This document shows positions 1 to 50,616 of a DNA stretch of 50,616 bases, one piece after another. The notes beneath the pieces were generated by a model. It saw nothing but the letters and a program-made list of their open reading frames with translations. It did not search any database and was not told the DNA's origin. The stretch comes from an uncultured Acidimicrobiales bacterium. GTDB lineage: Bacteria > Actinomycetota > Acidimicrobiia > Acidimicrobiales > SHLQ01. The stretch is taken from positions 1-50,616 of the forward strand of contig CALLAA010000132.1 of NCBI GenBank assembly GCA_938002955.1, given 5' to 3'. The position numbers were made by a program, and so were the translations under genes. Position 1 is the stretch's first letter. Each line of letters begins with the position of its first letter.

Positions 1-248
1 TTCTCCTGGGCGATCTCGGTCAATGCGTCAGTCCCCGGGAAGTCACCATCGGGCACGTCGTAGTTGAAATAGATCTCGTTGTCGTGCGGCTCGCTGCACT
101 CCACGACCGGAACGTCGCTGATCTCTTGACCGCTCGCAAGATCGCCGTCGTCAAAGCACGTGCCAACTTCGAGGCTGAACACGTTTCCTTGGCCACAGCC
201 CGCAGCGAACAACGCAAGGACAACACCGAGCAATAGACGAATCTTCAC
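1..248 (-). CDS. Lipoprotein with septum-formation-like domain, 3' end outside window
   Basis: Reading from a GTG preceded by a GGAG ribosome site, the frame gives a short Lys/Arg start, a hydrophobic stretch and a lipobox ending AAGC, with the lipidated cysteine at residue 18. The mature part begins with a VGTCFDDGD segment followed by DVPVVECSEPHDNEIYF. This pattern (paired Cys, then CSEPHDxE) is typical of the actinobacterial septum-formation/DUF4190-associated domain found in secreted lipoproteins. About 82 residues are visible and the C terminus lies beyond the window edge. Role unknown; presumably an exported, membrane-anchored protein. Family assignment is from memory of the motif. Confidence 0.7.
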   Translation of the reverse strand, partial: MKIRLLLGVVLALFAAGCGQGNVFSLEVGTCFDDGDLASGQEISDVPVVECSEPHDNEIYFNYDVPDGDFPGTDALTEIAQE

Positions 249-276
249 AGCAAACACTCCCGCTAGTCGTCGAGTC

Positions 277-311
277 GAGCGGCACACCGCTCACACCGCC
301 GCAATCGGCGG
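277..311 (-). terminator. Two adjacent GC hairpins downstream of trhO
   Basis: Two perfect 6-bp hairpins follow each other: GAGCGG/CCGCTC with a CACA loop, and CCGCCG/CGGCGG with a CAAT loop. They lie between the end of trhO and the start of the next minus-strand gene, where a terminator is expected. There is no T-run, so this is a plausible but unproven terminator. Confidence 0.35.
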
Positions 312-380
312 CCATTCTTTGACACTCATGTATCGGCATCCAGCGCGCCGAATCAAGCGTCGGCGCCTGCGGCTACACGA

Positions 381-1319
381 TTAGCTGTCGAGCACCTGTC
401 CAACGTGGCGCTCGCCGCGCGCTTCGGCCGCACGTTGCTGACGGTGCCGTTCGCGCAAGCTCTCCATCTTTTCCGCAGTGAGACCGCCAAAGCACGCCGG
501 GCACGAAACGCCCTCTTCGAACTCGGGCGATGCCTCGTCCTCGGCCGACACGACCCGACGGCATCCGCGGCACAGGTCGTACTGACCCGCTCGCAGTTGG
601 TGATCCACCGAGACACGCTCATCGAAGACAAAACACTCGCCTTCCCACATGGACTCCGCCTCGGGCACCTTCTCCAAGTAGTTGAGAATGCCACCCTCGA
701 GATGCAGCACCTCGGCAAAGCCCTTCTCGAGCATGTATGACGACGCCTTCTCGCAGCGAATTCCACCCGTGCAGAACATGGCGACCTTCGTGTGCGTTTC
801 GGGGTCGAGCGTCTCCTCAACCCAGTCGGCGAACTCGCTAAACGCAGTTGTGCCCGGATCTACCGCTCCCTGAAACGAGCCGATAGAGACTTCCTCGACG
901 TTGCGGGTGTCGACGACAAAGACCTCCGGGTCCGAGATCACCGCATTCCATTCAGCCGGATCGACATACGTGCCAACGGTCGTCGTTGGATCGACCTCGT
1001 GTCTGAGCGACACGATCTCGCTCTTTCGCCGAACCTTCATGCGCTTAAACGGCACCTCGTCGGCGAACGACTCCTTGGTCAACAGGTCGCGAAACCGGTC
1101 GTCGCTACGCAACCACTCGAACAGCTCGTCGGTCGACTCACGGCTGCCAGCCACCGTTCCGTTAATGCCTTCGGCGGCGATCAGAATCGAACCGGACATC
1201 TCCAGCTCCATACACAACGTCAACAACGGGTTGCGGAGCGCGTCGATGTCGTGGATGTCGACGAACTTGTAGAACGCAGAGACAACAACGGGCCCAGACA
1301 CAGCGTTCAGGATACGCAC
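381..1319 (-). CDS. trhO: tRNA uridine(34) hydroxylase TrhO (rhodanese-like, UPF0176)
   Basis: A 312-residue protein of the YceA/TrhO family, which hydroxylates U34 of certain tRNAs on the way to 5-carboxymethoxyuridine or 5-methoxyuridine. The N-terminal ~95 residues are the acylphosphatase-like UPF0176 domain (GSILIAAEGINGTVAGS at 43-59). The rhodanese domain follows at about 115-220 with the active-site loop CTGGIRCEKAS, catalytic Cys183. A C-terminal zinc-knuckle-like part has CxxC at 250/253 and CxxC at 273/276, usual for the family. Start is GTG; no convincing Shine-Dalgarno is visible. It stands alone between a lipoprotein gene and a two-component system, so context adds nothing. Confidence 0.93.
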   Translation of the reverse strand: MRILNAVSGPVVVSAFYKFVDIHDIDALRNPLLTLCMELEMSGSILIAAEGINGTVAGSRESTDELFEWLRSDDRFRDLLTKESFADEVPFKRMKVRRKSEIVSLRHEVDPTTTVGTYVDPAEWNAVISDPEVFVVDTRNVEEVSIGSFQGAVDPGTTAFSEFADWVEETLDPETHTKVAMFCTGGIRCEKASSYMLEKGFAEVLHLEGGILNYLEKVPEAESMWEGECFVFDERVSVDHQLRAGQYDLCRGCRRVVSAEDEASPEFEEGVSCPACFGGLTAEKMESLRERHRQQRAAEARGERHVGQVLDS

Positions 1320-1354
1320 GATTGCCGAGAACGGCAGGAAGGACCCAGCCCCGA

Positions 1355-1981
1355 TTACCGGTCGACAATGCCCAGCTCGACCGCCCGCGCCACCGCCGAA
1401 GTCCGATCCTCGACCTGCAATTTCTGGAAGATGTGAATCAGGTGCGTCTTCACCGTCGCCTGGGAGACAAACAGCGACTCAGCAATGCTGCGATTCGTCC
1501 CACCCTTGGCCAACGCGTCGAGCACTTCCTGCTCACGAGTCGTCAACTCGGGGGTCGCCGGTGCTTCCCGATGGGCATGCAGCTTCGCTGCGATCACCGG
1601 CGGAAGCACTTGCGCCCCCGACGCTGCATCACGCACCGCCCGAACCAGATCCCCCGGAGGCGCATCCTTCAACAGATAACCGGCCGCTCCCGCCTCGACC
1701 GCCGACACGATCGCCCGATCCGTGTCGTACGTCGTCAAGATCAACACCGCCGTGCCCGGAAGCTCCGATCGAATCGTTCGCGTCGCCTCAACACCATCCA
1801 CATCAGGCATCTGCAGATCCATCACCACAAGGTCAGGACCGAGCGCCCGCGCGAGCGCAATCGCCTCGGCACCGTCGGAAGCCTCGCCGACCACCTCGAT
1901 CGCAGCATCGGCTCCAAGCATCATGACCACCCCCGTGCGCACGACCGGATGGTCGTCGGCGACCACGACCCGCACCGTCAT
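1355..1981 (-). CDS. LuxR/NarL-family response regulator
   Basis: A 208-residue NarL-type regulator. The receiver domain (3-118) has the acidic pair D9/D10, phospho-acceptor D55 in VVMDLQMPD, the Thr switch in LILTTYD and Lys105 in GYLLKDA. The LuxR-type helix-turn-helix spans about 143-205 (LTTREQEVLDAL...VKTHLIHIFQKL). Its ATG overlaps the TGA of the sensor kinase gene by four bases (ATGA), so the two are translationally coupled and form a cognate pair. The regulon is not evident from the sequence. Known biology of the family: phosphorylated dimers bind promoter DNA. Confidence 0.95.
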   Translation of the reverse strand: MTVRVVVADDHPVVRTGVVMMLGADAAIEVVGEASDGAEAIALARALGPDLVVMDLQMPDVDGVEATRTIRSELPGTAVLILTTYDTDRAIVSAVEAGAAGYLLKDAPPGDLVRAVRDAASGAQVLPPVIAAKLHAHREAPATPELTTREQEVLDALAKGGTNRSIAESLFVSQATVKTHLIHIFQKLQVEDRTSAVARAVELGIVDR

Positions 1982-3153
1982 CGAGCTACCACGATCGGTA
2001 CCTGCACTCGAACCACCGTCCCCGAACCGGGCGTCGACTCCACCTCGACCATCCCATCGAGCTCACGCGCCCGGTCGACCATGAACCCCAAACCACTACC
2101 ACCAGACATCCCGCCAATCTCGCTCGCAGCACTTCCCAACATGAACCCAACCCCGTCGTCGGCAACCGTCAACACCGCAGCATCCTCGCCGACCTCGAGC
2201 ACGATCGACACTCGTTCGGCCTCCGCGTACTTCACCACGTTGTTGCACGCCTCCTGCGCTACCCGAAACAGCACAACCTCCTCGCTACCACCGAGCGATA
2301 CCTCGCTGGGCGACTCCACATCGACAATCGCCGACGTCCGGCGCCGCACTTCTTCGGCGAGCGTTTCAAGGGCATCGACAAACGACCGAGCGTCCAGGGC
2401 AGCTGGGGTCTCTGACGCAATGAGACGTCGAGCGTCATCGAGGTTCTCTCGCGCTGTCGACGAAAGCAACGACAACGACTCCGCAATCCGTTCACGCGGC
2501 ATCGAGTCGATCTGGCCACGCATTGCGTCGCTCAACAACACCACACTTGTGAACCCCTGAGCGAGCGTGTCATGAATCTCGCGAGCCAACCGCGACCGTT
2601 CCTCCAGAACTCCACGCTCCCGCTCGGCAACCGCAAGTTCGTCGCGTGTTGCATTGAGTCGGGCAATGAGCTCCCCGCGCTCTCGATTCTGCACACTGAT
2701 CCTCGTCGACAGGACATTGATCGCATTCGCAATACCCCACACGAATATCGGCGTGGCAATCGCCCCACTCGGGAGGTCGTGGTAAAGCCACGCCCCCACC
2801 CAAATCGCCGTGAGCACTCCCGAGAGCCACGCAGCGACACGAACATCGGAGCTGTAGCCGAACAGGAAACTAAAGACACCGAAGAGCATGAACAGGTACG
2901 ACGCATCGACCACGACGAGGGCAGCGAACAACACGATCAGACCCGTACACGCAACCAGGTACGTGCGCTGCTCGACATCGTCCACCACCCACACATGCAC
3001 GCGGTGACCGGCGTGCAGCCAAGCCCCGAGAAGCACGATCAGACCACCGGCGATCGGCAGCCGTGAACTATCCGATGCGAGATGCGCGAAGAACGACACC
3101 CCGGTCGAGATCCACAACAAGATCACGAAGAGGTGTCGTTCGAATGCAACCAT
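1978..3153 (-). CDS. Membrane sensor histidine kinase (HisKA_3 type)
   Basis: A 391-residue kinase. Residues about 7-145 are hydrophobic with roughly five membrane segments and little outside loop, suggesting a sensor of a membrane or intramembrane signal. A coiled-coil linker (155-185) leads to the HisKA_3 dimerisation box SRLAREIHDTLAQGF with phospho-acceptor His194, then the ATPase domain with N box EACNNVVKYAEAERV, DDGVGF and GSGLGF. I start it at the ATG 11 bases after the stop of the small gene upstream; an in-frame extension of about 97 residues is Cys/Arg-rich, antisense in character, and overlaps that small gene, so it was rejected. It pairs with the response regulator that overlaps its stop. 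Confidence 0.92.
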   Translation of the reverse strand: MVAFERHLFVILLWISTGVSFFAHLASDSSRLPIAGGLIVLLGAWLHAGHRVHVWVVDDVEQRTYLVACTGLIVLFAALVVVDASYLFMLFGVFSFLFGYSSDVRVAAWLSGVLTAIWVGAWLYHDLPSGAIATPIFVWGIANAINVLSTRISVQNRERGELIARLNATRDELAVAERERGVLEERSRLAREIHDTLAQGFTSVVLLSDAMRGQIDSMPRERIAESLSLLSSTARENLDDARRLIASETPAALDARSFVDALETLAEEVRRRTSAIVDVESPSEVSLGGSEEVVLFRVAQEACNNVVKYAEAERVSIVLEVGEDAAVLTVADDGVGFMLGSAASEIGGMSGGSGLGFMVDRARELDGMVEVESTPGSGTVVRVQVPIVVAR

Positions 3154-3164
3154 CAACGCTGAAG

Positions 3165-3329
3165 TTACGCGTTCTCGGTAGCACGGTCGTGCCAAACCAT
3201 CATGGCGATAGCAGCGACGAGCATCGGAGACGCAACGCCGGCGGCGGCACCGCCGGTGGTTGTCGCAATGACCGAGTATCCAATGAAGAGGGCAATAGCG
3301 GCGACTGGGAGGAGGTTGTAAGCACGCAT
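3165..3329 (-). CDS. Small two-helix membrane protein, first gene of the kinase/regulator operon
   Basis: A 54-residue frame starting MRAYNLLPVA with a good ribosome site (AAAGGAACG seven to nine bases before ATG) and ending in TAA 11 bases before the kinase ATG. It is almost entirely hydrophobic: one probable helix at 5-24 and a second at about 33-47, separated by a Thr/Gly/Ala turn, with a charged tail HDRATENA. The spacing and clean ribosome site suggest it is translated and co-transcribed with the kinase. It may be an accessory or modulatory subunit of the membrane sensor. No family recognised; short hydrophobic frames can be spurious, but the operon fit argues for it. Confidence 0.6.
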   Translation of the reverse strand: MRAYNLLPVAAIALFIGYSVIATTTGGAAAGVASPMLVAAIAMMVWHDRATENA

Positions 3330-3484
3330 GTGGCGTTCCTTTCGATGTGTGACCGGTAGTTCCGATCGGGTGTGTATTCATCATCTCGAAGTCCATCAAC
3401 CGCCACATCAACCGATCGGTTGATCTCATGAAGCACCCCGACAAAATTCGCTACACGGTGTGACAGAAGACAGACCGGTAGGCC

Positions 3485-6400
3485 GTGTGGGCCATACGGA
3501 AATCAGGGCCCTTTGCCGATACGAAATGCATGCGCGAAGCGGGTCCAACACAAGGTGCGGAAAGGCAGGCCGACAAAGTCGCGCGCTGGACCGCCCGCCC
3601 GCGCCTCTCCCAGTTCGTGCGATTCACCATTATCGCGACCCCCGTAATCCTCTCCGTCCTGTTCACCATCTTCATGGGGCGAGCATTTCCACCCGAAGAA
3701 CTCGGCATGGGTCGCTGGACGTGGGTGGCCGCCGTCTTCATCATGGCGAACCTCCTTCTCTTCGTCTTGGGGCGCCTTGCGCGACGGCTCACACCCCTCG
3801 TCGGCCTCATGAAACTGACCCTGGTCTTTCCCGATCACGCGCCCTCTCGATCCAAGGCACTCCTTCGCCAGTCGAACTCTCGCTCGATGCTCCGAGCAAT
3901 CGACGCCGCCAAACTGCGCGGCGACGACAGCGACAAGACCCTCCACTCGGACTACCTCGTCCAGCTCCTGAGCGACATCAACAAGCACGACCGGCTGACC
4001 CGCGGCCACTCCGAACGAGTGCGTGCCTATGCAGAACTGCTCGGCGAAGAACTCGGCTTGAACGACGCCGACATGGACAAACTGCGCTGGTCGGCGCTCC
4101 TTCACGACGTCGGCAAGCTGTCCGTCCGCCCAGAAATCCTCAACAAGGACGGCCGCCCCACAGACGAGGAGTGGGCCGAGCTCCAAGGCCACCCCGCCGC
4201 TGCAATGGAGTACCTCGAGCCGCTGAAGCCGTGGCTCGGCGAATGGGTCCACTCCGCAGATCAGCATCATTGCCGTTGGGACGGCGACGGCTACCCGAGC
4301 GACCTCGCTGGAACCGACATTTCCCTCGCTGGCCGAATCGTCGCGATCGCCGACGCGTACGACGTGATGACCAGCGCCCGAAGCTACAAGAAGCCCCTCA
4401 GCGCTGAACTCGCCCGCCAGGAACTGACCGACTGCGCCGGCCGCCAGTTCGACCCAACACTCGTCCGGGCCTTCCTCCACGTCGGCCTCGGCGAACTGAA
4501 AGCAGTCGCTGGACCATGGGCCTGGCTCGCAAACCTGACCGGCTCGGCACAACTACCCGTCCCCATCACGTCCGCAGTTACCGGTGCCGCCTGGACTGCG
4601 GCGGTCGCAACCGTTGGCTTTGTCGCCGCCGGATCCGCCGTCCCGACCGAAACCGAAGGTCCATTTGCGTTCGTGCCACCACCCGTCGTCGACGTCGTTG
4701 AATCCACGACAACGACCGAGCCACCGGTGACAACAACCGTCGTGCCCTCCAGCGCAGGCCCCACCACCGTGGCCCCGACCACCACGATCGCAACCACCAC
4801 CAGCACATCTACAACCGCCGCGCCGACGACAACGACGGTCGCCCCCGCCAGCGTCACTACGCTCCCCCCGAATCGACCACCGTCGATCGCTGCGGCTGAG
4901 CGAACCATCGACGAAGACACACCACTCGGCGGCATCGTGCTGTCGGCCACGATCACCGACCCCGAAGGTCAAGCCGTAAGCGCCAGCATCGTTGGCGGAG
5001 ACCCCGAGGGGTCGTTTGCACTGTCCTCCTCAGGGGTCATCACCGTGGCCAAGCTGCTCGACTTCGAGGCCATCTCTGAGTATCCACTCGTCATCAGCGC
5101 AACCGACGGCCAGGCATCGACCAACAAGGTCGTCGTGATCACCATCGCCGACGTCGACGAGAAGCCCACGGCAACCGGCAGCCTGTTAGCCACCTGGGAA
5201 GACTCCTCCGACCGGGTCGATCTGACCACCAAGGTGAGCGATCCCGAAGGCGGCACGCTCACATGGAACATTCCGGCCACGACCGAGAACGGCGGAACCC
5301 TGACCGAGCGCGACGGTGTCGTCAGCTACACCCCCGCCCTGAACTTCACCGGCTCCGACCGGTTCAGTTACACCGTCTCCGATGCAGCGGGCAACACATC
5401 GACGCCCGCGTCGGTGTCCTTGGTCGTCTACGCAACCAACGATGCGCCGGTTGGCTACAACGACTCGTTCACAACCGCGGAGGACACCTCGTTCGTCACC
5501 GGCGACGCAACCGCCAACGATGTCGACGTCGACGATGGTCTCGATGTAACCACGACCGCGATCCAGATGATGCCGTTGAACGGTATTGCGGTGAGCAACG
5601 GCGACGGCACCTTTACCTACGCTCCTGACGCCAACTTCAACGGCGTCGACAGCTTCACCTACACCGTTCGTGACACCGAGGGACTCTCGACGAGCCCGGC
5701 AACGGTCACGATCACCGTGAACTCGGTCAACGACACACCGCTCGCTGCGAACGACGCCGTTACCACCGCCGAGGACGCCGCGATCATTACCGGCGATGTC
5801 ACCGCCAACGACACCGACATCGACGACGGCCTCGACATCACCACCATCACAATCGACAGCCCAGCCACAAACGGAACCGCCGCAAGCAACGGCGACGGCA
5901 CCTTCACCTACACACCAAACGCCGACTACAACGGCGTCGACACCTTCACCTACACCATCGCCGACAACACCGGCACCCCATCAGCACCCGCCACCGTCAC
6001 CATCACCATCAACGCCGAAAACGACCCACCGGTCGCCAACGACGACGGCACCGCCGCAGAAGCCGCATTCACCACCACCGAAGACACCGCATTCATTACC
6101 GGCGACGTCACCGCCAACGACACCGACGTCGATAGCACACTCGACCCAACAACGGCCGCCGTCGCAACTGACCCCGCCGACGGAACCGCGGTAAGCAACG
6201 GCGACGGCACCTTCACCTACACACCTCGAGCAGAATTCAGCGGTACCGACACCTTCACCTACACCGTCTCCGACACCGATGGACAAGCGTCGACTCCAGC
6301 CACCGTGACCATCACCGTCACGCTGGTGAACGATCCACCGATCGCATCCGACAATAGCTTCACCACGATCGAAGACACCCCCTTCACCACCGGTGACGCG

Positions 6401-8344
6401 ACCGCCAACGACACCGACATCGACAGCACACTCGACCCAACAACCGCTGCGGTCGAGAGCCAAGCCAGTAACGGCACCGCAGTAAGCAATAACGACGGCA
6501 CCTTCGACTACACACCAAACGCAAACTTCAACGGCGTCGACACCTTCACCTACACCGTCTCCGACACCGACGGCGCAGCGTCCGCCGCAGCCACGATCAC
6601 CATCAACGTCACCGCCGAAAACGACGCACCGGTCGCCAACGACGACGGCACCGCCGGAGGCGCCGACTTCACCACTCCAGAGGACACCGCATTCACCACC
6701 GGCGATGTCGCTGCCAACGACACCGACATCGATGACGGCCTCGACATCACCACCATCGCAATCGACACCAACCCGTCGCACGGCAACGTCTCCAGCAACA
6801 ACGATGGCACGTTCGAATACACGCCGGACCTCAACTACAACGGCACCGACACCTTCACCTACACCATCTCCGACAACACCGGCACCCCATCAGCACCCGC
6901 CACCGTCACCATCACCATCATCTCCGAGAACGATCTACCCACCGCAGCCGACGACACGCTCACCATCGACCACAACACCTCGGGCAACATCGACCCCCGA
7001 ACCAACGACTCCGACCCCGACGGTCTTCCGCTCACCGTCGTCGCCGTGTCAACCCCGAGCAACGGCACCGCGGTTATCGAAGCGAACGGGACCGTCACCT
7101 ACACACACAACGGCAGCAAGGTGTTCACCGACTCGTTCACCTACGACATCGAGGACGCAGACGGCGCTCCTGCCACCGCCACGATCGACATCACGATTAC
7201 GCCACCACCAGATGCTGACGCCATCGCTGCCGCTTTCGACAATTGCCCCTACCACTTCAACCCAATGCAATTCGACACCGATGGCGACGGAGCAGGCGAC
7301 GTCTGCGATCCGTTCCCAACCGTCACCAGTACGGGAGCATTTACCGGAACTGGTCAACTGATTGGTGAGGGAAATGACAGGACGTTCTCGCTAGACGTTG
7401 GCGATGTTGACCTCGACGGCGACCTCGATCTCGTCTTTGGAGTACGCAGTGATGGCACCACCGTCTGGCTCAACGACGGAACCGGTACCTTCATCAACAC
7501 CGGGCAGTCACTGGGAAGTGGCGACGTCGACGCAGTTGTGCTCGCAGACCTCGACGGCGACGGCGACCCGGGCATGATCATCGCAAACAAGACCGGCGGC
7601 AACACCATCTGGGGTAACGACGGAACCGGCACTTACATCAACACCGGGCAGTCACTGGGCAACGCCGACACCGCCGCCATAGCAGTGGGTGACGTCGACC
7701 TCGACGGCGACCTCGACGTAATCTTCGGAAACATCGGGGCTGCCAACACCCTGTGGCTCAACGATGGCAACGGATTCTTCACGGACTCCGGACAGAATCT
7801 TGGCAACAACGATGGCCTCGGCGTGGCCGTTGGCGACTTCGACAACGACGGAGACCTCGACCTCGCCTTTGCCCACCTCAACGAGGACAACACCATCTTG
7901 CTCAACAACGGCAGCGGCGTGTTTACCAATAGCGGTCAGGCCCTCGGCAGCAGCGAAAGCCACGACGTTGCCGCCGCTGACCTCGACGGCGACGGCGACC
8001 TCGACCTCGTCTTTGCCGAAGACAAAGATTTCGACACCGTGTGGCTGAACGACGGCTTTGGCGTCTTCACCGATACACAGCAGTCGCTCGGGCTCGGACA
8101 CAGCCATGCAGTTTCCCTCGGTGATGTCGACGGCGACGGCGATATCGACATCTTCTTCGGTGATCACATCAGTTTCAACACGGTGTTCATAAACGACGGG
8201 TCCGCTTCCTTCACCACGTTCTTCCAGGCTCCTGGTGAAGAGAAGACTGAAGACATCATTCTCGGAGATCTCAATGGCGACGGCCGCCTCGACGGAGCCA
8301 CGGCGAATGACAATGAAGAAGCCAGCATCTGGCTGAACAACTAG
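3485..8344 (+). CDS. HD-GYP phosphodiesterase fused to giant extracellular repeat adhesin-like region
   Basis: 1619 residues. Two membrane helices (about 44-64 and 78-97) precede a cytoplasmic HD-GYP domain (about 150-335) with GHSERV, HD at 207-208 in LLHDVGKLSV, HHCRWDGDGYP (GYP at 269-271) and RIVAIADAYDVMTS, the hallmark of c-di-GMP phosphodiesterases. A third helix (361-383) would carry the chain outward. A Thr/Pro-rich tether (407-460) follows, then a cadherin-like repeat and a second Ig-like unit (464-655), six Big/tandem-95 type repeats (656-1240), a thrombospondin-3-like calcium motif (1251-1278) and seven 48-residue VCBS/FG-GAP repeats to the C terminus. The predicted topology is self-consistent: enzyme inside, repeats outside. 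Start is GTG; Met16 is an alternative. It is divergent from the two-component operon. Function inferred: surface contact or ligand sensing coupled to c-di-GMP breakdown. Confidence 0.92.
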   Translation: MWAIRKSGPFADTKCMREAGPTQGAERQADKVARWTARPRLSQFVRFTIIATPVILSVLFTIFMGRAFPPEELGMGRWTWVAAVFIMANLLLFVLGRLARRLTPLVGLMKLTLVFPDHAPSRSKALLRQSNSRSMLRAIDAAKLRGDDSDKTLHSDYLVQLLSDINKHDRLTRGHSERVRAYAELLGEELGLNDADMDKLRWSALLHDVGKLSVRPEILNKDGRPTDEEWAELQGHPAAAMEYLEPLKPWLGEWVHSADQHHCRWDGDGYPSDLAGTDISLAGRIVAIADAYDVMTSARSYKKPLSAELARQELTDCAGRQFDPTLVRAFLHVGLGELKAVAGPWAWLANLTGSAQLPVPITSAVTGAAWTAAVATVGFVAAGSAVPTETEGPFAFVPPPVVDVVESTTTTEPPVTTTVVPSSAGPTTVAPTTTIATTTSTSTTAAPTTTTVAPASVTTLPPNRPPSIAAAERTIDEDTPLGGIVLSATITDPEGQAVSASIVGGDPEGSFALSSSGVITVAKLLDFEAISEYPLVISATDGQASTNKVVVITIADVDEKPTATGSLLATWEDSSDRVDLTTKVSDPEGGTLTWNIPATTENGGTLTERDGVVSYTPALNFTGSDRFSYTVSDAAGNTSTPASVSLVVYATNDAPVGYNDSFTTAEDTSFVTGDATANDVDVDDGLDVTTTAIQMMPLNGIAVSNGDGTFTYAPDANFNGVDSFTYTVRDTEGLSTSPATVTITVNSVNDTPLAANDAVTTAEDAAIITGDVTANDTDIDDGLDITTITIDSPATNGTAASNGDGTFTYTPNADYNGVDTFTYTIADNTGTPSAPATVTITINAENDPPVANDDGTAAEAAFTTTEDTAFITGDVTANDTDVDSTLDPTTAAVATDPADGTAVSNGDGTFTYTPRAEFSGTDTFTYTVSDTDGQASTPATVTITVTLVNDPPIASDNSFTTIEDTPFTTGDATANDTDIDSTLDPTTAAVESQASNGTAVSNNDGTFDYTPNANFNGVDTFTYTVSDTDGAASAAATITINVTAENDAPVANDDGTAGGADFTTPEDTAFTTGDVAANDTDIDDGLDITTIAIDTNPSHGNVSSNNDGTFEYTPDLNYNGTDTFTYTISDNTGTPSAPATVTITIISENDLPTAADDTLTIDHNTSGNIDPRTNDSDPDGLPLTVVAVSTPSNGTAVIEANGTVTYTHNGSKVFTDSFTYDIEDADGAPATATIDITITPPPDADAIAAAFDNCPYHFNPMQFDTDGDGAGDVCDPFPTVTSTGAFTGTGQLIGEGNDRTFSLDVGDVDLDGDLDLVFGVRSDGTTVWLNDGTGTFINTGQSLGSGDVDAVVLADLDGDGDPGMIIANKTGGNTIWGNDGTGTYINTGQSLGNADTAAIAVGDVDLDGDLDVIFGNIGAANTLWLNDGNGFFTDSGQNLGNNDGLGVAVGDFDNDGDLDLAFAHLNEDNTILLNNGSGVFTNSGQALGSSESHDVAAADLDGDGDLDLVFAEDKDFDTVWLNDGFGVFTDTQQSLGLGHSHAVSLGDVDGDGDIDIFFGDHISFNTVFINDGSASFTTFFQAPGEEKTEDIILGDLNGDGRLDGATANDNEEASIWLNN
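5450..7200 (+). repeat. Six tandem Big/tandem-95 Ig-like repeats within the HD-GYP/adhesin gene
   Basis: Units of about 97-103 residues, each opening with (V/I)AxDD, an EDTxFxTGDxTANDTDID core, then NGDGTFTYTPNAxFNGxDTFTYT and an end PATVTITxxxENDxP. The DNA is also strongly alike: long blocks of units 4 and 7 (near 5957 and 6866) and of units 5 and 7 (near 6016 and 6616) are almost identical. This suggests recent duplication or gene conversion and implies a copy number that can vary between strains. Confidence 0.85.
7379..8341 (+). repeat. Seven VCBS/FG-GAP calcium-binding repeats, exact 48-residue period
   Basis: Six full units of 48 residues and a final 33-residue unit (residues 1299-1619). 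Each has a DxDxDGDxD calcium loop (for example GDVDLDGDLDLVFG) followed by TxWLNDGxGxF and SLG. The strict 144-base period fits a single beta-propeller of about seven blades closing the C terminus. Confidence 0.88.
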
Positions 8345-8348
8345 CCGA

Positions 8349-9284
8349 TTAATCCGAAGTCACTCGATTCGGAAACGGCGTCACGGACAGTTCGTCAGCG
8401 ACGACCACGTCGTCATGGAACTGCGCTGCCTCGTCGAGGAAGACCTGATTGTTCGGATACCGCGCCGAGAAATGGGTAAGCACCAGCCGACGCGCTCCAG
8501 CCTCGGTTGCGTACTCCGCCGACTGACGGGCGGTCATGTGTTTGTACTTCTCGGCGAGCGCAAGCTCGGCATGCACGTACGTGCTCTCGATCACCAACAT
8601 GTCGACGTCGCGGGCCAGGGTGAGAATCGATTCGCACGGCAAGGTATCCATCACAAAGGCCATCGACTGGCCCTTCTTGAGCGTCGTAATGTCGTCGGCC
8701 ACGACCCGCCCGTTCGGCCCATCGAACCAGCCCTGCTTGAGCAACGTGCCAACATCGGGGCCAGTAACTCCCGTCGTGTCGAGCAACTCAGGGTCAACGA
8801 CACGACTATCGGGCTCTTGCAGTCGATAGCCAAAGGCCGTGTCGCGATGTTTCAGCGGGAAGGCCGATAACTCGAGCGAGCCGAGCTGGGCTTGGACCCC
8901 AGCTTCGGTGACGGGCCGCTTCTCCACATTGCTCGTGTCGTGAAAGATCGTGGCGTGATGCAGACGATCGAAGTACTCCTCGCCATCGCCGGGGTAAAAG
9001 ATCGGCAGCGTCTTCGTGCTATTCGGCTTCGAGCTCATCTCGAACGAACGGCGTTGAATCACCCCCGGCAAACCAAGGCAGTGATCGCCATGAAAATGCG
9101 TCACGCACACGGCGGTCGCCTTTGCGATCGAAATACCGGCGAACGTGCAACCCCGCTGGGTGCCCTCGCCCGGATCAAAAAGGATCAGCTGTTTGTCCCA
9201 GCGCACGGCGTAGCTGTTGTGGGCTCGATGGCGCGTCGGCAACATCGACGCCGTTCCCATCGCTATGAACTCTCGCACGGACAT
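8349..9284 (-). CDS. rnz: Ribonuclease Z (tRNA 3' endonuclease)
   Basis: A 311-residue metallo-beta-lactamase-fold protein that matures tRNA 3' ends. It starts MSVREFIAMGTASMLPTR and carries the zinc motif THFHGDHCLGLPGV at about residue 63, the PLKHRDTAFGYRL segment typical of tRNase Z, a further metal-binding Asp in FVMDT and the C-terminal HFSARY motif (RLVLTHFSARYPN). Length fits the short tRNase Z form. It converges on the giant gene with only four bases between stops, and lies close to larE, transcribed in the same direction, suggesting a shared transcript. Confidence 0.93.
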   Translation of the reverse strand: MSVREFIAMGTASMLPTRHRAHNSYAVRWDKQLILFDPGEGTQRGCTFAGISIAKATAVCVTHFHGDHCLGLPGVIQRRSFEMSSKPNSTKTLPIFYPGDGEEYFDRLHHATIFHDTSNVEKRPVTEAGVQAQLGSLELSAFPLKHRDTAFGYRLQEPDSRVVDPELLDTTGVTGPDVGTLLKQGWFDGPNGRVVADDITTLKKGQSMAFVMDTLPCESILTLARDVDMLVIESTYVHAELALAEKYKHMTARQSAEYATEAGARRLVLTHFSARYPNNQVFLDEAAQFHDDVVVADELSVTPFPNRVTSD

Positions 9285-9309
9285 CCAGCAAGTATGGCCG
9301 GAGCCCGGA

Positions 9310-10104
9310 CTATTCCATGAGCGCCTGGTTGAGGTTGCCCGAACGAAGGCCTTCGAGATCGAGGGTCACGTAGCGGTATCCGGCCTGACGCACGGCCGCA
9401 ATGATCGGCTCGCGTTGCTCGACAACTCGAGAAAGCGACTCGACGGGCACTTCGATTCGCGCAATGTCCTCGTAGTGACGGACTCGGATCTCCGGAAAGC
9501 CCATCTGCTTCAGCGCGAGCTCAGCGCCTTCGACACTGGTGAGACGTTCGATCGTGACCGGCGTTCCATACGGGATTCGCGAGGCGAGGCACGCGGCTGC
9601 CGGCTTCTCGGCGGTTGCGAGACCGAGGACTCGGCTCGCCTCTCGAACCGCTTCCTTGTCGAGGCCGGCGTCGACCATTGGAAACTTGGCTCCGCGCTGC
9701 GCGGCGGCATGCTGCCCCGGACGATGATCGCCCAGATCGTCGAGGTTCACGCCGAGCACAACCGTGGCGCCAAGTTGATCGGCGATCGGCTGGACGGCGT
9801 CCATCAGGGCGTCCTTGCAGTGGAAACACCGATTGCCATCGTTGAGACGGTACGCAGCGTTCTCCATCTCGTGGGTCTCGACTTCGCGCCAGTCAAGGCC
9901 CCAGGTCGACGCCAAGTCTTCGCAATCATTGCGTTCGGCACCGGCGAGCGATGGTGAAACTGCGGTGACCGCTACCGCGTTATCGACACCCAGCGTTTCC
10001 GCCGCAACGTACGCGAGCAGCGCCGAGTCGACGCCGCCGCTAAAGGCCACGACGACACGTTCGAGTTTGGCGAGTTCGCTTCGCAGCAAGTCCAGAGTTT
10101 GCAC
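9310..10104 (-). CDS. larE: LarE-type ATP-dependent sacrificial sulfur transferase
   Basis: 264 residues of the PP-loop ATPase family. LarE adenylates and thiolates a nicotinate-derived precursor to build the nickel-pincer cofactor of LarA-type racemases and epimerases. Seen here: the PP-loop FSGGVDSALL (21-30), NRCFHCKDALM (91-101) with a CxxC pair C93/C96, and AACLASRIPYGTPVT with C172, which sits where the sacrificial cysteine of Lactobacillus LarE lies. Three cysteines in this layout resemble the iron-sulfur-bearing LarE subgroup (inference). No larA, larB or larC is visible nearby. Start is GTG, 35 bases from the divergent nnrE. Confidence 0.92.
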   Translation of the reverse strand: MQTLDLLRSELAKLERVVVAFSGGVDSALLAYVAAETLGVDNAVAVTAVSPSLAGAERNDCEDLASTWGLDWREVETHEMENAAYRLNDGNRCFHCKDALMDAVQPIADQLGATVVLGVNLDDLGDHRPGQHAAAQRGAKFPMVDAGLDKEAVREASRVLGLATAEKPAAACLASRIPYGTPVTIERLTSVEGAELALKQMGFPEIRVRHYEDIARIEVPVESLSRVVEQREPIIAAVRQAGYRYVTLDLEGLRSGNLNQALME

Positions 10105-10139
10105 CCCACCAGTGTGCAGGCGATCGGTAGCTTTGGTGC

Positions 10140-10844
10140 ATGAACGTTCCCGTCGTATCCGCCGACGATATTGGTTGGTTGACCACCGAGCAGATGATCG
10201 AGGTCGATCGCGTGATGATCGAAGACCTCCATATCGAGCTCATCCAAATGATGGAGAACGCCGGACGGAACCTCGCCCGCCTTGCGCTCGAGCGGTATTG
10301 CCCAACAACGGTCACCGTTTGCGCGGGTTCGGGCGGCAACGGCGGCGGTGGCCTTGTCGCGGCGCGGCATCTGCACGTGGCCGGCGTTGCCGTCGAGGTC
10401 GTGCTGTCGAGCGCACCCGAACGCTTCAGGCCCGTGCCCGCGCATCAGCTCGACATCGTTCAGCGGATCGGCGTTCCGGTCAGGGCAGCGGTGGCACCAA
10501 CCACCGATCTCATCCTCGACGCGATGATCGGCTACTCGTTAAACGGCGCCCCTCGAGGGCGAGTGGCCGAGCTCATTCGAGACCTCTCCTCGATCGACGC
10601 ACCGGTCCTATCGCTCGACGCTCCGAGCGGACTCGACACGGCAACCGGGACACACTTCGACCCGCACATCAGTGCCGACGCAACAATGACGCTGGCGTTG
10701 CCAAAGGTTGGACTTCGAGACAGCACAGCCATCGGTGACCTGTTCGTCGCGGATATCTCCGTGCCCCCGTCGGTATACGCGGCGATGAACGCTGGCCCGG
10801 CACCAGATTTCACCGACAGCACGGTTGTTCACATCGCCAAATAG
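10140..10844 (+). CDS. nnrE: NAD(P)H-hydrate epimerase (YjeF N-terminal domain)
   Basis: 234 residues covering a single YjeF_N domain, which epimerises damaged (hydrated) NAD(P)H for repair by the partner dehydratase. Seen: LTTEQMIEVDRVMIED, MMENAGRNLARLA, the glycine-rich VCAGSGGNGGGGLVAARHL loop, ILDAMIGYSLNGAPRG and LSLDAPSGLDTATG with the catalytic Asp region. The C-terminal dehydratase domain (NnrD) found in many bacterial fusions is absent, so the partner must be encoded elsewhere. Transcribed away from larE with a short shared upstream region. Confidence 0.9.
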   Translation: MNVPVVSADDIGWLTTEQMIEVDRVMIEDLHIELIQMMENAGRNLARLALERYCPTTVTVCAGSGGNGGGGLVAARHLHVAGVAVEVVLSSAPERFRPVPAHQLDIVQRIGVPVRAAVAPTTDLILDAMIGYSLNGAPRGRVAELIRDLSSIDAPVLSLDAPSGLDTATGTHFDPHISADATMTLALPKVGLRDSTAIGDLFVADISVPPSVYAAMNAGPAPDFTDSTVVHIAK

Positions 10845-10860
10845 CCGCCGATAGAAATGG

Positions 10861-11565
10861 ATGCGGCGACTACATCTACTTCTGATTACGGTCCTCTTCT
10901 TGCTCGGCGGATGCGCTGGAGAGGCAGATCACAACGTGCTGTTCATCGGGAACAGCTACACCCACACCAACGACATGCCGGCGATGGTCCGCAAGATTGC
11001 CGACGCCAACAACGTCACCATCAAGACGACGATGATCGCCCCTGGCGGCGCTTTTCTCGACGAACATGTGCGCAACCCCGACGTCGTCAACGCACTCCGG
11101 TCTGGCGACTACGACACGGTCGTCTTCCAAGAACAGTCGGTCGCCCCATCCTTTGCCGAGTTCGCGAACGGTCGAACAAAACCCGCAGCGAGCGAACTCA
11201 CCGCGATCGCCGCCGAGACAGGCACCCGGGTCATCTGGTTTCAGACATGGGGACATCTCAACGGATTCCCTGGTGTCGGCCACGATGGCTACGACACCAT
11301 GCAGTCCGCGATCATCGGCACCTACGACGAGATCGGTCGAGCCAATGGAGGCAGCGTCGCTCGCGTCGGTGAACGGTGGCGCCGAATGCTCAACTCCGGG
11401 CAGAACATCGGGCTCTACTCACTCGATGGCACCCATCCGTCACCAGCGGGAAGCTACGTTGCCGCAATCGAGATCACCGACACGATCGTCATGGTGCCAA
11501 TCGAGGTTGCACCAGCCGTCGACGGTGTCGACGAGACGGTCGCGGCGGCCATCTTGTCGACGTAG
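10861..11565 (+). CDS. SGNH-hydrolase-like lipoprotein (DUF4886 type)
   Basis: 234 residues with a lipoprotein signal (hydrophobic core, LLGGC lipobox, Cys18), so lipid-anchored outside the membrane. The mature part opens with VLFIGNSYTHTNDMP, an SGNH block I in which Ser of GNS is the presumed nucleophile, and ends with SLDGTHPSPAGSYVAA, the Asp-x-x-His of block V. WFQTWGHLNG may form part of the oxyanion region. The layout resembles the DUF4886 branch of SGNH hydrolases, probably an esterase or acetylesterase of unknown substrate. It starts 16 bases after nnrE, and its stop faces the sulfatase stop five bases away. Confidence 0.8.
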   Translation: MRRLHLLLITVLFLLGGCAGEADHNVLFIGNSYTHTNDMPAMVRKIADANNVTIKTTMIAPGGAFLDEHVRNPDVVNALRSGDYDTVVFQEQSVAPSFAEFANGRTKPAASELTAIAAETGTRVIWFQTWGHLNGFPGVGHDGYDTMQSAIIGTYDEIGRANGGSVARVGERWRRMLNSGQNIGLYSLDGTHPSPAGSYVAAIEITDTIVMVPIEVAPAVDGVDETVAAAILST

Positions 11566-11570
11566 CCGCA

Positions 11571-13901
11571 TTACTGCATATAACGGGCGATTCGTTCCTC
11601 GGCCGCAGCATCGACGTGTTCGGCACCCTTGGTATTGAGCACGACCTCGACGATGTCACCGGTGAACGCAAAGGGAGCCTCATAACCCGGCCAGACCGGG
11701 GTACCGGTATCGGTGCCAACCTCGAGCCCTTCGCCAACGGCATACAACACCGGGTTGGACTTCTCGACCAGCACCTCACCGACGGGCATCTCGTTAACCC
11801 ACATCGTGACGACACCGGCGAACTCGCCGGTCTTGCGCCACGCAACAGCCACGTCGACTCGGCCGGTCGACAGCGGTTCGGCCGAACGTAGATGCGTGTG
11901 CTCTCGACCCAACCAGTTCGACACGTAGTGCAGATGTCCGTCCTGAACAAACAGCGAATAGCCGCCCTGCATGCCACCGTTCGAAAGGATCACTCCCTCT
12001 GCTCCCCCGCTCGGGACCTCGATAGTGGCGGCCATGTGATGGTCGCGGTTGATCACGTTCGGCGACGTCGATCGAGTTAACCGAACCCTCGACGCAAACC
12101 GGTAGTGATCACGTTTGCGAACAACCCGCGGTCGGGGTTCCTGGCTCCGGGCAATCACCCGATCGTCGAGTGGCAACACGTTGTACCGCTCGGCATCTTC
12201 GAGCCAAAGGGCCTGCAGCTCGGCGAGTTTCTCCGGATGTACGGCCGCCAGGTCGTGTGCCTCACTGAAGTCCTCAGCAAGGTGGTACAGCTCCCATACG
12301 TCCTCATCGAAATGGCCCATCCTGATCGCGAAGTCTGGGTCGCCGATCCGCATGGCCGCGTTCTTGCTGTGGTGAAGGGTGACCGCTTTCCAGCCATCAG
12401 CCCACAACGCACGATGCGCAAACATCTCGAAGTACTGCCGGTCCTTTTGCACCGGAGCCTCCGGAGTGTCGATCGTGTATGCGATCGAGGTACCTTCGAG
12501 CGGCCTCTGGGCCACACCATCGACCGACGCCGGCAGCTCGATCCCGGTCAGCTCATACACCGTCGCCGCGATGTCGACAGCGTGACAGAACTGATCGCGC
12601 ACGCCACCTCCCTCAGCGATCCGTGCGGGCCAATGGATGATCAGCGGATCGCGTGTTCCACCTTCATGAGCCATCGACTTGTACCACCGGTTCGGGGTAT
12701 TGCCGAGCCACGCCCACCCGTTCGCGTAGTGCGGGTACGTGGTGGGGCCGCCCCAGTCATCGAGCCGACCGACCATCTCCTCGACCGGTTCGGTGAGACC
12801 GTTGAAGTAGGTGATCTCCGAGATGAGGCCATTGCGGCCACCCTCAGCTGATGCCCCGTTGTCGCTCAGAAACACGATGAGCGTGTTCTCCCAGGACTCG
12901 AGGCCACGCAAATGGTCGAGCACACGACCAATCTCATGATCGGTATGAGTGACGAACGCGGCGTACACCTCCATCTGGCGTGCGAACACCCGGCGCTCAT
13001 CATCGGTGAGGTCCGCCCACGCTCGGATACCTGCGTTGCGTCCCGGGAGCGTCGTTCCCTCCGGCACGACGCCTTGCTCGAGTTGCAGACGGAACGTCTC
13101 TTCGTAGATCTCGTCCCAACCGTCATCAAACACACCGGCGTAAGAATCGATCCACGCCTTGCCCACATGGTGCGGGGCGTGCGGTGCGCCCGTGGCGAAG
13201 TGCAAGAAGAACGGCCGACGATCGTCGACGGTCTCGTGTTCGGTGAGCCACTGAATTGCCCGGTCGGCCAGATCGGTCGTGAGGTGATAGTCGGCGACGT
13301 CTGGTGGGTCGACCCGACGATTGTCCTCCCAAAGATCTGGCGACCAGTGGTCGGTTTCGCCCGGCAAGAAGCCGTAGAACCGATCGAACCCCATCGCCAA
13401 TGGCCAACGATCGAACGGACCGGTTGGGCCGTTGTTCTCGTCGGGGGTCAGGTGCCACTTCCCCAAGCAGTACGTGGCGTACCCGTTCTGGCCGAGCACC
13501 TTTGGCACCATTGCACAGTCCCTCGGAATGCGGGCGTTGTAGCCAGGGAAGCCCGTTGCACGTTCGACGATCGTGCCGATGCCCGCCGTGTGATGATTTC
13601 GGCCGGTGAGCAGCGCGGCTCGAGTTGGTGAGCACAGCGACGTCGTGTGGAAGTTTCGATAGCGCAATCCCGACTCGGCGAGCGCGTCGAGGTTCGGCGT
13701 TTGGAGCCGGCCGCCCAAGCCGCCGTAACACCCCATCTGCGCGTAGCCGAGATCATCGAGCACGATGAAGACGACATTTGGGGCATCCTTCGGCGGTGTT
13801 GGACCTACCGGCCACGACGGCGTTGACTCGTCACGGGTAAAGCCGATAGACCCGGCGAACTCCTCGCCATCAGGGTGAGAGTCATACGCAGAAGCCATCA
13901 A
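11571..13901 (-). CDS. Large type I (formylglycine) sulfatase
   Basis: 776 residues. The alkaline-phosphatase-fold core shows metal ligands DD49-50 in FIVLDDLGYAQMGCYGG and the sulfatase signature CSPTRAALLTGR, in which Cys90 should be converted to formylglycine by a maturase encoded elsewhere. GKWHLTP and FLSDNGASAEGGRNG are further core motifs. Residues about 595-776 form an extra C-terminal beta-rich region resembling a concanavalin/LamG-like sandwich. No signal peptide precedes the core, so it may act inside the cell or leave by an unrecognised route. Size and architecture resemble arylsulfatase-like enzymes of marine bacteria. The substrate is unknown. Confidence 0.93.
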   Translation of the reverse strand: MMASAYDSHPDGEEFAGSIGFTRDESTPSWPVGPTPPKDAPNVVFIVLDDLGYAQMGCYGGLGGRLQTPNLDALAESGLRYRNFHTTSLCSPTRAALLTGRNHHTAGIGTIVERATGFPGYNARIPRDCAMVPKVLGQNGYATYCLGKWHLTPDENNGPTGPFDRWPLAMGFDRFYGFLPGETDHWSPDLWEDNRRVDPPDVADYHLTTDLADRAIQWLTEHETVDDRRPFFLHFATGAPHAPHHVGKAWIDSYAGVFDDGWDEIYEETFRLQLEQGVVPEGTTLPGRNAGIRAWADLTDDERRVFARQMEVYAAFVTHTDHEIGRVLDHLRGLESWENTLIVFLSDNGASAEGGRNGLISEITYFNGLTEPVEEMVGRLDDWGGPTTYPHYANGWAWLGNTPNRWYKSMAHEGGTRDPLIIHWPARIAEGGGVRDQFCHAVDIAATVYELTGIELPASVDGVAQRPLEGTSIAYTIDTPEAPVQKDRQYFEMFAHRALWADGWKAVTLHHSKNAAMRIGDPDFAIRMGHFDEDVWELYHLAEDFSEAHDLAAVHPEKLAELQALWLEDAERYNVLPLDDRVIARSQEPRPRVVRKRDHYRFASRVRLTRSTSPNVINRDHHMAATIEVPSGGAEGVILSNGGMQGGYSLFVQDGHLHYVSNWLGREHTHLRSAEPLSTGRVDVAVAWRKTGEFAGVVTMWVNEMPVGEVLVEKSNPVLYAVGEGLEVGTDTGTPVWPGYEAPFAFTGDIVEVVLNTKGAEHVDAAAEERIARYMQ

Positions 13902-13943
13902 CCGAACGTAATCGCCGATCCAGCGTTGGCCGAATCCGGGGAG

Positions 13944-14657
13944 CTAGAGGCGATACGGCAAGAGCCGCGCATACGCCGCCTCAGCCTCAGGAAGGGCATC
14001 GGCGATCGACGGCAACAGTTCGACATCCTTGGGCGTATGCGGCTTCCACCCCGTCGAACCCCACACACCGTCATACCAATGCTCGGCCCAGACCCCATCT
14101 TCTGGCTTCGGGCCCGTTGGCCACGAAAGCATCGCCTCGTCAAAGTCGATTCCGATCCGCTCGCAGACACCCCCGAGGATGCCCGCCGGATCTCCAAGCA
14201 GCCGCGACGTTTCGATAACGATCGGCTCCTGGCCCGCCGCGACCAGGATGTCGAGGATCTGCAGAAGCTCGGGATACCCCGTGTCGGCAATGGTCGAGTC
14301 CGGCATCTGCACCTGCCAAGAGGTGAGCATGTCGTGAGGCTCACGGGTGAGCAAGATGTTCGTGAAGTCGGTGAGAAACGACAGGTCCAGACCACCGATG
14401 TGCTTCGCGATCTGCTTGAAAAACACCACGGGGGTGTCGTAGTCGGCCCCCATGACGTTGTCGATCACGGCCTGACCGTCGTTGTCCTGGGATGCCAAGA
14501 CCGCATCGCGCCCGGGATGCTCACGACCCGAATACGCGAGGTAGTAGGCGTACAGCGGTTCGTCGAGCACCGTGGTGTCGGCCCGCTGACGCCACGAATA
14601 CATCATGGCCGTGGACAGGTTTCGTGGCCCCGACCACATGTTGATGCGGTGTGTCAT
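13944..14657 (-). CDS. Sulfotransferase-like protein (Sulfotransfer_5 type)
   Basis: 237 residues starting MTHRINMWSGPRNLSTAMMY; the SGPRNLST loop sits where sulfotransferases bind the 5'-phosphosulfate of PAPS. NILLTREPHDMLTSW resembles the second (3'-phosphate-binding) block with its Arg. Members are often mis-named branched-chain aminotransferase-like because plants carry this domain fused to a class IV aminotransferase (recalled knowledge). Here a class IV aminotransferase gene lies one gene upstream in the same run. Activity unproven; a sulfotransferase or a related kinase-like enzyme are both possible. Confidence 0.78.
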   Translation of the reverse strand: MTHRINMWSGPRNLSTAMMYSWRQRADTTVLDEPLYAYYLAYSGREHPGRDAVLASQDNDGQAVIDNVMGADYDTPVVFFKQIAKHIGGLDLSFLTDFTNILLTREPHDMLTSWQVQMPDSTIADTGYPELLQILDILVAAGQEPIVIETSRLLGDPAGILGGVCERIGIDFDEAMLSWPTGPKPEDGVWAEHWYDGVWGSTGWKPHTPKDVELLPSIADALPEAEAAYARLLPYRL

Positions 14658-14668
14658 CGCAAGACCCG

Positions 14669-14974
14669 CTATCGCCCCAACGGGCCCTTGGTCGGCTCGT
14701 CGTAGCGGTAGATATCCATCTCGCGATCGCCGAGCGCCGCCATCTTCTCCTGGAACTCAGCCATATGCGGCGCAACAAAATGTGCGTGCAGATGTGCTTC
14801 GGTCTCCCACTCCTCGAACAGATGAAACAGCGTCGGATCGGAGAGGTCGGCGCTGAACACGTACGACACGCAGCCCTCCTCTTTCGCGGTCTCGGCCATC
14901 ATCCACTCCATCAATGGAATTGCCGCGTCGCGGTCTTCGGCCTGGATACGAATGGTTCCTGCGATCAACAACAT
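14669..14974 (-). CDS. Antibiotic-biosynthesis-monooxygenase (ABM) domain protein
   Basis: 101 residues of the small dimeric alpha/beta ABM fold: MLLIAGTIRIQAEDRD at the start, CVSYVFSADLSDPTLFHLFEEWET in the middle and LHAHFVAPHMAEF after it. The family includes cofactor-free quinol monooxygenases (YgiN-like) and heme-degrading enzymes; the sequence does not say which reaction applies. Ten bases separate it from the sulfotransferase-like gene and nine from the aminotransferase, so the three form one transcript. Confidence 0.85.
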   Translation of the reverse strand: MLLIAGTIRIQAEDRDAAIPLMEWMMAETAKEEGCVSYVFSADLSDPTLFHLFEEWETEAHLHAHFVAPHMAEFQEKMAALGDREMDIYRYDEPTKGPLGR

Positions 14975-14983
14975 GGCTGGCTC

Positions 14984-15913
14984 CTATTGGTTGGCTCGTT
15001 GAGCGTCGACATCTGCAGCGATGGCCTCACGATAGAGCTCGACGAGTCGCCGTGTCACCGGGGCATGGCCACTGCCGTCGCCGATCGTGCGCCCATCGAC
15101 CTGGCTGACCGGGGTCAACCCGCCGAACGTTCCGGTGACGAAGACCTCGTCGGCCGCATAGACGTCGGTGAGCGAGAAGTCCTTCTCGAACGTCGGAATC
15201 CCGGCAGCCCGCGACACCTGGAGGACGAGGGCTCGCGTGATCCCGGGCAGGTTGTAGAAACCGGTCGAAGTCCACAGCTCACCTTTCTTCACGATGAAGA
15301 AGTTGGTGGCGTTGCAGGTCGCAACAGCGCCGTTGACATCGAGCATCAACGCCTCATCTGCCCCGGCGCCGACAGCCTGAATCAGGGCGATGACTTCGTG
15401 CAGCTTGGAGTGACAGTTGAGGTTCTGGTCGAGCACATCGGGGCCGGGCCGTCGAACGGTTGCGGTGAAGAGCGAGATGCCCTCGTTGGTGACGGTCGGA
15501 TCAGCCTTCTTGTGTTCGGCGATGATCACGATGTTTGGCCCGCCGATGGTGTTCGAGGGGTGCTGCGATGGCGTCTTCTTCGTGCCGCGGGTGATCATCA
15601 GCCGGACGTGCACGTTGTCGTCCATCCCGTTGCGATCGACCGTGGCGCGCAGCGCAGCAGTGATTTCCTCGCGGGTACCGATGTCGAGATGAATGGCCTT
15701 TGCACCGGCGAACAGCCGGTCGAGATGTTGCTCGAGAAACGCGAACACGCCGTGGTGAAGACGGATGCCTTCCCAGATGCCATCGCCGACCAGGAACCCA
15801 CTGTCGAACACCGAGATCTTCGCTTCATCACGGGGAAAGAACTCTCCGTTGATGTAGATCTGAACGTCAGCGTTGCGCTCGTCGGCAACCGCAGCATGGG
15901 TACTCTTTGTCAT
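14984..15913 (-). CDS. Class IV PLP aminotransferase, BCAT/D-amino-acid transaminase fold
   Basis: 309 residues from the ATG chosen; an upstream in-frame extension runs into the 43-bp repeats and is rejected. Seen: QIYINGEFFPRDEAKISVFD, GDGIWEGIRLHHG, RLMITRGTKK, and LNCHSKLHEVIAL with the PLP lysine K170; the C-terminal part has LPGITRALVL and DEVFVTGTFGGLTPV. Oddly, the segment GAVATCNATNFF has Thr199 where class IV enzymes usually have the Glu that contacts PLP N1 (the usual pattern is G-x-V-x-E). This may change the reaction toward a lyase or another specificity. It is followed by the ABM and sulfotransferase-like genes. Confidence 0.88.
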   Translation of the reverse strand: MTKSTHAAVADERNADVQIYINGEFFPRDEAKISVFDSGFLVGDGIWEGIRLHHGVFAFLEQHLDRLFAGAKAIHLDIGTREEITAALRATVDRNGMDDNVHVRLMITRGTKKTPSQHPSNTIGGPNIVIIAEHKKADPTVTNEGISLFTATVRRPGPDVLDQNLNCHSKLHEVIALIQAVGAGADEALMLDVNGAVATCNATNFFIVKKGELWTSTGFYNLPGITRALVLQVSRAAGIPTFEKDFSLTDVYAADEVFVTGTFGGLTPVSQVDGRTIGDGSGHAPVTRRLVELYREAIAADVDAQRANQ

Positions 15914-15937
15914 GACCGCACAGTAGCGGCGAACACC

Positions 15938-16113
15938 GTTTGCGGTCAGGTCCGGGGTCAGACCCCGAAACTGATCGAGCCACGTTCGCAGCCCTTCCGC
16001 ACCACCCATTTTCAACAAGAACGAAGTTTGCGATCAGGAACAGGGTCTGACCCCAAAGTTGATCGAGCGGGTTTGCGATCAGGAATAGGGTCTGACCCCA
16101 AAGTTGATCGAGC
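15938..16113. repeat. Three copies of a 43-bp repeat with a GGGTCTGACCC palindrome core
   Basis: Copies at 15938-15980, 16026-16068 and 16071-16113. Each begins gtttgcg(a/g)tcagg and ends tgatcgagc, with a central odd palindrome gggtctgacccc (the first copy carries it as ggggtcagacccc). The last two differ at a single base and are two bases apart. The block fills the gap between the OCD-like gene (the last copy ends two bases from its stop) and the aminotransferase. It resembles extragenic palindromes that in other bacteria accompany REP-type transposases; no such gene is in the window. Confidence 0.9.
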
Positions 16114-16114
16114 A

Positions 16115-17065
16115 CTAGTCGGAGAAGACCAATCTTGCTGCTGCGACGTCTTCGAGGGCGAAGCCTGCGCTCTTGAACATCGTGATCTCTTCGTCGCTCG
16201 TCCGGCCGGGGTGGGTCCCGTTCACGAGCTCGGCGAGATCGCCCGCAATGTCGTCGGCGGAGATCAGGCCGGCGGCGAGCGGTTGGGCGAGGTCGCCAGC
16301 CAGAGTCCCGTCGGCTCGCGTGTCGGCGAAGATCGTCGAGCGGCGCACCACGTCATCATCGGACTCGCGCATCTCGGGCGTGAACGCCCCGATCAGGTCG
16401 ACGTGCGCTCCCGGCTGAAGGAGGGCACCCTTCACCAGCGGACTCTTCGCACCGGTGCTACATGTGATCACGTCGGCCCTACCAACAGCGACATCGAGCT
16501 CTTCGGCGACACTCGCCGGGATGTTCTCGGCGATCAAGCTATTTGCCAGCTCACGTGCCTTGTCAACATTGCGACCCCAGACCTCAACCACATCGAAGTC
16601 CCGCACCGCGCAGTGGGCCCGAGCAGTCATCGGGGCGAGCGCTCCCGTGCCAACGACCAGCAGACGCTTCGCATCCACGCGGGCGAGTCGCTTCGCAGCG
16701 ACCGCGGACGCGGCGGCCGTGCGACGCGTGGTCAACACGTTGCCGTCGCAGGCACCGAGAAAGGTCCCATTCGCGCCAGAGAACAACAGGACCCCCGCAT
16801 TGATCGTCGGTAAATCGAGCTGGCCGTTGTTCGGGAAGAACGTCACCGCCTTCACCGCAATAACGTCACCCGCCACCCAGCCGGGCTTCATCAAAAACGC
16901 CGCATCATTGCCGTCGCCGTCAGGAACGGTGTGCACCGTGCGCTCCGGAGCAAACGCTCCATCTTCGACGACGACCTGCTCGATTGCGGAGATGAGCGCA
17001 TCCCACGGCAACAACCGACCGACCTCGTCGGGACCAAAGAAACGGGGACCTACATCAACGACCAT
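16115..17065 (-). CDS. Ornithine cyclodeaminase / mu-crystallin family NAD(P)-dependent enzyme
   Basis: 316 residues from the internal ATG; 54 further in-frame upstream residues lie inside the DUF1989 gene and were dropped. Family members convert ornithine to proline or reduce cyclic ketimines such as pyrroline-2-carboxylate. Seen: AVKAVTFFPNNG with the substrate Lys region, GVLLFSGANGTFLGACDGNVLTTRRTAA, the Rossmann motif LLVVGTGALAPMTARAH, EVWGRNVDKA and DVITCSTGAKSPLV. The start overlaps the end of the DUF1989 gene by 11 bases, so they are coupled. Context with DUF1989 and an aminotransferase supports amino-acid or ketimine metabolism. Confidence 0.9.
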   Translation of the reverse strand: MVVDVGPRFFGPDEVGRLLPWDALISAIEQVVVEDGAFAPERTVHTVPDGDGNDAAFLMKPGWVAGDVIAVKAVTFFPNNGQLDLPTINAGVLLFSGANGTFLGACDGNVLTTRRTAAASAVAAKRLARVDAKRLLVVGTGALAPMTARAHCAVRDFDVVEVWGRNVDKARELANSLIAENIPASVAEELDVAVGRADVITCSTGAKSPLVKGALLQPGAHVDLIGAFTPEMRESDDDVVRRSTIFADTRADGTLAGDLAQPLAAGLISADDIAGDLAELVNGTHPGRTSDEEITMFKSAGFALEDVAAARLVFSD

Positions 17066-17903
17066 GGGACCTGTCGTATTCGTTCGGAGCACTCGGTGCC
17101 CAACCGGACATCGAGTCGTCGGTGCATTGGAACACTTCGACCAACAACGGATAACACGCAGCATCATCGTCGCTATGTGACGCAGAGCAGTCGCCGCCCG
17201 GGCAGGCCGAGAGGTTTCCGAGTACATCGATCTCGGCCACGAACTCGATGAAGTCGCCGGGCCGCACCGGACTCGCCTTCATAAAGTACTGCTGGGTATC
17301 GCGAGTGAACCCAGTGCACATGAACACGTTCAACACGTCATGCACATGGTGTTCGATCTCGGCCATTGGCTGACCGGTGGCGTCCGCGAGTGCTCGAGTC
17401 AGATTGCTGTGGCAACAGTGGTGATAGTCGGTGCCATTCAACGTCTGCTGGGTATACGGATCGCAACGGGTACCGATGACGTCGTGCACACCACCACCAT
17501 CATCGTCGAACCCATACCACTCGAGAGTGTCGTGGGTGATCGTCGCCAATGGACGCAAGTGCGGCAGGTTGCTCCACATGCGGTCACCTCGGGTCAGATG
17601 CGTCGCGTGAAGCTGACGGGTCTTGCCGCTAAAGAATCGCTCGTTGAGGTCATGCCGATTGAACAGGTTGAGATCCCCAACCTGAGAGCCCTCGACACTG
17701 CTTATGCGGAAGAACTGCCCGGCATCGACGGAAAACGTACGAGCGTCGCGCGGCGGGACCAACACCTCATCCACCTTCTCGAGCGCAAGCCGAGCAGCCG
17801 CATAGCGGCCCATGTCGACGAACGGAAGATTCTCGACGTCGTAGCAAATGATCGGTGTAGCCGACCGCCGCTCAGCGGCATCAGCTGGTTGGATCGGGGT
17901 CAT
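17055..17903 (-). CDS. DUF1989 urea-carboxylase-associated family protein
   Basis: 282 residues. Seen: AGQFFRISSVEGSQVGDLNLFN near the start, LWxxx-type RGDRMWSNLPHLRPLATITHDT, and a His/Cys-rich core with YHHCCHSNL and DVLNVFMCTGF. This matches the DUF1989 family usually found beside urea carboxylase or amidase genes and amino-acid transporters; members are metal-binding but poorly characterised. No urea carboxylase is present here. The ATG overlaps the cupin stop by four bases, and its end overlaps the OCD-like gene, so it is the middle gene of a tight trio. Confidence 0.88.
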   Translation of the reverse strand: MTPIQPADAAERRSATPIICYDVENLPFVDMGRYAAARLALEKVDEVLVPPRDARTFSVDAGQFFRISSVEGSQVGDLNLFNRHDLNERFFSGKTRQLHATHLTRGDRMWSNLPHLRPLATITHDTLEWYGFDDDGGGVHDVIGTRCDPYTQQTLNGTDYHHCCHSNLTRALADATGQPMAEIEHHVHDVLNVFMCTGFTRDTQQYFMKASPVRPGDFIEFVAEIDVLGNLSACPGGDCSASHSDDDAACYPLLVEVFQCTDDSMSGWAPSAPNEYDRSHGR

Positions 17904-18949
17904 TCGGGGTCTCCTTGCAACGTCACCTGAAGAGCGAGAAAGTCAGCCTCGGCGGCAGAGAGCCGCCATGGAGTCTTCGACGGAACCGCTGCAGCATCAT
18001 CGACTCCGAGTCGCTGATGTTCGGCTCCAACCTCTAGCAGCGCCTGACCAGCGAGAACGAAGAAGAGGCAGAGATCTCCGTTGTGGGAGCCGCTCAGTGT
18101 TGTGCCTTCAGCATCTCCGGGCTTCACGACTCGAACGGATGCGAGACCGTTGGTTGCGTCCTCGATAGCGAATACCTTCTGGCTCCATCCATCGTGTAGC
18201 GCGGTCCATTCGAGGTCACCGCCGCGGTAGAACGCGAACCGCTGTCCGCCGAAGTCACGGTCCGGGTCGACGACCGCCGTCGGCAGCTCCATCTGGTGCT
18301 CGATGAAGGTGGGGTGTTCGGCGGGCGAGGCGATCTCGACGACCTCGCACCCATCGTCGCTTGCGAGAACGCGATGTCGAATATGGGGAGGCTGAAGCAC
18401 GCAGTCACCGGCTTCCATCCAGAACGCCTCACCCTGATCCTCGTACACCACCTGCACGCGTCCCCGACGGCAATAGATCATCTGAAAGCGGATGTCGTGA
18501 TGGTGCACATAATCGGGAACTGGGCCGGGCTCCGCGATTCGGATGTGCGATGCGATCACACGGCCGCCATGGCGCTCGGGAATCAGGTCGCGGTACTCCA
18601 TCCCGGCGCGACCCTCTCCCCAGTCGCCACCTCGCGTAAACACAAAGGCATCGTCGAGCGGAGAGCGGCCGAAATCCGCCGCCACATTGGGAACAAACGT
18701 TGCGCCCGCTGATGTAGATACGGCGTGCTCCAGCGGAGCCCTAACCGTTGGTGCAGAGGCGGTCGACGTTGAGTCGAGGCGAAGCGATATCCCGTATCCG
18801 GCGAGCTCGGCAACCCGCGGCTCATCAGCGGGAAAGATCAGACGCAGCTCGAAACCATGCTCCTCGAGCAACGCAATATCGGCCGCCAGATCACGGGTTG
18901 GAACGAGAACGTCAGCCTGACCACTCATCAGCGTCACCGTAACCGACAT
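17900..18949 (-). CDS. Cupin-domain protein with N-terminal VOC-like segment
   Basis: 349 residues from the chosen ATG; Met8 (18928) is an alternative start. The first 60 residues (ADVLVPTRDLAADIALLEEHGFELRLIFPADEP) look like half of a glyoxalase/VOC domain. A cupin follows: DYVHHHDIRFQMIYCRRGRVQVVY with metal-type histidines, then MEAGDCVLQPPHIRHRV. A second, weaker cupin-like part covers the end (LFFVLAGQALLEV, VPSKTPWRLSAAEADFLALQV). The role is unknown, but the four-base overlap with DUF1989 ties it to that pathway. It is the first enzyme gene after livF, about 80 bases away. Confidence 0.75.
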   Translation of the reverse strand: MSVTVTLMSGQADVLVPTRDLAADIALLEEHGFELRLIFPADEPRVAELAGYGISLRLDSTSTASAPTVRAPLEHAVSTSAGATFVPNVAADFGRSPLDDAFVFTRGGDWGEGRAGMEYRDLIPERHGGRVIASHIRIAEPGPVPDYVHHHDIRFQMIYCRRGRVQVVYEDQGEAFWMEAGDCVLQPPHIRHRVLASDDGCEVVEIASPAEHPTFIEHQMELPTAVVDPDRDFGGQRFAFYRGGDLEWTALHDGWSQKVFAIEDATNGLASVRVVKPGDAEGTTLSGSHNGDLCLFFVLAGQALLEVGAEHQRLGVDDAAAVPSKTPWRLSAAEADFLALQVTLQGDPE

Positions 18950-19029
18950 CGGCCGACCGAACGCGATGGGAGCTCCAGGACATACCTGGAGCTCCGTAGC
19001 AATGTCTAGGATTTTTGCCCGTTGACAGG

Positions 19030-19839
19030 CTACGCCTCGCCGAGATAGCTCTTGCGCAGATCTGGGTTTGCCAGCAACGCATCCGCGGTGTCGTCGAGAA
19101 CGACGCGCCCGGTCTGGAGCACCCAACCACGATCTGCGAGCGAGAGCGCCATGTTCGCGTTCTGCTCCACCATGAAGATCGCAATGCCTTCTTGATGGAT
19201 CTGCTCGATCAGCTCGAAGTTGGTTTGCACCAACGCCGGAGCAAGGCCCATCGACGGCTCATCCATCAGCAATACCCGCGGCTGGGCCATTAGCGCTCGA
19301 CCCATCGCGACCATCTGTTGCTCGCCACCGGACAAGGTGCCGGCCTTTTGCGACAGACGCTCATAGACACGAGGGAACATCGAGTAGATGCGTTCGAGGT
19401 CTTCCTGAATGCCAGCCTTGTCGTTGCGCAAGTACGCTCCGAGCTGCAGGTTCTCGGCAACCGACAGCCGCTTGAACAACCGACGGTTCTCCGGAACCAT
19501 CGTGATGCCGCGTTCAACGCGATACGACGTGGGCTTGTCGTTGACGACCTCGCCATCGAGCACAACTTCGCCCGTGGTCGGTGTGACCATGCCAAGCAAC
19601 GTCTTGAGCGTCGTCGACTTACCCGACGCGTTACCACCGAGCAGACACACCATCTCGCCGGGGTAAATTGCAAGATTCACGTCCTTCAAGATGTGGACTG
19701 CACCGTAGTGGGTGTTGATGTTGCGGAACTCGAGGATCGGGTTGCCCTTATCCTTGGCCGGAGCTTCGCCGGTTTCGGTTGTTGCGACGTCCGTTTCTCC
19801 GGATGCGAACTCTGGCGACTTCTTGTCGTCGTCATTCAT
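19030..19839 (-). CDS. livF: Branched-chain-amino-acid-type ABC transporter ATPase LivF
   Basis: 269 residues. A charged, Thr/Glu-rich N-terminal tail of about 33 residues precedes the ATPase domain: INTHYGAVHILKDVNL, Walker A GGNASGKST, Q-loop region replaced by MVPENRRLF (usual for LivF), signature LSGGEQQM, Walker B RVLLMDEPSMGL and the switch His region IAIFMVEQNANMAL. Its ATG overlaps the livG stop by four bases. It energises import together with LivG, LivH and LivM. Confidence 0.94.
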   Translation of the reverse strand: MNDDDKKSPEFASGETDVATTETGEAPAKDKGNPILEFRNINTHYGAVHILKDVNLAIYPGEMVCLLGGNASGKSTTLKTLLGMVTPTTGEVVLDGEVVNDKPTSYRVERGITMVPENRRLFKRLSVAENLQLGAYLRNDKAGIQEDLERIYSMFPRVYERLSQKAGTLSGGEQQMVAMGRALMAQPRVLLMDEPSMGLAPALVQTNFELIEQIHQEGIAIFMVEQNANMALSLADRGWVLQTGRVVLDDTADALLANPDLRKSYLGEA

Positions 19840-20633
19840 GATGCGTCCCTCTTCTCCAACGGACGGCCCAAGTAGGCCTCAATAACTTCGGGATCATTCG
19901 ATACTTCCTCGAACGACCCTTGGGCGAGAGTCTCGCCGTGATCCAAACAGACAACCCGGTCGCTCACATCGCGGACAACGTTCATGTCGTGCTCGATCAT
20001 GACGATCGTGAAGCCCCACTCGCTGCGCAGCTTTCCGATCAGGTCGGTGAGCTCGGCAGACTCCTTCGGGTTCATGCCCGCAACCGGTTCATCGAGGAGC
20101 AACAAGCGAGGACTGGTGGCCATTGCACGAGCGATCTCGAGACGGCGACGGTTTGCGTAGCTCAGCACAGACGCTGGCTGCTCGAGGCGGTAGCCAATGA
20201 GGCGAGTACCAAAGAACCCGAGAACCTTTTCTGCGTGCTCTCGGATTTCGCGCTCCTCCTTGCGGAACGCAGGCGTATTGAACAACGAGCCCCACACCCC
20301 CTGCTTCGTGCGGCAGTGCTGGGCGACCATGACGTTCTCTGCGATGGTCATGTTCGCAAAGAGACGCACGTTCTGGAACGTACGGGAGATGCCGCGCTGG
20401 GTGACCTGATTTGGGTCGAGGCCGATTAGAGACTCGCCCTCGAAGAGAATGTCGCCAGAGGTTGGCGTCACCATCCCCGAGATCATGTTGAAGAACGTGG
20501 TCTTGCCGGCACCATTTGGGCCGATCACGCCAACGATTTCGCCTTCATCAACATGAAAGTTCAGATCGCGCAGAGCGTGTAGACCACCGAAGGTCACACT
20601 CAAATTCTTGATGTCGAGAATACGTTCGCTCAT
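19836..20633 (-). CDS. livG: Branched-chain-amino-acid-type ABC transporter ATPase LivG
   Basis: 265 residues: LSVTFGGLHALRDLNF, Walker A GPNGAGKTTFFNMISG, GISRTFQNVRLFANMTIAENVMV, signature LSYANRRRLEIARA (the LivG form of the ABC signature), Walker B RLLLLDEPVAGM followed by NPKE, and the switch His in IVMIEHDMNVV. The C terminus EVIEAYLGRP is typical of the family. Overlaps livM and livF by four bases each, so the importer is strictly co-translated. Confidence 0.95.
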   Translation of the reverse strand: MSERILDIKNLSVTFGGLHALRDLNFHVDEGEIVGVIGPNGAGKTTFFNMISGMVTPTSGDILFEGESLIGLDPNQVTQRGISRTFQNVRLFANMTIAENVMVAQHCRTKQGVWGSLFNTPAFRKEEREIREHAEKVLGFFGTRLIGYRLEQPASVLSYANRRRLEIARAMATSPRLLLLDEPVAGMNPKESAELTDLIGKLRSEWGFTIVMIEHDMNVVRDVSDRVVCLDHGETLAQGSFEEVSNDPEVIEAYLGRPLEKRDAS

Positions 20634-22666
20634 GCTGGCGCCACCTCCGTGGCGACTTCGCCATCTTCATCGTCGGTATCGACCTCGCCCTTCAACCACG
20701 CATCCTGCAGGAACTCATCCTGATGCAGTTCACGGCTACGGCGAACGTTCGGTACGAGACCTTCAGGACGCTTCAGCATCATCCAGATGAGGAGCGCTCC
20801 GTAGATCAACAACTTGTACTCACTGAACTCTTGGAGCAGGCCAGGCTGCTTTGGACCACCGAGCACACCGATCAGCACGAGCGAGCCCACGATGACACCC
20901 ATGATGTTGCCCATACCACCGACGATCACCACGACGAGAATGATGATCGACACCAGGATAAGGAACGACGTGGGGAAGATAGACCCGACTTTCGCCGAGA
21001 AGATCGCTCCGGAGAACGACGCGAGCACAGCACCCACCACGAACGCCATGAGCTTCATGTTCACCGTGTTGATGCCCATTGCTTCGGCGACGCTCTCGTC
21101 TTCTCGAATCGCCATCCAAGCTCGGCCGAGACGGCTGTGTTCGAGTCGCCACGAGATGTAGATGGCAATAGCCGAAAAGACGATCACGAGGTAGAAGACC
21201 GAACGCGGATTCACGCCGGTCACCGTTCCGAGCGGACCGAAGTCGGCACCCTCGATGTTGGTGATGCCCTGCGCACCGCCGAAGTAACCGCTCAGCCAGT
21301 CCGACAAGAACAGCAGTCGAATGATCTCGCCGAATCCGAGCGTAACGATTGCCAGGTAGTCGCCGCGCATTCGAATAACGGGTGCGCCGATCAGCAAGCC
21401 TGTGAGCGCGGCCAAGATCATGACGATGACCAGCGCAACGAGCCAACCGCCCAACACGGGTTCGCCATCGTTTACAAACAGTGGAATCCAGTCGGGCCAT
21501 GCATCGCCGCGTCCGGCCGACGTCAAGATGGCGGTCGTATAGCCACCGACGGCGAAGAACGCCACGTAACCGAGGTCAAGGATTCCAGCGAGGCCGACGA
21601 CGATATTGAGGCCGAGCGCCAGCAGCAAGAAAATGCCGACGTTCGCAAGCAATTCGTTGACGATCTTTCCGGTGAAGAACGGCAGAATGAGCAACGCCAA
21701 GGAAACAAGCACCATGAGCGCTGCTGTTGACTTCGTCCGCTCGGGAAGAGGCGTATCGAAATAGTCCTTGCGCGCCTTGGTTACCCGACCGCGTGTCACA
21801 TACGAGCCGACGAGCGACAGTCCCGCAGCGGCGACGCCTACGAGAATCACACCCTGTAGACGCAGACCGCCTCGCTGGGCGTAGATGAACTCGATGAGCC
21901 CGTCGAACACCGAATCGACGCGCTCGCGGCCAGCCCCGGGATCATCGTTGAAGAAGTTCGACAGACGACCGGGGTCGGCGATTGTTTCACCGACACCTTC
22001 GAACAGGTCGTCGACCAGGAATTGGAAGATCGAGACCGACACGATTGCTACGACAGCCGCCACTGCGGCTTTGCGAATGCCGTCTGGCATCAACCGAAGC
22101 GAAGCGCCCACTGCTGCGAGCACTCCGCCGACCAACGGCCAAGCCCACAACGCAAAGGCCCAACCACGGTTGAACGTGAGGAGAATGTAGAGCTCCTCGT
22201 TCCAGTTCACGAGCGGATCACGAAGTCCGTAGTCCGCAACCCCGTTGTCGGGATCGACTTCGCGGTCCCAGCCCATGAGCATGGTCATGAACGCGACGCC
22301 AAGGCCACCTACTGCCCCGACGACGAACCCGTTGAGCAGGTCGCCGACGCCGCGCTTGCGGCCGACCATACCTTCGAGCACAACTTCGTTGCCGACCGCA
22401 GCGCCAAGGAGCAATGGCCACATGAACAAGGCAATGTCGCCGAGGGATATCCCGACACCACCGGGGTGATTGACATACACGTCTGGGTTGATCCAGTACA
22501 GAATCTGTCGGCTATCGAGGCCGACGACCATTCCAACCAGCGAGACGAAGATCATCGAGAGAGCGAGAAGGCCGCCGTAACGTACGGCCTTGTCGAGGTT
22601 CAGCCCACTCGGCGCCTCACCAAGGAGTTCCTCAGCGGCGTTCATTGTTGTCATTTCAGTGCTCAT
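20630..22666 (-). CDS. livM: ABC transporter permease LivM with large extra N-terminal membrane domain
   Basis: 678 residues, roughly twice the usual LivM. The family core starts near residue 340 (LLALGLNIVVGLAGILDLGYV) and includes GAPVIRMRGDYLAIVTLGFGE, the cytoplasmic EAA-like segment SRLGRAWMAIREDESVAEAMG and GGMGNIMG. The first ~330 residues carry about six or seven additional hydrophobic helices broken by charged loops (for example the DREVDPDNGVADYGL region). The tail is acidic. The extra domain looks integral rather than a frame error because the reading is continuous and codon use is unchanged. Its purpose is unknown. Confidence 0.92.
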   Translation of the reverse strand: MSTEMTTMNAAEELLGEAPSGLNLDKAVRYGGLLALSMIFVSLVGMVVGLDSRQILYWINPDVYVNHPGGVGISLGDIALFMWPLLLGAAVGNEVVLEGMVGRKRGVGDLLNGFVVGAVGGLGVAFMTMLMGWDREVDPDNGVADYGLRDPLVNWNEELYILLTFNRGWAFALWAWPLVGGVLAAVGASLRLMPDGIRKAAVAAVVAIVSVSIFQFLVDDLFEGVGETIADPGRLSNFFNDDPGAGRERVDSVFDGLIEFIYAQRGGLRLQGVILVGVAAAGLSLVGSYVTRGRVTKARKDYFDTPLPERTKSTAALMVLVSLALLILPFFTGKIVNELLANVGIFLLLALGLNIVVGLAGILDLGYVAFFAVGGYTTAILTSAGRGDAWPDWIPLFVNDGEPVLGGWLVALVIVMILAALTGLLIGAPVIRMRGDYLAIVTLGFGEIIRLLFLSDWLSGYFGGAQGITNIEGADFGPLGTVTGVNPRSVFYLVIVFSAIAIYISWRLEHSRLGRAWMAIREDESVAEAMGINTVNMKLMAFVVGAVLASFSGAIFSAKVGSIFPTSFLILVSIIILVVVIVGGMGNIMGVIVGSLVLIGVLGGPKQPGLLQEFSEYKLLIYGALLIWMMLKRPEGLVPNVRRSRELHQDEFLQDAWLKGEVDTDDEDGEVATEVAPA

Positions 22667-23835
22667 GCCCGGTCCTCCGAAGAGAGACGCTCACCAAAGA
22701 GGCCCGTTGGCTTGATCAGCAACACCAGGATCAGCAAGGTGAACACAACCGCGTCACGTAGCTGCGACGGGCCGGTGATACCCCACGGGTCGAGCACCAT
22801 GAGCGGTGCGAGCGCTTCGGCACCGCCGAGGGACACACCGCCGGCCATTGCGCCGCCGAGGTTTCCGACTCCACCGACAACGGCAGCCGTGAAGGCCTTG
22901 ATGCCGGGAAGGAAACCGGTGGTTGCGATAACCGACTTGAACAAGATTCCCCACAGGATTCCAGCGATACCCGCCATGGCTCCACCGACGGCGAACGTGG
23001 TCACGATCGTGCGGTCGACGTCGATGCCCATCAGCGAAGCGATCTCTTTGTCCTCGGCCACAGCACGCATTGCCTTGCCGGTCTTGGTGCGCTCGACGAA
23101 GTACCACAGCGCAGCCATTGAGATCGCCGCAACCACGATCACCATGAGCTTCTTGTTCTCAATGCTGAAGAGGTACTCGGGAATACCCGTATCGGACGTG
23201 CCGATCTGCCAGATGTTGACACGATCCTTGTCGAGCCAGTCGGGGAACGTTGCGTAACCCTTGGCACCTGGTCCAAAGAGCAGGATCACGGCGTTCTGCA
23301 GGAAGAACGAGACACCGATCGAGGTGATCAGGGGGATCAAGCGAGGGCTGCCACGCAATGGCCGATAGGCGACCCGCTCCATGATGACAGCAACGAATGT
23401 CGAGACGATGGTCGCAACGATGATCGTAAGGATCATGGCGGGGATGAACACACCGCCTTCCCACCAGCCAGCTTCGTCGAACTTGGTCGACATGATGAAG
23501 CCCGTAAACGCAGCGATCATGAAGACTTCGCCGTGAGCGAAGTTGATAAAGCCAAGAACGCCATAGACCATCGAATAGCCCAAGGCGATCAAGCCATACA
23601 TAGCACCCTGGCTAAGTCCGGTAACCACGAGGCCTTGGAACTGCGGCCAGTCGAGTGTCGATGCACCCTCTTCGCCGTGCCAGAACGTGGCCCACGGATT
23701 GGTTGGGTCGATCTGTTGAGCGACAAAGGCCACCAAGCCAATGCCAATAAACGAAATCAACGTGATTCTCATAAACAACAAGAACCAGTCGACGCCCGTT
23801 CTCTGGGCGCCCTTTACTTTCACAGCAGCCGTCAC
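22663..23835 (-). CDS. livH: ABC transporter permease LivH
   Basis: 390 residues, longer than the usual ~300 because of an N-terminal extension with one extra helix (WFLLFMRITLISFIGIGLVAF). The core has GLSQGAMYGLIALGYSMVYGV, INFAHGEVFMI, YRPLRGSPRLIPLITSIG and the EAA-like KTGKAMRAVAEDKEIASLMGI. It forms the translocation pore with LivM, whose start overlaps its stop (ATGA). First gene after the binding protein; the 329-base gap between them holds the binding-protein terminator. Confidence 0.94.
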   Translation of the reverse strand: MTAAVKVKGAQRTGVDWFLLFMRITLISFIGIGLVAFVAQQIDPTNPWATFWHGEEGASTLDWPQFQGLVVTGLSQGAMYGLIALGYSMVYGVLGFINFAHGEVFMIAAFTGFIMSTKFDEAGWWEGGVFIPAMILTIIVATIVSTFVAVIMERVAYRPLRGSPRLIPLITSIGVSFFLQNAVILLFGPGAKGYATFPDWLDKDRVNIWQIGTSDTGIPEYLFSIENKKLMVIVVAAISMAALWYFVERTKTGKAMRAVAEDKEIASLMGIDVDRTIVTTFAVGGAMAGIAGILWGILFKSVIATTGFLPGIKAFTAAVVGGVGNLGGAMAGGVSLGGAEALAPLMVLDPWGITGPSQLRDAVVFTLLILVLLIKPTGLFGERLSSEDRA

Positions 23836-24084
23836 TGACTACTCTCCTCCCCGTTTTGGCACCGTTGCCAAGGTCTCGCTTTAGGCACCGCGACCAGCCC
23901 AGAGCTTGGACGCGTCGACAGTGCCAATCAAATCGAGCGCATGAATTCGCCCCGCATGCTAGCTGCACTCTGCGCGACTTCACTGTTCGACGTACTCACA
24001 CTATTTGTCGCCGTCCGGCGCCGTCTTGGCGAATCTCGACCCGCTCGGCGCTGATTCTCTCCAAACGAGGCCCCAGCAAAACCA

Positions 24085-24118
24085 GAGCGGCCCCCACCCA
24101 GACGGGTGAGGGCCGCTC
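24085..24118 (-). terminator. Strong hairpin terminator after livJ, in the 329-base livJ-livH gap
   Basis: A 15-bp stem (GAGCGGCCC... arms, one mismatch) with a four-base loop. On the minus strand it follows the livJ stop by about 45 bases and is succeeded by TGGTTTTG, so it reads as an intrinsic terminator or attenuator that would make livJ more abundant than livHMGF. A second perfect palindrome, GAGCCCTAGGGCTC, lies at 24135-24148. The rest of the gap (23836-24080) shows no frame with a ribosome site and probably holds the livH leader. Confidence 0.75.
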
Positions 24119-24164
24119 GTAGAACACTTTAGGAGAGCCCTAGGGCTCACCGTTCAGTTGACGC

Positions 24165-25586
24165 TTACTGAGGGGCGTACTCGAACACAACGTTGTTCTT
24201 CGATCCCTCGATGTCAGCGGCGTCCTCGTGGAGGATGACGGTGATCTTCTGAGATCCGCAGTCACCGAAGTCATCGCAGTTGATCGTGCCGATGAGGCCC
24301 GAGTATCCGCGGATGCCGTTCAGGTGTTCACGAACGCCCTGACGATCGATGTTCAGGTTTCCGTCGCCGTCGACCCAAGAAGCAGCGTCGATAGCGTCGA
24401 GCAGCATTGCAGCTGCGTCGTAGCTGTGACCCCAGAACGGAGCAGCTGGTGCCTCACCGTTGTTCGCCTGGTAGGTAGCGAGGAACTCCTCGGCCGATAC
24501 GCCGGTGCTCTGGTTGGTGTTCGTTCCGAAGCGAGTATCTGGACCGGAGAAATGCATTCCGACCGATTGCTCGAGGCCCATGAAGCCGTCGTTGAGAAGG
24601 CCGTCAGCTGCGAGCAGCACGGTGTTCTCGAGGCCGGAAACGCCTCCGGCCTGGTCAGCAACGAAGTCGCCAGCTGGCTGGAAGATTGGGAAGAACAGTG
24701 CCTGTGGAGAGTCAGCAGCGATCTCGGTAAGGACTGGAACCATGTCGGTGTCTTCCTTTGCAACACCGGTTACCGCGGTAACTTCGCCACCGAGTGCGGT
24801 GAATGCGTTCGCGAATGCGTCAGCAAGACCGTTGGTGTAGGGGTCGCCATCGTGAACAGCAGCTGCGGTGGTGAGACCGAGCTCGTTGAACACGAACTCT
24901 GCCATTGCAGCGCCCTGGAAGAGATCGTTGTGTGCTGTGCGGTAGTAGCCAACCTGGTAGTCAGGTCCAGCGTTGCCCTGCTGATCAGAGGTGAGTGCAG
25001 GCGAGGTGTTCGATCCGGAGATCATGACCATGCCGGCTTCGCTGATGAGCGGTGCAGCAGCGGTAGCTGCACCTGAACATGAGGTACCGATAACGCCGAC
25101 GATTTGCTCGTCAGCAACGATCTGCTGTGCAGCAGCCTGGCCACCATCAGCCGAGCAAAGGTCATCGAGACCCTGGCCGCTGGTTACGTCGAAGCCCTTG
25201 ATTGGACCGTAATCAACAACAGCCTGCTCAACGCCACGCTGGTTCGGAACACCAAGGAACGCCACGTCGCCCGAGATTGCGTTCAGTGAACGAATCTGGA
25301 CTTCAGCGCCGGCCTCAACAATGACCGTTCCGAGCGAACCATCACCGAGGTGCTCAGCCATCGCGTCTTCATCGTCCATGGCATCTTCATCGTCCATGGC
25401 GTCTTCGTCGTCCATGGCATCGTCGACGACGTCTTCAACAGCATCAGCTGCGTCGCCGGCAGCGTCGCCAGCGGCGTCTGCAGCATCAGATGCTACGTCT
25501 GCAGCATCATCGATCGTAGATCCACATGCTGCGGCCACAAGACTGAGTGACGCGAGCATGGCAAGGATCGTGAGAAGCTTCTTCAC
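24165..25586 (-). CDS. livJ: Branched-chain-amino-acid-type substrate-binding lipoprotein
   Basis: 473 residues starting at GTG with a strong GGAGGGG ribosome site five bases upstream. Signal MKKLLTILAMLASLSLVAAAC with lipidated Cys21. A long Asp/Ala-rich tether (24-76) contains three tandem EDAMDD-type units. The periplasmic-binding-fold domain follows: IRSLNAISGDVAFLG, DDLCSADGGQAAAQQIVADEQIVGVIGTSCSG, ISGSNTSPAL, VGYYRTAHNDLFQGAAMAEF. It captures substrate for the LivHMGF importer downstream. Whether the ligand is leucine-like or some other amino acid, amide or urea derivative cannot be told; the adjacent catabolic genes suggest a less common substrate. Confidence 0.93.
   Translation of the reverse strand: MKKLLTILAMLASLSLVAAACGSTIDDAADVASDAADAAGDAAGDAADAVEDVVDDAMDDEDAMDDEDAMDDEDAMAEHLGDGSLGTVIVEAGAEVQIRSLNAISGDVAFLGVPNQRGVEQAVVDYGPIKGFDVTSGQGLDDLCSADGGQAAAQQIVADEQIVGVIGTSCSGAATAAAPLISEAGMVMISGSNTSPALTSDQQGNAGPDYQVGYYRTAHNDLFQGAAMAEFVFNELGLTTAAAVHDGDPYTNGLADAFANAFTALGGEVTAVTGVAKEDTDMVPVLTEIAADSPQALFFPIFQPAGDFVADQAGGVSGLENTVLLAADGLLNDGFMGLEQSVGMHFSGPDTRFGTNTNQSTGVSAEEFLATYQANNGEAPAAPFWGHSYDAAAMLLDAIDAASWVDGDGNLNIDRQGVREHLNGIRGYSGLIGTINCDDFGDCGSQKITVILHEDAADIEGSKNNVVFEYAPQ
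25363..25416 (-). repeat. Three 18-bp tandem repeats coding the acidic tether of livJ
   Basis: Three units of gc(g/a)tcttc(a/g)tcgtccatg, encoding AMDDED repeats between the lipid anchor and the binding domain. Being in frame (18 bp), copy number can change without breaking the gene. Confidence 0.85.
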
Positions 25587-25686
25587 TTTTCCCCTCCAAG
25601 GGTGTGTTTGGCTCTTCCTCCATTGAAAGGGCCGTGTTATAGCAGCTCAACGCTAGCAGCAGATTCGCAGCGAGTATCGTCGCGGC

Positions 25687-26808
25687 ATGGTCTTGCCGAA
25701 AGTTGATGTCGTCGTCGTGGGTGGCGGAATTGCGGGAGTGTCCGCTGCTGCACGGATCTCGAGCACCCACTCGGTCGTGCTGTTGGAGCAGGAGAACGAG
25801 CTTGCGTATCACACAACATCGCGGTCGGCGGCGGTGTATATCGAGAACGAAGGCGGGCCGGTATTCCACAGATTGAGCACGGCGAGCCGTCCGTTCTTCG
25901 ACGAGTCACCCGGCGCTGACGCTCCCCTGGTCACGCCAATGCCGGTTTTGAGTGTGGGCAACGATGCCATGGGCGCAGATCTCGAAGCCGAGGTTCGTGA
26001 AGCCAGCGCGGTGACACCCTCCATCACGTTCGTGCAAGGTTCCGAGCTGCTCGAGCTCTGTCCGGTCCTCGATCCAACCGTTGCGACCGTCGGCATGCTC
26101 GAGGACACCGCTGGCACGATCGACGTCATGGGGGTGCACCAGAATTTCCTTCGGATGGCGCGCGCGAACAACACCGAGATTTGGCGATCTGCCCGCCTAA
26201 CGGCAGCGAGTCGTGCAAACGGAGTGTGGTCGATCGAGACCGAAGCCGGGCCGATTCAGGCTGCGACGATCGTCAACGCCGCGGGGGCGTGGGGCGATGT
26301 CGTCGCTGAACGCTGCGGCGTGCCGGCTGTTGGCCTATCGCCGAAGCGCCGCACGGCCTTTACCTCGCCGGTCGGCCAAGATCCATCGTCTTGGCCGTTC
26401 ATCTATTCGGGTATCCCCGACCTTGAGTGCTACTTCAAGGCTGAGGCTGGCGAGCAGCTCCTGTGCTCCCTCTCCGACGAAGCTCCGTCGGAGCCATGTG
26501 ATGCCAAACCTGAGGAACTGGACATTGCGTTGGCGATCGAGCGAATCAACACCATCAGTACGCTCGGATTGCGTTCGGTCTCCACCACGTGGGCGGGGCT
26601 TCGGACGTTCGCCCCTGACCGCAACCCCGTGTTCGGTCTCGACGACCGGGTCGATGGGTTCGTATGGATGGTCGGCCAAGGCGGCTGCGGGATCGTGACC
26701 TCCCCAATCGCTGGAGAAATCGCAGCATCGCTCGTCCGCCGCGACGCACTACCAGCCGCAGTCACCGACCTCGGCCTAACGACCGAACAGCTAGCCCCAA
26801 GGCGCTAG
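25687..26808 (+). CDS. FAD-dependent amine/D-amino-acid oxidoreductase (DAO family)
   Basis: 373 residues. N-terminal dinucleotide fold VDVVVVGGGIAGVSAAARI followed by VVLLEQENELAYHTTSRSAAVY, then AATIVNAAGAWGD, the second FAD motif, and a C-terminal LRTFAPDRNPVFGLDDR...VGQGGCGIVTSPIAGE typical of glycine-oxidase/DadA-like enzymes. The TTSRSA segment resembles D-arginine dehydrogenase-like members. No signal peptide, so cytoplasmic; electrons may go to oxygen or quinone. Divergent from livJ with about 100 bases between starts, so it may share regulation with the amino-acid importer and supply a related oxidative deamination. Confidence 0.88.
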   Translation: MVLPKVDVVVVGGGIAGVSAAARISSTHSVVLLEQENELAYHTTSRSAAVYIENEGGPVFHRLSTASRPFFDESPGADAPLVTPMPVLSVGNDAMGADLEAEVREASAVTPSITFVQGSELLELCPVLDPTVATVGMLEDTAGTIDVMGVHQNFLRMARANNTEIWRSARLTAASRANGVWSIETEAGPIQAATIVNAAGAWGDVVAERCGVPAVGLSPKRRTAFTSPVGQDPSSWPFIYSGIPDLECYFKAEAGEQLLCSLSDEAPSEPCDAKPEELDIALAIERINTISTLGLRSVSTTWAGLRTFAPDRNPVFGLDDRVDGFVWMVGQGGCGIVTSPIAGEIAASLVRRDALPAAVTDLGLTTEQLAPRR

Positions 26809-26809
26809 A

Positions 26810-26918
26810 GATTTGTACAGGATTTGATACCTGTCAGGTAACTTTTTCTGTACAAAAACCTAAGTCGTGGATTTGTACAGGATTCGGTACCTCACAGGTC
26901 ACTTTTTCTGTACAAATC
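26810..26918. repeat. Two 49-bp palindromic elements in tandem (60-bp period)
   Basis: Copies at 26810-26858 and 26870-26918. The second has perfect 11-bp terminal inverted repeats GATTTGTACAG/CTGTACAAATC; the first has about nine matching bases. Inside each is a smaller hairpin (ACCT...AGGT). A third copy lies on the other side of the AbiEi/DUF559 gene. The last codons and the TGA of that gene (encoding FVQKK) fall inside the second copy. Confidence 0.93.
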
Positions 26919-27810
26919 TGAGGAGGTCGGCCAAGGTCTTGGCGCACTGGCTTGGACGGTCCGACAGGTCGGCCGCCGTGAACCGAAGCGGCGTCCATCC
27001 TGCTCGTACGAGCGCGTTCTGGCGCCCGCCGTCGGCGGCGATCTGCTGCGAGGTCGAGTGAAAGGCAGCTCCATCGATCTCGACAAAGACGCGCTCGGCA
27101 ATCCACGCAAAGTCAAGACGATAATTTCGTCCCTCGACCTTTACCGGAAGCTGAGGCACGGGGCGGACAATGCTGAACCGATCGCAGATCTCTAAGAACT
27201 GGACCTCGAGGCCCGATTCGGTGAAATCAGCTCCATCGGGAAGCGCATCCAGTACCCGCTCGAGCACACCGGTGCCGTTGCGACCTTGCTTACTTGTTCT
27301 TTGGCGCATCATCCAGAGATCGCGCGGCGAGACGAGCTCGGTTGCGACCGCATGGCGAAGGATGCGAAGCACCTCATGTTCGGGAAAGATCAGCCCGAGA
27401 TCGCAGATTGTTCGTTCTGGCGTCGTTACCGCAACGCCATCGACTTCGGTGACGTCCGCCGGCTCCAAATCACGAGATCGGTGAACGATCGCTCCGGCCA
27501 GCGATGCGCTTCGCGGAAATCGCACGGAGACTTCGATCTCGTCATCGACCGTGCGAAATCCCCAAAGTCGTGAAGCGGTCCGGTGTGACGCCGTCGCATC
27601 GCCAGCGAGCACCGCGATCATCACGTCCTGAAGCCACGTCTCTCTTGTCCCTGCGAGTTGCACAACACCTTTTGCCCGGCGGCGCAGCACACCCTCGTCC
27701 ACACGCGACGCCACCATGCGCTTGGTGTATCCCGCCTTCAGCAGCTGCTCGGCCGTCAGTAGTCCGTGTTGTCGAGTTGCCGTCGCCCGTAATTCGATGA
27801 AATTCGCCAT
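26899..27810 (-). CDS. AbiEi-type HTH domain fused to DUF559/Vsr-like nuclease domain
   Basis: 303 residues. Residues 1-60 form an AbiEi-like winged helix (GLLTAEQLLKAGYTKRMVASRVDEGVLRR), followed by the usual AbiEi middle part (ASHRTASRLWGF; TTPERTICDLG). Residues about 200-300 carry a PD-(D/E)XK pattern: an early Glu in ESGLEVQF, YRLDFAW with the Asp, VFVEIDGAAFH with Glu-x-Asp, then RQNALVRAGWTPLRF, as in DUF559/Vsr-type endonucleases. Such genes are common orphan accessory genes in Actinobacteria with unknown function; an antitoxin-like or defence role has been suggested for the N-terminal domain. There is no AbiEii toxin beside it. Bounded on both sides by 49-bp palindromic elements. Confidence 0.85.
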   Translation of the reverse strand: MANFIELRATATRQHGLLTAEQLLKAGYTKRMVASRVDEGVLRRRAKGVVQLAGTRETWLQDVMIAVLAGDATASHRTASRLWGFRTVDDEIEVSVRFPRSASLAGAIVHRSRDLEPADVTEVDGVAVTTPERTICDLGLIFPEHEVLRILRHAVATELVSPRDLWMMRQRTSKQGRNGTGVLERVLDALPDGADFTESGLEVQFLEICDRFSIVRPVPQLPVKVEGRNYRLDFAWIAERVFVEIDGAAFHSTSQQIAADGGRQNALVRAGWTPLRFTAADLSDRPSQCAKTLADLLRFVQKK

Positions 27811-27855
27811 CCCACCGTTGTAGTCAGCACCACTGACATCATCCCCGCCGCCAGA

Positions 27856-27904
27856 GATTTGTACAGGATTTGGAACCTGTGAGGGTCCATTTTCTGTACA
27901 AATC
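27856..27904. repeat. Third copy of the 49-bp palindromic element
   Basis: Same 49-base length and perfect GATTTGTACAG/CTGTACAAATC ends, in the same orientation as the two copies at the far end of the nuclease-like gene, 46 bases before that gene's ATG. It lies between oppF (stop 12 bases away) and the nuclease gene, so it could also act as a transcription barrier, although no T-run follows. Confidence 0.93.
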
Positions 27905-27916
27905 CGTGAGGTCCGT

Positions 27917-28909
27917 TTAGAGGGTTACTGGGGTGCCTTGGGGGTTATGGCAGGCGACCCAGTGGTCGGGGCCGAACTGTTCGAATTCAGGGACCGTGGT
28001 TATGCAGACTTCGGTTGCGTACGCGCAGCGAGTGTGGAACCGGCATCCGGTCGGCGGATCGAGCGGCGACGGAAGTTCGCCCGACAGCGAACCGTCATCG
28101 ACCACACCAGAACCCGGGATCGCAGCGAGCAACGCTTGGGTGTACGGATGGATTGGGTTGTCGAAGATGCTGTCGGCATCGCCGACCTCGGCCACACGTC
28201 CCAAGTACATGACCATCACGCGGTCGCTCACGTTGCGAACAACAGCCAGATCGTGGCTGATAAAGAGCATCGTGAGATCGTGCTCGGTCTTGAGATCGTC
28301 GAGCAGGTTGAGGATCTGCGCCTGCACAGACACGTCAAGTGCACTCACTGGCTCATCGCAGATCAAGACCCGCGGATCGAGTGCAAGCGCACGAGCAATA
28401 CTGATTCGTTGACACTGGCCGCCCGAGAACTGGAACGGCTTGCGGTCCTTGTACTGCGGATCAATGCCGACCGACTCGATCAACTCGATCAACCGAGCAT
28501 CGGTCCACGCGCCGTGGGTACCCCAGATCTCGACACCTTCGCTGATGATGTCCCAGACTGAACGTCGAGGGTTTAGTGCCGAGATCGGATCCTGGAAGAT
28601 CATCTGGAGATCGGTGCGCTTGGAACGCAAAGTCTCCTTATCCATCGATGTCAGGTCGGCATCGCGGTACACAACCGAGCCACTCGTCGGCCGAGGCATC
28701 TGAATGACGGCCTTCGCCGTGGTCGACTTACCGCAACCAGACTCGCCCACAATTCCGAGAGTCTCACCCTCGAGAACATCGAACGAGACGTCGCTGACCG
28801 CCTGCAACACCGCACCTCTCGGGCCCGGAAACTCCATCACCAAGTTCTCGACACGAATGAGCGCCTCTGCGTCCTCGGGCCGAAGTGAGCGCGTTCCGAC
28901 TCCTACCAT
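27917..28909 (-). CDS. oppF: Oligopeptide/dipeptide ABC transporter ATPase (OppF/DppF)
   Basis: 330 residues; the ATG overlaps the TAA of oppD by one base (TAATG), which fixes the start against a 46-residue upstream extension. Seen: Walker A GIVGESGCGKSTTAK, QMIFQDPISALNPR, signature FSGGQCQRISIARALAL, Walker B RVLICDEPVSALDVSVQ, switch LFISHDLAVVRNVSDRV, and the C-terminal OppC/D-type cysteine motif region CRFHTRCAYATEVC, which can bind an iron-sulfur cluster in some members. Last gene of the opp operon. Confidence 0.93.
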   Translation of the reverse strand: MVGVGTRSLRPEDAEALIRVENLVMEFPGPRGAVLQAVSDVSFDVLEGETLGIVGESGCGKSTTAKAVIQMPRPTSGSVVYRDADLTSMDKETLRSKRTDLQMIFQDPISALNPRRSVWDIISEGVEIWGTHGAWTDARLIELIESVGIDPQYKDRKPFQFSGGQCQRISIARALALDPRVLICDEPVSALDVSVQAQILNLLDDLKTEHDLTMLFISHDLAVVRNVSDRVMVMYLGRVAEVGDADSIFDNPIHPYTQALLAAIPGSGVVDDGSLSGELPSPLDPPTGCRFHTRCAYATEVCITTVPEFEQFGPDHWVACHNPQGTPVTL

Positions 28910-29913
28910 TACGCCTCCCCACCAACGGTCGACGCCGCAGCGACGAGGCCCTGCGGATGGAAGCAGGCATAGCGATGCGTCTCGGAGCCCGGCACGGCCG
29001 AGAGCGGAGGAATCGAGGTACGACACTCGTCGGTTGCGAAGGTGCACCGAGGAGCGAACGGACAGGACACGGGCGTGATCGCAAGATCTGGTGGACTGCC
29101 AGGGATTGGATCGAGCCGCGTCCCACGAGGCATCGACATGTCCGGAATCGCGCGTTGCAGGGCCTGGGTGTACGGGTGTTCGGTGTCGGCAAAGACCTCT
29201 TCGGTAGTCGCCGTCTCCATGACCCGCCCGCCGTACATCACGGCGATCGAATCGGTACGGTCTCGGACCACACCGAGGTCATGGGTGATGAGAATCAGCG
29301 CCATATCGAGCTCACGGCGCAATGAGTCGAGCAGGTCGAGAATGTCTCGCTGCACGGTGACATCGAGCGCCGTCGTTGGTTCGTCGGCAATCAGCAGCGC
29401 CGGGTCGTTCGCCAAAGCCATTGCGATAACGACACGCTGGCGCATGCCGCCGGACAACTCGTGTGGGTACTGCGACAAACGCTTCGTCGGATCCGGGATA
29501 CGAACAAGGTCGAGTAGCTCGATGGCGCGTGACTTTGCAGCGTCACGGGAAAGGCCCCGGTGGAAACGCATGCCCTCCATCAGCTGCTCACCGATTCGCT
29601 TGACCGGGTTGAGCGACGTCATCGGGTTCTGAAAGACCATGGCGATATCGACGCCGTAGAAGTGCTTGCGACGTTCCTTCGACATGTTGAAGACATCGAC
29701 GTCCTCATATTGCGCGGACCCGTCGATCTTGGCGGTGCGAGGAAGGAGCCCCATGAGCGACTTGACCGTCACGGACTTGCCCGAACCGGACTCGCCGACG
29801 ATGCCAAGTGCCTGGCCCTTGTCGACCGCGAAACTCACGTCGGACACCGCGTAGACCGGTCCCTTCGGCGTGTTGAATGTGACCGCGAGTTCGTTGACCT
29901 CGAGCAGTGCCAT
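28909..29913 (-). CDS. oppD: Oligopeptide/dipeptide ABC transporter ATPase (OppD/DppD)
   Basis: 334 residues starting MALLEVNELAVTFNT; the ATG shares a base with the TAA of oppC. Walker A GIVGESGSGKSVTVK, MVFQNPMTSLNPV, signature LSGGMRQRVVIAMAL, Walker B ALLIADEPTTALDVTVQ, switch ALILITHDLGVVRDRTD and the cysteine motif CPFAPRCTFATDEC before a short C-terminal tail. Pairs with OppF to drive peptide uptake through OppB/OppC. A 55-residue in-frame extension upstream lies within oppC and was rejected. Confidence 0.94.
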   Translation of the reverse strand: MALLEVNELAVTFNTPKGPVYAVSDVSFAVDKGQALGIVGESGSGKSVTVKSLMGLLPRTAKIDGSAQYEDVDVFNMSKERRKHFYGVDIAMVFQNPMTSLNPVKRIGEQLMEGMRFHRGLSRDAAKSRAIELLDLVRIPDPTKRLSQYPHELSGGMRQRVVIAMALANDPALLIADEPTTALDVTVQRDILDLLDSLRRELDMALILITHDLGVVRDRTDSIAVMYGGRVMETATTEEVFADTEHPYTQALQRAIPDMSMPRGTRLDPIPGSPPDLAITPVSCPFAPRCTFATDECRTSIPPLSAVPGSETHRYACFHPQGLVAAASTVGGEA

Positions 29914-30800
29914 TAGAGCGCCAGCTCCTTCGCATCGAAGACTTCCCGTATTCGGTCGCCCGCGTAGTTCAGGCACAGGACCGTCAAGAACACGACCCCG
30001 ATTGGGAACAAGGCGGCGTGCGGACCGTCCTGCAGGTTTCGCACCGAACTCCCCGCTTCGAGGATTTGTTTGCCCCAACTCAGCCCGCCGTTCACCGAAA
30101 TACCGAGGAACGCGAGCGTGCCCTCGGCAACGATGGCGATGCCCATGCCGAGCAACGCGAGCGCCGACATCGGAATGACGACGTTGGGCAAGAGCTCTTT
30201 GACGATGATGCGACTGTCTTTGGCTCCGAGGATCCGGGCGGCGGTCACGAAGTCACGTTCGGCGAACACCAACGTTTGTGCTCGTGCCAGACGACCGACC
30301 GGGGCGATCGCCAAGATGCCAAGACTGAACGAAATCCAGAACACGGTTCGACCGAGGAGCGTGGTGATGAGAATGGCGAGGATCAGCGCTGGAAACGACA
30401 GCAGCGTGACGAACGCGAACGACACGATCTTGTCGAACCAGCCGCGGAAGTACCCGGACAAGATGCCCAACGTTCCGCCGACGAGAAAGCCGATCAGAAT
30501 CGCCAAGAAGCCAACGAGCAGCGAGATGCGAGCTCCCCAGATGGTCAGCGAGAAGACATCGCGCCCGGTGCTGTCCGCGCCGAACCACAGTCCTGCTCGC
30601 GGCCCTTCGAGCTTGCTGCCGACCGCGACCTTGTTCGGATCTTCGAGCGGCAGAATCGGCGCGAACACCGCGAGGAAGACGATCGTCAAAAGGAAGCCGA
30701 TGCTCAACCAAAACCCGAGGCCGAGCTGTTTGGCGATCGACGGAGGATTCGGGGCCGGTGCCTCGTCGAGCAGTGGACTAGTGGTTTGCGCGTTAGCCAT
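29913..30800 (-). CDS. oppC: Oligopeptide ABC transporter permease OppC
   Basis: 295 residues. N-terminal cytoplasmic tail, first helix (LGFWLSIGFLLTIVFLAVFA), extracytoplasmic segment with WFGADSTGRDVFSLTIWGARISL, then five helices and the EAA loop ARILGAKDSRIIVKELLPNVV. Overlaps oppB by eight bases and oppD by one. Standard size and layout for the DppC/OppC family. Confidence 0.94.
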   Translation of the reverse strand: MANAQTTSPLLDEAPAPNPPSIAKQLGLGFWLSIGFLLTIVFLAVFAPILPLEDPNKVAVGSKLEGPRAGLWFGADSTGRDVFSLTIWGARISLLVGFLAILIGFLVGGTLGILSGYFRGWFDKIVSFAFVTLLSFPALILAILITTLLGRTVFWISFSLGILAIAPVGRLARAQTLVFAERDFVTAARILGAKDSRIIVKELLPNVVIPMSALALLGMGIAIVAEGTLAFLGISVNGGLSWGKQILEAGSSVRNLQDGPHAALFPIGVVFLTVLCLNYAGDRIREVFDAKELAL

Positions 30801-31746
30801 CGAGACGCACCCTGGGGTCGAGGAAGCTGTAGAGAAGATCGACGATGAAGTTCACGACGACGAAGATGACGGTGATGATCACCACGACGGCCAACACGAC
30901 CGGGAAATCATCGCGAATGATCGCTTCGATCACGGCCGCACCGATACCGGGAATGCCGAAGTAGCTCTCGACGACGAGTGAGCCGCCGATCAGCGCACCG
31001 GTCTGAATGCCGAACACCGTGAGCATCGAGAACAGCGACGGGCGGAGCGCATGGCGGAACAGAATCCGCCACTGCGGCAAACCCTTCGCCCGTGCCACCG
31101 CAATGAAGTCTTCCTGAAGGGTCGAGATCAGGTCGGTGCGCAACAGCCGCTGGTAGGTGGCGATGAGCGGAATAGCGAGGGACAGCGCTGGCAAGAACAT
31201 CGAGTACAACCGCGCGCCGATCGTCTCATCGTCGTATCTGGTCGGGAAGATCTCCCATCGGACCGCGCCGAGCCAGAACAGCAACACCACCAACGCAAAC
31301 ACCGGCACCCCGAGCATGCCGAACGACACGACCGTGCTGACCTTGTCCGGCAGTCGATACGCCCGCGATGCCGTCCACAGCGCCCACGGTATGGAAATCA
31401 ACACCGACAGCACCTGTGCGTAGACCATCAGAATCAGCGTGACCGGGAGCCGGTTCGAGATCTCGGTACTGACCTGGGTTTGGTTCTTGAAGCTCCGACC
31501 AAAGTCCCCGGTCGCCATGTCGCCGAGCCACCGGCCATAGCGAACAATGAACGGGTCGTCGAGGTGGTATTCGGCGCGGGCCTCCGCTCGAACCTCAGCA
31601 AACTCCGGTCCGGCATCCTCGTCTGCAATCGGCCCGAGGATGTTGAACAGGGGGTCGCCCAAGAAGTTCATTGCACCGAACGCGAGCAGCGTGACGGCCA
31701 GAACGACCAACACCATCTGCACGATACGTGTAGCTATGAACTTCAT
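30793..31746 (-). CDS. oppB: Oligopeptide ABC transporter permease OppB
   Basis: 317 residues with the usual N-terminal helix MKFIATRIVQMVLVVLAVTLLAF, an extracytoplasmic loop rich in charge (RAEARAEYHLDDPFIVRYGRWLGD), RSFKNQTQVSTEISNRLPVTLIL, and the EAA motif VARAKGLPQWRILFRHALRPSL. It forms the pore with OppC. It begins 30 bases after oppA. Confidence 0.94.
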   Translation of the reverse strand: MKFIATRIVQMVLVVLAVTLLAFGAMNFLGDPLFNILGPIADEDAGPEFAEVRAEARAEYHLDDPFIVRYGRWLGDMATGDFGRSFKNQTQVSTEISNRLPVTLILMVYAQVLSVLISIPWALWTASRAYRLPDKVSTVVSFGMLGVPVFALVVLLFWLGAVRWEIFPTRYDDETIGARLYSMFLPALSLAIPLIATYQRLLRTDLISTLQEDFIAVARAKGLPQWRILFRHALRPSLFSMLTVFGIQTGALIGGSLVVESYFGIPGIGAAVIEAIIRDDFPVVLAVVVIITVIFVVVNFIVDLLYSFLDPRVRLDG

Positions 31747-31776
31747 TGACCGCTCCCCCCGAACCGGTTGTAGGGC

Positions 31777-33522
31777 TTAGTTGGTCAGGAACAGCTGAGG
31801 CAACCAGATGACGCCTCGGGTCTGACATGGCAGCTCAGCCCCGTCTGGAGCGGTTGCATCACAGACGCCGCCAACGCCGGTCGACGACGACACCATCCAG
31901 TTGGTGTGCGAGACAGTGATGTACTGGAACGAGTCACGCAGGTTCTCCTGGATCTGGGTCCAGATTGCGTAACGCTCGTCGAAGTCTTCGGTCGCACGCT
32001 GCTGGGCGATCAGCGCGTCGCGCTCCTCGTTGCAGTTACGAGACCAGTTGATCGACAGGGCACCGATCGTCGAGCACGTGAAGAACGCCGTGTCGACGTC
32101 TGGGTCACTGAAGCCGTGGTAGCGCCAGGTTGCCATCTGGTACTGACCAAAGATGACCTCGTTGATGTGCTGATCGTTCGGAATGACCTGGACTTCGATG
32201 TTGAAGAAGTCTGAGTAGGCGTCGCCCACGAGGGTTGCGATGCGGTCGAGCGCAAGGCTCGGGCCATCATGCTGGTATTCGATGTTGACCTTGCCGTCGG
32301 TGCACTGGTCGGGAACGTCGGCGCAGTAGGACGCAACGAGCGGTCCGGCAAGTTCAGGCTGATCGTCGGCCTGCTGGATTGCCGGAACGTTCCACGGCGT
32401 GTCGACCGAGAACAACGAGTCGGCTTCGAGGGCGGTCCCCTCGTCGATGAAGTCGGCGTATTGTGCCTTCGGGAAGGCAGCCGTTGCGGCCTCACGAACA
32501 CGGATGTCGTCGAACGGCGGAACCTGAGCGTTCATGAGAAGCATGAACTCTTCACCGCTGTTGTCCTCGATGCGTGTGATGTCGCCTTCTTCACGAAGTC
32601 GCAAGATCGACTCAGCGTCGGTGCCGTGGATGATCTCGAGGTCTCCTGCGAGGAACTGATCGGTACGGGTCGAGTCCTGACTGATCGGGTAGAACTCGAT
32701 GGTGTCGAGGTTGCCTGGTTCGCCCCAGTAATTCGGGTTGCGCTCAAGGACCGTCTTTTGGTCCTGTACTCGTTCGGCGATCATGTATGGGCCGGCGCCG
32801 ATAGGCATCTGATCGAGCTCAGGGTTCTCGTCACGGGCATCGAGCCACGCTGGAGAGCCGATCATTCCGAGCTGCTCGGCGAAGTAGTACGGCAGCGCCG
32901 CGTTTGGTCCGCTGGCGTTCAGGCGGAACGTCATGTCGTCGACGAGCTCGACGGGCACCTCTGGCGAGAAGGCCGGCTTGAACACGAGCGAGGTGAGTGG
33001 ATCAGCGAGGAAGGCTTCGATCGTCTTGACGACGGCTGCGGCGTCCATGGTGGCGCCATCGCTGAACACGATGCCTTCGCGCATGGTGACATCCCACGAG
33101 CTGAAGTCGTCGTTTGGCGTCCAGCTTTCGCTGAGGTTGTTGTGCCACTGGCCGTCCTTGTCGACAACGACGAGCGTGTCGAAGATTGCCGTGGCCATCA
33201 TGATCGGCCCACGGTTGAGGCCGGTGTTGGTTGGGTTGAGCGAGCCTGCCTCGGTCTGCAGACCAATGCGGATCGTGCCGCCTTCGACGACCTCGACCGT
33301 TTCGTCTTCGGCGGTGACAGCATCGGAGCCATCAGCGCTGGCGTCGGCACCTTCGGTCGGTGCGTCATCGGTCTCGGTGGTGTCGTCGGACTCGGTCTCC
33401 GCAGTGTCGGAGGTTCCGGTCTCGGAAGAGTCTGACGAGTCCCCTCCGGAGCAGGCACCCGCCAGAAGAGCAAACGCAAAGAGCACTGCAAGTAGTCGAC
33501 GAAGTCGGTTGGTAGCGAGCAC
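31777..33522 (-). CDS. oppA: Peptide-binding lipoprotein (OppA/DppA family, SBP_bac_5)
   Basis: 581 residues. Signal LRRLLAVLFAFALLAGAC with lipidated Cys24, then a Ser/Thr/Glu/Asp-rich tether of about 55 residues resembling the livJ tether. The binding domain has GGTIRIGLQTEAGSLNPT, NLSESWTPNDDFSSWDVTMREGIVFSDGATMDA, GAGPYMIAERVQDQ and a C-terminal WIQIQ-type segment (AIWTQIQENLRD). It feeds OppBCDF. First gene of the operon; ligand could be peptides or other bulky solutes handled by this family, including nickel chelates or glycosides. Confidence 0.93.
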   Translation of the reverse strand: MLATNRLRRLLAVLFAFALLAGACSGGDSSDSSETGTSDTAETESDDTTETDDAPTEGADASADGSDAVTAEDETVEVVEGGTIRIGLQTEAGSLNPTNTGLNRGPIMMATAIFDTLVVVDKDGQWHNNLSESWTPNDDFSSWDVTMREGIVFSDGATMDAAAVVKTIEAFLADPLTSLVFKPAFSPEVPVELVDDMTFRLNASGPNAALPYYFAEQLGMIGSPAWLDARDENPELDQMPIGAGPYMIAERVQDQKTVLERNPNYWGEPGNLDTIEFYPISQDSTRTDQFLAGDLEIIHGTDAESILRLREEGDITRIEDNSGEEFMLLMNAQVPPFDDIRVREAATAAFPKAQYADFIDEGTALEADSLFSVDTPWNVPAIQQADDQPELAGPLVASYCADVPDQCTDGKVNIEYQHDGPSLALDRIATLVGDAYSDFFNIEVQVIPNDQHINEVIFGQYQMATWRYHGFSDPDVDTAFFTCSTIGALSINWSRNCNEERDALIAQQRATEDFDERYAIWTQIQENLRDSFQYITVSHTNWMVSSSTGVGGVCDATAPDGAELPCQTRGVIWLPQLFLTN

Positions 33523-33812
33523 GGATCATTCCCCTTGAATTGGCAGAGACGTTGTTACGTCGGTCACATGGTGACTTACTCATCGGTAACGAGCAAGTCA
33601 GGCACTGTAGTTGACCCGTCCCAGTCTCTTCATGACCACCATCTGAACTCTGGGTTACTCAGCCATACCCGGCCGTATACCCCCGGACGATCTCATCGGT
33701 GCCCTCGGATTCGACGGGCATGGTTCGGACAGTACACGTCGACATCCGATATCGATATTGCTAGACCCCAGCTGTCCGATCATGAGCACCGTCCGGTAGT
33801 CGATGAATAGAT
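33523..33812. promoter_or_regulatory. Divergent control region between oppA and the GH63 glucosidase
   Basis: A 290-base non-coding stretch between two start codons, so it should hold both promoters. It is less GC-rich than its surroundings around 33740-33765, where a perfect 10-bp palindrome ATATCGATAT (33749-33758) sits 55 bases before the glucosidase start, a candidate operator. No ribosome site or frame of its own was seen. Confidence 0.45.
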
Positions 33813-36386
33813 ATGGGTGCCGACGCGGCACGGACCGCAGAACATGAACGACTCGACGGCACCGATCGCCGCGCCTGGATGCGGTGGGGCCCGTATCTCT
33901 CCGAGCGCGGGTGGGGCACCGTCCGCGAAGATTACGGGGGCGCGTCGAGCCCGTGGTCGTCGTTCACCCACGACCACGCCCGCTCGCGTGCATACCGTTG
34001 GAATGAAGATGGTCTCGCCGGAATCAGCGATATCGACCAGACCTTGTGTCTGGCGTTTGCCTTCTGGAACGGGGTCGACCCGATTCTCAAAGAACGAATC
34101 TTCGGGCTGACCGGCGACGAAGGAAACCACGGCGAAGACGCAAAGGAAACGTGGTGGTACACCGATGCCAGCCCGACGGGGTCGTATCTCGAATGGTCCT
34201 ACGTCTATCCACAGGCCGAGTTTCCGTACTCCGACCTCGTGGAGCGAAACGGTTCTCGTAGCCGCTCGGAACGGGAGTATGAGCTCGAGGACACGGGGGC
34301 CTTCGACGACGGCTACTGGGACATCACGGTGCGGCACGCAAAGATCTCCCCGGACGAAATCGTGGCCACGGTCTCCGCGACGAATCGAGGACCCAAAACC
34401 GCCACGCTCCATGTCTTGCCGACGATGTGGTTCCGCAACACCTGGTCGCACGACGAAGACGCAGCCATTCCCGAGCTATCGCTTCGAGGTGGGGCACTAC
34501 ATGCGACCAGCCGGCGCCTGCCCACAATGACCTTGCGGGGCGACGGCGACCCGACCCCGCTGTTCTGCAACAACGAGACCAACACGCAGCGACTCTGGGG
34601 TTACGGCAACGACGACAGCTACCCCAAAGACGGAATCAACGACCACGTGATAACGGGCGCACCGACGGTCGACCCCCGACAGGTCGGCACAAAGGCAGCG
34701 CTGTGGTACGAACACGAGGTTGCCCCCGGAGATCAGACCACCATCACCGTCTATCTCACACCAGACACCGCAGACACCGAGCCGCTCGACGCAGCGAGCA
34801 CCATCGAGGCTCGCCGCCGCGACACCGACGACTTCTACAACGCCGTCATTCCGCCCGAGGTCGACGACGAAGCACGAGGGATCGCTCGCGCCGCGCTCGC
34901 TGGAATGATCTGGGGCAAGCAGTTCTACGCCTACGACGTCGACCCGTGGATCGATGACGAGGGCCGCGGTCTCGAACCCGAGCGCGGCGGACCGGAACGC
35001 AACCACGACTGGCCCCACCATTTCGCACGCGACGTGATCTCGATGCCGGACCCGTGGGAATACCCCTGGTACGCCGCCTGGGACCTCGCCTTCCATTGCG
35101 TCCCGCTGGCACACGTCGATCCCGCCTTCGCAAAGGAACAGCTGCTGCTGCTCACCGAAGATCGGTACATGCACCCCAACGGTCAGCTGCCGGCATACGA
35201 ATGGTCCTTTAGCGACGTCAATCCGCCGGTGCATGCCCATGCTGCACTACAGGTGTACGAGATCGATGGCTCGACCGATCGTGACTTCCTCGTCCGCATC
35301 TTCAACCGGCTCGTCTTGAACTTTGCCTGGTGGGTGAACCGCAAGGATCTCGACGAGGACAACGTGTTCGGCGGCGGGTTCCTGGGCCTCGACAACATTG
35401 GACCGATCGATCGATCCGGCGGGCTGCCCGAGGGTTACCACCTCGACCAAGCCGACGGTACGGCCTGGATGGCGAGCTATGCGCTGGACATGTTGAAGAT
35501 CGCCCTCATCCTCGGCGAGTCGGACCCCGTGTACGACGACATGGCGAACAAGTTCTTCGACCACTTCGCCCACATCGCCACCGCCATGCATGAGAAGCAC
35601 CTGTGGCACGACGAGAGCGGCTTCTACTACGACATCCTCCACGGCGGTTCCCACGATGTGACGATGCAGGTCCGTTCGATGGTTGGCCTGCTCCCGTTGT
35701 GCGCAGCGACGCCGCTACCCACCCAGCGGATCCTCGATCCGTCGTTGTTCGCCGACCACGTGCTGGGCTTTGTCTCGAAACGGCGTCGATACGCATCGAA
35801 TGTGCTGGACGCGCGCATGGAGACAATGGGTGATTCGATCTTGTTGGCCGTCGCCGACCTCGATCGCCTTCGGCGGGTGCTGCGTTTCGTTGCCGACCCT
35901 GACGAGTTCCTGTCGCCGCACGGCCTGCGCTCGTTGTCGGCCGCGCACCGGGACGAACCATTCTCGTTCTCGATCGACGATGTACACGCGTTCGTCGGAT
36001 ACGAACCCGGCGAATCGAACAGTTCGATGTTCGGCGGCAATTCCAACTGGCGCGGGCCGGTGTGGTTTCCGGTCAACCACATGATCATCCGGGCCTTGCG
36101 TCGCTACCACGCCTATGCCGGAGATGCGTTCACGATCGAGTACCCCACAGGATCGGGCGAGAACCGAACGCTCGATCATGTCGCCGACGATCTTTCCGAC
36201 CGCCTCGTCTCGCTCTTCCGCTCGACCTCGGACGGAACAAAGCCCTTCCTCGGTGGCGAACGACCACCGTGGGCCGATCGCCTGCTGTTTCACGAGTACT
36301 TCGACGGCGATACCGGCCGCGGACTCGGCGCATCACACCAGACCGGATGGACCGGCCTTGTCGCCGACCTGATCATTCGGCACTAA
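33813..36386 (+). CDS. GH63-type glucosidase (MGH1-like)
   Basis: 857 residues, no signal peptide, so cytoplasmic. The N-terminal half is a beta-sandwich ([40 protein letters not shown]), the C-terminal half an (alpha/alpha)6 barrel with [54 protein letters not shown] and [12 protein letters not shown]. This is the bacterial glucosidase family related to GH63, acting on alpha-linked glucose in small oligosaccharides or glucosylglycerate-like solutes; the substrate is not evident. The initial motif WAYDSTHGW-like pattern is missing but the barrel motifs are complete. Divergent from oppA. Confidence 0.88.
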
Positions 36387-36423
36387 CCCATTCGGCACAG
36401 ACCGTCCAACGACCGCTGATCAG

Positions 36424-37629
36424 TTATGCGGTTGCGACGATCTCGCGATCGACGAGCGAACCAATCTCGGCCGAGGTCAGCCCGAGCTCCGCGAGCAGTG
36501 CCTCGGTGTCGGCTCCGAGCGCCGGCGCTGGTTCGGGCTCGACGCCGAGCAGACCACCGAACGCGATCGGTGAGCCCGGCGAAAGGTACGTGCCGATGTT
36601 TGGTTGGTCGACCTCGCGAAAGAGCTCACTTTCGGTTGAACAGCGCGGATCGTTCTCGACGAGCTCGAGGAAGTGTTGGTACCGACCCCAGCAGACGCCA
36701 AGGCCGTCGAATCGTTCGGCGAGCTCGGCCAAGGTATGTGCGCCGGTCCACGTCTGGACCTGGGCCTTTACCTCTTCTCTTGCGGCAAAGCGTGCGCCTT
36801 CGTCGGCGAAGTCGAGGTCGAGTGCGATGGCGAGGTCGTTGATGGCCTCGGTCGACTCGGTCGCTTCGAGCAGCGAGCGCCACTGCTTGTTCGAGATTCC
36901 AACCGCATAGATCTGCTCGTCATCGCTCGTCGAGAACATGGCGCCGAACGCGCCGTACAGATCGTTGCCGAAGCGTTGGCGCTCGGTTCCGAGAACCTGG
37001 GCTTCGGCCACGTGACCGAGAGCGGACACCGCAGCGAGCGCAACGTCGAATAGCGCGAGCGACATATTCGACCCTTCGCCAGTACGCGTCCGATGGCGGT
37101 CGGCGGCGAGCATCCCAAGCGCTGCGGTCTGGCCGCAGATCAAATCCCAGGCGGCCAACACGTTGTTGACCGGTTGGTCGTGATCGACCGGCCCGGTCAC
37201 ATACGGGAATCCGATCGCGGCGTTCACGGTGTAGTCGAGTGCCGTCGAACCGTCGCGGTTACCGGTGATGGCCAACATGTTGAGATCGGTTCGCTCGACC
37301 GATAGCTCGTCGTAGGACATCCAGCCACGAGCCGGGAAGTTCGTCAGAAAGTTGCCAGCACCAGCAATGAGCTGGCCGAGCAACTCGCGTGCCTCAGGCG
37401 AACGCAGGTTCACGGCGATCGAGCGCTTGTTCTTGTTGAGACCGGCCCAATACAACGATTCGCCAGAATCGGTGAGTGGCCATCGGGTGAAGTCGATCCC
37501 TCCACCGATTTGGTCGAACCGAATGACCTCCGCGCCGAGTTGGGCCAACGTCATGCCACCGCTCGGTGCAGCGACGAACGCCGAGCCTTCAATGACCCGC
37601 ATGCCATCGAGTGGTGGAACCTGCATCAA
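36424..37629 (-). CDS. Family III CoA-transferase (CaiB/BaiF)
   Basis: 401 residues. N-terminal Rossmann-type part MRVIEGSAFVAAPSGGMTLAQLGAEVIRFD, then YWAGLNKNKRSIAVNLRSPEARELL and NFLTNFPARGW. The overall pattern is close to 2-methylfumaryl-CoA isomerases (intramolecular CoA transferases), from memory. Oddity: the segment after RTGEG reads SNMSLALFD; in most family III enzymes the catalytic Asp follows as GEGQxVD, and here that place is Ser, so either the register differs or the catalytic residue is changed. Divergent from the DddQ-like cupin with about 80 bases between starts. Confidence 0.9.
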   Translation of the reverse strand: MMQVPPLDGMRVIEGSAFVAAPSGGMTLAQLGAEVIRFDQIGGGIDFTRWPLTDSGESLYWAGLNKNKRSIAVNLRSPEARELLGQLIAGAGNFLTNFPARGWMSYDELSVERTDLNMLAITGNRDGSTALDYTVNAAIGFPYVTGPVDHDQPVNNVLAAWDLICGQTAALGMLAADRHRTRTGEGSNMSLALFDVALAAVSALGHVAEAQVLGTERQRFGNDLYGAFGAMFSTSDDEQIYAVGISNKQWRSLLEATESTEAINDLAIALDLDFADEGARFAAREEVKAQVQTWTGAHTLAELAERFDGLGVCWGRYQHFLELVENDPRCSTESELFREVDQPNIGTYLSPGSPIAFGGLLGVEPEPAPALGADTEALLAELGLTSAEIGSLVDREIVATA

Positions 37630-37711
37630 TCTCTCCCGAAGAGGGCTGCGTCAACGATCTGTGTCACAGAAATCGCGTGCGTCCGCTGGCCGTTCAAAGT
37701 ACTTTTCGACA

Positions 37712-38305
37712 ATGTCTACCACGAGCTTTTTGAACCCGGTGATCGAAGCCGCTCGAGCGTTGCTCGCCAACGTCGATCACGACAACGCACGCGCCTTTCT
37801 ACCGGTGATCGACAGCGCCGCAGGTCAGCCTCCGATCGGTGAGCCTTCGCCGTTTCCCTTGGGCGACTATCCCGAGCTCCACGCACTGGGCAACGACACC
37901 ACCCGTCCAATGCTCGAGGCGATCGCCGGCGCCGCCTCGTCTATCACGTGGTGGCAAAGCGACGCAGCTCGGGTTCCACCGGGGTGGGTCGAGCGAAGCG
38001 GGGCAACACAATTGATCGGCCCAGACGGAACCCTCGTCGGGCCCAATCAGTGTCGCCTCGGGCTCTTCTATCTCTCACCCGATCTTCTCTACCCGGACCA
38101 CTGGCACGACCCCGACGAGTTCTACCTGATCTTGGCTGGCTCGGTGAAAATGTCCGTTGAAGATCGAGTGGAGATCCTCGGTCCCGGCGACTTCTCGGTC
38201 ACGCCGTCGGGGGCCGTCCATAGTTTGGAAACGACCGATACCCCGATGCTCGCAATGTGGGGATGGTCAGGCGACGACACCAGCTTCGACAGCTATTCCT
38301 ACTAA
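37712..38305 (+). CDS. DddQ-like cupin, candidate dimethylsulfoniopropionate (DMSP) lyase
   Basis: 197 residues from the internal ATG, the size of DddQ. The cupin motif HxHxxxExYxxLxG is complete: YPDHWHDPDEFYLILAG. Tyr127, His130, His132, Glu136, Tyr138 and His170 have exactly the spacing of DddQ Tyr120, His123, His125, Glu129, Tyr131 and His163 (a constant offset of seven; DddQ numbering recalled). The C-terminal end TTDTPMLAMWGWSGD is also characteristic of the DMSP-lyase cupin family. These enzymes cleave DMSP to dimethylsulfide and acrylate with a bound divalent metal. No signal peptide: cytoplasmic. The frame is open further upstream but overlaps the CoA-transferase start; that part was rejected. 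No clear Shine-Dalgarno. Confidence 0.8.
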   Translation: MSTTSFLNPVIEAARALLANVDHDNARAFLPVIDSAAGQPPIGEPSPFPLGDYPELHALGNDTTRPMLEAIAGAASSITWWQSDAARVPPGWVERSGATQLIGPDGTLVGPNQCRLGLFYLSPDLLYPDHWHDPDEFYLILAGSVKMSVEDRVEILGPGDFSVTPSGAVHSLETTDTPMLAMWGWSGDDTSFDSYSY

Positions 38306-38341
38306 CTAGGGTGCGTACTGGGGAGTCGTCGGCGACAGAGG

Positions 38342-39130
38342 TCAGGAACGTCGGCGAAGCTTGCGGGTCAACCACACGAGCAGGCCGACACCGGCAACGG
38401 CGCCGACGACTGGAGCTGCACGTTTTGCGAGCGCACTACCCAAGCCAATGTCCCCGAGGTCGAGCACATCGTCGTCATCGTCGGAGGACGACGTTGCATC
38501 GATCACGGGGGCGGGGTTCTCAATCACGGTCGCCGGGGCCGGAGCCGCGTGTGCTGGCGATGGTGCAGCGGCGGCGACCGGGCCATCGGACACCGTTGTG
38601 CCAGGAACTTCAGGTGGACTCGGCATCGTTGGAGGCACGGCATCTGCCGGGGCGGCACTTGCTGCGGCGATGTCGTCGATGGCTGCGGGCTCGCCGATCT
38701 TTGCTTCGAGACACTCGGCGAACTGGCCGAGGAGCTTGGTGGACACGTCCTGCATGACGCCGCGACCGAACTGTGCGACCTTGCCCGACACCTTGAGATC
38801 GGTGACGATGTCGACCTGAGTCTTGTCGCCGACGGGAGTCATTTGTGCGGTGATCAGCGCCTGAGCATTGCCAGCACCTCGGGTGTCACGGCCTTTGCCG
38901 TTGAGAATGACCTTGCGGGCAGCCTCGTCCTTCTCGACGAATTCGGCAGAGCCTTTGTACTCCGCGGTGACCGGGCCGACCTTGATCTTGATGCCACCGG
39001 AGTACACCTCGTCGGTGTGATCGGTAAGTTTCGCTCCGGGCAAACACGGTGCGATCTGGGGGATGTCGGTGAGCAGCTCCCACGCTTCATCGATTGGGGC
39101 ATCAACAGTGAACGAGTTCGTGATCTCCAT
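38342..39130 (-). CDS. coxG: CoxG-type SRPBCC protein with C-terminal membrane anchor
   Basis: 262 residues. The first ~150 form the SRPBCC/CoxG fold (MEITNSFTVDAPIDEAWELLTDIPQIAPCLPGA; YSGGIKIKVGPVTAEYKG; GRGVMQDVSTKLLGQFAECLE). A long Ala/Pro-rich linker follows, then an acidic run and a single helix VVGAVAGVGLLVWL with a basic tail KLRRRS, anchoring it to the membrane with the folded domain in the cytoplasm. In CO dehydrogenase clusters CoxG recruits the enzyme to the membrane; no coxLMS genes are here, so it may serve another molybdenum hydroxylase. Lies nine bases after the esterase gene. Confidence 0.85.
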   Translation of the reverse strand: MEITNSFTVDAPIDEAWELLTDIPQIAPCLPGAKLTDHTDEVYSGGIKIKVGPVTAEYKGSAEFVEKDEAARKVILNGKGRDTRGAGNAQALITAQMTPVGDKTQVDIVTDLKVSGKVAQFGRGVMQDVSTKLLGQFAECLEAKIGEPAAIDDIAAASAAPADAVPPTMPSPPEVPGTTVSDGPVAAAAPSPAHAAPAPATVIENPAPVIDATSSSDDDDDVLDLGDIGLGSALAKRAAPVVGAVAGVGLLVWLTRKLRRRS

Positions 39131-39139
39131 GACCGGACG

Positions 39140-40045
39140 TTACCGCCTGTTGAGGAAGTCGGCGATCTCACGCAACGACTCGGCGGACTCGGCGAAGTCG
39201 TCGTAGAACTCAAACACATGCCAGAGCCCGTCCCACACCGTGCACTCGACCTCGACGCCGCTGCGCCGAAGCTTGCGCGCCAAACGCAGACACATCGGGA
39301 GCAGCATGTCTCGGCTCGCTGTCGTGATGATCGTTGGAGGAAGGCCGTCCATCGACCCGAATAGCGGAGAGATCTGCGGATCGTCGAGCGCATGTTCTCC
39401 CGGATAGACACCGGCGAGATCGAGGGCCCGCTGATAGGAGATCGATGGGTCGGCATCTGCCGAATGGCCAAAGAGTTCACGATCGGTCCGCAGATCGACG
39501 GCCGGAGAGAGCAGGCCGAGCGCCGAGGGAAGCGCAATGCCAGCAGCCACCGCGCGTTGGGCGGTGAGCAAGGCGAGATTGCCTCCGGCGCTCTCGCCCG
39601 AGAGCAGAAAGCGATGTGGCTCGGCTGCGACCATTGCTTCGTACACGGCAAAGCAATCGTCGCTCGCCGCTGGTGCTCGATGTTCTGGAGCGAGTCGATA
39701 CCGAGGTGCGATGACCTCGACGCCACACCATTCCGCGAGTGCACCGATCACCGGCATATCCGTTTCGGGGTCACCCACAATGAACGCTCCGCCAAAGACG
39801 TACAGCATCGAGCCGTTCGCCGTGCCGCCCGTCGTCGAACGGATCCGCAGGCAGTCCACTCCCCCGACCACGACGTCATCGAGCTCGAGCGCGTGCCGAG
39901 CAATGGCCCGATCGACCGCCGCTGCAAAGCCTGACTTCGCGTCGGCACGCACCTGATCGATCTGCCCGAAGTCGATCGGGTCGAGCTCGGGCTCATAAGA
40001 GTTTCGATACGCCAGCGCCTCGGGGCTGATCCCTCCGTTACTCAT
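39140..40045 (-). CDS. Alpha/beta hydrolase, hormone-sensitive-lipase type
   Basis: 301 residues. The oxyanion loop is YVFGGAFIVGD (the usual HGGG/A is FGGA here), nucleophile elbow LLSGESAGGNLALL with the catalytic Ser, Asp in TTASRDMLLP and His in GLWHVFEFY. PRYRLAPEHRAPAASDDC is typical of the family. Substrate likely a short-chain ester. Same strand as the upstream phosphotransferase (60 bases away) and just before coxG. Confidence 0.88.
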   Translation of the reverse strand: MSNGGISPEALAYRNSYEPELDPIDFGQIDQVRADAKSGFAAAVDRAIARHALELDDVVVGGVDCLRIRSTTGGTANGSMLYVFGGAFIVGDPETDMPVIGALAEWCGVEVIAPRYRLAPEHRAPAASDDCFAVYEAMVAAEPHRFLLSGESAGGNLALLTAQRAVAAGIALPSALGLLSPAVDLRTDRELFGHSADADPSISYQRALDLAGVYPGEHALDDPQISPLFGSMDGLPPTIITTASRDMLLPMCLRLARKLRRSGVEVECTVWDGLWHVFEFYDDFAESAESLREIADFLNRR

Positions 40046-40105
40046 GAATTAGCCCTTCCATTTCTTTGTCGTTGCCCGCTCTATCTGGCTCACCGATCGT
40101 GTACG

Positions 40106-40984
40106 TCATAGCTCAGCGAGCGACTCAAGTGCCGAGCGCTGGCCGATCGCTGCGAGCACTGGATTCGAAATGCGGTGATAGTGCCACGCCATGACGCCGA
40201 AGCCGAAGGCCCAACCGCGACCTCGGGCCCACGTTGCAGCATCAACCTCCGCGTGTTCGCGCAAGAGGGGCCGGTCGTCAGCGTTCAACAGTGTCCACGC
40301 AATCATCAGATCGCACGCAGGGTCCCCGACGCCGGCGCGCCCAAAGTCGATCACCGAGGACACAAGACCGTTGTTCACGACGATGTTGCTTGGAAGGAGG
40401 TCGCTGTGCACCCAGACGGGCGGTTCATCCCATTGTGGAATATCGACGATCGACCGCCAGGCACCGTTCGCAGCGGTTGTGTCGATCAGGCCATCTGCAC
40501 CAAGGTCGGCAATACCGGCGAGTACGTCTTGCTCCTGAAACTGAAGCGGCGTTCCGCGAAACGATGCGGGGGCTCCGGTCGGGTCAACTCGCTGAAGCGC
40601 GGCTATGAAACGTCCGAGCTCGATCGCAGTGTCGGAGCGCTCGCTCGGCGGCTCCGAGTACGTGTCGATGCCAGGTAACCACCGACAGATCAGCCACGGA
40701 AGCGGAAAGCTTGCCGAGGGTTCACCGACGCCGACGACCACAGGCACGTCGAGCGGAAGGTGCGGCGACAGCATCGGGAGCCACCGTTGCTCATTGCGGA
40801 GGTATCTGGCGGTGACCTCATCTCTGGGCAGGCGGACCACATGGTCGACGCCAAGCCTGAACAAGACGTTGTCCGTGCCAGCAGACTCGACTCGAGAAAT
40901 CGGGCGGTCGCAGTACTCCGGAAACTGTGCTTCCACCAACGACTGCACAAGGTCGGCGTCGGGCGCTGCTGCGTCTTGTGACAA
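40106..40984 (-). CDS. Aminoglycoside-phosphotransferase-family small-molecule kinase
   Basis: 292 residues from a proposed TTG start, eight bases after the SDR stop and preceded by GGTAGG. The frame is open far upstream but that part is Arg-rich antisense of the SDR gene. Seen: ISRVESAGTDNVLFRLGVDHVVRLPR (nucleotide loop and Lys/Arg), LPWLICRWLPGID, the Brenner motif VHSDLLPSNIVVNNG with catalytic Asp, and VIDFGRAGVGDPACDL with the metal Asp. Members phosphorylate antibiotics, sugars or alcohols; no evidence points to resistance. The GTG near 40948 is an alternative start. Confidence 0.82.
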   Translation of the reverse strand: MSQDAAAPDADLVQSLVEAQFPEYCDRPISRVESAGTDNVLFRLGVDHVVRLPRDEVTARYLRNEQRWLPMLSPHLPLDVPVVVGVGEPSASFPLPWLICRWLPGIDTYSEPPSERSDTAIELGRFIAALQRVDPTGAPASFRGTPLQFQEQDVLAGIADLGADGLIDTTAANGAWRSIVDIPQWDEPPVWVHSDLLPSNIVVNNGLVSSVIDFGRAGVGDPACDLMIAWTLLNADDRPLLREHAEVDAATWARGRGWAFGFGVMAWHYHRISNPVLAAIGQRSALESLAEL

Positions 40985-40992
40985 CGTGCGAC

Positions 40993-41769
40993 CTACCGGG
41001 CGGTGTAGCCAGCGTCGACGTGAACGATCTCGCCGGTCATGTAGCTGGCTTCGTCGGATGCGAGAAAGACGACCACTCGAGCGATCTCGATCGGGTCGGC
41101 CAGGCGCTTCATTGGAATGGTGGCGTCGGCCATCGCCTGAAGGTCGGCTTCGGTCGGCGTCGTCTCGCGCTGCGAAGACAGCATCGGTGTGCGGACTTCG
41201 CCAGGAGCCACCGCATTTACCCGGATGCCCTGCTCGACATGATCGAGCGCCAACGCCCTGGTCAGCTGATGCACGGCACCCTTCGACACGCAGTAAGCGG
41301 TCGACCCGGCCGATCCAACACCACCCCAAATCGACCCGAAGTTCACAATGGCGCCCGAGCGAGCTTTGGCCATATGTCGGATTGCGGCCCGGCACAAATA
41401 GAACATGCCGTTCACATTGACCGACATGACCCGGTCCCAGTCTTCGTCACTGGTGCCGAGCGAGTCGGCCCGGTGAATCGTGCCGGCAGCGTTGACGAGC
41501 ACGTCGATCCGACCGTGCCGCTCGACGATCGAATCGATCGTGGCGGTGCAAAACGCAGAATCCCGAACATCGCCGACGTACGCTTCGGCGGCGGGAAGCG
41601 ACTCGGCCACACCGTGCACGGATGGCGCGACGTCGATCAGGGCAACGGTTGCCCCTCGCTCGGCGAACAGGCGTGCCGTCGCTTCCCCCATTCCCGACGC
41701 TGCGCCGGTGACCGCAACGACGGTTCCGTTCTCGACACGTCCGGTCGACATCCCCTCTTCGTTACTCAT
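40993..41769 (-). CDS. SDR-family oxidoreductase
   Basis: 258 residues. Classical short-chain dehydrogenase: VAVTGAASGMGEATARLFAERG (TGxxxGxG), Asp in LIDVAP favouring NAD, VNAAG in place of NNAG, catalytic Ser in IVNFGSIWGG and YxxxK in AYCVSKGAVH, then NAVAPGEVRTPML. Substrate unknown. The start overlaps the stop of the AhpD-type selenoprotein gene by eight bases (Met7 at 41751 is an alternative), so the two are coupled. Confidence 0.92.
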   Translation of the reverse strand: MSNEEGMSTGRVENGTVVAVTGAASGMGEATARLFAERGATVALIDVAPSVHGVAESLPAAEAYVGDVRDSAFCTATIDSIVERHGRIDVLVNAAGTIHRADSLGTSDEDWDRVMSVNVNGMFYLCRAAIRHMAKARSGAIVNFGSIWGGVGSAGSTAYCVSKGAVHQLTRALALDHVEQGIRVNAVAPGEVRTPMLSSQRETTPTEADLQAMADATIPMKRLADPIEIARVVVFLASDEASYMTGEIVHVDAGYTAR

Positions 41770-42343
41770 CGGGAATCCAACTTTCGGTTTGCACGCCGAG
41801 CCCATCGGCGATCCGGTTGACGTAGGCGTAGTACCCAATGACCTCGGTGATGTCGAGAATGTCCCGGTCGGTGAATCCTTCCGAACGCAGCGCTTCGACA
41901 TCGCCCACCACCATGTCGCCCGGCGTGTGGGTCAGCTTCACCGAGTACTCGAGCATCGCTCGACGTTTCGACGAGACCCCTGCTGTTCGCCAGTCGGCTC
42001 CGATCTCAGCGAACAACGAGTCATCTTTCAGCAACCGGCGCAGACCGCGCCCGTGGTGCACCAGTCAATAGTGACAACGGTTCTCGAGCGACACGACATA
42101 GGCGATCATTTCGCGCTCGACTTTGCGAAGTGTCTTGGTGCCCGTCATGGCCGAGATGTACAGCGCATTGTGGGCTGCGAGCCCGGCGGGGTTTAGCGAG
42201 TGGATCGCCATGATGTTGTCGACTTTGCCGTATGCCTTGTCGACGACCGCCTCGTATTGGTCGTCGAGTCCGGCGGTACTCGCCCAGGCCTCGTCGGGAA
42301 CGATGTCGATAAACGAGCGGCTGCGATCGAGGTGTTCGTCCAT
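41762..42343 (-). CDS. AhpD-family peroxidase-related selenoprotein (in-frame UGA read as Sec)
   Basis: One 193-residue frame interrupted only by TGA at 42065-42067. Before it: EREMIAYVVSLENRCHY; after it: LVHHGRGLRRLLKDDSL. In AhpD-like carboxymuconolactone-decarboxylase-fold proteins this place reads CxxC-xxx-H, so the UGA replaces the second redox cysteine, giving C90-x-x-U93 with His97. The rest is intact on both sides (MLEYSVKLTHTPGDM; DILDITEVIGYYAYVNRIADGLGV), with no frameshift and normal codon use, unlike a pseudogene. A SECIS-like hairpin follows the UGA. The likely role is peroxide or organic peroxide reduction, or another thiol-redox reaction. AhpD-like selenoproteins with CxxU were predicted from marine metagenomes (recalled). 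Standard calling would give two fragments of 92 and 99 residues. Confidence 0.88.
42030..42067 (-). promoter_or_regulatory. Bacterial SECIS-like hairpin directly after the UGA
   Basis: Immediately 3' of the UGA the mRNA forms a GGCGC/GCGCC stem closing a GGUCU loop. The loop covers bases +19 to +23 after the UGA, the same loop and the same distance as in the E. coli fdhF SECIS (recalled sequence). SelB contacts this loop. The bulged U of fdhF is not evident; a G may bulge at that level. Confidence 0.8.
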
Positions 42344-42367
42344 CCGATGTTTCTACCGCGAACTGCC

Positions 42368-42491
42368 GGGGCCTGTCCCCATCGACCGTGGGGCCTGTCC
42401 CCATTTCGCGCACTGGCGCCTGATTTGTCGCCATTTTCGTTGTCGGTCGACCAGCGGGGCCTGTCCCCATCATCCCATGGGGCCTGTCCCC
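42368..42491. repeat. Four copies of GGGGCCTGTCCCC in two pairs
   Basis: 13-mers at 42368-42380, 42390-42402, 42456-42468 and 42479-42491, each followed by AT. Copies within a pair are 22-23 bases apart. They fill the region between the divergent starts of the selenoprotein gene and trmL. Nearly palindromic (GGGG-cCTGt-CCCC with one mismatch) and sharing the GGG-N-CTG-N-CCC layout of the repeats near 16.0 and 47.1 kb. Confidence 0.93.
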
Positions 42492-42524
42492 ATTTGGCTG
42501 CGAGAGGCTATGGTCGCCGTCGAC

Positions 42525-43037
42525 ATGCACGTTGTTCTCGTCCATCGGGAGATAGCGCCGAACACCGGCAACATCATTCGACTTTGCGCCAACGCCGGAG
42601 CGCACCTGCATCTCGTCGAACCGCTTGGGTTCACCCTCGACGACAAGCTGCTCCGGCGCGGAGGTCTCGACTATCACGAGCTCGCAACGCTCACCGTTCA
42701 CCCAGACTTCGCGGCAGCCATGTCAGCCGTCGATGGCCACCGGATGTTTACCTTTGCTTCCGCAAGCACTCGACGCTACGACCAGGTTGCCTTCGCCGAC
42801 GACGACGTACTGATCTTCGGAGCCGAGCGCTCGGGCCTGCCTGCCGATGTCCTCGATGCAGTCCCGCAGTCGAACCGTTTGACGATACCCATGCGACCTG
42901 GCAATCGAAGCCTGAACCTTGCGAATGCAGTTTCGGTCGTGGTGTACGAGGCGTGGCGACAATCGGGCTTCGGCGGTGCCGACACAACGGGCGCGTCGAC
43001 GAGCGAAACCCCAGGAGCCGGTCCATTCGACTCCTAA
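42525..43037 (+). CDS. trmL: tRNA (cytidine(34)-2'-O)-methyltransferase
   Basis: 170 residues of the SPOUT family, methylating the ribose of the wobble base in certain tRNA-Leu. MHVVLVHREIAPNTGNIIRLCANAG, HLHLVEPLGFTLDDKLLRRGGLDYHEL, LIFGAERSGLP (GxExxGLP) and IPMRPGNRSLNLANAVSVVVYE (knot motif) are all present. Start set by comparison with E. coli TrmL; an in-frame ATG 15 bases upstream (42510) is equally possible, with an AGAGG very close to it. The C terminus is a short low-complexity tail. Confidence 0.93.
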   Translation: MHVVLVHREIAPNTGNIIRLCANAGAHLHLVEPLGFTLDDKLLRRGGLDYHELATLTVHPDFAAAMSAVDGHRMFTFASASTRRYDQVAFADDDVLIFGAERSGLPADVLDAVPQSNRLTIPMRPGNRSLNLANAVSVVVYEAWRQSGFGGADTTGASTSETPGAGPFDS

Positions 43038-43054
43038 CCGCCACGTACCACGTT

Positions 43055-43099
43055 TTTGTGAGCGATCTCGCGGGCTGAGCCTGCAGAATCGCTCACAAA
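43055..43099. repeat. 45-bp palindromic element between convergent genes
   Basis: Perfect 12-bp arms TTTGTGAGCGAT/ATCGCTCACAAA around an inner GC hairpin (GCGGGCT...CCTGC). It lies between the stops of trmL and the nitroreductase. No T-run follows on either strand, so it is not a classic terminator, though it may serve as one. Its size and nested layout resemble the 49-bp elements at 26.8 kb. Confidence 0.85.
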
Positions 43100-43105
43100 T
43101 CTTGG

Positions 43106-43840
43106 TTATTTGATGTTCATGCCTTGGCTTTCGAGGAAGGAGCGCATGTGTGGGCGGCTCTCTTTGCCGAGCAACGACGACATGTCAGCCGACCATGTTC
43201 GGTCGACCTTTCCGCCCGTCCGTTCGAGGTAGTACTCGCGCATGTGTTCGTCGTATGACTCGATGCCGGCCACATCGTTCGTCTCGTCGTACGTTTCCTC
43301 TTTGAGCGTTACCGACAGCGGAAGGCGCGGCTTCAGAGCTGGGTCCTGATCGGGCCAACCAAGGCAAAGCCCAAAGAGCGGCACCACCTGCTCAGGCAGA
43401 TCGAGCAGCTCGGTCATTTGCGCAGGGTCATTGCGGATGCCGCCGATGTAGCAAATTCCGAGGCCCACCGACTCGGCTGCCACAACGGCGTTCTGCGCAG
43501 CGATCGCCGTGTCGGTTGCCGCGATGATGAAGTGTTCGGTGACCCCACCGTGGAAGTCTCCCCCAGCCATCTCGCAGGCGACCGACGAGCGATGCAGGTC
43601 GGCGCACCACACAAAGAACGCCCCTGCGGTCTCGACGTAGGTCTGCCCACCAGCAAGCTCCGCGATTGCCGAGCGCGTCTCGGGGTTCCGGACCCGGATC
43701 ACCGTGGTGCCCTGAAGGTTCGATGAGGTCGCCGCGGCGAGGCCAGCACCGATGATCGATTCGACGAGCTCGTCATCGACCGGCTGATCGGTGAACTTTC
43801 GAATCGAACGGTGACTCTTCAACAGGTTGATGACATCCAT
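43106..43840 (-). CDS. Nitroreductase-family flavoprotein (NfsA-like)
   Basis: 244 residues. FMN-binding start LLKSHRSIRKFTDQPVDDELVESIIGAGLAAATSSNLQG, a middle part AQNAVVAAESVGLGICYIGGIRNDP, and GLCLGWPDQDPALKPRLPLSV as in the NfsA/Frp group of NADPH-dependent oxygen-insensitive nitroreductases. The C-terminal part (YDEHMREYYLERTGGKVDRTW) is the usual NfsA extension. Natural substrate unknown, perhaps quinones or flavins. Stands alone; converges with trmL. Confidence 0.9.
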   Translation of the reverse strand: MDVINLLKSHRSIRKFTDQPVDDELVESIIGAGLAAATSSNLQGTTVIRVRNPETRSAIAELAGGQTYVETAGAFFVWCADLHRSSVACEMAGGDFHGGVTEHFIIAATDTAIAAQNAVVAAESVGLGICYIGGIRNDPAQMTELLDLPEQVVPLFGLCLGWPDQDPALKPRLPLSVTLKEETYDETNDVAGIESYDEHMREYYLERTGGKVDRTWSADMSSLLGKESRPHMRSFLESQGMNIK

Positions 43841-43939
43841 GACGACAACGTACCGGCTGGGCTGATCGGACCATGCAGATTTGTGTGCAGCTGATCTGTT
43901 TGCGGACGACGTATTTGCCAGGACCAGCGCACGGATCGA

Positions 43940-44749
43940 TCAGGGCGCGTCGAAGCCCGCCAACGCATGAACCTGGTCGACGACGGCCGCGGTCTTTCGA
44001 GCGTCGAGTGCATCGGGGTGTGGCGCACCGAAACGGCCGGCGTCGTTGTCGAAGTACGCACCGGACGAAGATGCGAACTCATCGGAAAGCGCCGCCCGGA
44101 CCAGAATGTCAGCGCCGATGCCGATGTCGTTTCCTGCGACACCAAACCCGTCCTTCACCATTTTCGTGGCGAGCAGCGACCCAGGGTTCACCGCAACGAT
44201 CACGGGCCCATCGTCGCCAAGCGTGGTCGCGAGGTGCCGGGTCCACATCGTGATTGCCAACTTGCTTTGGGAGTAGGCATCCATGTCGCCGAGGCGCTTT
44301 CCTCCCGCCAACGCTTCAGCGTCGACGGGGGCTTGTGCTGCCGACGACAGATTGACGACACGCCCACGTGAATCGAGAAGTTCCATCAGTTGCATGGTCA
44401 ACCGATACGGCGCGAGCGTATTCACGACAAACCGCACGTCTTGACCATTGGCGAGTACCGGGCTGGACGACTTGAGAACACCCGCATTGTTGATGATGAC
44501 GTCGAGATGGTCGTGTCGCTCGGCAATCGACGCTGCAAAGTCGTCGACCTCGGAGAGCACGGACAGGTCGGCTCGGTACGTCTCGATCGCAGGACTCGTG
44601 ACAGCGGCGCGCAGTCGCTGCTCGGCTGCCTCAATCTTTGCCGGACTGCGACCGTGCAACAGCACGCGGTGACCGAGCGACAGAAGTCGCTCGGCCGTCT
44701 CGAGTCCAATGCCGTCGGTCGCTCCCGTGACGAGGATGGTCTTGGTCAT
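43940..44749 (-). CDS. SDR-family oxidoreductase (retinol-dehydrogenase-like)
   Basis: 269 residues: ILVTGATDGIGLETAERL (TGxxxGIG), Arg in LLHGRSPAKI favouring NADP, DVIINNAGVL, catalytic Ser in VVNLSSAAQ and YxxxK in DAYSQSKLAI, then VNPGSLLATKM. It is similar to the DHRS13/WWOX-like group. Transcribed in the same direction as the 2OG oxygenase 27 bases away; SDR genes are frequent targets of HxlR regulators, and one lies just upstream. Confidence 0.91.
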   Translation of the reverse strand: MTKTILVTGATDGIGLETAERLLSLGHRVLLHGRSPAKIEAAEQRLRAAVTSPAIETYRADLSVLSEVDDFAASIAERHDHLDVIINNAGVLKSSSPVLANGQDVRFVVNTLAPYRLTMQLMELLDSRGRVVNLSSAAQAPVDAEALAGGKRLGDMDAYSQSKLAITMWTRHLATTLGDDGPVIVAVNPGSLLATKMVKDGFGVAGNDIGIGADILVRAALSDEFASSSGAYFDNDAGRFGAPHPDALDARKTAAVVDQVHALAGFDAP

Positions 44750-44776
44750 GTGTTGATCTCCACTGATCGGTCCGTT

Positions 44777-45733
44777 CTAGAACGGGGCGAAATCGTCTTT
44801 GGCGTCGGATGGTATTTCCCAACGTTGCTCTGGGTCGGTCGGTGCACCGATTGCGCCTGTTGGTTGCACGCGGCCGCTGGCGCCGTACAGCCACAGCACG
44901 ATGTTCGACCGGGTGCCGCTCGTGATCGGATGCGCGACGTGGGGAACATTTCCTCGGTGCATGACCGCGGTTCCTGGCGCAAAGCTGAGCTCGGCGGTTC
45001 GACCCGTCACGTGGTCGATGAACTCCACAGCAGACCCGGAGTACTCCTCGTCTGGGAGGTTCAGGTTGATATTCAAGGTCACGGCAGACGCGTCCGAGTG
45101 CGGCCGAATCGAGGTGTCGGTAGTTGGCTGATAGCGAATCGAAAAACCGAAGGTTTGCGTGTCGTAGCCGGCGACGTCGGGCAACAGCAGCCTCGCAATT
45201 GGGCGCATATAGCGGTCGAGCAATTCGCGATAGAGCTCTTGAAACTCCGGAGCCGCCAAATACCCGGCGGAACGTTGGTCGAGCATTGCGCCACCGCGGT
45301 TCAGCACGATTCCGTAGGGCGGACGCAGTGGAATCTGCGCATCAGCCGCTTCGTCGAGAAACCGTCGAAGGTCGCCGAGACGTTTGGGGTCGAAGAACTG
45401 TGTGTGGAACACGCCAGGTAAGACTTCGTGCCACAGCTCGCGGACGGTCGACTCGCTCGCAGGATCCTGCCAGGCGTGGTCGACAGCCTCCCTGAGCGTT
45501 TCGTCGAGGAGCGAGTCGCCGCGGCGAGGAGCATCGCCACGTTCGGTGCGGTCCCACTGCTCCCAAGCGTGTTGGAGGAGCTGCCTATTCGATTCCCAAA
45601 AAAGATGGACGGTCGGGTCGCGGCGCAGCATTTCTTCTCTCGACGGCAACACGAGCTGTCGCGCCTGTTCGAGTTCGTTGGGGGGCATGAGTTCTGTGCA
45701 CTCCTCTGGATTTTCCCTAGCGACCTTCATCAT
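44777..45733 (-). CDS. 2-oxoglutarate/Fe(II)-dependent oxygenase
   Basis: 318 residues. The double-stranded beta-helix has IRPHSDASAVTLNINLNL (HxD iron ligands), AVEFIDHVTG, GTAVMHRGNVPHVAHPI (distal His) and GTRSNIVLWLYG (2OG-binding Arg), as in prolyl/lysyl-hydroxylase-like enzymes. The first ~110 residues are helical and acidic with no assigned domain. Substrate unknown. It heads a probable two-gene operon with the SDR and is divergent from an HxlR regulator, with an inverted repeat right before its ATG. Confidence 0.87.
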   Translation of the reverse strand: MMKVARENPEECTELMPPNELEQARQLVLPSREEMLRRDPTVHLFWESNRQLLQHAWEQWDRTERGDAPRRGDSLLDETLREAVDHAWQDPASESTVRELWHEVLPGVFHTQFFDPKRLGDLRRFLDEAADAQIPLRPPYGIVLNRGGAMLDQRSAGYLAAPEFQELYRELLDRYMRPIARLLLPDVAGYDTQTFGFSIRYQPTTDTSIRPHSDASAVTLNINLNLPDEEYSGSAVEFIDHVTGRTAELSFAPGTAVMHRGNVPHVAHPITSGTRSNIVLWLYGASGRVQPTGAIGAPTDPEQRWEIPSDAKDDFAPF

Positions 45734-45739
45734 CTACCG

Positions 45740-45752
45740 AGTAGTCTCTACT
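45740..45752. promoter_or_regulatory. Candidate HxlR operator
   Basis: Perfect inverted repeat AGTAG-TCT-CTACT seven bases upstream of the oxygenase ATG. A second palindrome, TAGGTACCTA, lies at 45778-45787 directly before the regulator ATG. Both fall in the 54-base divergent gap, which suits control of both genes by the regulator. Confidence 0.5.
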
Positions 45753-45787
45753 GGCAATAAGGCACTCTGATGACTGGTAGGTACCTA

Positions 45788-46186
45788 ATGGAAACTACTG
45801 CGATCGATGACTCTGAAGCGATCGTCGGCGACCTCTACTCCGACGCATGTCCATGTCGCGAGATTCTCAACCTCGTCGCCTCAAAGTGGGCGACCCTCAT
45901 CATCGGCAAACTCGAAGACGGCCCGCTTCGATTCGGACAACTCCGGCGAGCAATCAGCGGCATCACCCAAAAGATGTTGACCCAGACGCTTCGCCGTCTC
46001 GAACAAGATGGCCTCGTGCATCGAGAAGTTCTCGTCCACATGCGCCCACCACAGGTGGAATATTCACTGACTGAACTGGGCCAAAGTGTCACCGAACCCC
46101 TGGCGGCCATTCGCGACTGGTCCGAGCAGCACCTGCCCGACGTCCAGGCGGCCCGGCGCAACTTCGACGCATTGCAACCCAACTAA
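45788..46186 (+). CDS. HxlR-family transcriptional regulator
   Basis: 132 residues from the ATG preceded by GGTAGG; an ATG 18 bases upstream lacks a ribosome site. The winged helix reads CPCREILNLVASKWATLIIGKLEDGPLRFGQLRRAISGITQKMLTQTLRRLEQDGLVHREV. The CPC pair near the start is the cysteine used by HxlR/YodB-type sensors for electrophiles or thiol stress. Divergent from the 2OG oxygenase/SDR pair it probably controls. Confidence 0.9.
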   Translation: METTAIDDSEAIVGDLYSDACPCREILNLVASKWATLIIGKLEDGPLRFGQLRRAISGITQKMLTQTLRRLEQDGLVHREVLVHMRPPQVEYSLTELGQSVTEPLAAIRDWSEQHLPDVQAARRNFDALQPN

Positions 46187-46251
46187 CGGCGACTCGATCA
46201 CACGTTCCGGCACAGTCAGCCTCGGAGCAGACCGCTATCGTCCTAGACACG

Positions 46252-47100
46252 ATGGTGACCGAACAGAAGTTTGAGACCGTAGATGGCTACACGATCGTCG
46301 ACATCGACGAAGCCGCCCGAATCGTCGGGCCGATCCGATCGGCCAAGAAAGTCCTGCAACGCACCACCATCGATCTCGTTCGACACGCCACCTACTCATG
46401 CGCGGTCCACGGGCTAGATGCCACCGGTGGCGCCGCTGCGCTAAACCACGACCGGGCCAGCGACGATCAATCACCGATCGCAACCTTTGCTGAGGAACTC
46501 GCGGCCTGGGCCAACGAGCGCACGTTCATCGGGGCAATGAGCCTGGGCCTCGGTGCCGACGAGGTTGGACCAACGCTGAGTTCGACGGCAGCCTCGGCGG
46601 CGGAGATGACGGCAGCGTCAGCGGCAGCGTGCATAGCCGACGGCGCGTCCAACGTCGTCATCGTCAGCGATGGCGACGAACCAGCGCTCCAAGCAGCGAT
46701 AACCGACGCAACGATCGAACCAGACCTCGCAACTGCCCTAACCAGCGGGGCCGACGCCGTGCTCGTCCGCGGCAAGACTGGCGTACTCAACCATGCGGTG
46801 CTCGAAGACACGAACGCAAAGATGATCATCGGCCTTCAGCCGCTGACCACCACCGCTCGCGGCCTCGCCGTCGCAGGGCGCGCTGGAGCCATCGTGGTCC
46901 CCGATTTCATCTCCGCCGCTGGCCCAACGCTCGCTGCTCTTGGGTGGTCCGCCGAGGATATTTCGAGCAATACCGCCTCGGTACTGAACACACTGTCGGG
47001 CCACGGCATCGACCTGTTCGTCGCGGCGAGCGAACACGCCGAAACACACATGCGCACCATGACGACCGAGCTCCCGTTCGGCCGCCCACTCGCCCCCTAA
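46252..47100 (+). CDS. Degenerate Glu/Leu/Phe/Val dehydrogenase-like protein
   Basis: 282 residues. The sequence follows the ELFV dehydrogenase pattern throughout: a LARxMTYKxAVxGLPxGGGK-like part reads LVRHATYSCAVHGLDATGGAAAL, and the C-terminal GxxxxPDFxxxAGG part reads AGAIVVPDFISAAGPTLAALG. The two catalytic lysines of the family fall at Ser49 and Ala61, and the glycine-rich NAD loop is not clear, so it is probably not an amino-acid dehydrogenase. It could be a regulatory or structural homologue. Placed 54 bases before the FrhB gene on the same strand, suggesting a joint role. Alignment is by eye. Confidence 0.65.
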   Translation: MVTEQKFETVDGYTIVDIDEAARIVGPIRSAKKVLQRTTIDLVRHATYSCAVHGLDATGGAAALNHDRASDDQSPIATFAEELAAWANERTFIGAMSLGLGADEVGPTLSSTAASAAEMTAASAAACIADGASNVVIVSDGDEPALQAAITDATIEPDLATALTSGADAVLVRGKTGVLNHAVLEDTNAKMIIGLQPLTTTARGLAVAGRAGAIVVPDFISAAGPTLAALGWSAEDISSNTASVLNTLSGHGIDLFVAASEHAETHMRTMTTELPFGRPLAP

Positions 47101-47110
47101 GCGAACGACG

Positions 47111-47123
47111 AGGGACTGTCCCT
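47111..47123. repeat. Single AGGGACTGTCCCT palindrome
   Basis: Perfect 6-bp arms around a central T, 10 bases after the stop of the dehydrogenase-like gene. It has the same GGG-N-CTG-N-CCC core as the repeats near 16.0 and 42.4 kb. Confidence 0.8.
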
Positions 47124-47154
47124 AACTGTTCACAAGATCGAAGAAGAGACGGAT

Positions 47155-48327
47155 ATGACGCTCACCGAACCCATCTCCCCAAACGACGGCTGGAGCTTCC
47201 AATGGAAGCAGCTGTACGACGAGGTCATCACCTCGGGGCTGTGCACGGGCTGCGCTGGTTGTGTGATCGTGTGCCCCCACGACGTCATTGGTTACAAACA
47301 CGAGCCCGGCGAATACGTTCCGTTCCACATCGAAGAAGAACTCGGGCTCGCCGACTGCTCCCACGGGTTCGGCAATGCCAAGGGCAAGGGCTGCACCGAG
47401 TGCACCAAGGCATGTCCACGGTTCCGCTCGTGGGAGAGCGAAGCCGACGAACATCTGCACGGCCGCAAACGCGAAGACGACGAAATTTCCGGGATCTATT
47501 CCGACATCTTGCTCGTCCGGGCGAGCGAAGACTTCGTGTACGACATTGGCCAGGACGGCGGACTCGTGTCGGCCATGCTCATCTGGTGTCTCGAGAACGA
47601 CATCATCGACGGGGCACTCACGAGTGGCGTGGAGAACCTGCCCGATGGCTCGCCGGGTTGGAAAGCAATCCCGATGGTCGCGACCGATCGCGAGGAAGTC
47701 CTGAAGGGTGCGGGCAGCCGCTATACCTACTCGGCAAACACCATTGCCTATGACGAAGCAAAGGCCGCAGGACTTCAACGACTTGGGCTCGTCGGCATGA
47801 GCTGCCAGACCTCGGTTGCCCCCGTTATGTGGCACCGAGGTGCGAGCAAGCCAGTGTCTCGCCGAATCAAGCTCAATATTGGTCTGCTGTGTTCAAAGAG
47901 CTTCGACGACGCGATGTTCGACGAACTTTTTGGGGTGAAGTACGGCCTCAAGAAGGAGGACATCGCCAAGATGAACATCAAGGGTGTGTTCCAGATCTGG
48001 ATGAAGAACGGCGATTACCACGAGATCAATCTCAAGGAGTGCCACGCCTGGACTCGCACTGGCTGCACCCACTGCCCTGACTTCGCCGCAGAGCACGCCG
48101 ACATCTCAACGGGCGGAATCGGCAATGTCACCGACTGGACCCTGACCGTTGTGCGAACCGACCTTGGCCGGGCGATCATCAAAGCAATGATCGAGGACGG
48201 CGCTATCGACACCCGGCCCGGCGACGACGATCCTGCCGCGATCGCACTTATGCATCGGCTCGCTGCTAATAGCCGCAAGCGTTGGCCCTCATGGGCAAAC
48301 GGTGAGGCGGCCGTCGGCATCGGCTAA
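47155..48327 (+). CDS. Coenzyme F420 hydrogenase/dehydrogenase beta-subunit family (FrhB-like)
   Basis: 390 residues. Two N-terminal iron-sulfur clusters: C30-x2-C33-x2-C36-x3-C40-P and, after Cys68, C80-x2-C83-x3-C87-P. The FrhB domain follows with YDIGQDGGLVSAMLIWCLE, LVGMSCQTSV and RRIKLNIGLLCSKSF, then a late cysteine cluster CHAWTRTGCTHCPDF. Such proteins bind FAD and pass electrons between F420 and iron-sulfur partners. The partner is unknown; no hydrogenase genes are nearby. Starts MTLTEP with AGAGACGG upstream. Confidence 0.9.
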   Translation: MTLTEPISPNDGWSFQWKQLYDEVITSGLCTGCAGCVIVCPHDVIGYKHEPGEYVPFHIEEELGLADCSHGFGNAKGKGCTECTKACPRFRSWESEADEHLHGRKREDDEISGIYSDILLVRASEDFVYDIGQDGGLVSAMLIWCLENDIIDGALTSGVENLPDGSPGWKAIPMVATDREEVLKGAGSRYTYSANTIAYDEAKAAGLQRLGLVGMSCQTSVAPVMWHRGASKPVSRRIKLNIGLLCSKSFDDAMFDELFGVKYGLKKEDIAKMNIKGVFQIWMKNGDYHEINLKECHAWTRTGCTHCPDFAAEHADISTGGIGNVTDWTLTVVRTDLGRAIIKAMIEDGAIDTRPGDDDPAAIALMHRLAANSRKRWPSWANGEAAVGIG

Positions 48328-48372
48328 CGCCACAAGAAATCTGTTAGGTCGCTCGGCGCCTGCGTCGAAAAC

Positions 48373-48936
48373 ATGTCTATGACACGGCATCGAGGTGCAC
48401 TAACGATCGCCTTTGGGGTGGTCGTCCTGCTCGTGGGTATCGCGCTCGGCGCGCCCGTCGTCCAGGATGGTTTCAGCGAGGGTGCAACCGCTCCGGCGGT
48501 CGTTGAGCGTAAGCTTTCCGCTGGACAGTGGATCGTTTTCGAAGAGCGCAGCGGCTCCGGTCGGTCGATCACCGGCATCTCGATCACGAGCGATACCGGG
48601 CTGTCCTTTCCCGCCCAGATGATTCAGCCATCGGGCTCGGCCGTCACCGCTCCCGCCGAGCAGATCGAGACCATCGACGGAACGTTCGTCATCGCAGCCG
48701 CAATCGATATCCCCAGAGATGGGACCTGGGTGCTGGATATCGCGAGCGATCGTCCAACCGAGGTTCTCATCTCGCCAGGCTTCAACGAGCTCAACCAGCT
48801 CGGCACCGGCTTCATCTTCGTTGGGCTTGGCTTACTGACAACGTTCGTCGGGATCGCAGTGCTCGCTGTAGATGGAATCCGACAGAGCCGCCGGGGAAAG
48901 CCGGGCAAGACGATCTCGCCCCCAATTTCGGTCTAG
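48373..48936 (+). CDS. Membrane protein with two helices and an extracytoplasmic beta domain
   Basis: 187 residues. Helix one at 9-27 (LTIAFGVVVLLVGIALGAPVV), a ~110-residue outside part of alternating beta character (QWIVFEERSGSGRSITGISIT; DGTWVLDIASDRPTEVLI), and helix two at about 145-165 (FIFVGLGLLTTFVGIAVLAV) with a basic tail. No family recognised. It is similar in layout to small actinobacterial envelope proteins. Forty-five bases after the FrhB gene. Confidence 0.72.
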   Translation: MSMTRHRGALTIAFGVVVLLVGIALGAPVVQDGFSEGATAPAVVERKLSAGQWIVFEERSGSGRSITGISITSDTGLSFPAQMIQPSGSAVTAPAEQIETIDGTFVIAAAIDIPRDGTWVLDIASDRPTEVLISPGFNELNQLGTGFIFVGLGLLTTFVGIAVLAVDGIRQSRRGKPGKTISPPISV

Positions 48937-48942
48937 AAACCA

Positions 48943-49058
48943 AACGCCGCCTCTGGCGTTCGGCCTCCGTGGCGCATGAACGGTCCCCGAAGGGGACGAT
49001 GGTCTAGCTTCCGTGCCGCCAAACTCGCGGCGAAGCCGCTGGCGGCTAAGGAAGCTAG
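48943..49058. terminator. Hairpin cluster between the membrane-protein gene and groEL (convergent)
   Basis: Three structures: AACGCC/GGCGTT (48943-48960), GTCCCC-GAA-GGGGAC (48983-48997) and a long composite hairpin (49004-49058) with outer arms CTAGCTTCC...GCCGCCA and an inner GCGGC-GAA-GCCGC. The last includes the groEL stop codon. Together they suit termination of both converging transcripts. Confidence 0.65.
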
Positions 49059-50616
49059 TGGTCGTGACCTGCGTGCTCGTCTTCCTCGGCCGGAGCGTCG
49101 GTGATGACCGCTTCGGTGGTGAGGAACAAGGCGGCGATTGAGCCTGCGTTCTGGAGAGCCGAGCGGGTTACCTTCGCCGCATCGATGATGCCCGCAGCCA
49201 TGAGGTCTTCGTACTCGTCGGTCGCAGCGTTGAAACCAACGTTGCCCTCGAGCGCACGAACGTTCTCTACCACAACGCCCTCTTCGTAGCCGGCGTTGAG
49301 CGAGATTTGGTTGAGCGGTCCAACAAGTGAGCGAGCAACGACCATGGCACCGGTTGCTTCGTCGCCCTTGAGCTTCTTGGCTGCGGCGAGCACGGCGGTC
49401 TCGGCACGAAGCAGCGTTACGCCACCACCAGCGACGACTCCTTCTTCGATGGCAGCCTTCGTGGTGGAGACCGCGTCTTCGATGCGGTGCTTCTTTTCCT
49501 TGAGCTCGACCTCGGTCGCGGCGCCAACCTTGAGGATCGCCACGCCGCCGGACAGCTTGGCAAGTCGCTCACGGAGCTTCTCTGCGTCGTAGTCGGAGGT
49601 GGTGATGTCGAGTTCGGCCTTGATCTGGCTGACGCGGGCCTCGATGTCGCTCGCTGCTCCGCCACCGGAGACGATCGTGGTCTCGTCCTTGGTGACGACG
49701 ATGCGGCGAGCCGTTCCGAGCAGATCGAGGGTCGCGGCTTCGAGGCTGAGGCCAACTTCTTCGCTGATGACTTGGCCGCCGGTGAGGATGGCGATGTCTT
49801 GCATCATGGCCTTACGGCGATCGCCAAAGAATGGCGCCTTCACTGCGCACACGGGAAGGAGCCCACGGATGCGGTTCACGACGAGCGTGGCGAGTGCCTC
49901 ACCTTCGACGTCTTCGGCAATGACGAATACCGGACGGCTCTTCTTCATGATGAGCTCAAGCACGGGAACAAGTTCGCGAACGTTGGAGATCTTGCCCGAA
50001 ACAAGGAGGACGTACGGGTTGTCGAGAACGGCTTCCATGCGGTCCTGGTCGGTCACGAAGTACGGCGAGAGGTAACCCTTGTCGAAGCGCATGCCCTCGA
50101 CGAGGTCCATCTCCATTCCGAACGTGGTTCCTTCTTCGACGGTGATAACCCCGTCCTTGCCGACCTTGTCGATCGCTTCGGAAATGGTCTTGCCAATATC
50201 TGGGTCGGCCGACGAGATCGATGCGACCTGAGCGATCTGCTTCTTGTCCTCGATTGCGACGGCGTTGTTGCCGATCTCCTCCACAGCCGCAGCGACCGCA
50301 GCCTCGATGCCCTTCTTGAGGACCATCGGGTTGGCGCCGGCGGCGACGTTCTTCAGGCCTTCTTTGATCAGGGCCTGAGCCAGGACCGTGGCGGTGGTGG
50401 TTCCGTCGCCAGCGACGTCGTTGGTCTTGGTGGCGACCTCTTTGACCAGCTGGGCACCCATGTTCTCGAAGGGATCTTCGAGTTCGATCTCACGAGCGAT
50501 GGAAACACCATCGTTGGTGATCGTGGGGGCGCCCCACTTCTTCTCGAGAACAACGTTGCGACCCTTGGGGCCCAGCGTCACCTTTACCGCGTCAGCGAGG
50601 GCATTGAGGCCCCGCT
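49055..50616 (-). CDS. groEL: Chaperonin GroEL, 5' end outside window
   Basis: 519 residues visible; the frame continues past the GTG at 50581 with [11 protein letters not shown], so the true start is beyond the edge. Motifs: [25 protein letters not shown], the ATPase loop [15 protein letters not shown], apical-domain [13 protein letters not shown], and [12 protein letters not shown] near the end. The C terminus is [10 protein letters not shown], acidic and His-rich, rather than the Gly/Met repeats of the folding-cage type, recalling the His-tailed GroEL1 paralogue of other actinobacteria. No groES seen. Confidence 0.96.

Follow-up and report, generated by a model that had tools for sequence, protein, structure and literature searches.

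Does a TGA triplet that separates two short frames on a contig of an uncultured Acidimicrobiales bacterium (CALLAA010000132.1; assembly GCA_938002955.1) end a gene, or is it a codon within one? In the window, by which we mean the whole stretch of 50,616 nucleotides (nt) that was analysed, a minus-strand frame opens at ATG 42343, runs for 92 codons to a TGA at 42067–42065 and continues in frame to a TAA at 41764–41762. The initial annotation had described two contiguous minus-strand frames split only by this TGA, and its coordinates and residues proved exact: the component frames lie at 42065–42343 (92 amino acids (aa)) and 41762–42061 (99 aa from an internal GTG), with only the TGA between them. 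Reading through it yields a protein of 193 aa (41762–42343, minus strand) with an ATG start, a TAA stop and a single in-frame UGA, carrying the motif ENRCHY-U93-LVHH97, that is, C90-H-Y-U93-L-V-H-H97. The UGA thus occupies the second Cys of a CxxC-xxx-H motif, exactly as had been claimed from the translation.

On sequence evidence, this locus very probably encodes one AhpD-like thiol/selenol oxidoreductase in which UGA93 specifies selenocysteine (Sec) under the guidance of a hairpin, and in which Sec93 and Cys90 carry out the redox chemistry. A seemingly broken gene would then be a whole selenoenzyme. The UGA and its conservation, the hairpin, the Sec machinery and the layout of the active site were all established at the level of sequence, and are described below.

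The protein belongs to a described selenoprotein family

With Cys written for Sec, the joined protein matches the family model TIGR01926 (peroxid_rel) at 5.1e-38, scoring 130.6 bits where the cut-off is 81.8, which bears out the earlier proposal that the two frames together make a full AhpD/peroxidase-related protein. It also exceeds the ahpD_dom cut-off and scores 36.9 against the Pfam CMD model PF02627 (cut-off 23). We take TIGR01926 and COG2128 to cover the same proteins. Membership of NF041238 (AhpD_rel_CFYUT), likewise an AhpD-related CxxU selenoprotein family, was rejected because the joined protein, at 34.4 bits, stays below that model’s cut-off of 175.

Selenoproteins of this kind have been reported several times. 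A 2005 Sargasso Sea set includes 27 AhpD-like CXXU sequences and has bacterial-SECIS-like stem–loops past the UGA of its new selenoproteins (PMC1088965), a 2006 survey lists two AhpD-like proteins under COG2128 and 12 selenoprotein families for Actinobacteria as a phylum (PMC1794560), a 2008 Global Ocean Sampling (GOS) study counts 299 ‘AhpD-like 1’ CxxU sequences (PMC2398784), and a 2026 review places ‘AhpD-like protein’ with CxxU under TIGR01926 (PMC13188914). The window protein has the same family model, the same motif and Sec in the second position, with no difference in kind; it is therefore a member of a family already described, not a new kind of selenoprotein. The observation and the selenoprotein reading of the initial annotation both stand, but it missed the SECIS element and the known status of the family. 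Compared with the earlier sets, the sequences studied here form one clade in genomes of Acidimicrobiia and near actinobacteria. What is new is this placement in genomes, a clade that is all Sec with no Cys form in the genomes searched, and a constant GGUCU loop matching that of fdhF. No paper that the literature search listed for this class has ‘selenoprotein’ or ‘selenocysteine’ in its title or abstract, and the Sec trait seems little described for the class in the literature searched.

The UGA is conserved across the clade

Within the family of the window’s organism, a match of any kind to the protein was found in 13 of 19 genomes, and 10 of the 19, the window’s own genome included, hold a close orthologue with one in-frame TGA (66–99% identity). 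The TGA falls at the same codon in all ten aligned family orthologues; one further family locus (L036) is a distant match of 25% identity with one TGA and no motif shown. A scan of named genomes with two peptide patterns, both of which left out the UGA residue, gave 73 loci. In a sample of 296 genomes from the class, 97 had a match at 1e-20; at least one match bore a TGA in 83 of them, where class matches without a fetched locus were reported only as having one TGA and the column was confirmed for just 18, and the remaining 14 had stop-free matches only. Stop-free matches were at most 43% identical in the class sample, and at most 40% identical in 396 genomes sampled from the phylum.

Pooling the 10 family loci, the 73 named-genome loci less 8 same-contig duplicates, and 29 class loci gave 104 loci, and removal of 4 identical proteins left 100 distinct proteins, 99 with TGA and 1 with Cys at the Sec93 column. 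We set aside four TGA-bearing sequences from Chloroflexota and Planctomycetota (L104, L105, L108 and L109) together with the Cys-bearing one from Fodinibius (L110; 60 residues matched). The 95 close orthologues that remain are at least 55% identical to the window protein (55–100%) and no two of them are identical over 350 nt around the TGA, although two (L098 and L106) share one assembly. Codon 93 (42065–42067, minus strand) is TGA in every one of the 95, and is therefore never TAA or TAG; Cys90, the first Cys of the CxxU motif (42074–42076, minus strand), is likewise kept in 95/95. The claim that a stop codon would hardly land by chance on this catalytic position is upheld by these two counts, 10/10 in the family and 95/95 among distinct close orthologues. 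No Cys form of the protein was seen in the window’s clade in the genomes searched.

The class also has TIGR01926-like proteins that are less closely related; of 20 such places fetched, 18 have TGA at the Sec93 position and 2 have TGT or TGC. Motif reading of 38 loci left 5 without a motif by the pattern used (L027, L028, L029, L036 and L159), and the match at L035 is a neighbouring TGA orthologue and not the paralogue for which that locus was fetched. Sequence matches in the PDB include 2pfx, 3c1l and others. Cys aligns with the UGA column in 2pfx and 3c1l, the two structures whose alignments were examined, and in Cys paralogues, one of them from the window’s own genome; the predicted alignment of Cys with the UGA was thus found. 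In a tree built from 66 selected rows, of which 59 are Sec and 7 Cys, the window’s clade comprises 33 rows, all Sec, with support 88/97 (not starred). The Sec label requires three changes across the whole tree; we do not read a number of Sec gains from it because its Cys rows are few and some sit on very long branches.

A SECIS-type hairpin is frozen into the coding sequence

Downstream of the UGA lies a SECIS-type hairpin (42036–42052, minus strand; nt 16–32 counted from the U of UGA), with a stem formed by pairs 17–21/27–31 and an apical GGUCU loop at nt 22–26 (42042–42046, minus strand). The loop starts 18 nt past the UGA, inside the coding sequence, and reads GGTCT in 95/95 orthologues. 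Of 90 distinct relatives, 69 form one more pair, 16/32; the window has G/G there and no pair.

The loop nucleotides fall within codons 100 (Gly) and 101 (Leu), and codon use around them is nearly invariant: Gly100 is GGT in 95/95, Leu101 is CTG in 94/95 and Arg99 is CGC in 91/94. At the other three Gly columns with at least 95% identity, GGT is used in 10/92, 37/93 and 8/94 sequences. The other nine Leu columns pass the same identity threshold; in seven the commonest codon accounts for less than 52%, and the remaining two have CTC in 73/93 (column 163) and 54/94 (column 182). In the stem, nt 18 is the last base of codon 98 and nt 30 that of codon 102; standard pairing between them is kept in 89 of the 90 distinct sequences through five pair types (GC 65, GU 9, AU 7, CG 7 and UA 1). 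On alignment A2, whose 20 rows were picked for diversity, covariation was 0.209 against 0.062 in shuffles that take no account of relatedness, a value reached by none of 500; cells changed on both sides numbered 7 against 1.5, and the counts of pairs with two-sided change and of further pair types were each reached by 26 of the 500. The 16–32 pair fails in 9 of the 20 rows.

Published bacterial SECIS criteria, as given in a review, are a loop of 3–9 nt, a stem of 4–16 bp, G in the first two loop positions, a spacing of 16–37 nt and a minimum free energy of −7.5 kcal/mol or below (PMC13188914). The window’s hairpin has a 5-nt loop beginning with G, a 5-bp stem and 18-nt spacing, and its 21-nt core folds at −11.4 kcal/mol, within the published limit. 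It shows no excess stability over shuffles in context (z = 0.62 for 77 nt, −0.61 for 45 nt and −1.80 for the 21-nt core), and the Escherichia coli fdhF stretch is likewise no more stable than its shuffles (z = −0.71). In both elements GGUCU occupies nt 22–26, counted from the U of UGA, and GC comes next; E. coli fdhF (NC_000913) differs in having an A between the 5′ GC and the loop. The fdhF SECIS also has a bulged U17, to which the unbroken 17–21/27–31 stem of the window has no counterpart.

A scan of positions 41700–42600 against Rfam returned no match. A covariance model applied to the window found the selenoprotein site at E = 1e-13, the next hit being at 0.33. Across the genome no second such element emerged: the gene itself scored E = 1e-11 and the next candidate 1.9, with 150 of 4678 first-look candidates scored, and the exact pattern TGA-N18-GGTCTGC occurred at 6 places, compared with 4 when the control was the reversed pattern. 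The 95 orthologues offer a clean natural data set for a SECIS element that lies within a coding sequence and has an fdhF-like GGUCU loop.

The genome encodes the selenocysteine machinery

The initial annotation implied that the organism makes Sec and called for a search for selA, selB, selC and selD; all four were located in the genome, each over its cut-off. The tRNA-Sec, on contig C48, scores 64.5 bits (cut-off 47) and is called SeC with anticodon tca by ARAGORN. The genes selA (386.8 bits) and selB (278.7 bits) are adjacent on contig C145 and have PF03841 and SelB-wing_3 domains. The selD match (263.3 bits) is fused behind a Pyr_redox_2 domain; the product, a 728-aa fusion of Ndh-SelD type (L016:1405–3591, minus strand), has a CGGC motif, which agrees with the CxxC that Ndh-SelD fusions carry according to the GOS study (PMC2398784). 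Loose matches to tRNA-Sec, selB and selD occur in all 14 control genomes, so only matches over the cut-off count; these number 5 for tRNA-Sec, 1 for selA, 2 for selB and 2 for selD among the 14.

Among relatives, selA is present in 18 of 19 family genomes. The Sec trait is frequent in the class: 201 of the 296 sampled genomes have selA at E ≤ 1e-50 (200 over cut-off). Of the 83 genomes that have a TGA-bearing match, 77 carry selA, as do 124 of the 213 others (Fisher p = 1e-9, not corrected for relatedness); the six TGA-bearing genomes with no selA match are 63–84% complete. Because 124 of the 201 selA-bearing genomes lack a TGA-bearing match, the selenoprotein gene alone does not explain the machinery.

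Other fates of the UGA

Four other accounts of the UGA can be weighed against decoding as Sec. The first is that much of the product carries Cys or another residue at this position and Sec only partly, depending on selenium supply. Some systems are known to misinsert Cys at UGA codons meant for Sec, and such a mixture is compatible with the sequence; conservation of the SECIS element argues, however, that Sec is the selected product, and we consider a largely mixed product unlikely.

Alternatively, translation might stop at the UGA and reinitiate nearby, making two proteins. In the window a GTG two codons past the stop (codon 95) opens the 99-aa frame, and 54 of the 95 orthologues have an ATG, GTG or TTG within 12 codons, with GTG at codon 94 in 35. 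But 41 of the 95 have no such start codon within that distance, and only 13 have a GTG at codon 95. All 95 orthologues have TGA as the stop, division at this point would cut through the active site, and the frozen hairpin would be left unexplained. We regard two separate products as very unlikely.

A pseudogene or an assembly error, that is, a nonsense change in, or a misread TGC or TGT of, an ordinary CxxC AhpD gene, is more improbable again. Cys homologues do carry TGC or TGT at the place of codon 93, and resequencing to TGC/TGT had been named as a finding that would overturn the selenoprotein reading. Against this, the same TGA recurs in 95/95 distinct orthologues from many assemblies, a pattern that excludes a sequencing error or private nonsense mutation. 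Moreover, pooled pN/pS over pairs of the ten family orthologues is 0.31 upstream of the TGA and 0.32 downstream, so the part behind the ‘stop’ is under as much purifying selection as the part before it. If the whole genome read UGA as another residue, such as Trp or Gly, the codon would also lie in frame within a conserved gene, but the probability of such a reassignment is negligible given that TGA terminates 64 of 94 complete orthologues and 2 of 7 window genes examined, that homologues have Cys at the site and that the genome holds the full Sec machinery.

Active site and proposed mechanism

Decoding of UGA93 as Sec would place the residue in an AhpD-like active site. The layout E78-x11-C90-H-Y-U93-x3-H97 fits the AhpD proton relay E-x11-C-x-[HY]-[CU]-x3-H, and E78, C90, Y92 and H97 are each conserved in 95/95. 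In a structural study, the relay of Mycobacterium tuberculosis AhpD consists of Glu118, Cys130, His132, Cys133 and His137, that of Pseudomonas aeruginosa PA0269 consists of Glu36, Cys48, Tyr50, Cys51 and His55, and the peroxidase activity of PA0269 is weak (PMC3141380). By position, Glu78, Cys90, Tyr92, Sec93 and His97 are equivalent to Glu118, Cys130, His132, Cys133 and His137 of the M. tuberculosis protein; PA0269 shares the spacing, and its Tyr50 corresponds to Tyr92. The window protein differs from both in having Sec for the second Cys and in belonging to another subfamily (TIGR01926).

An AlphaFold2 model, built with Cys for Sec from 23 alignment rows, has a mean pLDDT of 83.2, with the 10-residue blocks between 61 and 170 at 90 or above, and is predicted to be all-helical save for short bridges near residues 34–42. 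A helix spanning residues 74–88 is followed by Cys90 and then by a helix spanning 91–105 that carries residue 93. This modelled helix pair around Cys90 and residue 93 fits the two-helix catalytic motif described in the structural study (PMC3141380).

We propose that UGA codon 93 would be decoded as Sec by SelB and tRNA-Sec(UCA), guided by the GGUCU-loop hairpin. In AhpD the second Cys is the attacking residue. Here, the Sec93 selenolate would most likely attack a peroxide or disulfide, Cys90 would most likely resolve the resulting selenenic acid or mixed selenosulfide, and the Cys90–Sec93 bond would most likely be re-reduced by a cellular thiol system. In this scheme we infer that Sec is inserted in the cell and that the protein acts as a peroxidase or on disulfides, and likewise infer its reductant and its substrate.

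Genomic context

A short-chain dehydrogenase (SDR) gene lies directly downstream (40993–41769, minus strand; start picked by position). Its coupling to the end of the selenoprotein gene, noted before, is plausible because the possible ATG at 41769 overlaps the TAA stop. An SDR like this one directly follows the gene in 9 of the 95 orthologues, all from the window’s family (9 of its 10), and was not found behind the other 85, for two of which (L065 and L100) only 37 and 0 nt could be searched; the span was 300 nt for the ten family loci and, apart from those two, between 467 and about 900 nt elsewhere. Of the 68 loci compared, the window’s near relatives included, 15 have SDR-like frames in the vicinity of the gene, 11 frames on the opposite strand and 4 on the same strand.

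Upstream, the family scan identified a nitroreductase-family gene (43106–43840, minus strand), separated from the selenoprotein gene in the window by a SpoU-family methylase gene (42510–43037, plus strand) and short repeats. In 6 of the 68 loci, a relative of this nitroreductase is found immediately upstream in the same orientation, at a median distance of 57 nt. The stretch from the selenoprotein start to the SpoU-family gene holds four exact copies of ATGGGGACAGGCCCC (42368–42493, minus strand), a copy number reached by none of 100 shuffles. The nine proteins scanned, which are neighbours of the gene or parts of the Sec machinery, include no ahpC.

Comparison of the 68 loci revealed no conserved gene context beyond the window’s family and, because the neighbours differ in other relatives, context gives no firm substrate. 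Just downstream on the opposite strand, a short frame occurs in 27 loci and a long frame in 25 (for example, L107, L058, L086 and L079); by look, we take these to be the swivel and catalytic parts of AcnX. On the same strand upstream, an aminotransferase-like frame was recognized by look in 9 loci and a sulfotransferase-like frame in 9.

If Sec has been retained in the clade and no Cys version survives, the reaction may need a selenolate. We put forward, tentatively and at less than an even chance, that the clade’s enzyme is Sec-dependent, was kept through the diversification of Acidimicrobiia and may act with a neighbouring nitroreductase and SDR in the window’s genus. If so, the enzyme would be one reason why these actinobacteria retain the Sec machinery.

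Other Sec-containing forms

Two further Sec forms were seen during the comparison. A second TIGR01926-like group has the motif CxYU-xxxHLxDLR (L161–L174, L179 and L180) and includes genomes of about 1 Mb from family f30 (L165, L166, L170 and L179). Its sequence past the UGA is different; several members have GACCTC-loop-GAGGTC there, as judged by eye and not by folding. A third form, CHYU-MMAHGAACRLR, is represented by two near-identical copies (L175 and L176) in one genome, G143, beside a close orthologue of the window gene.
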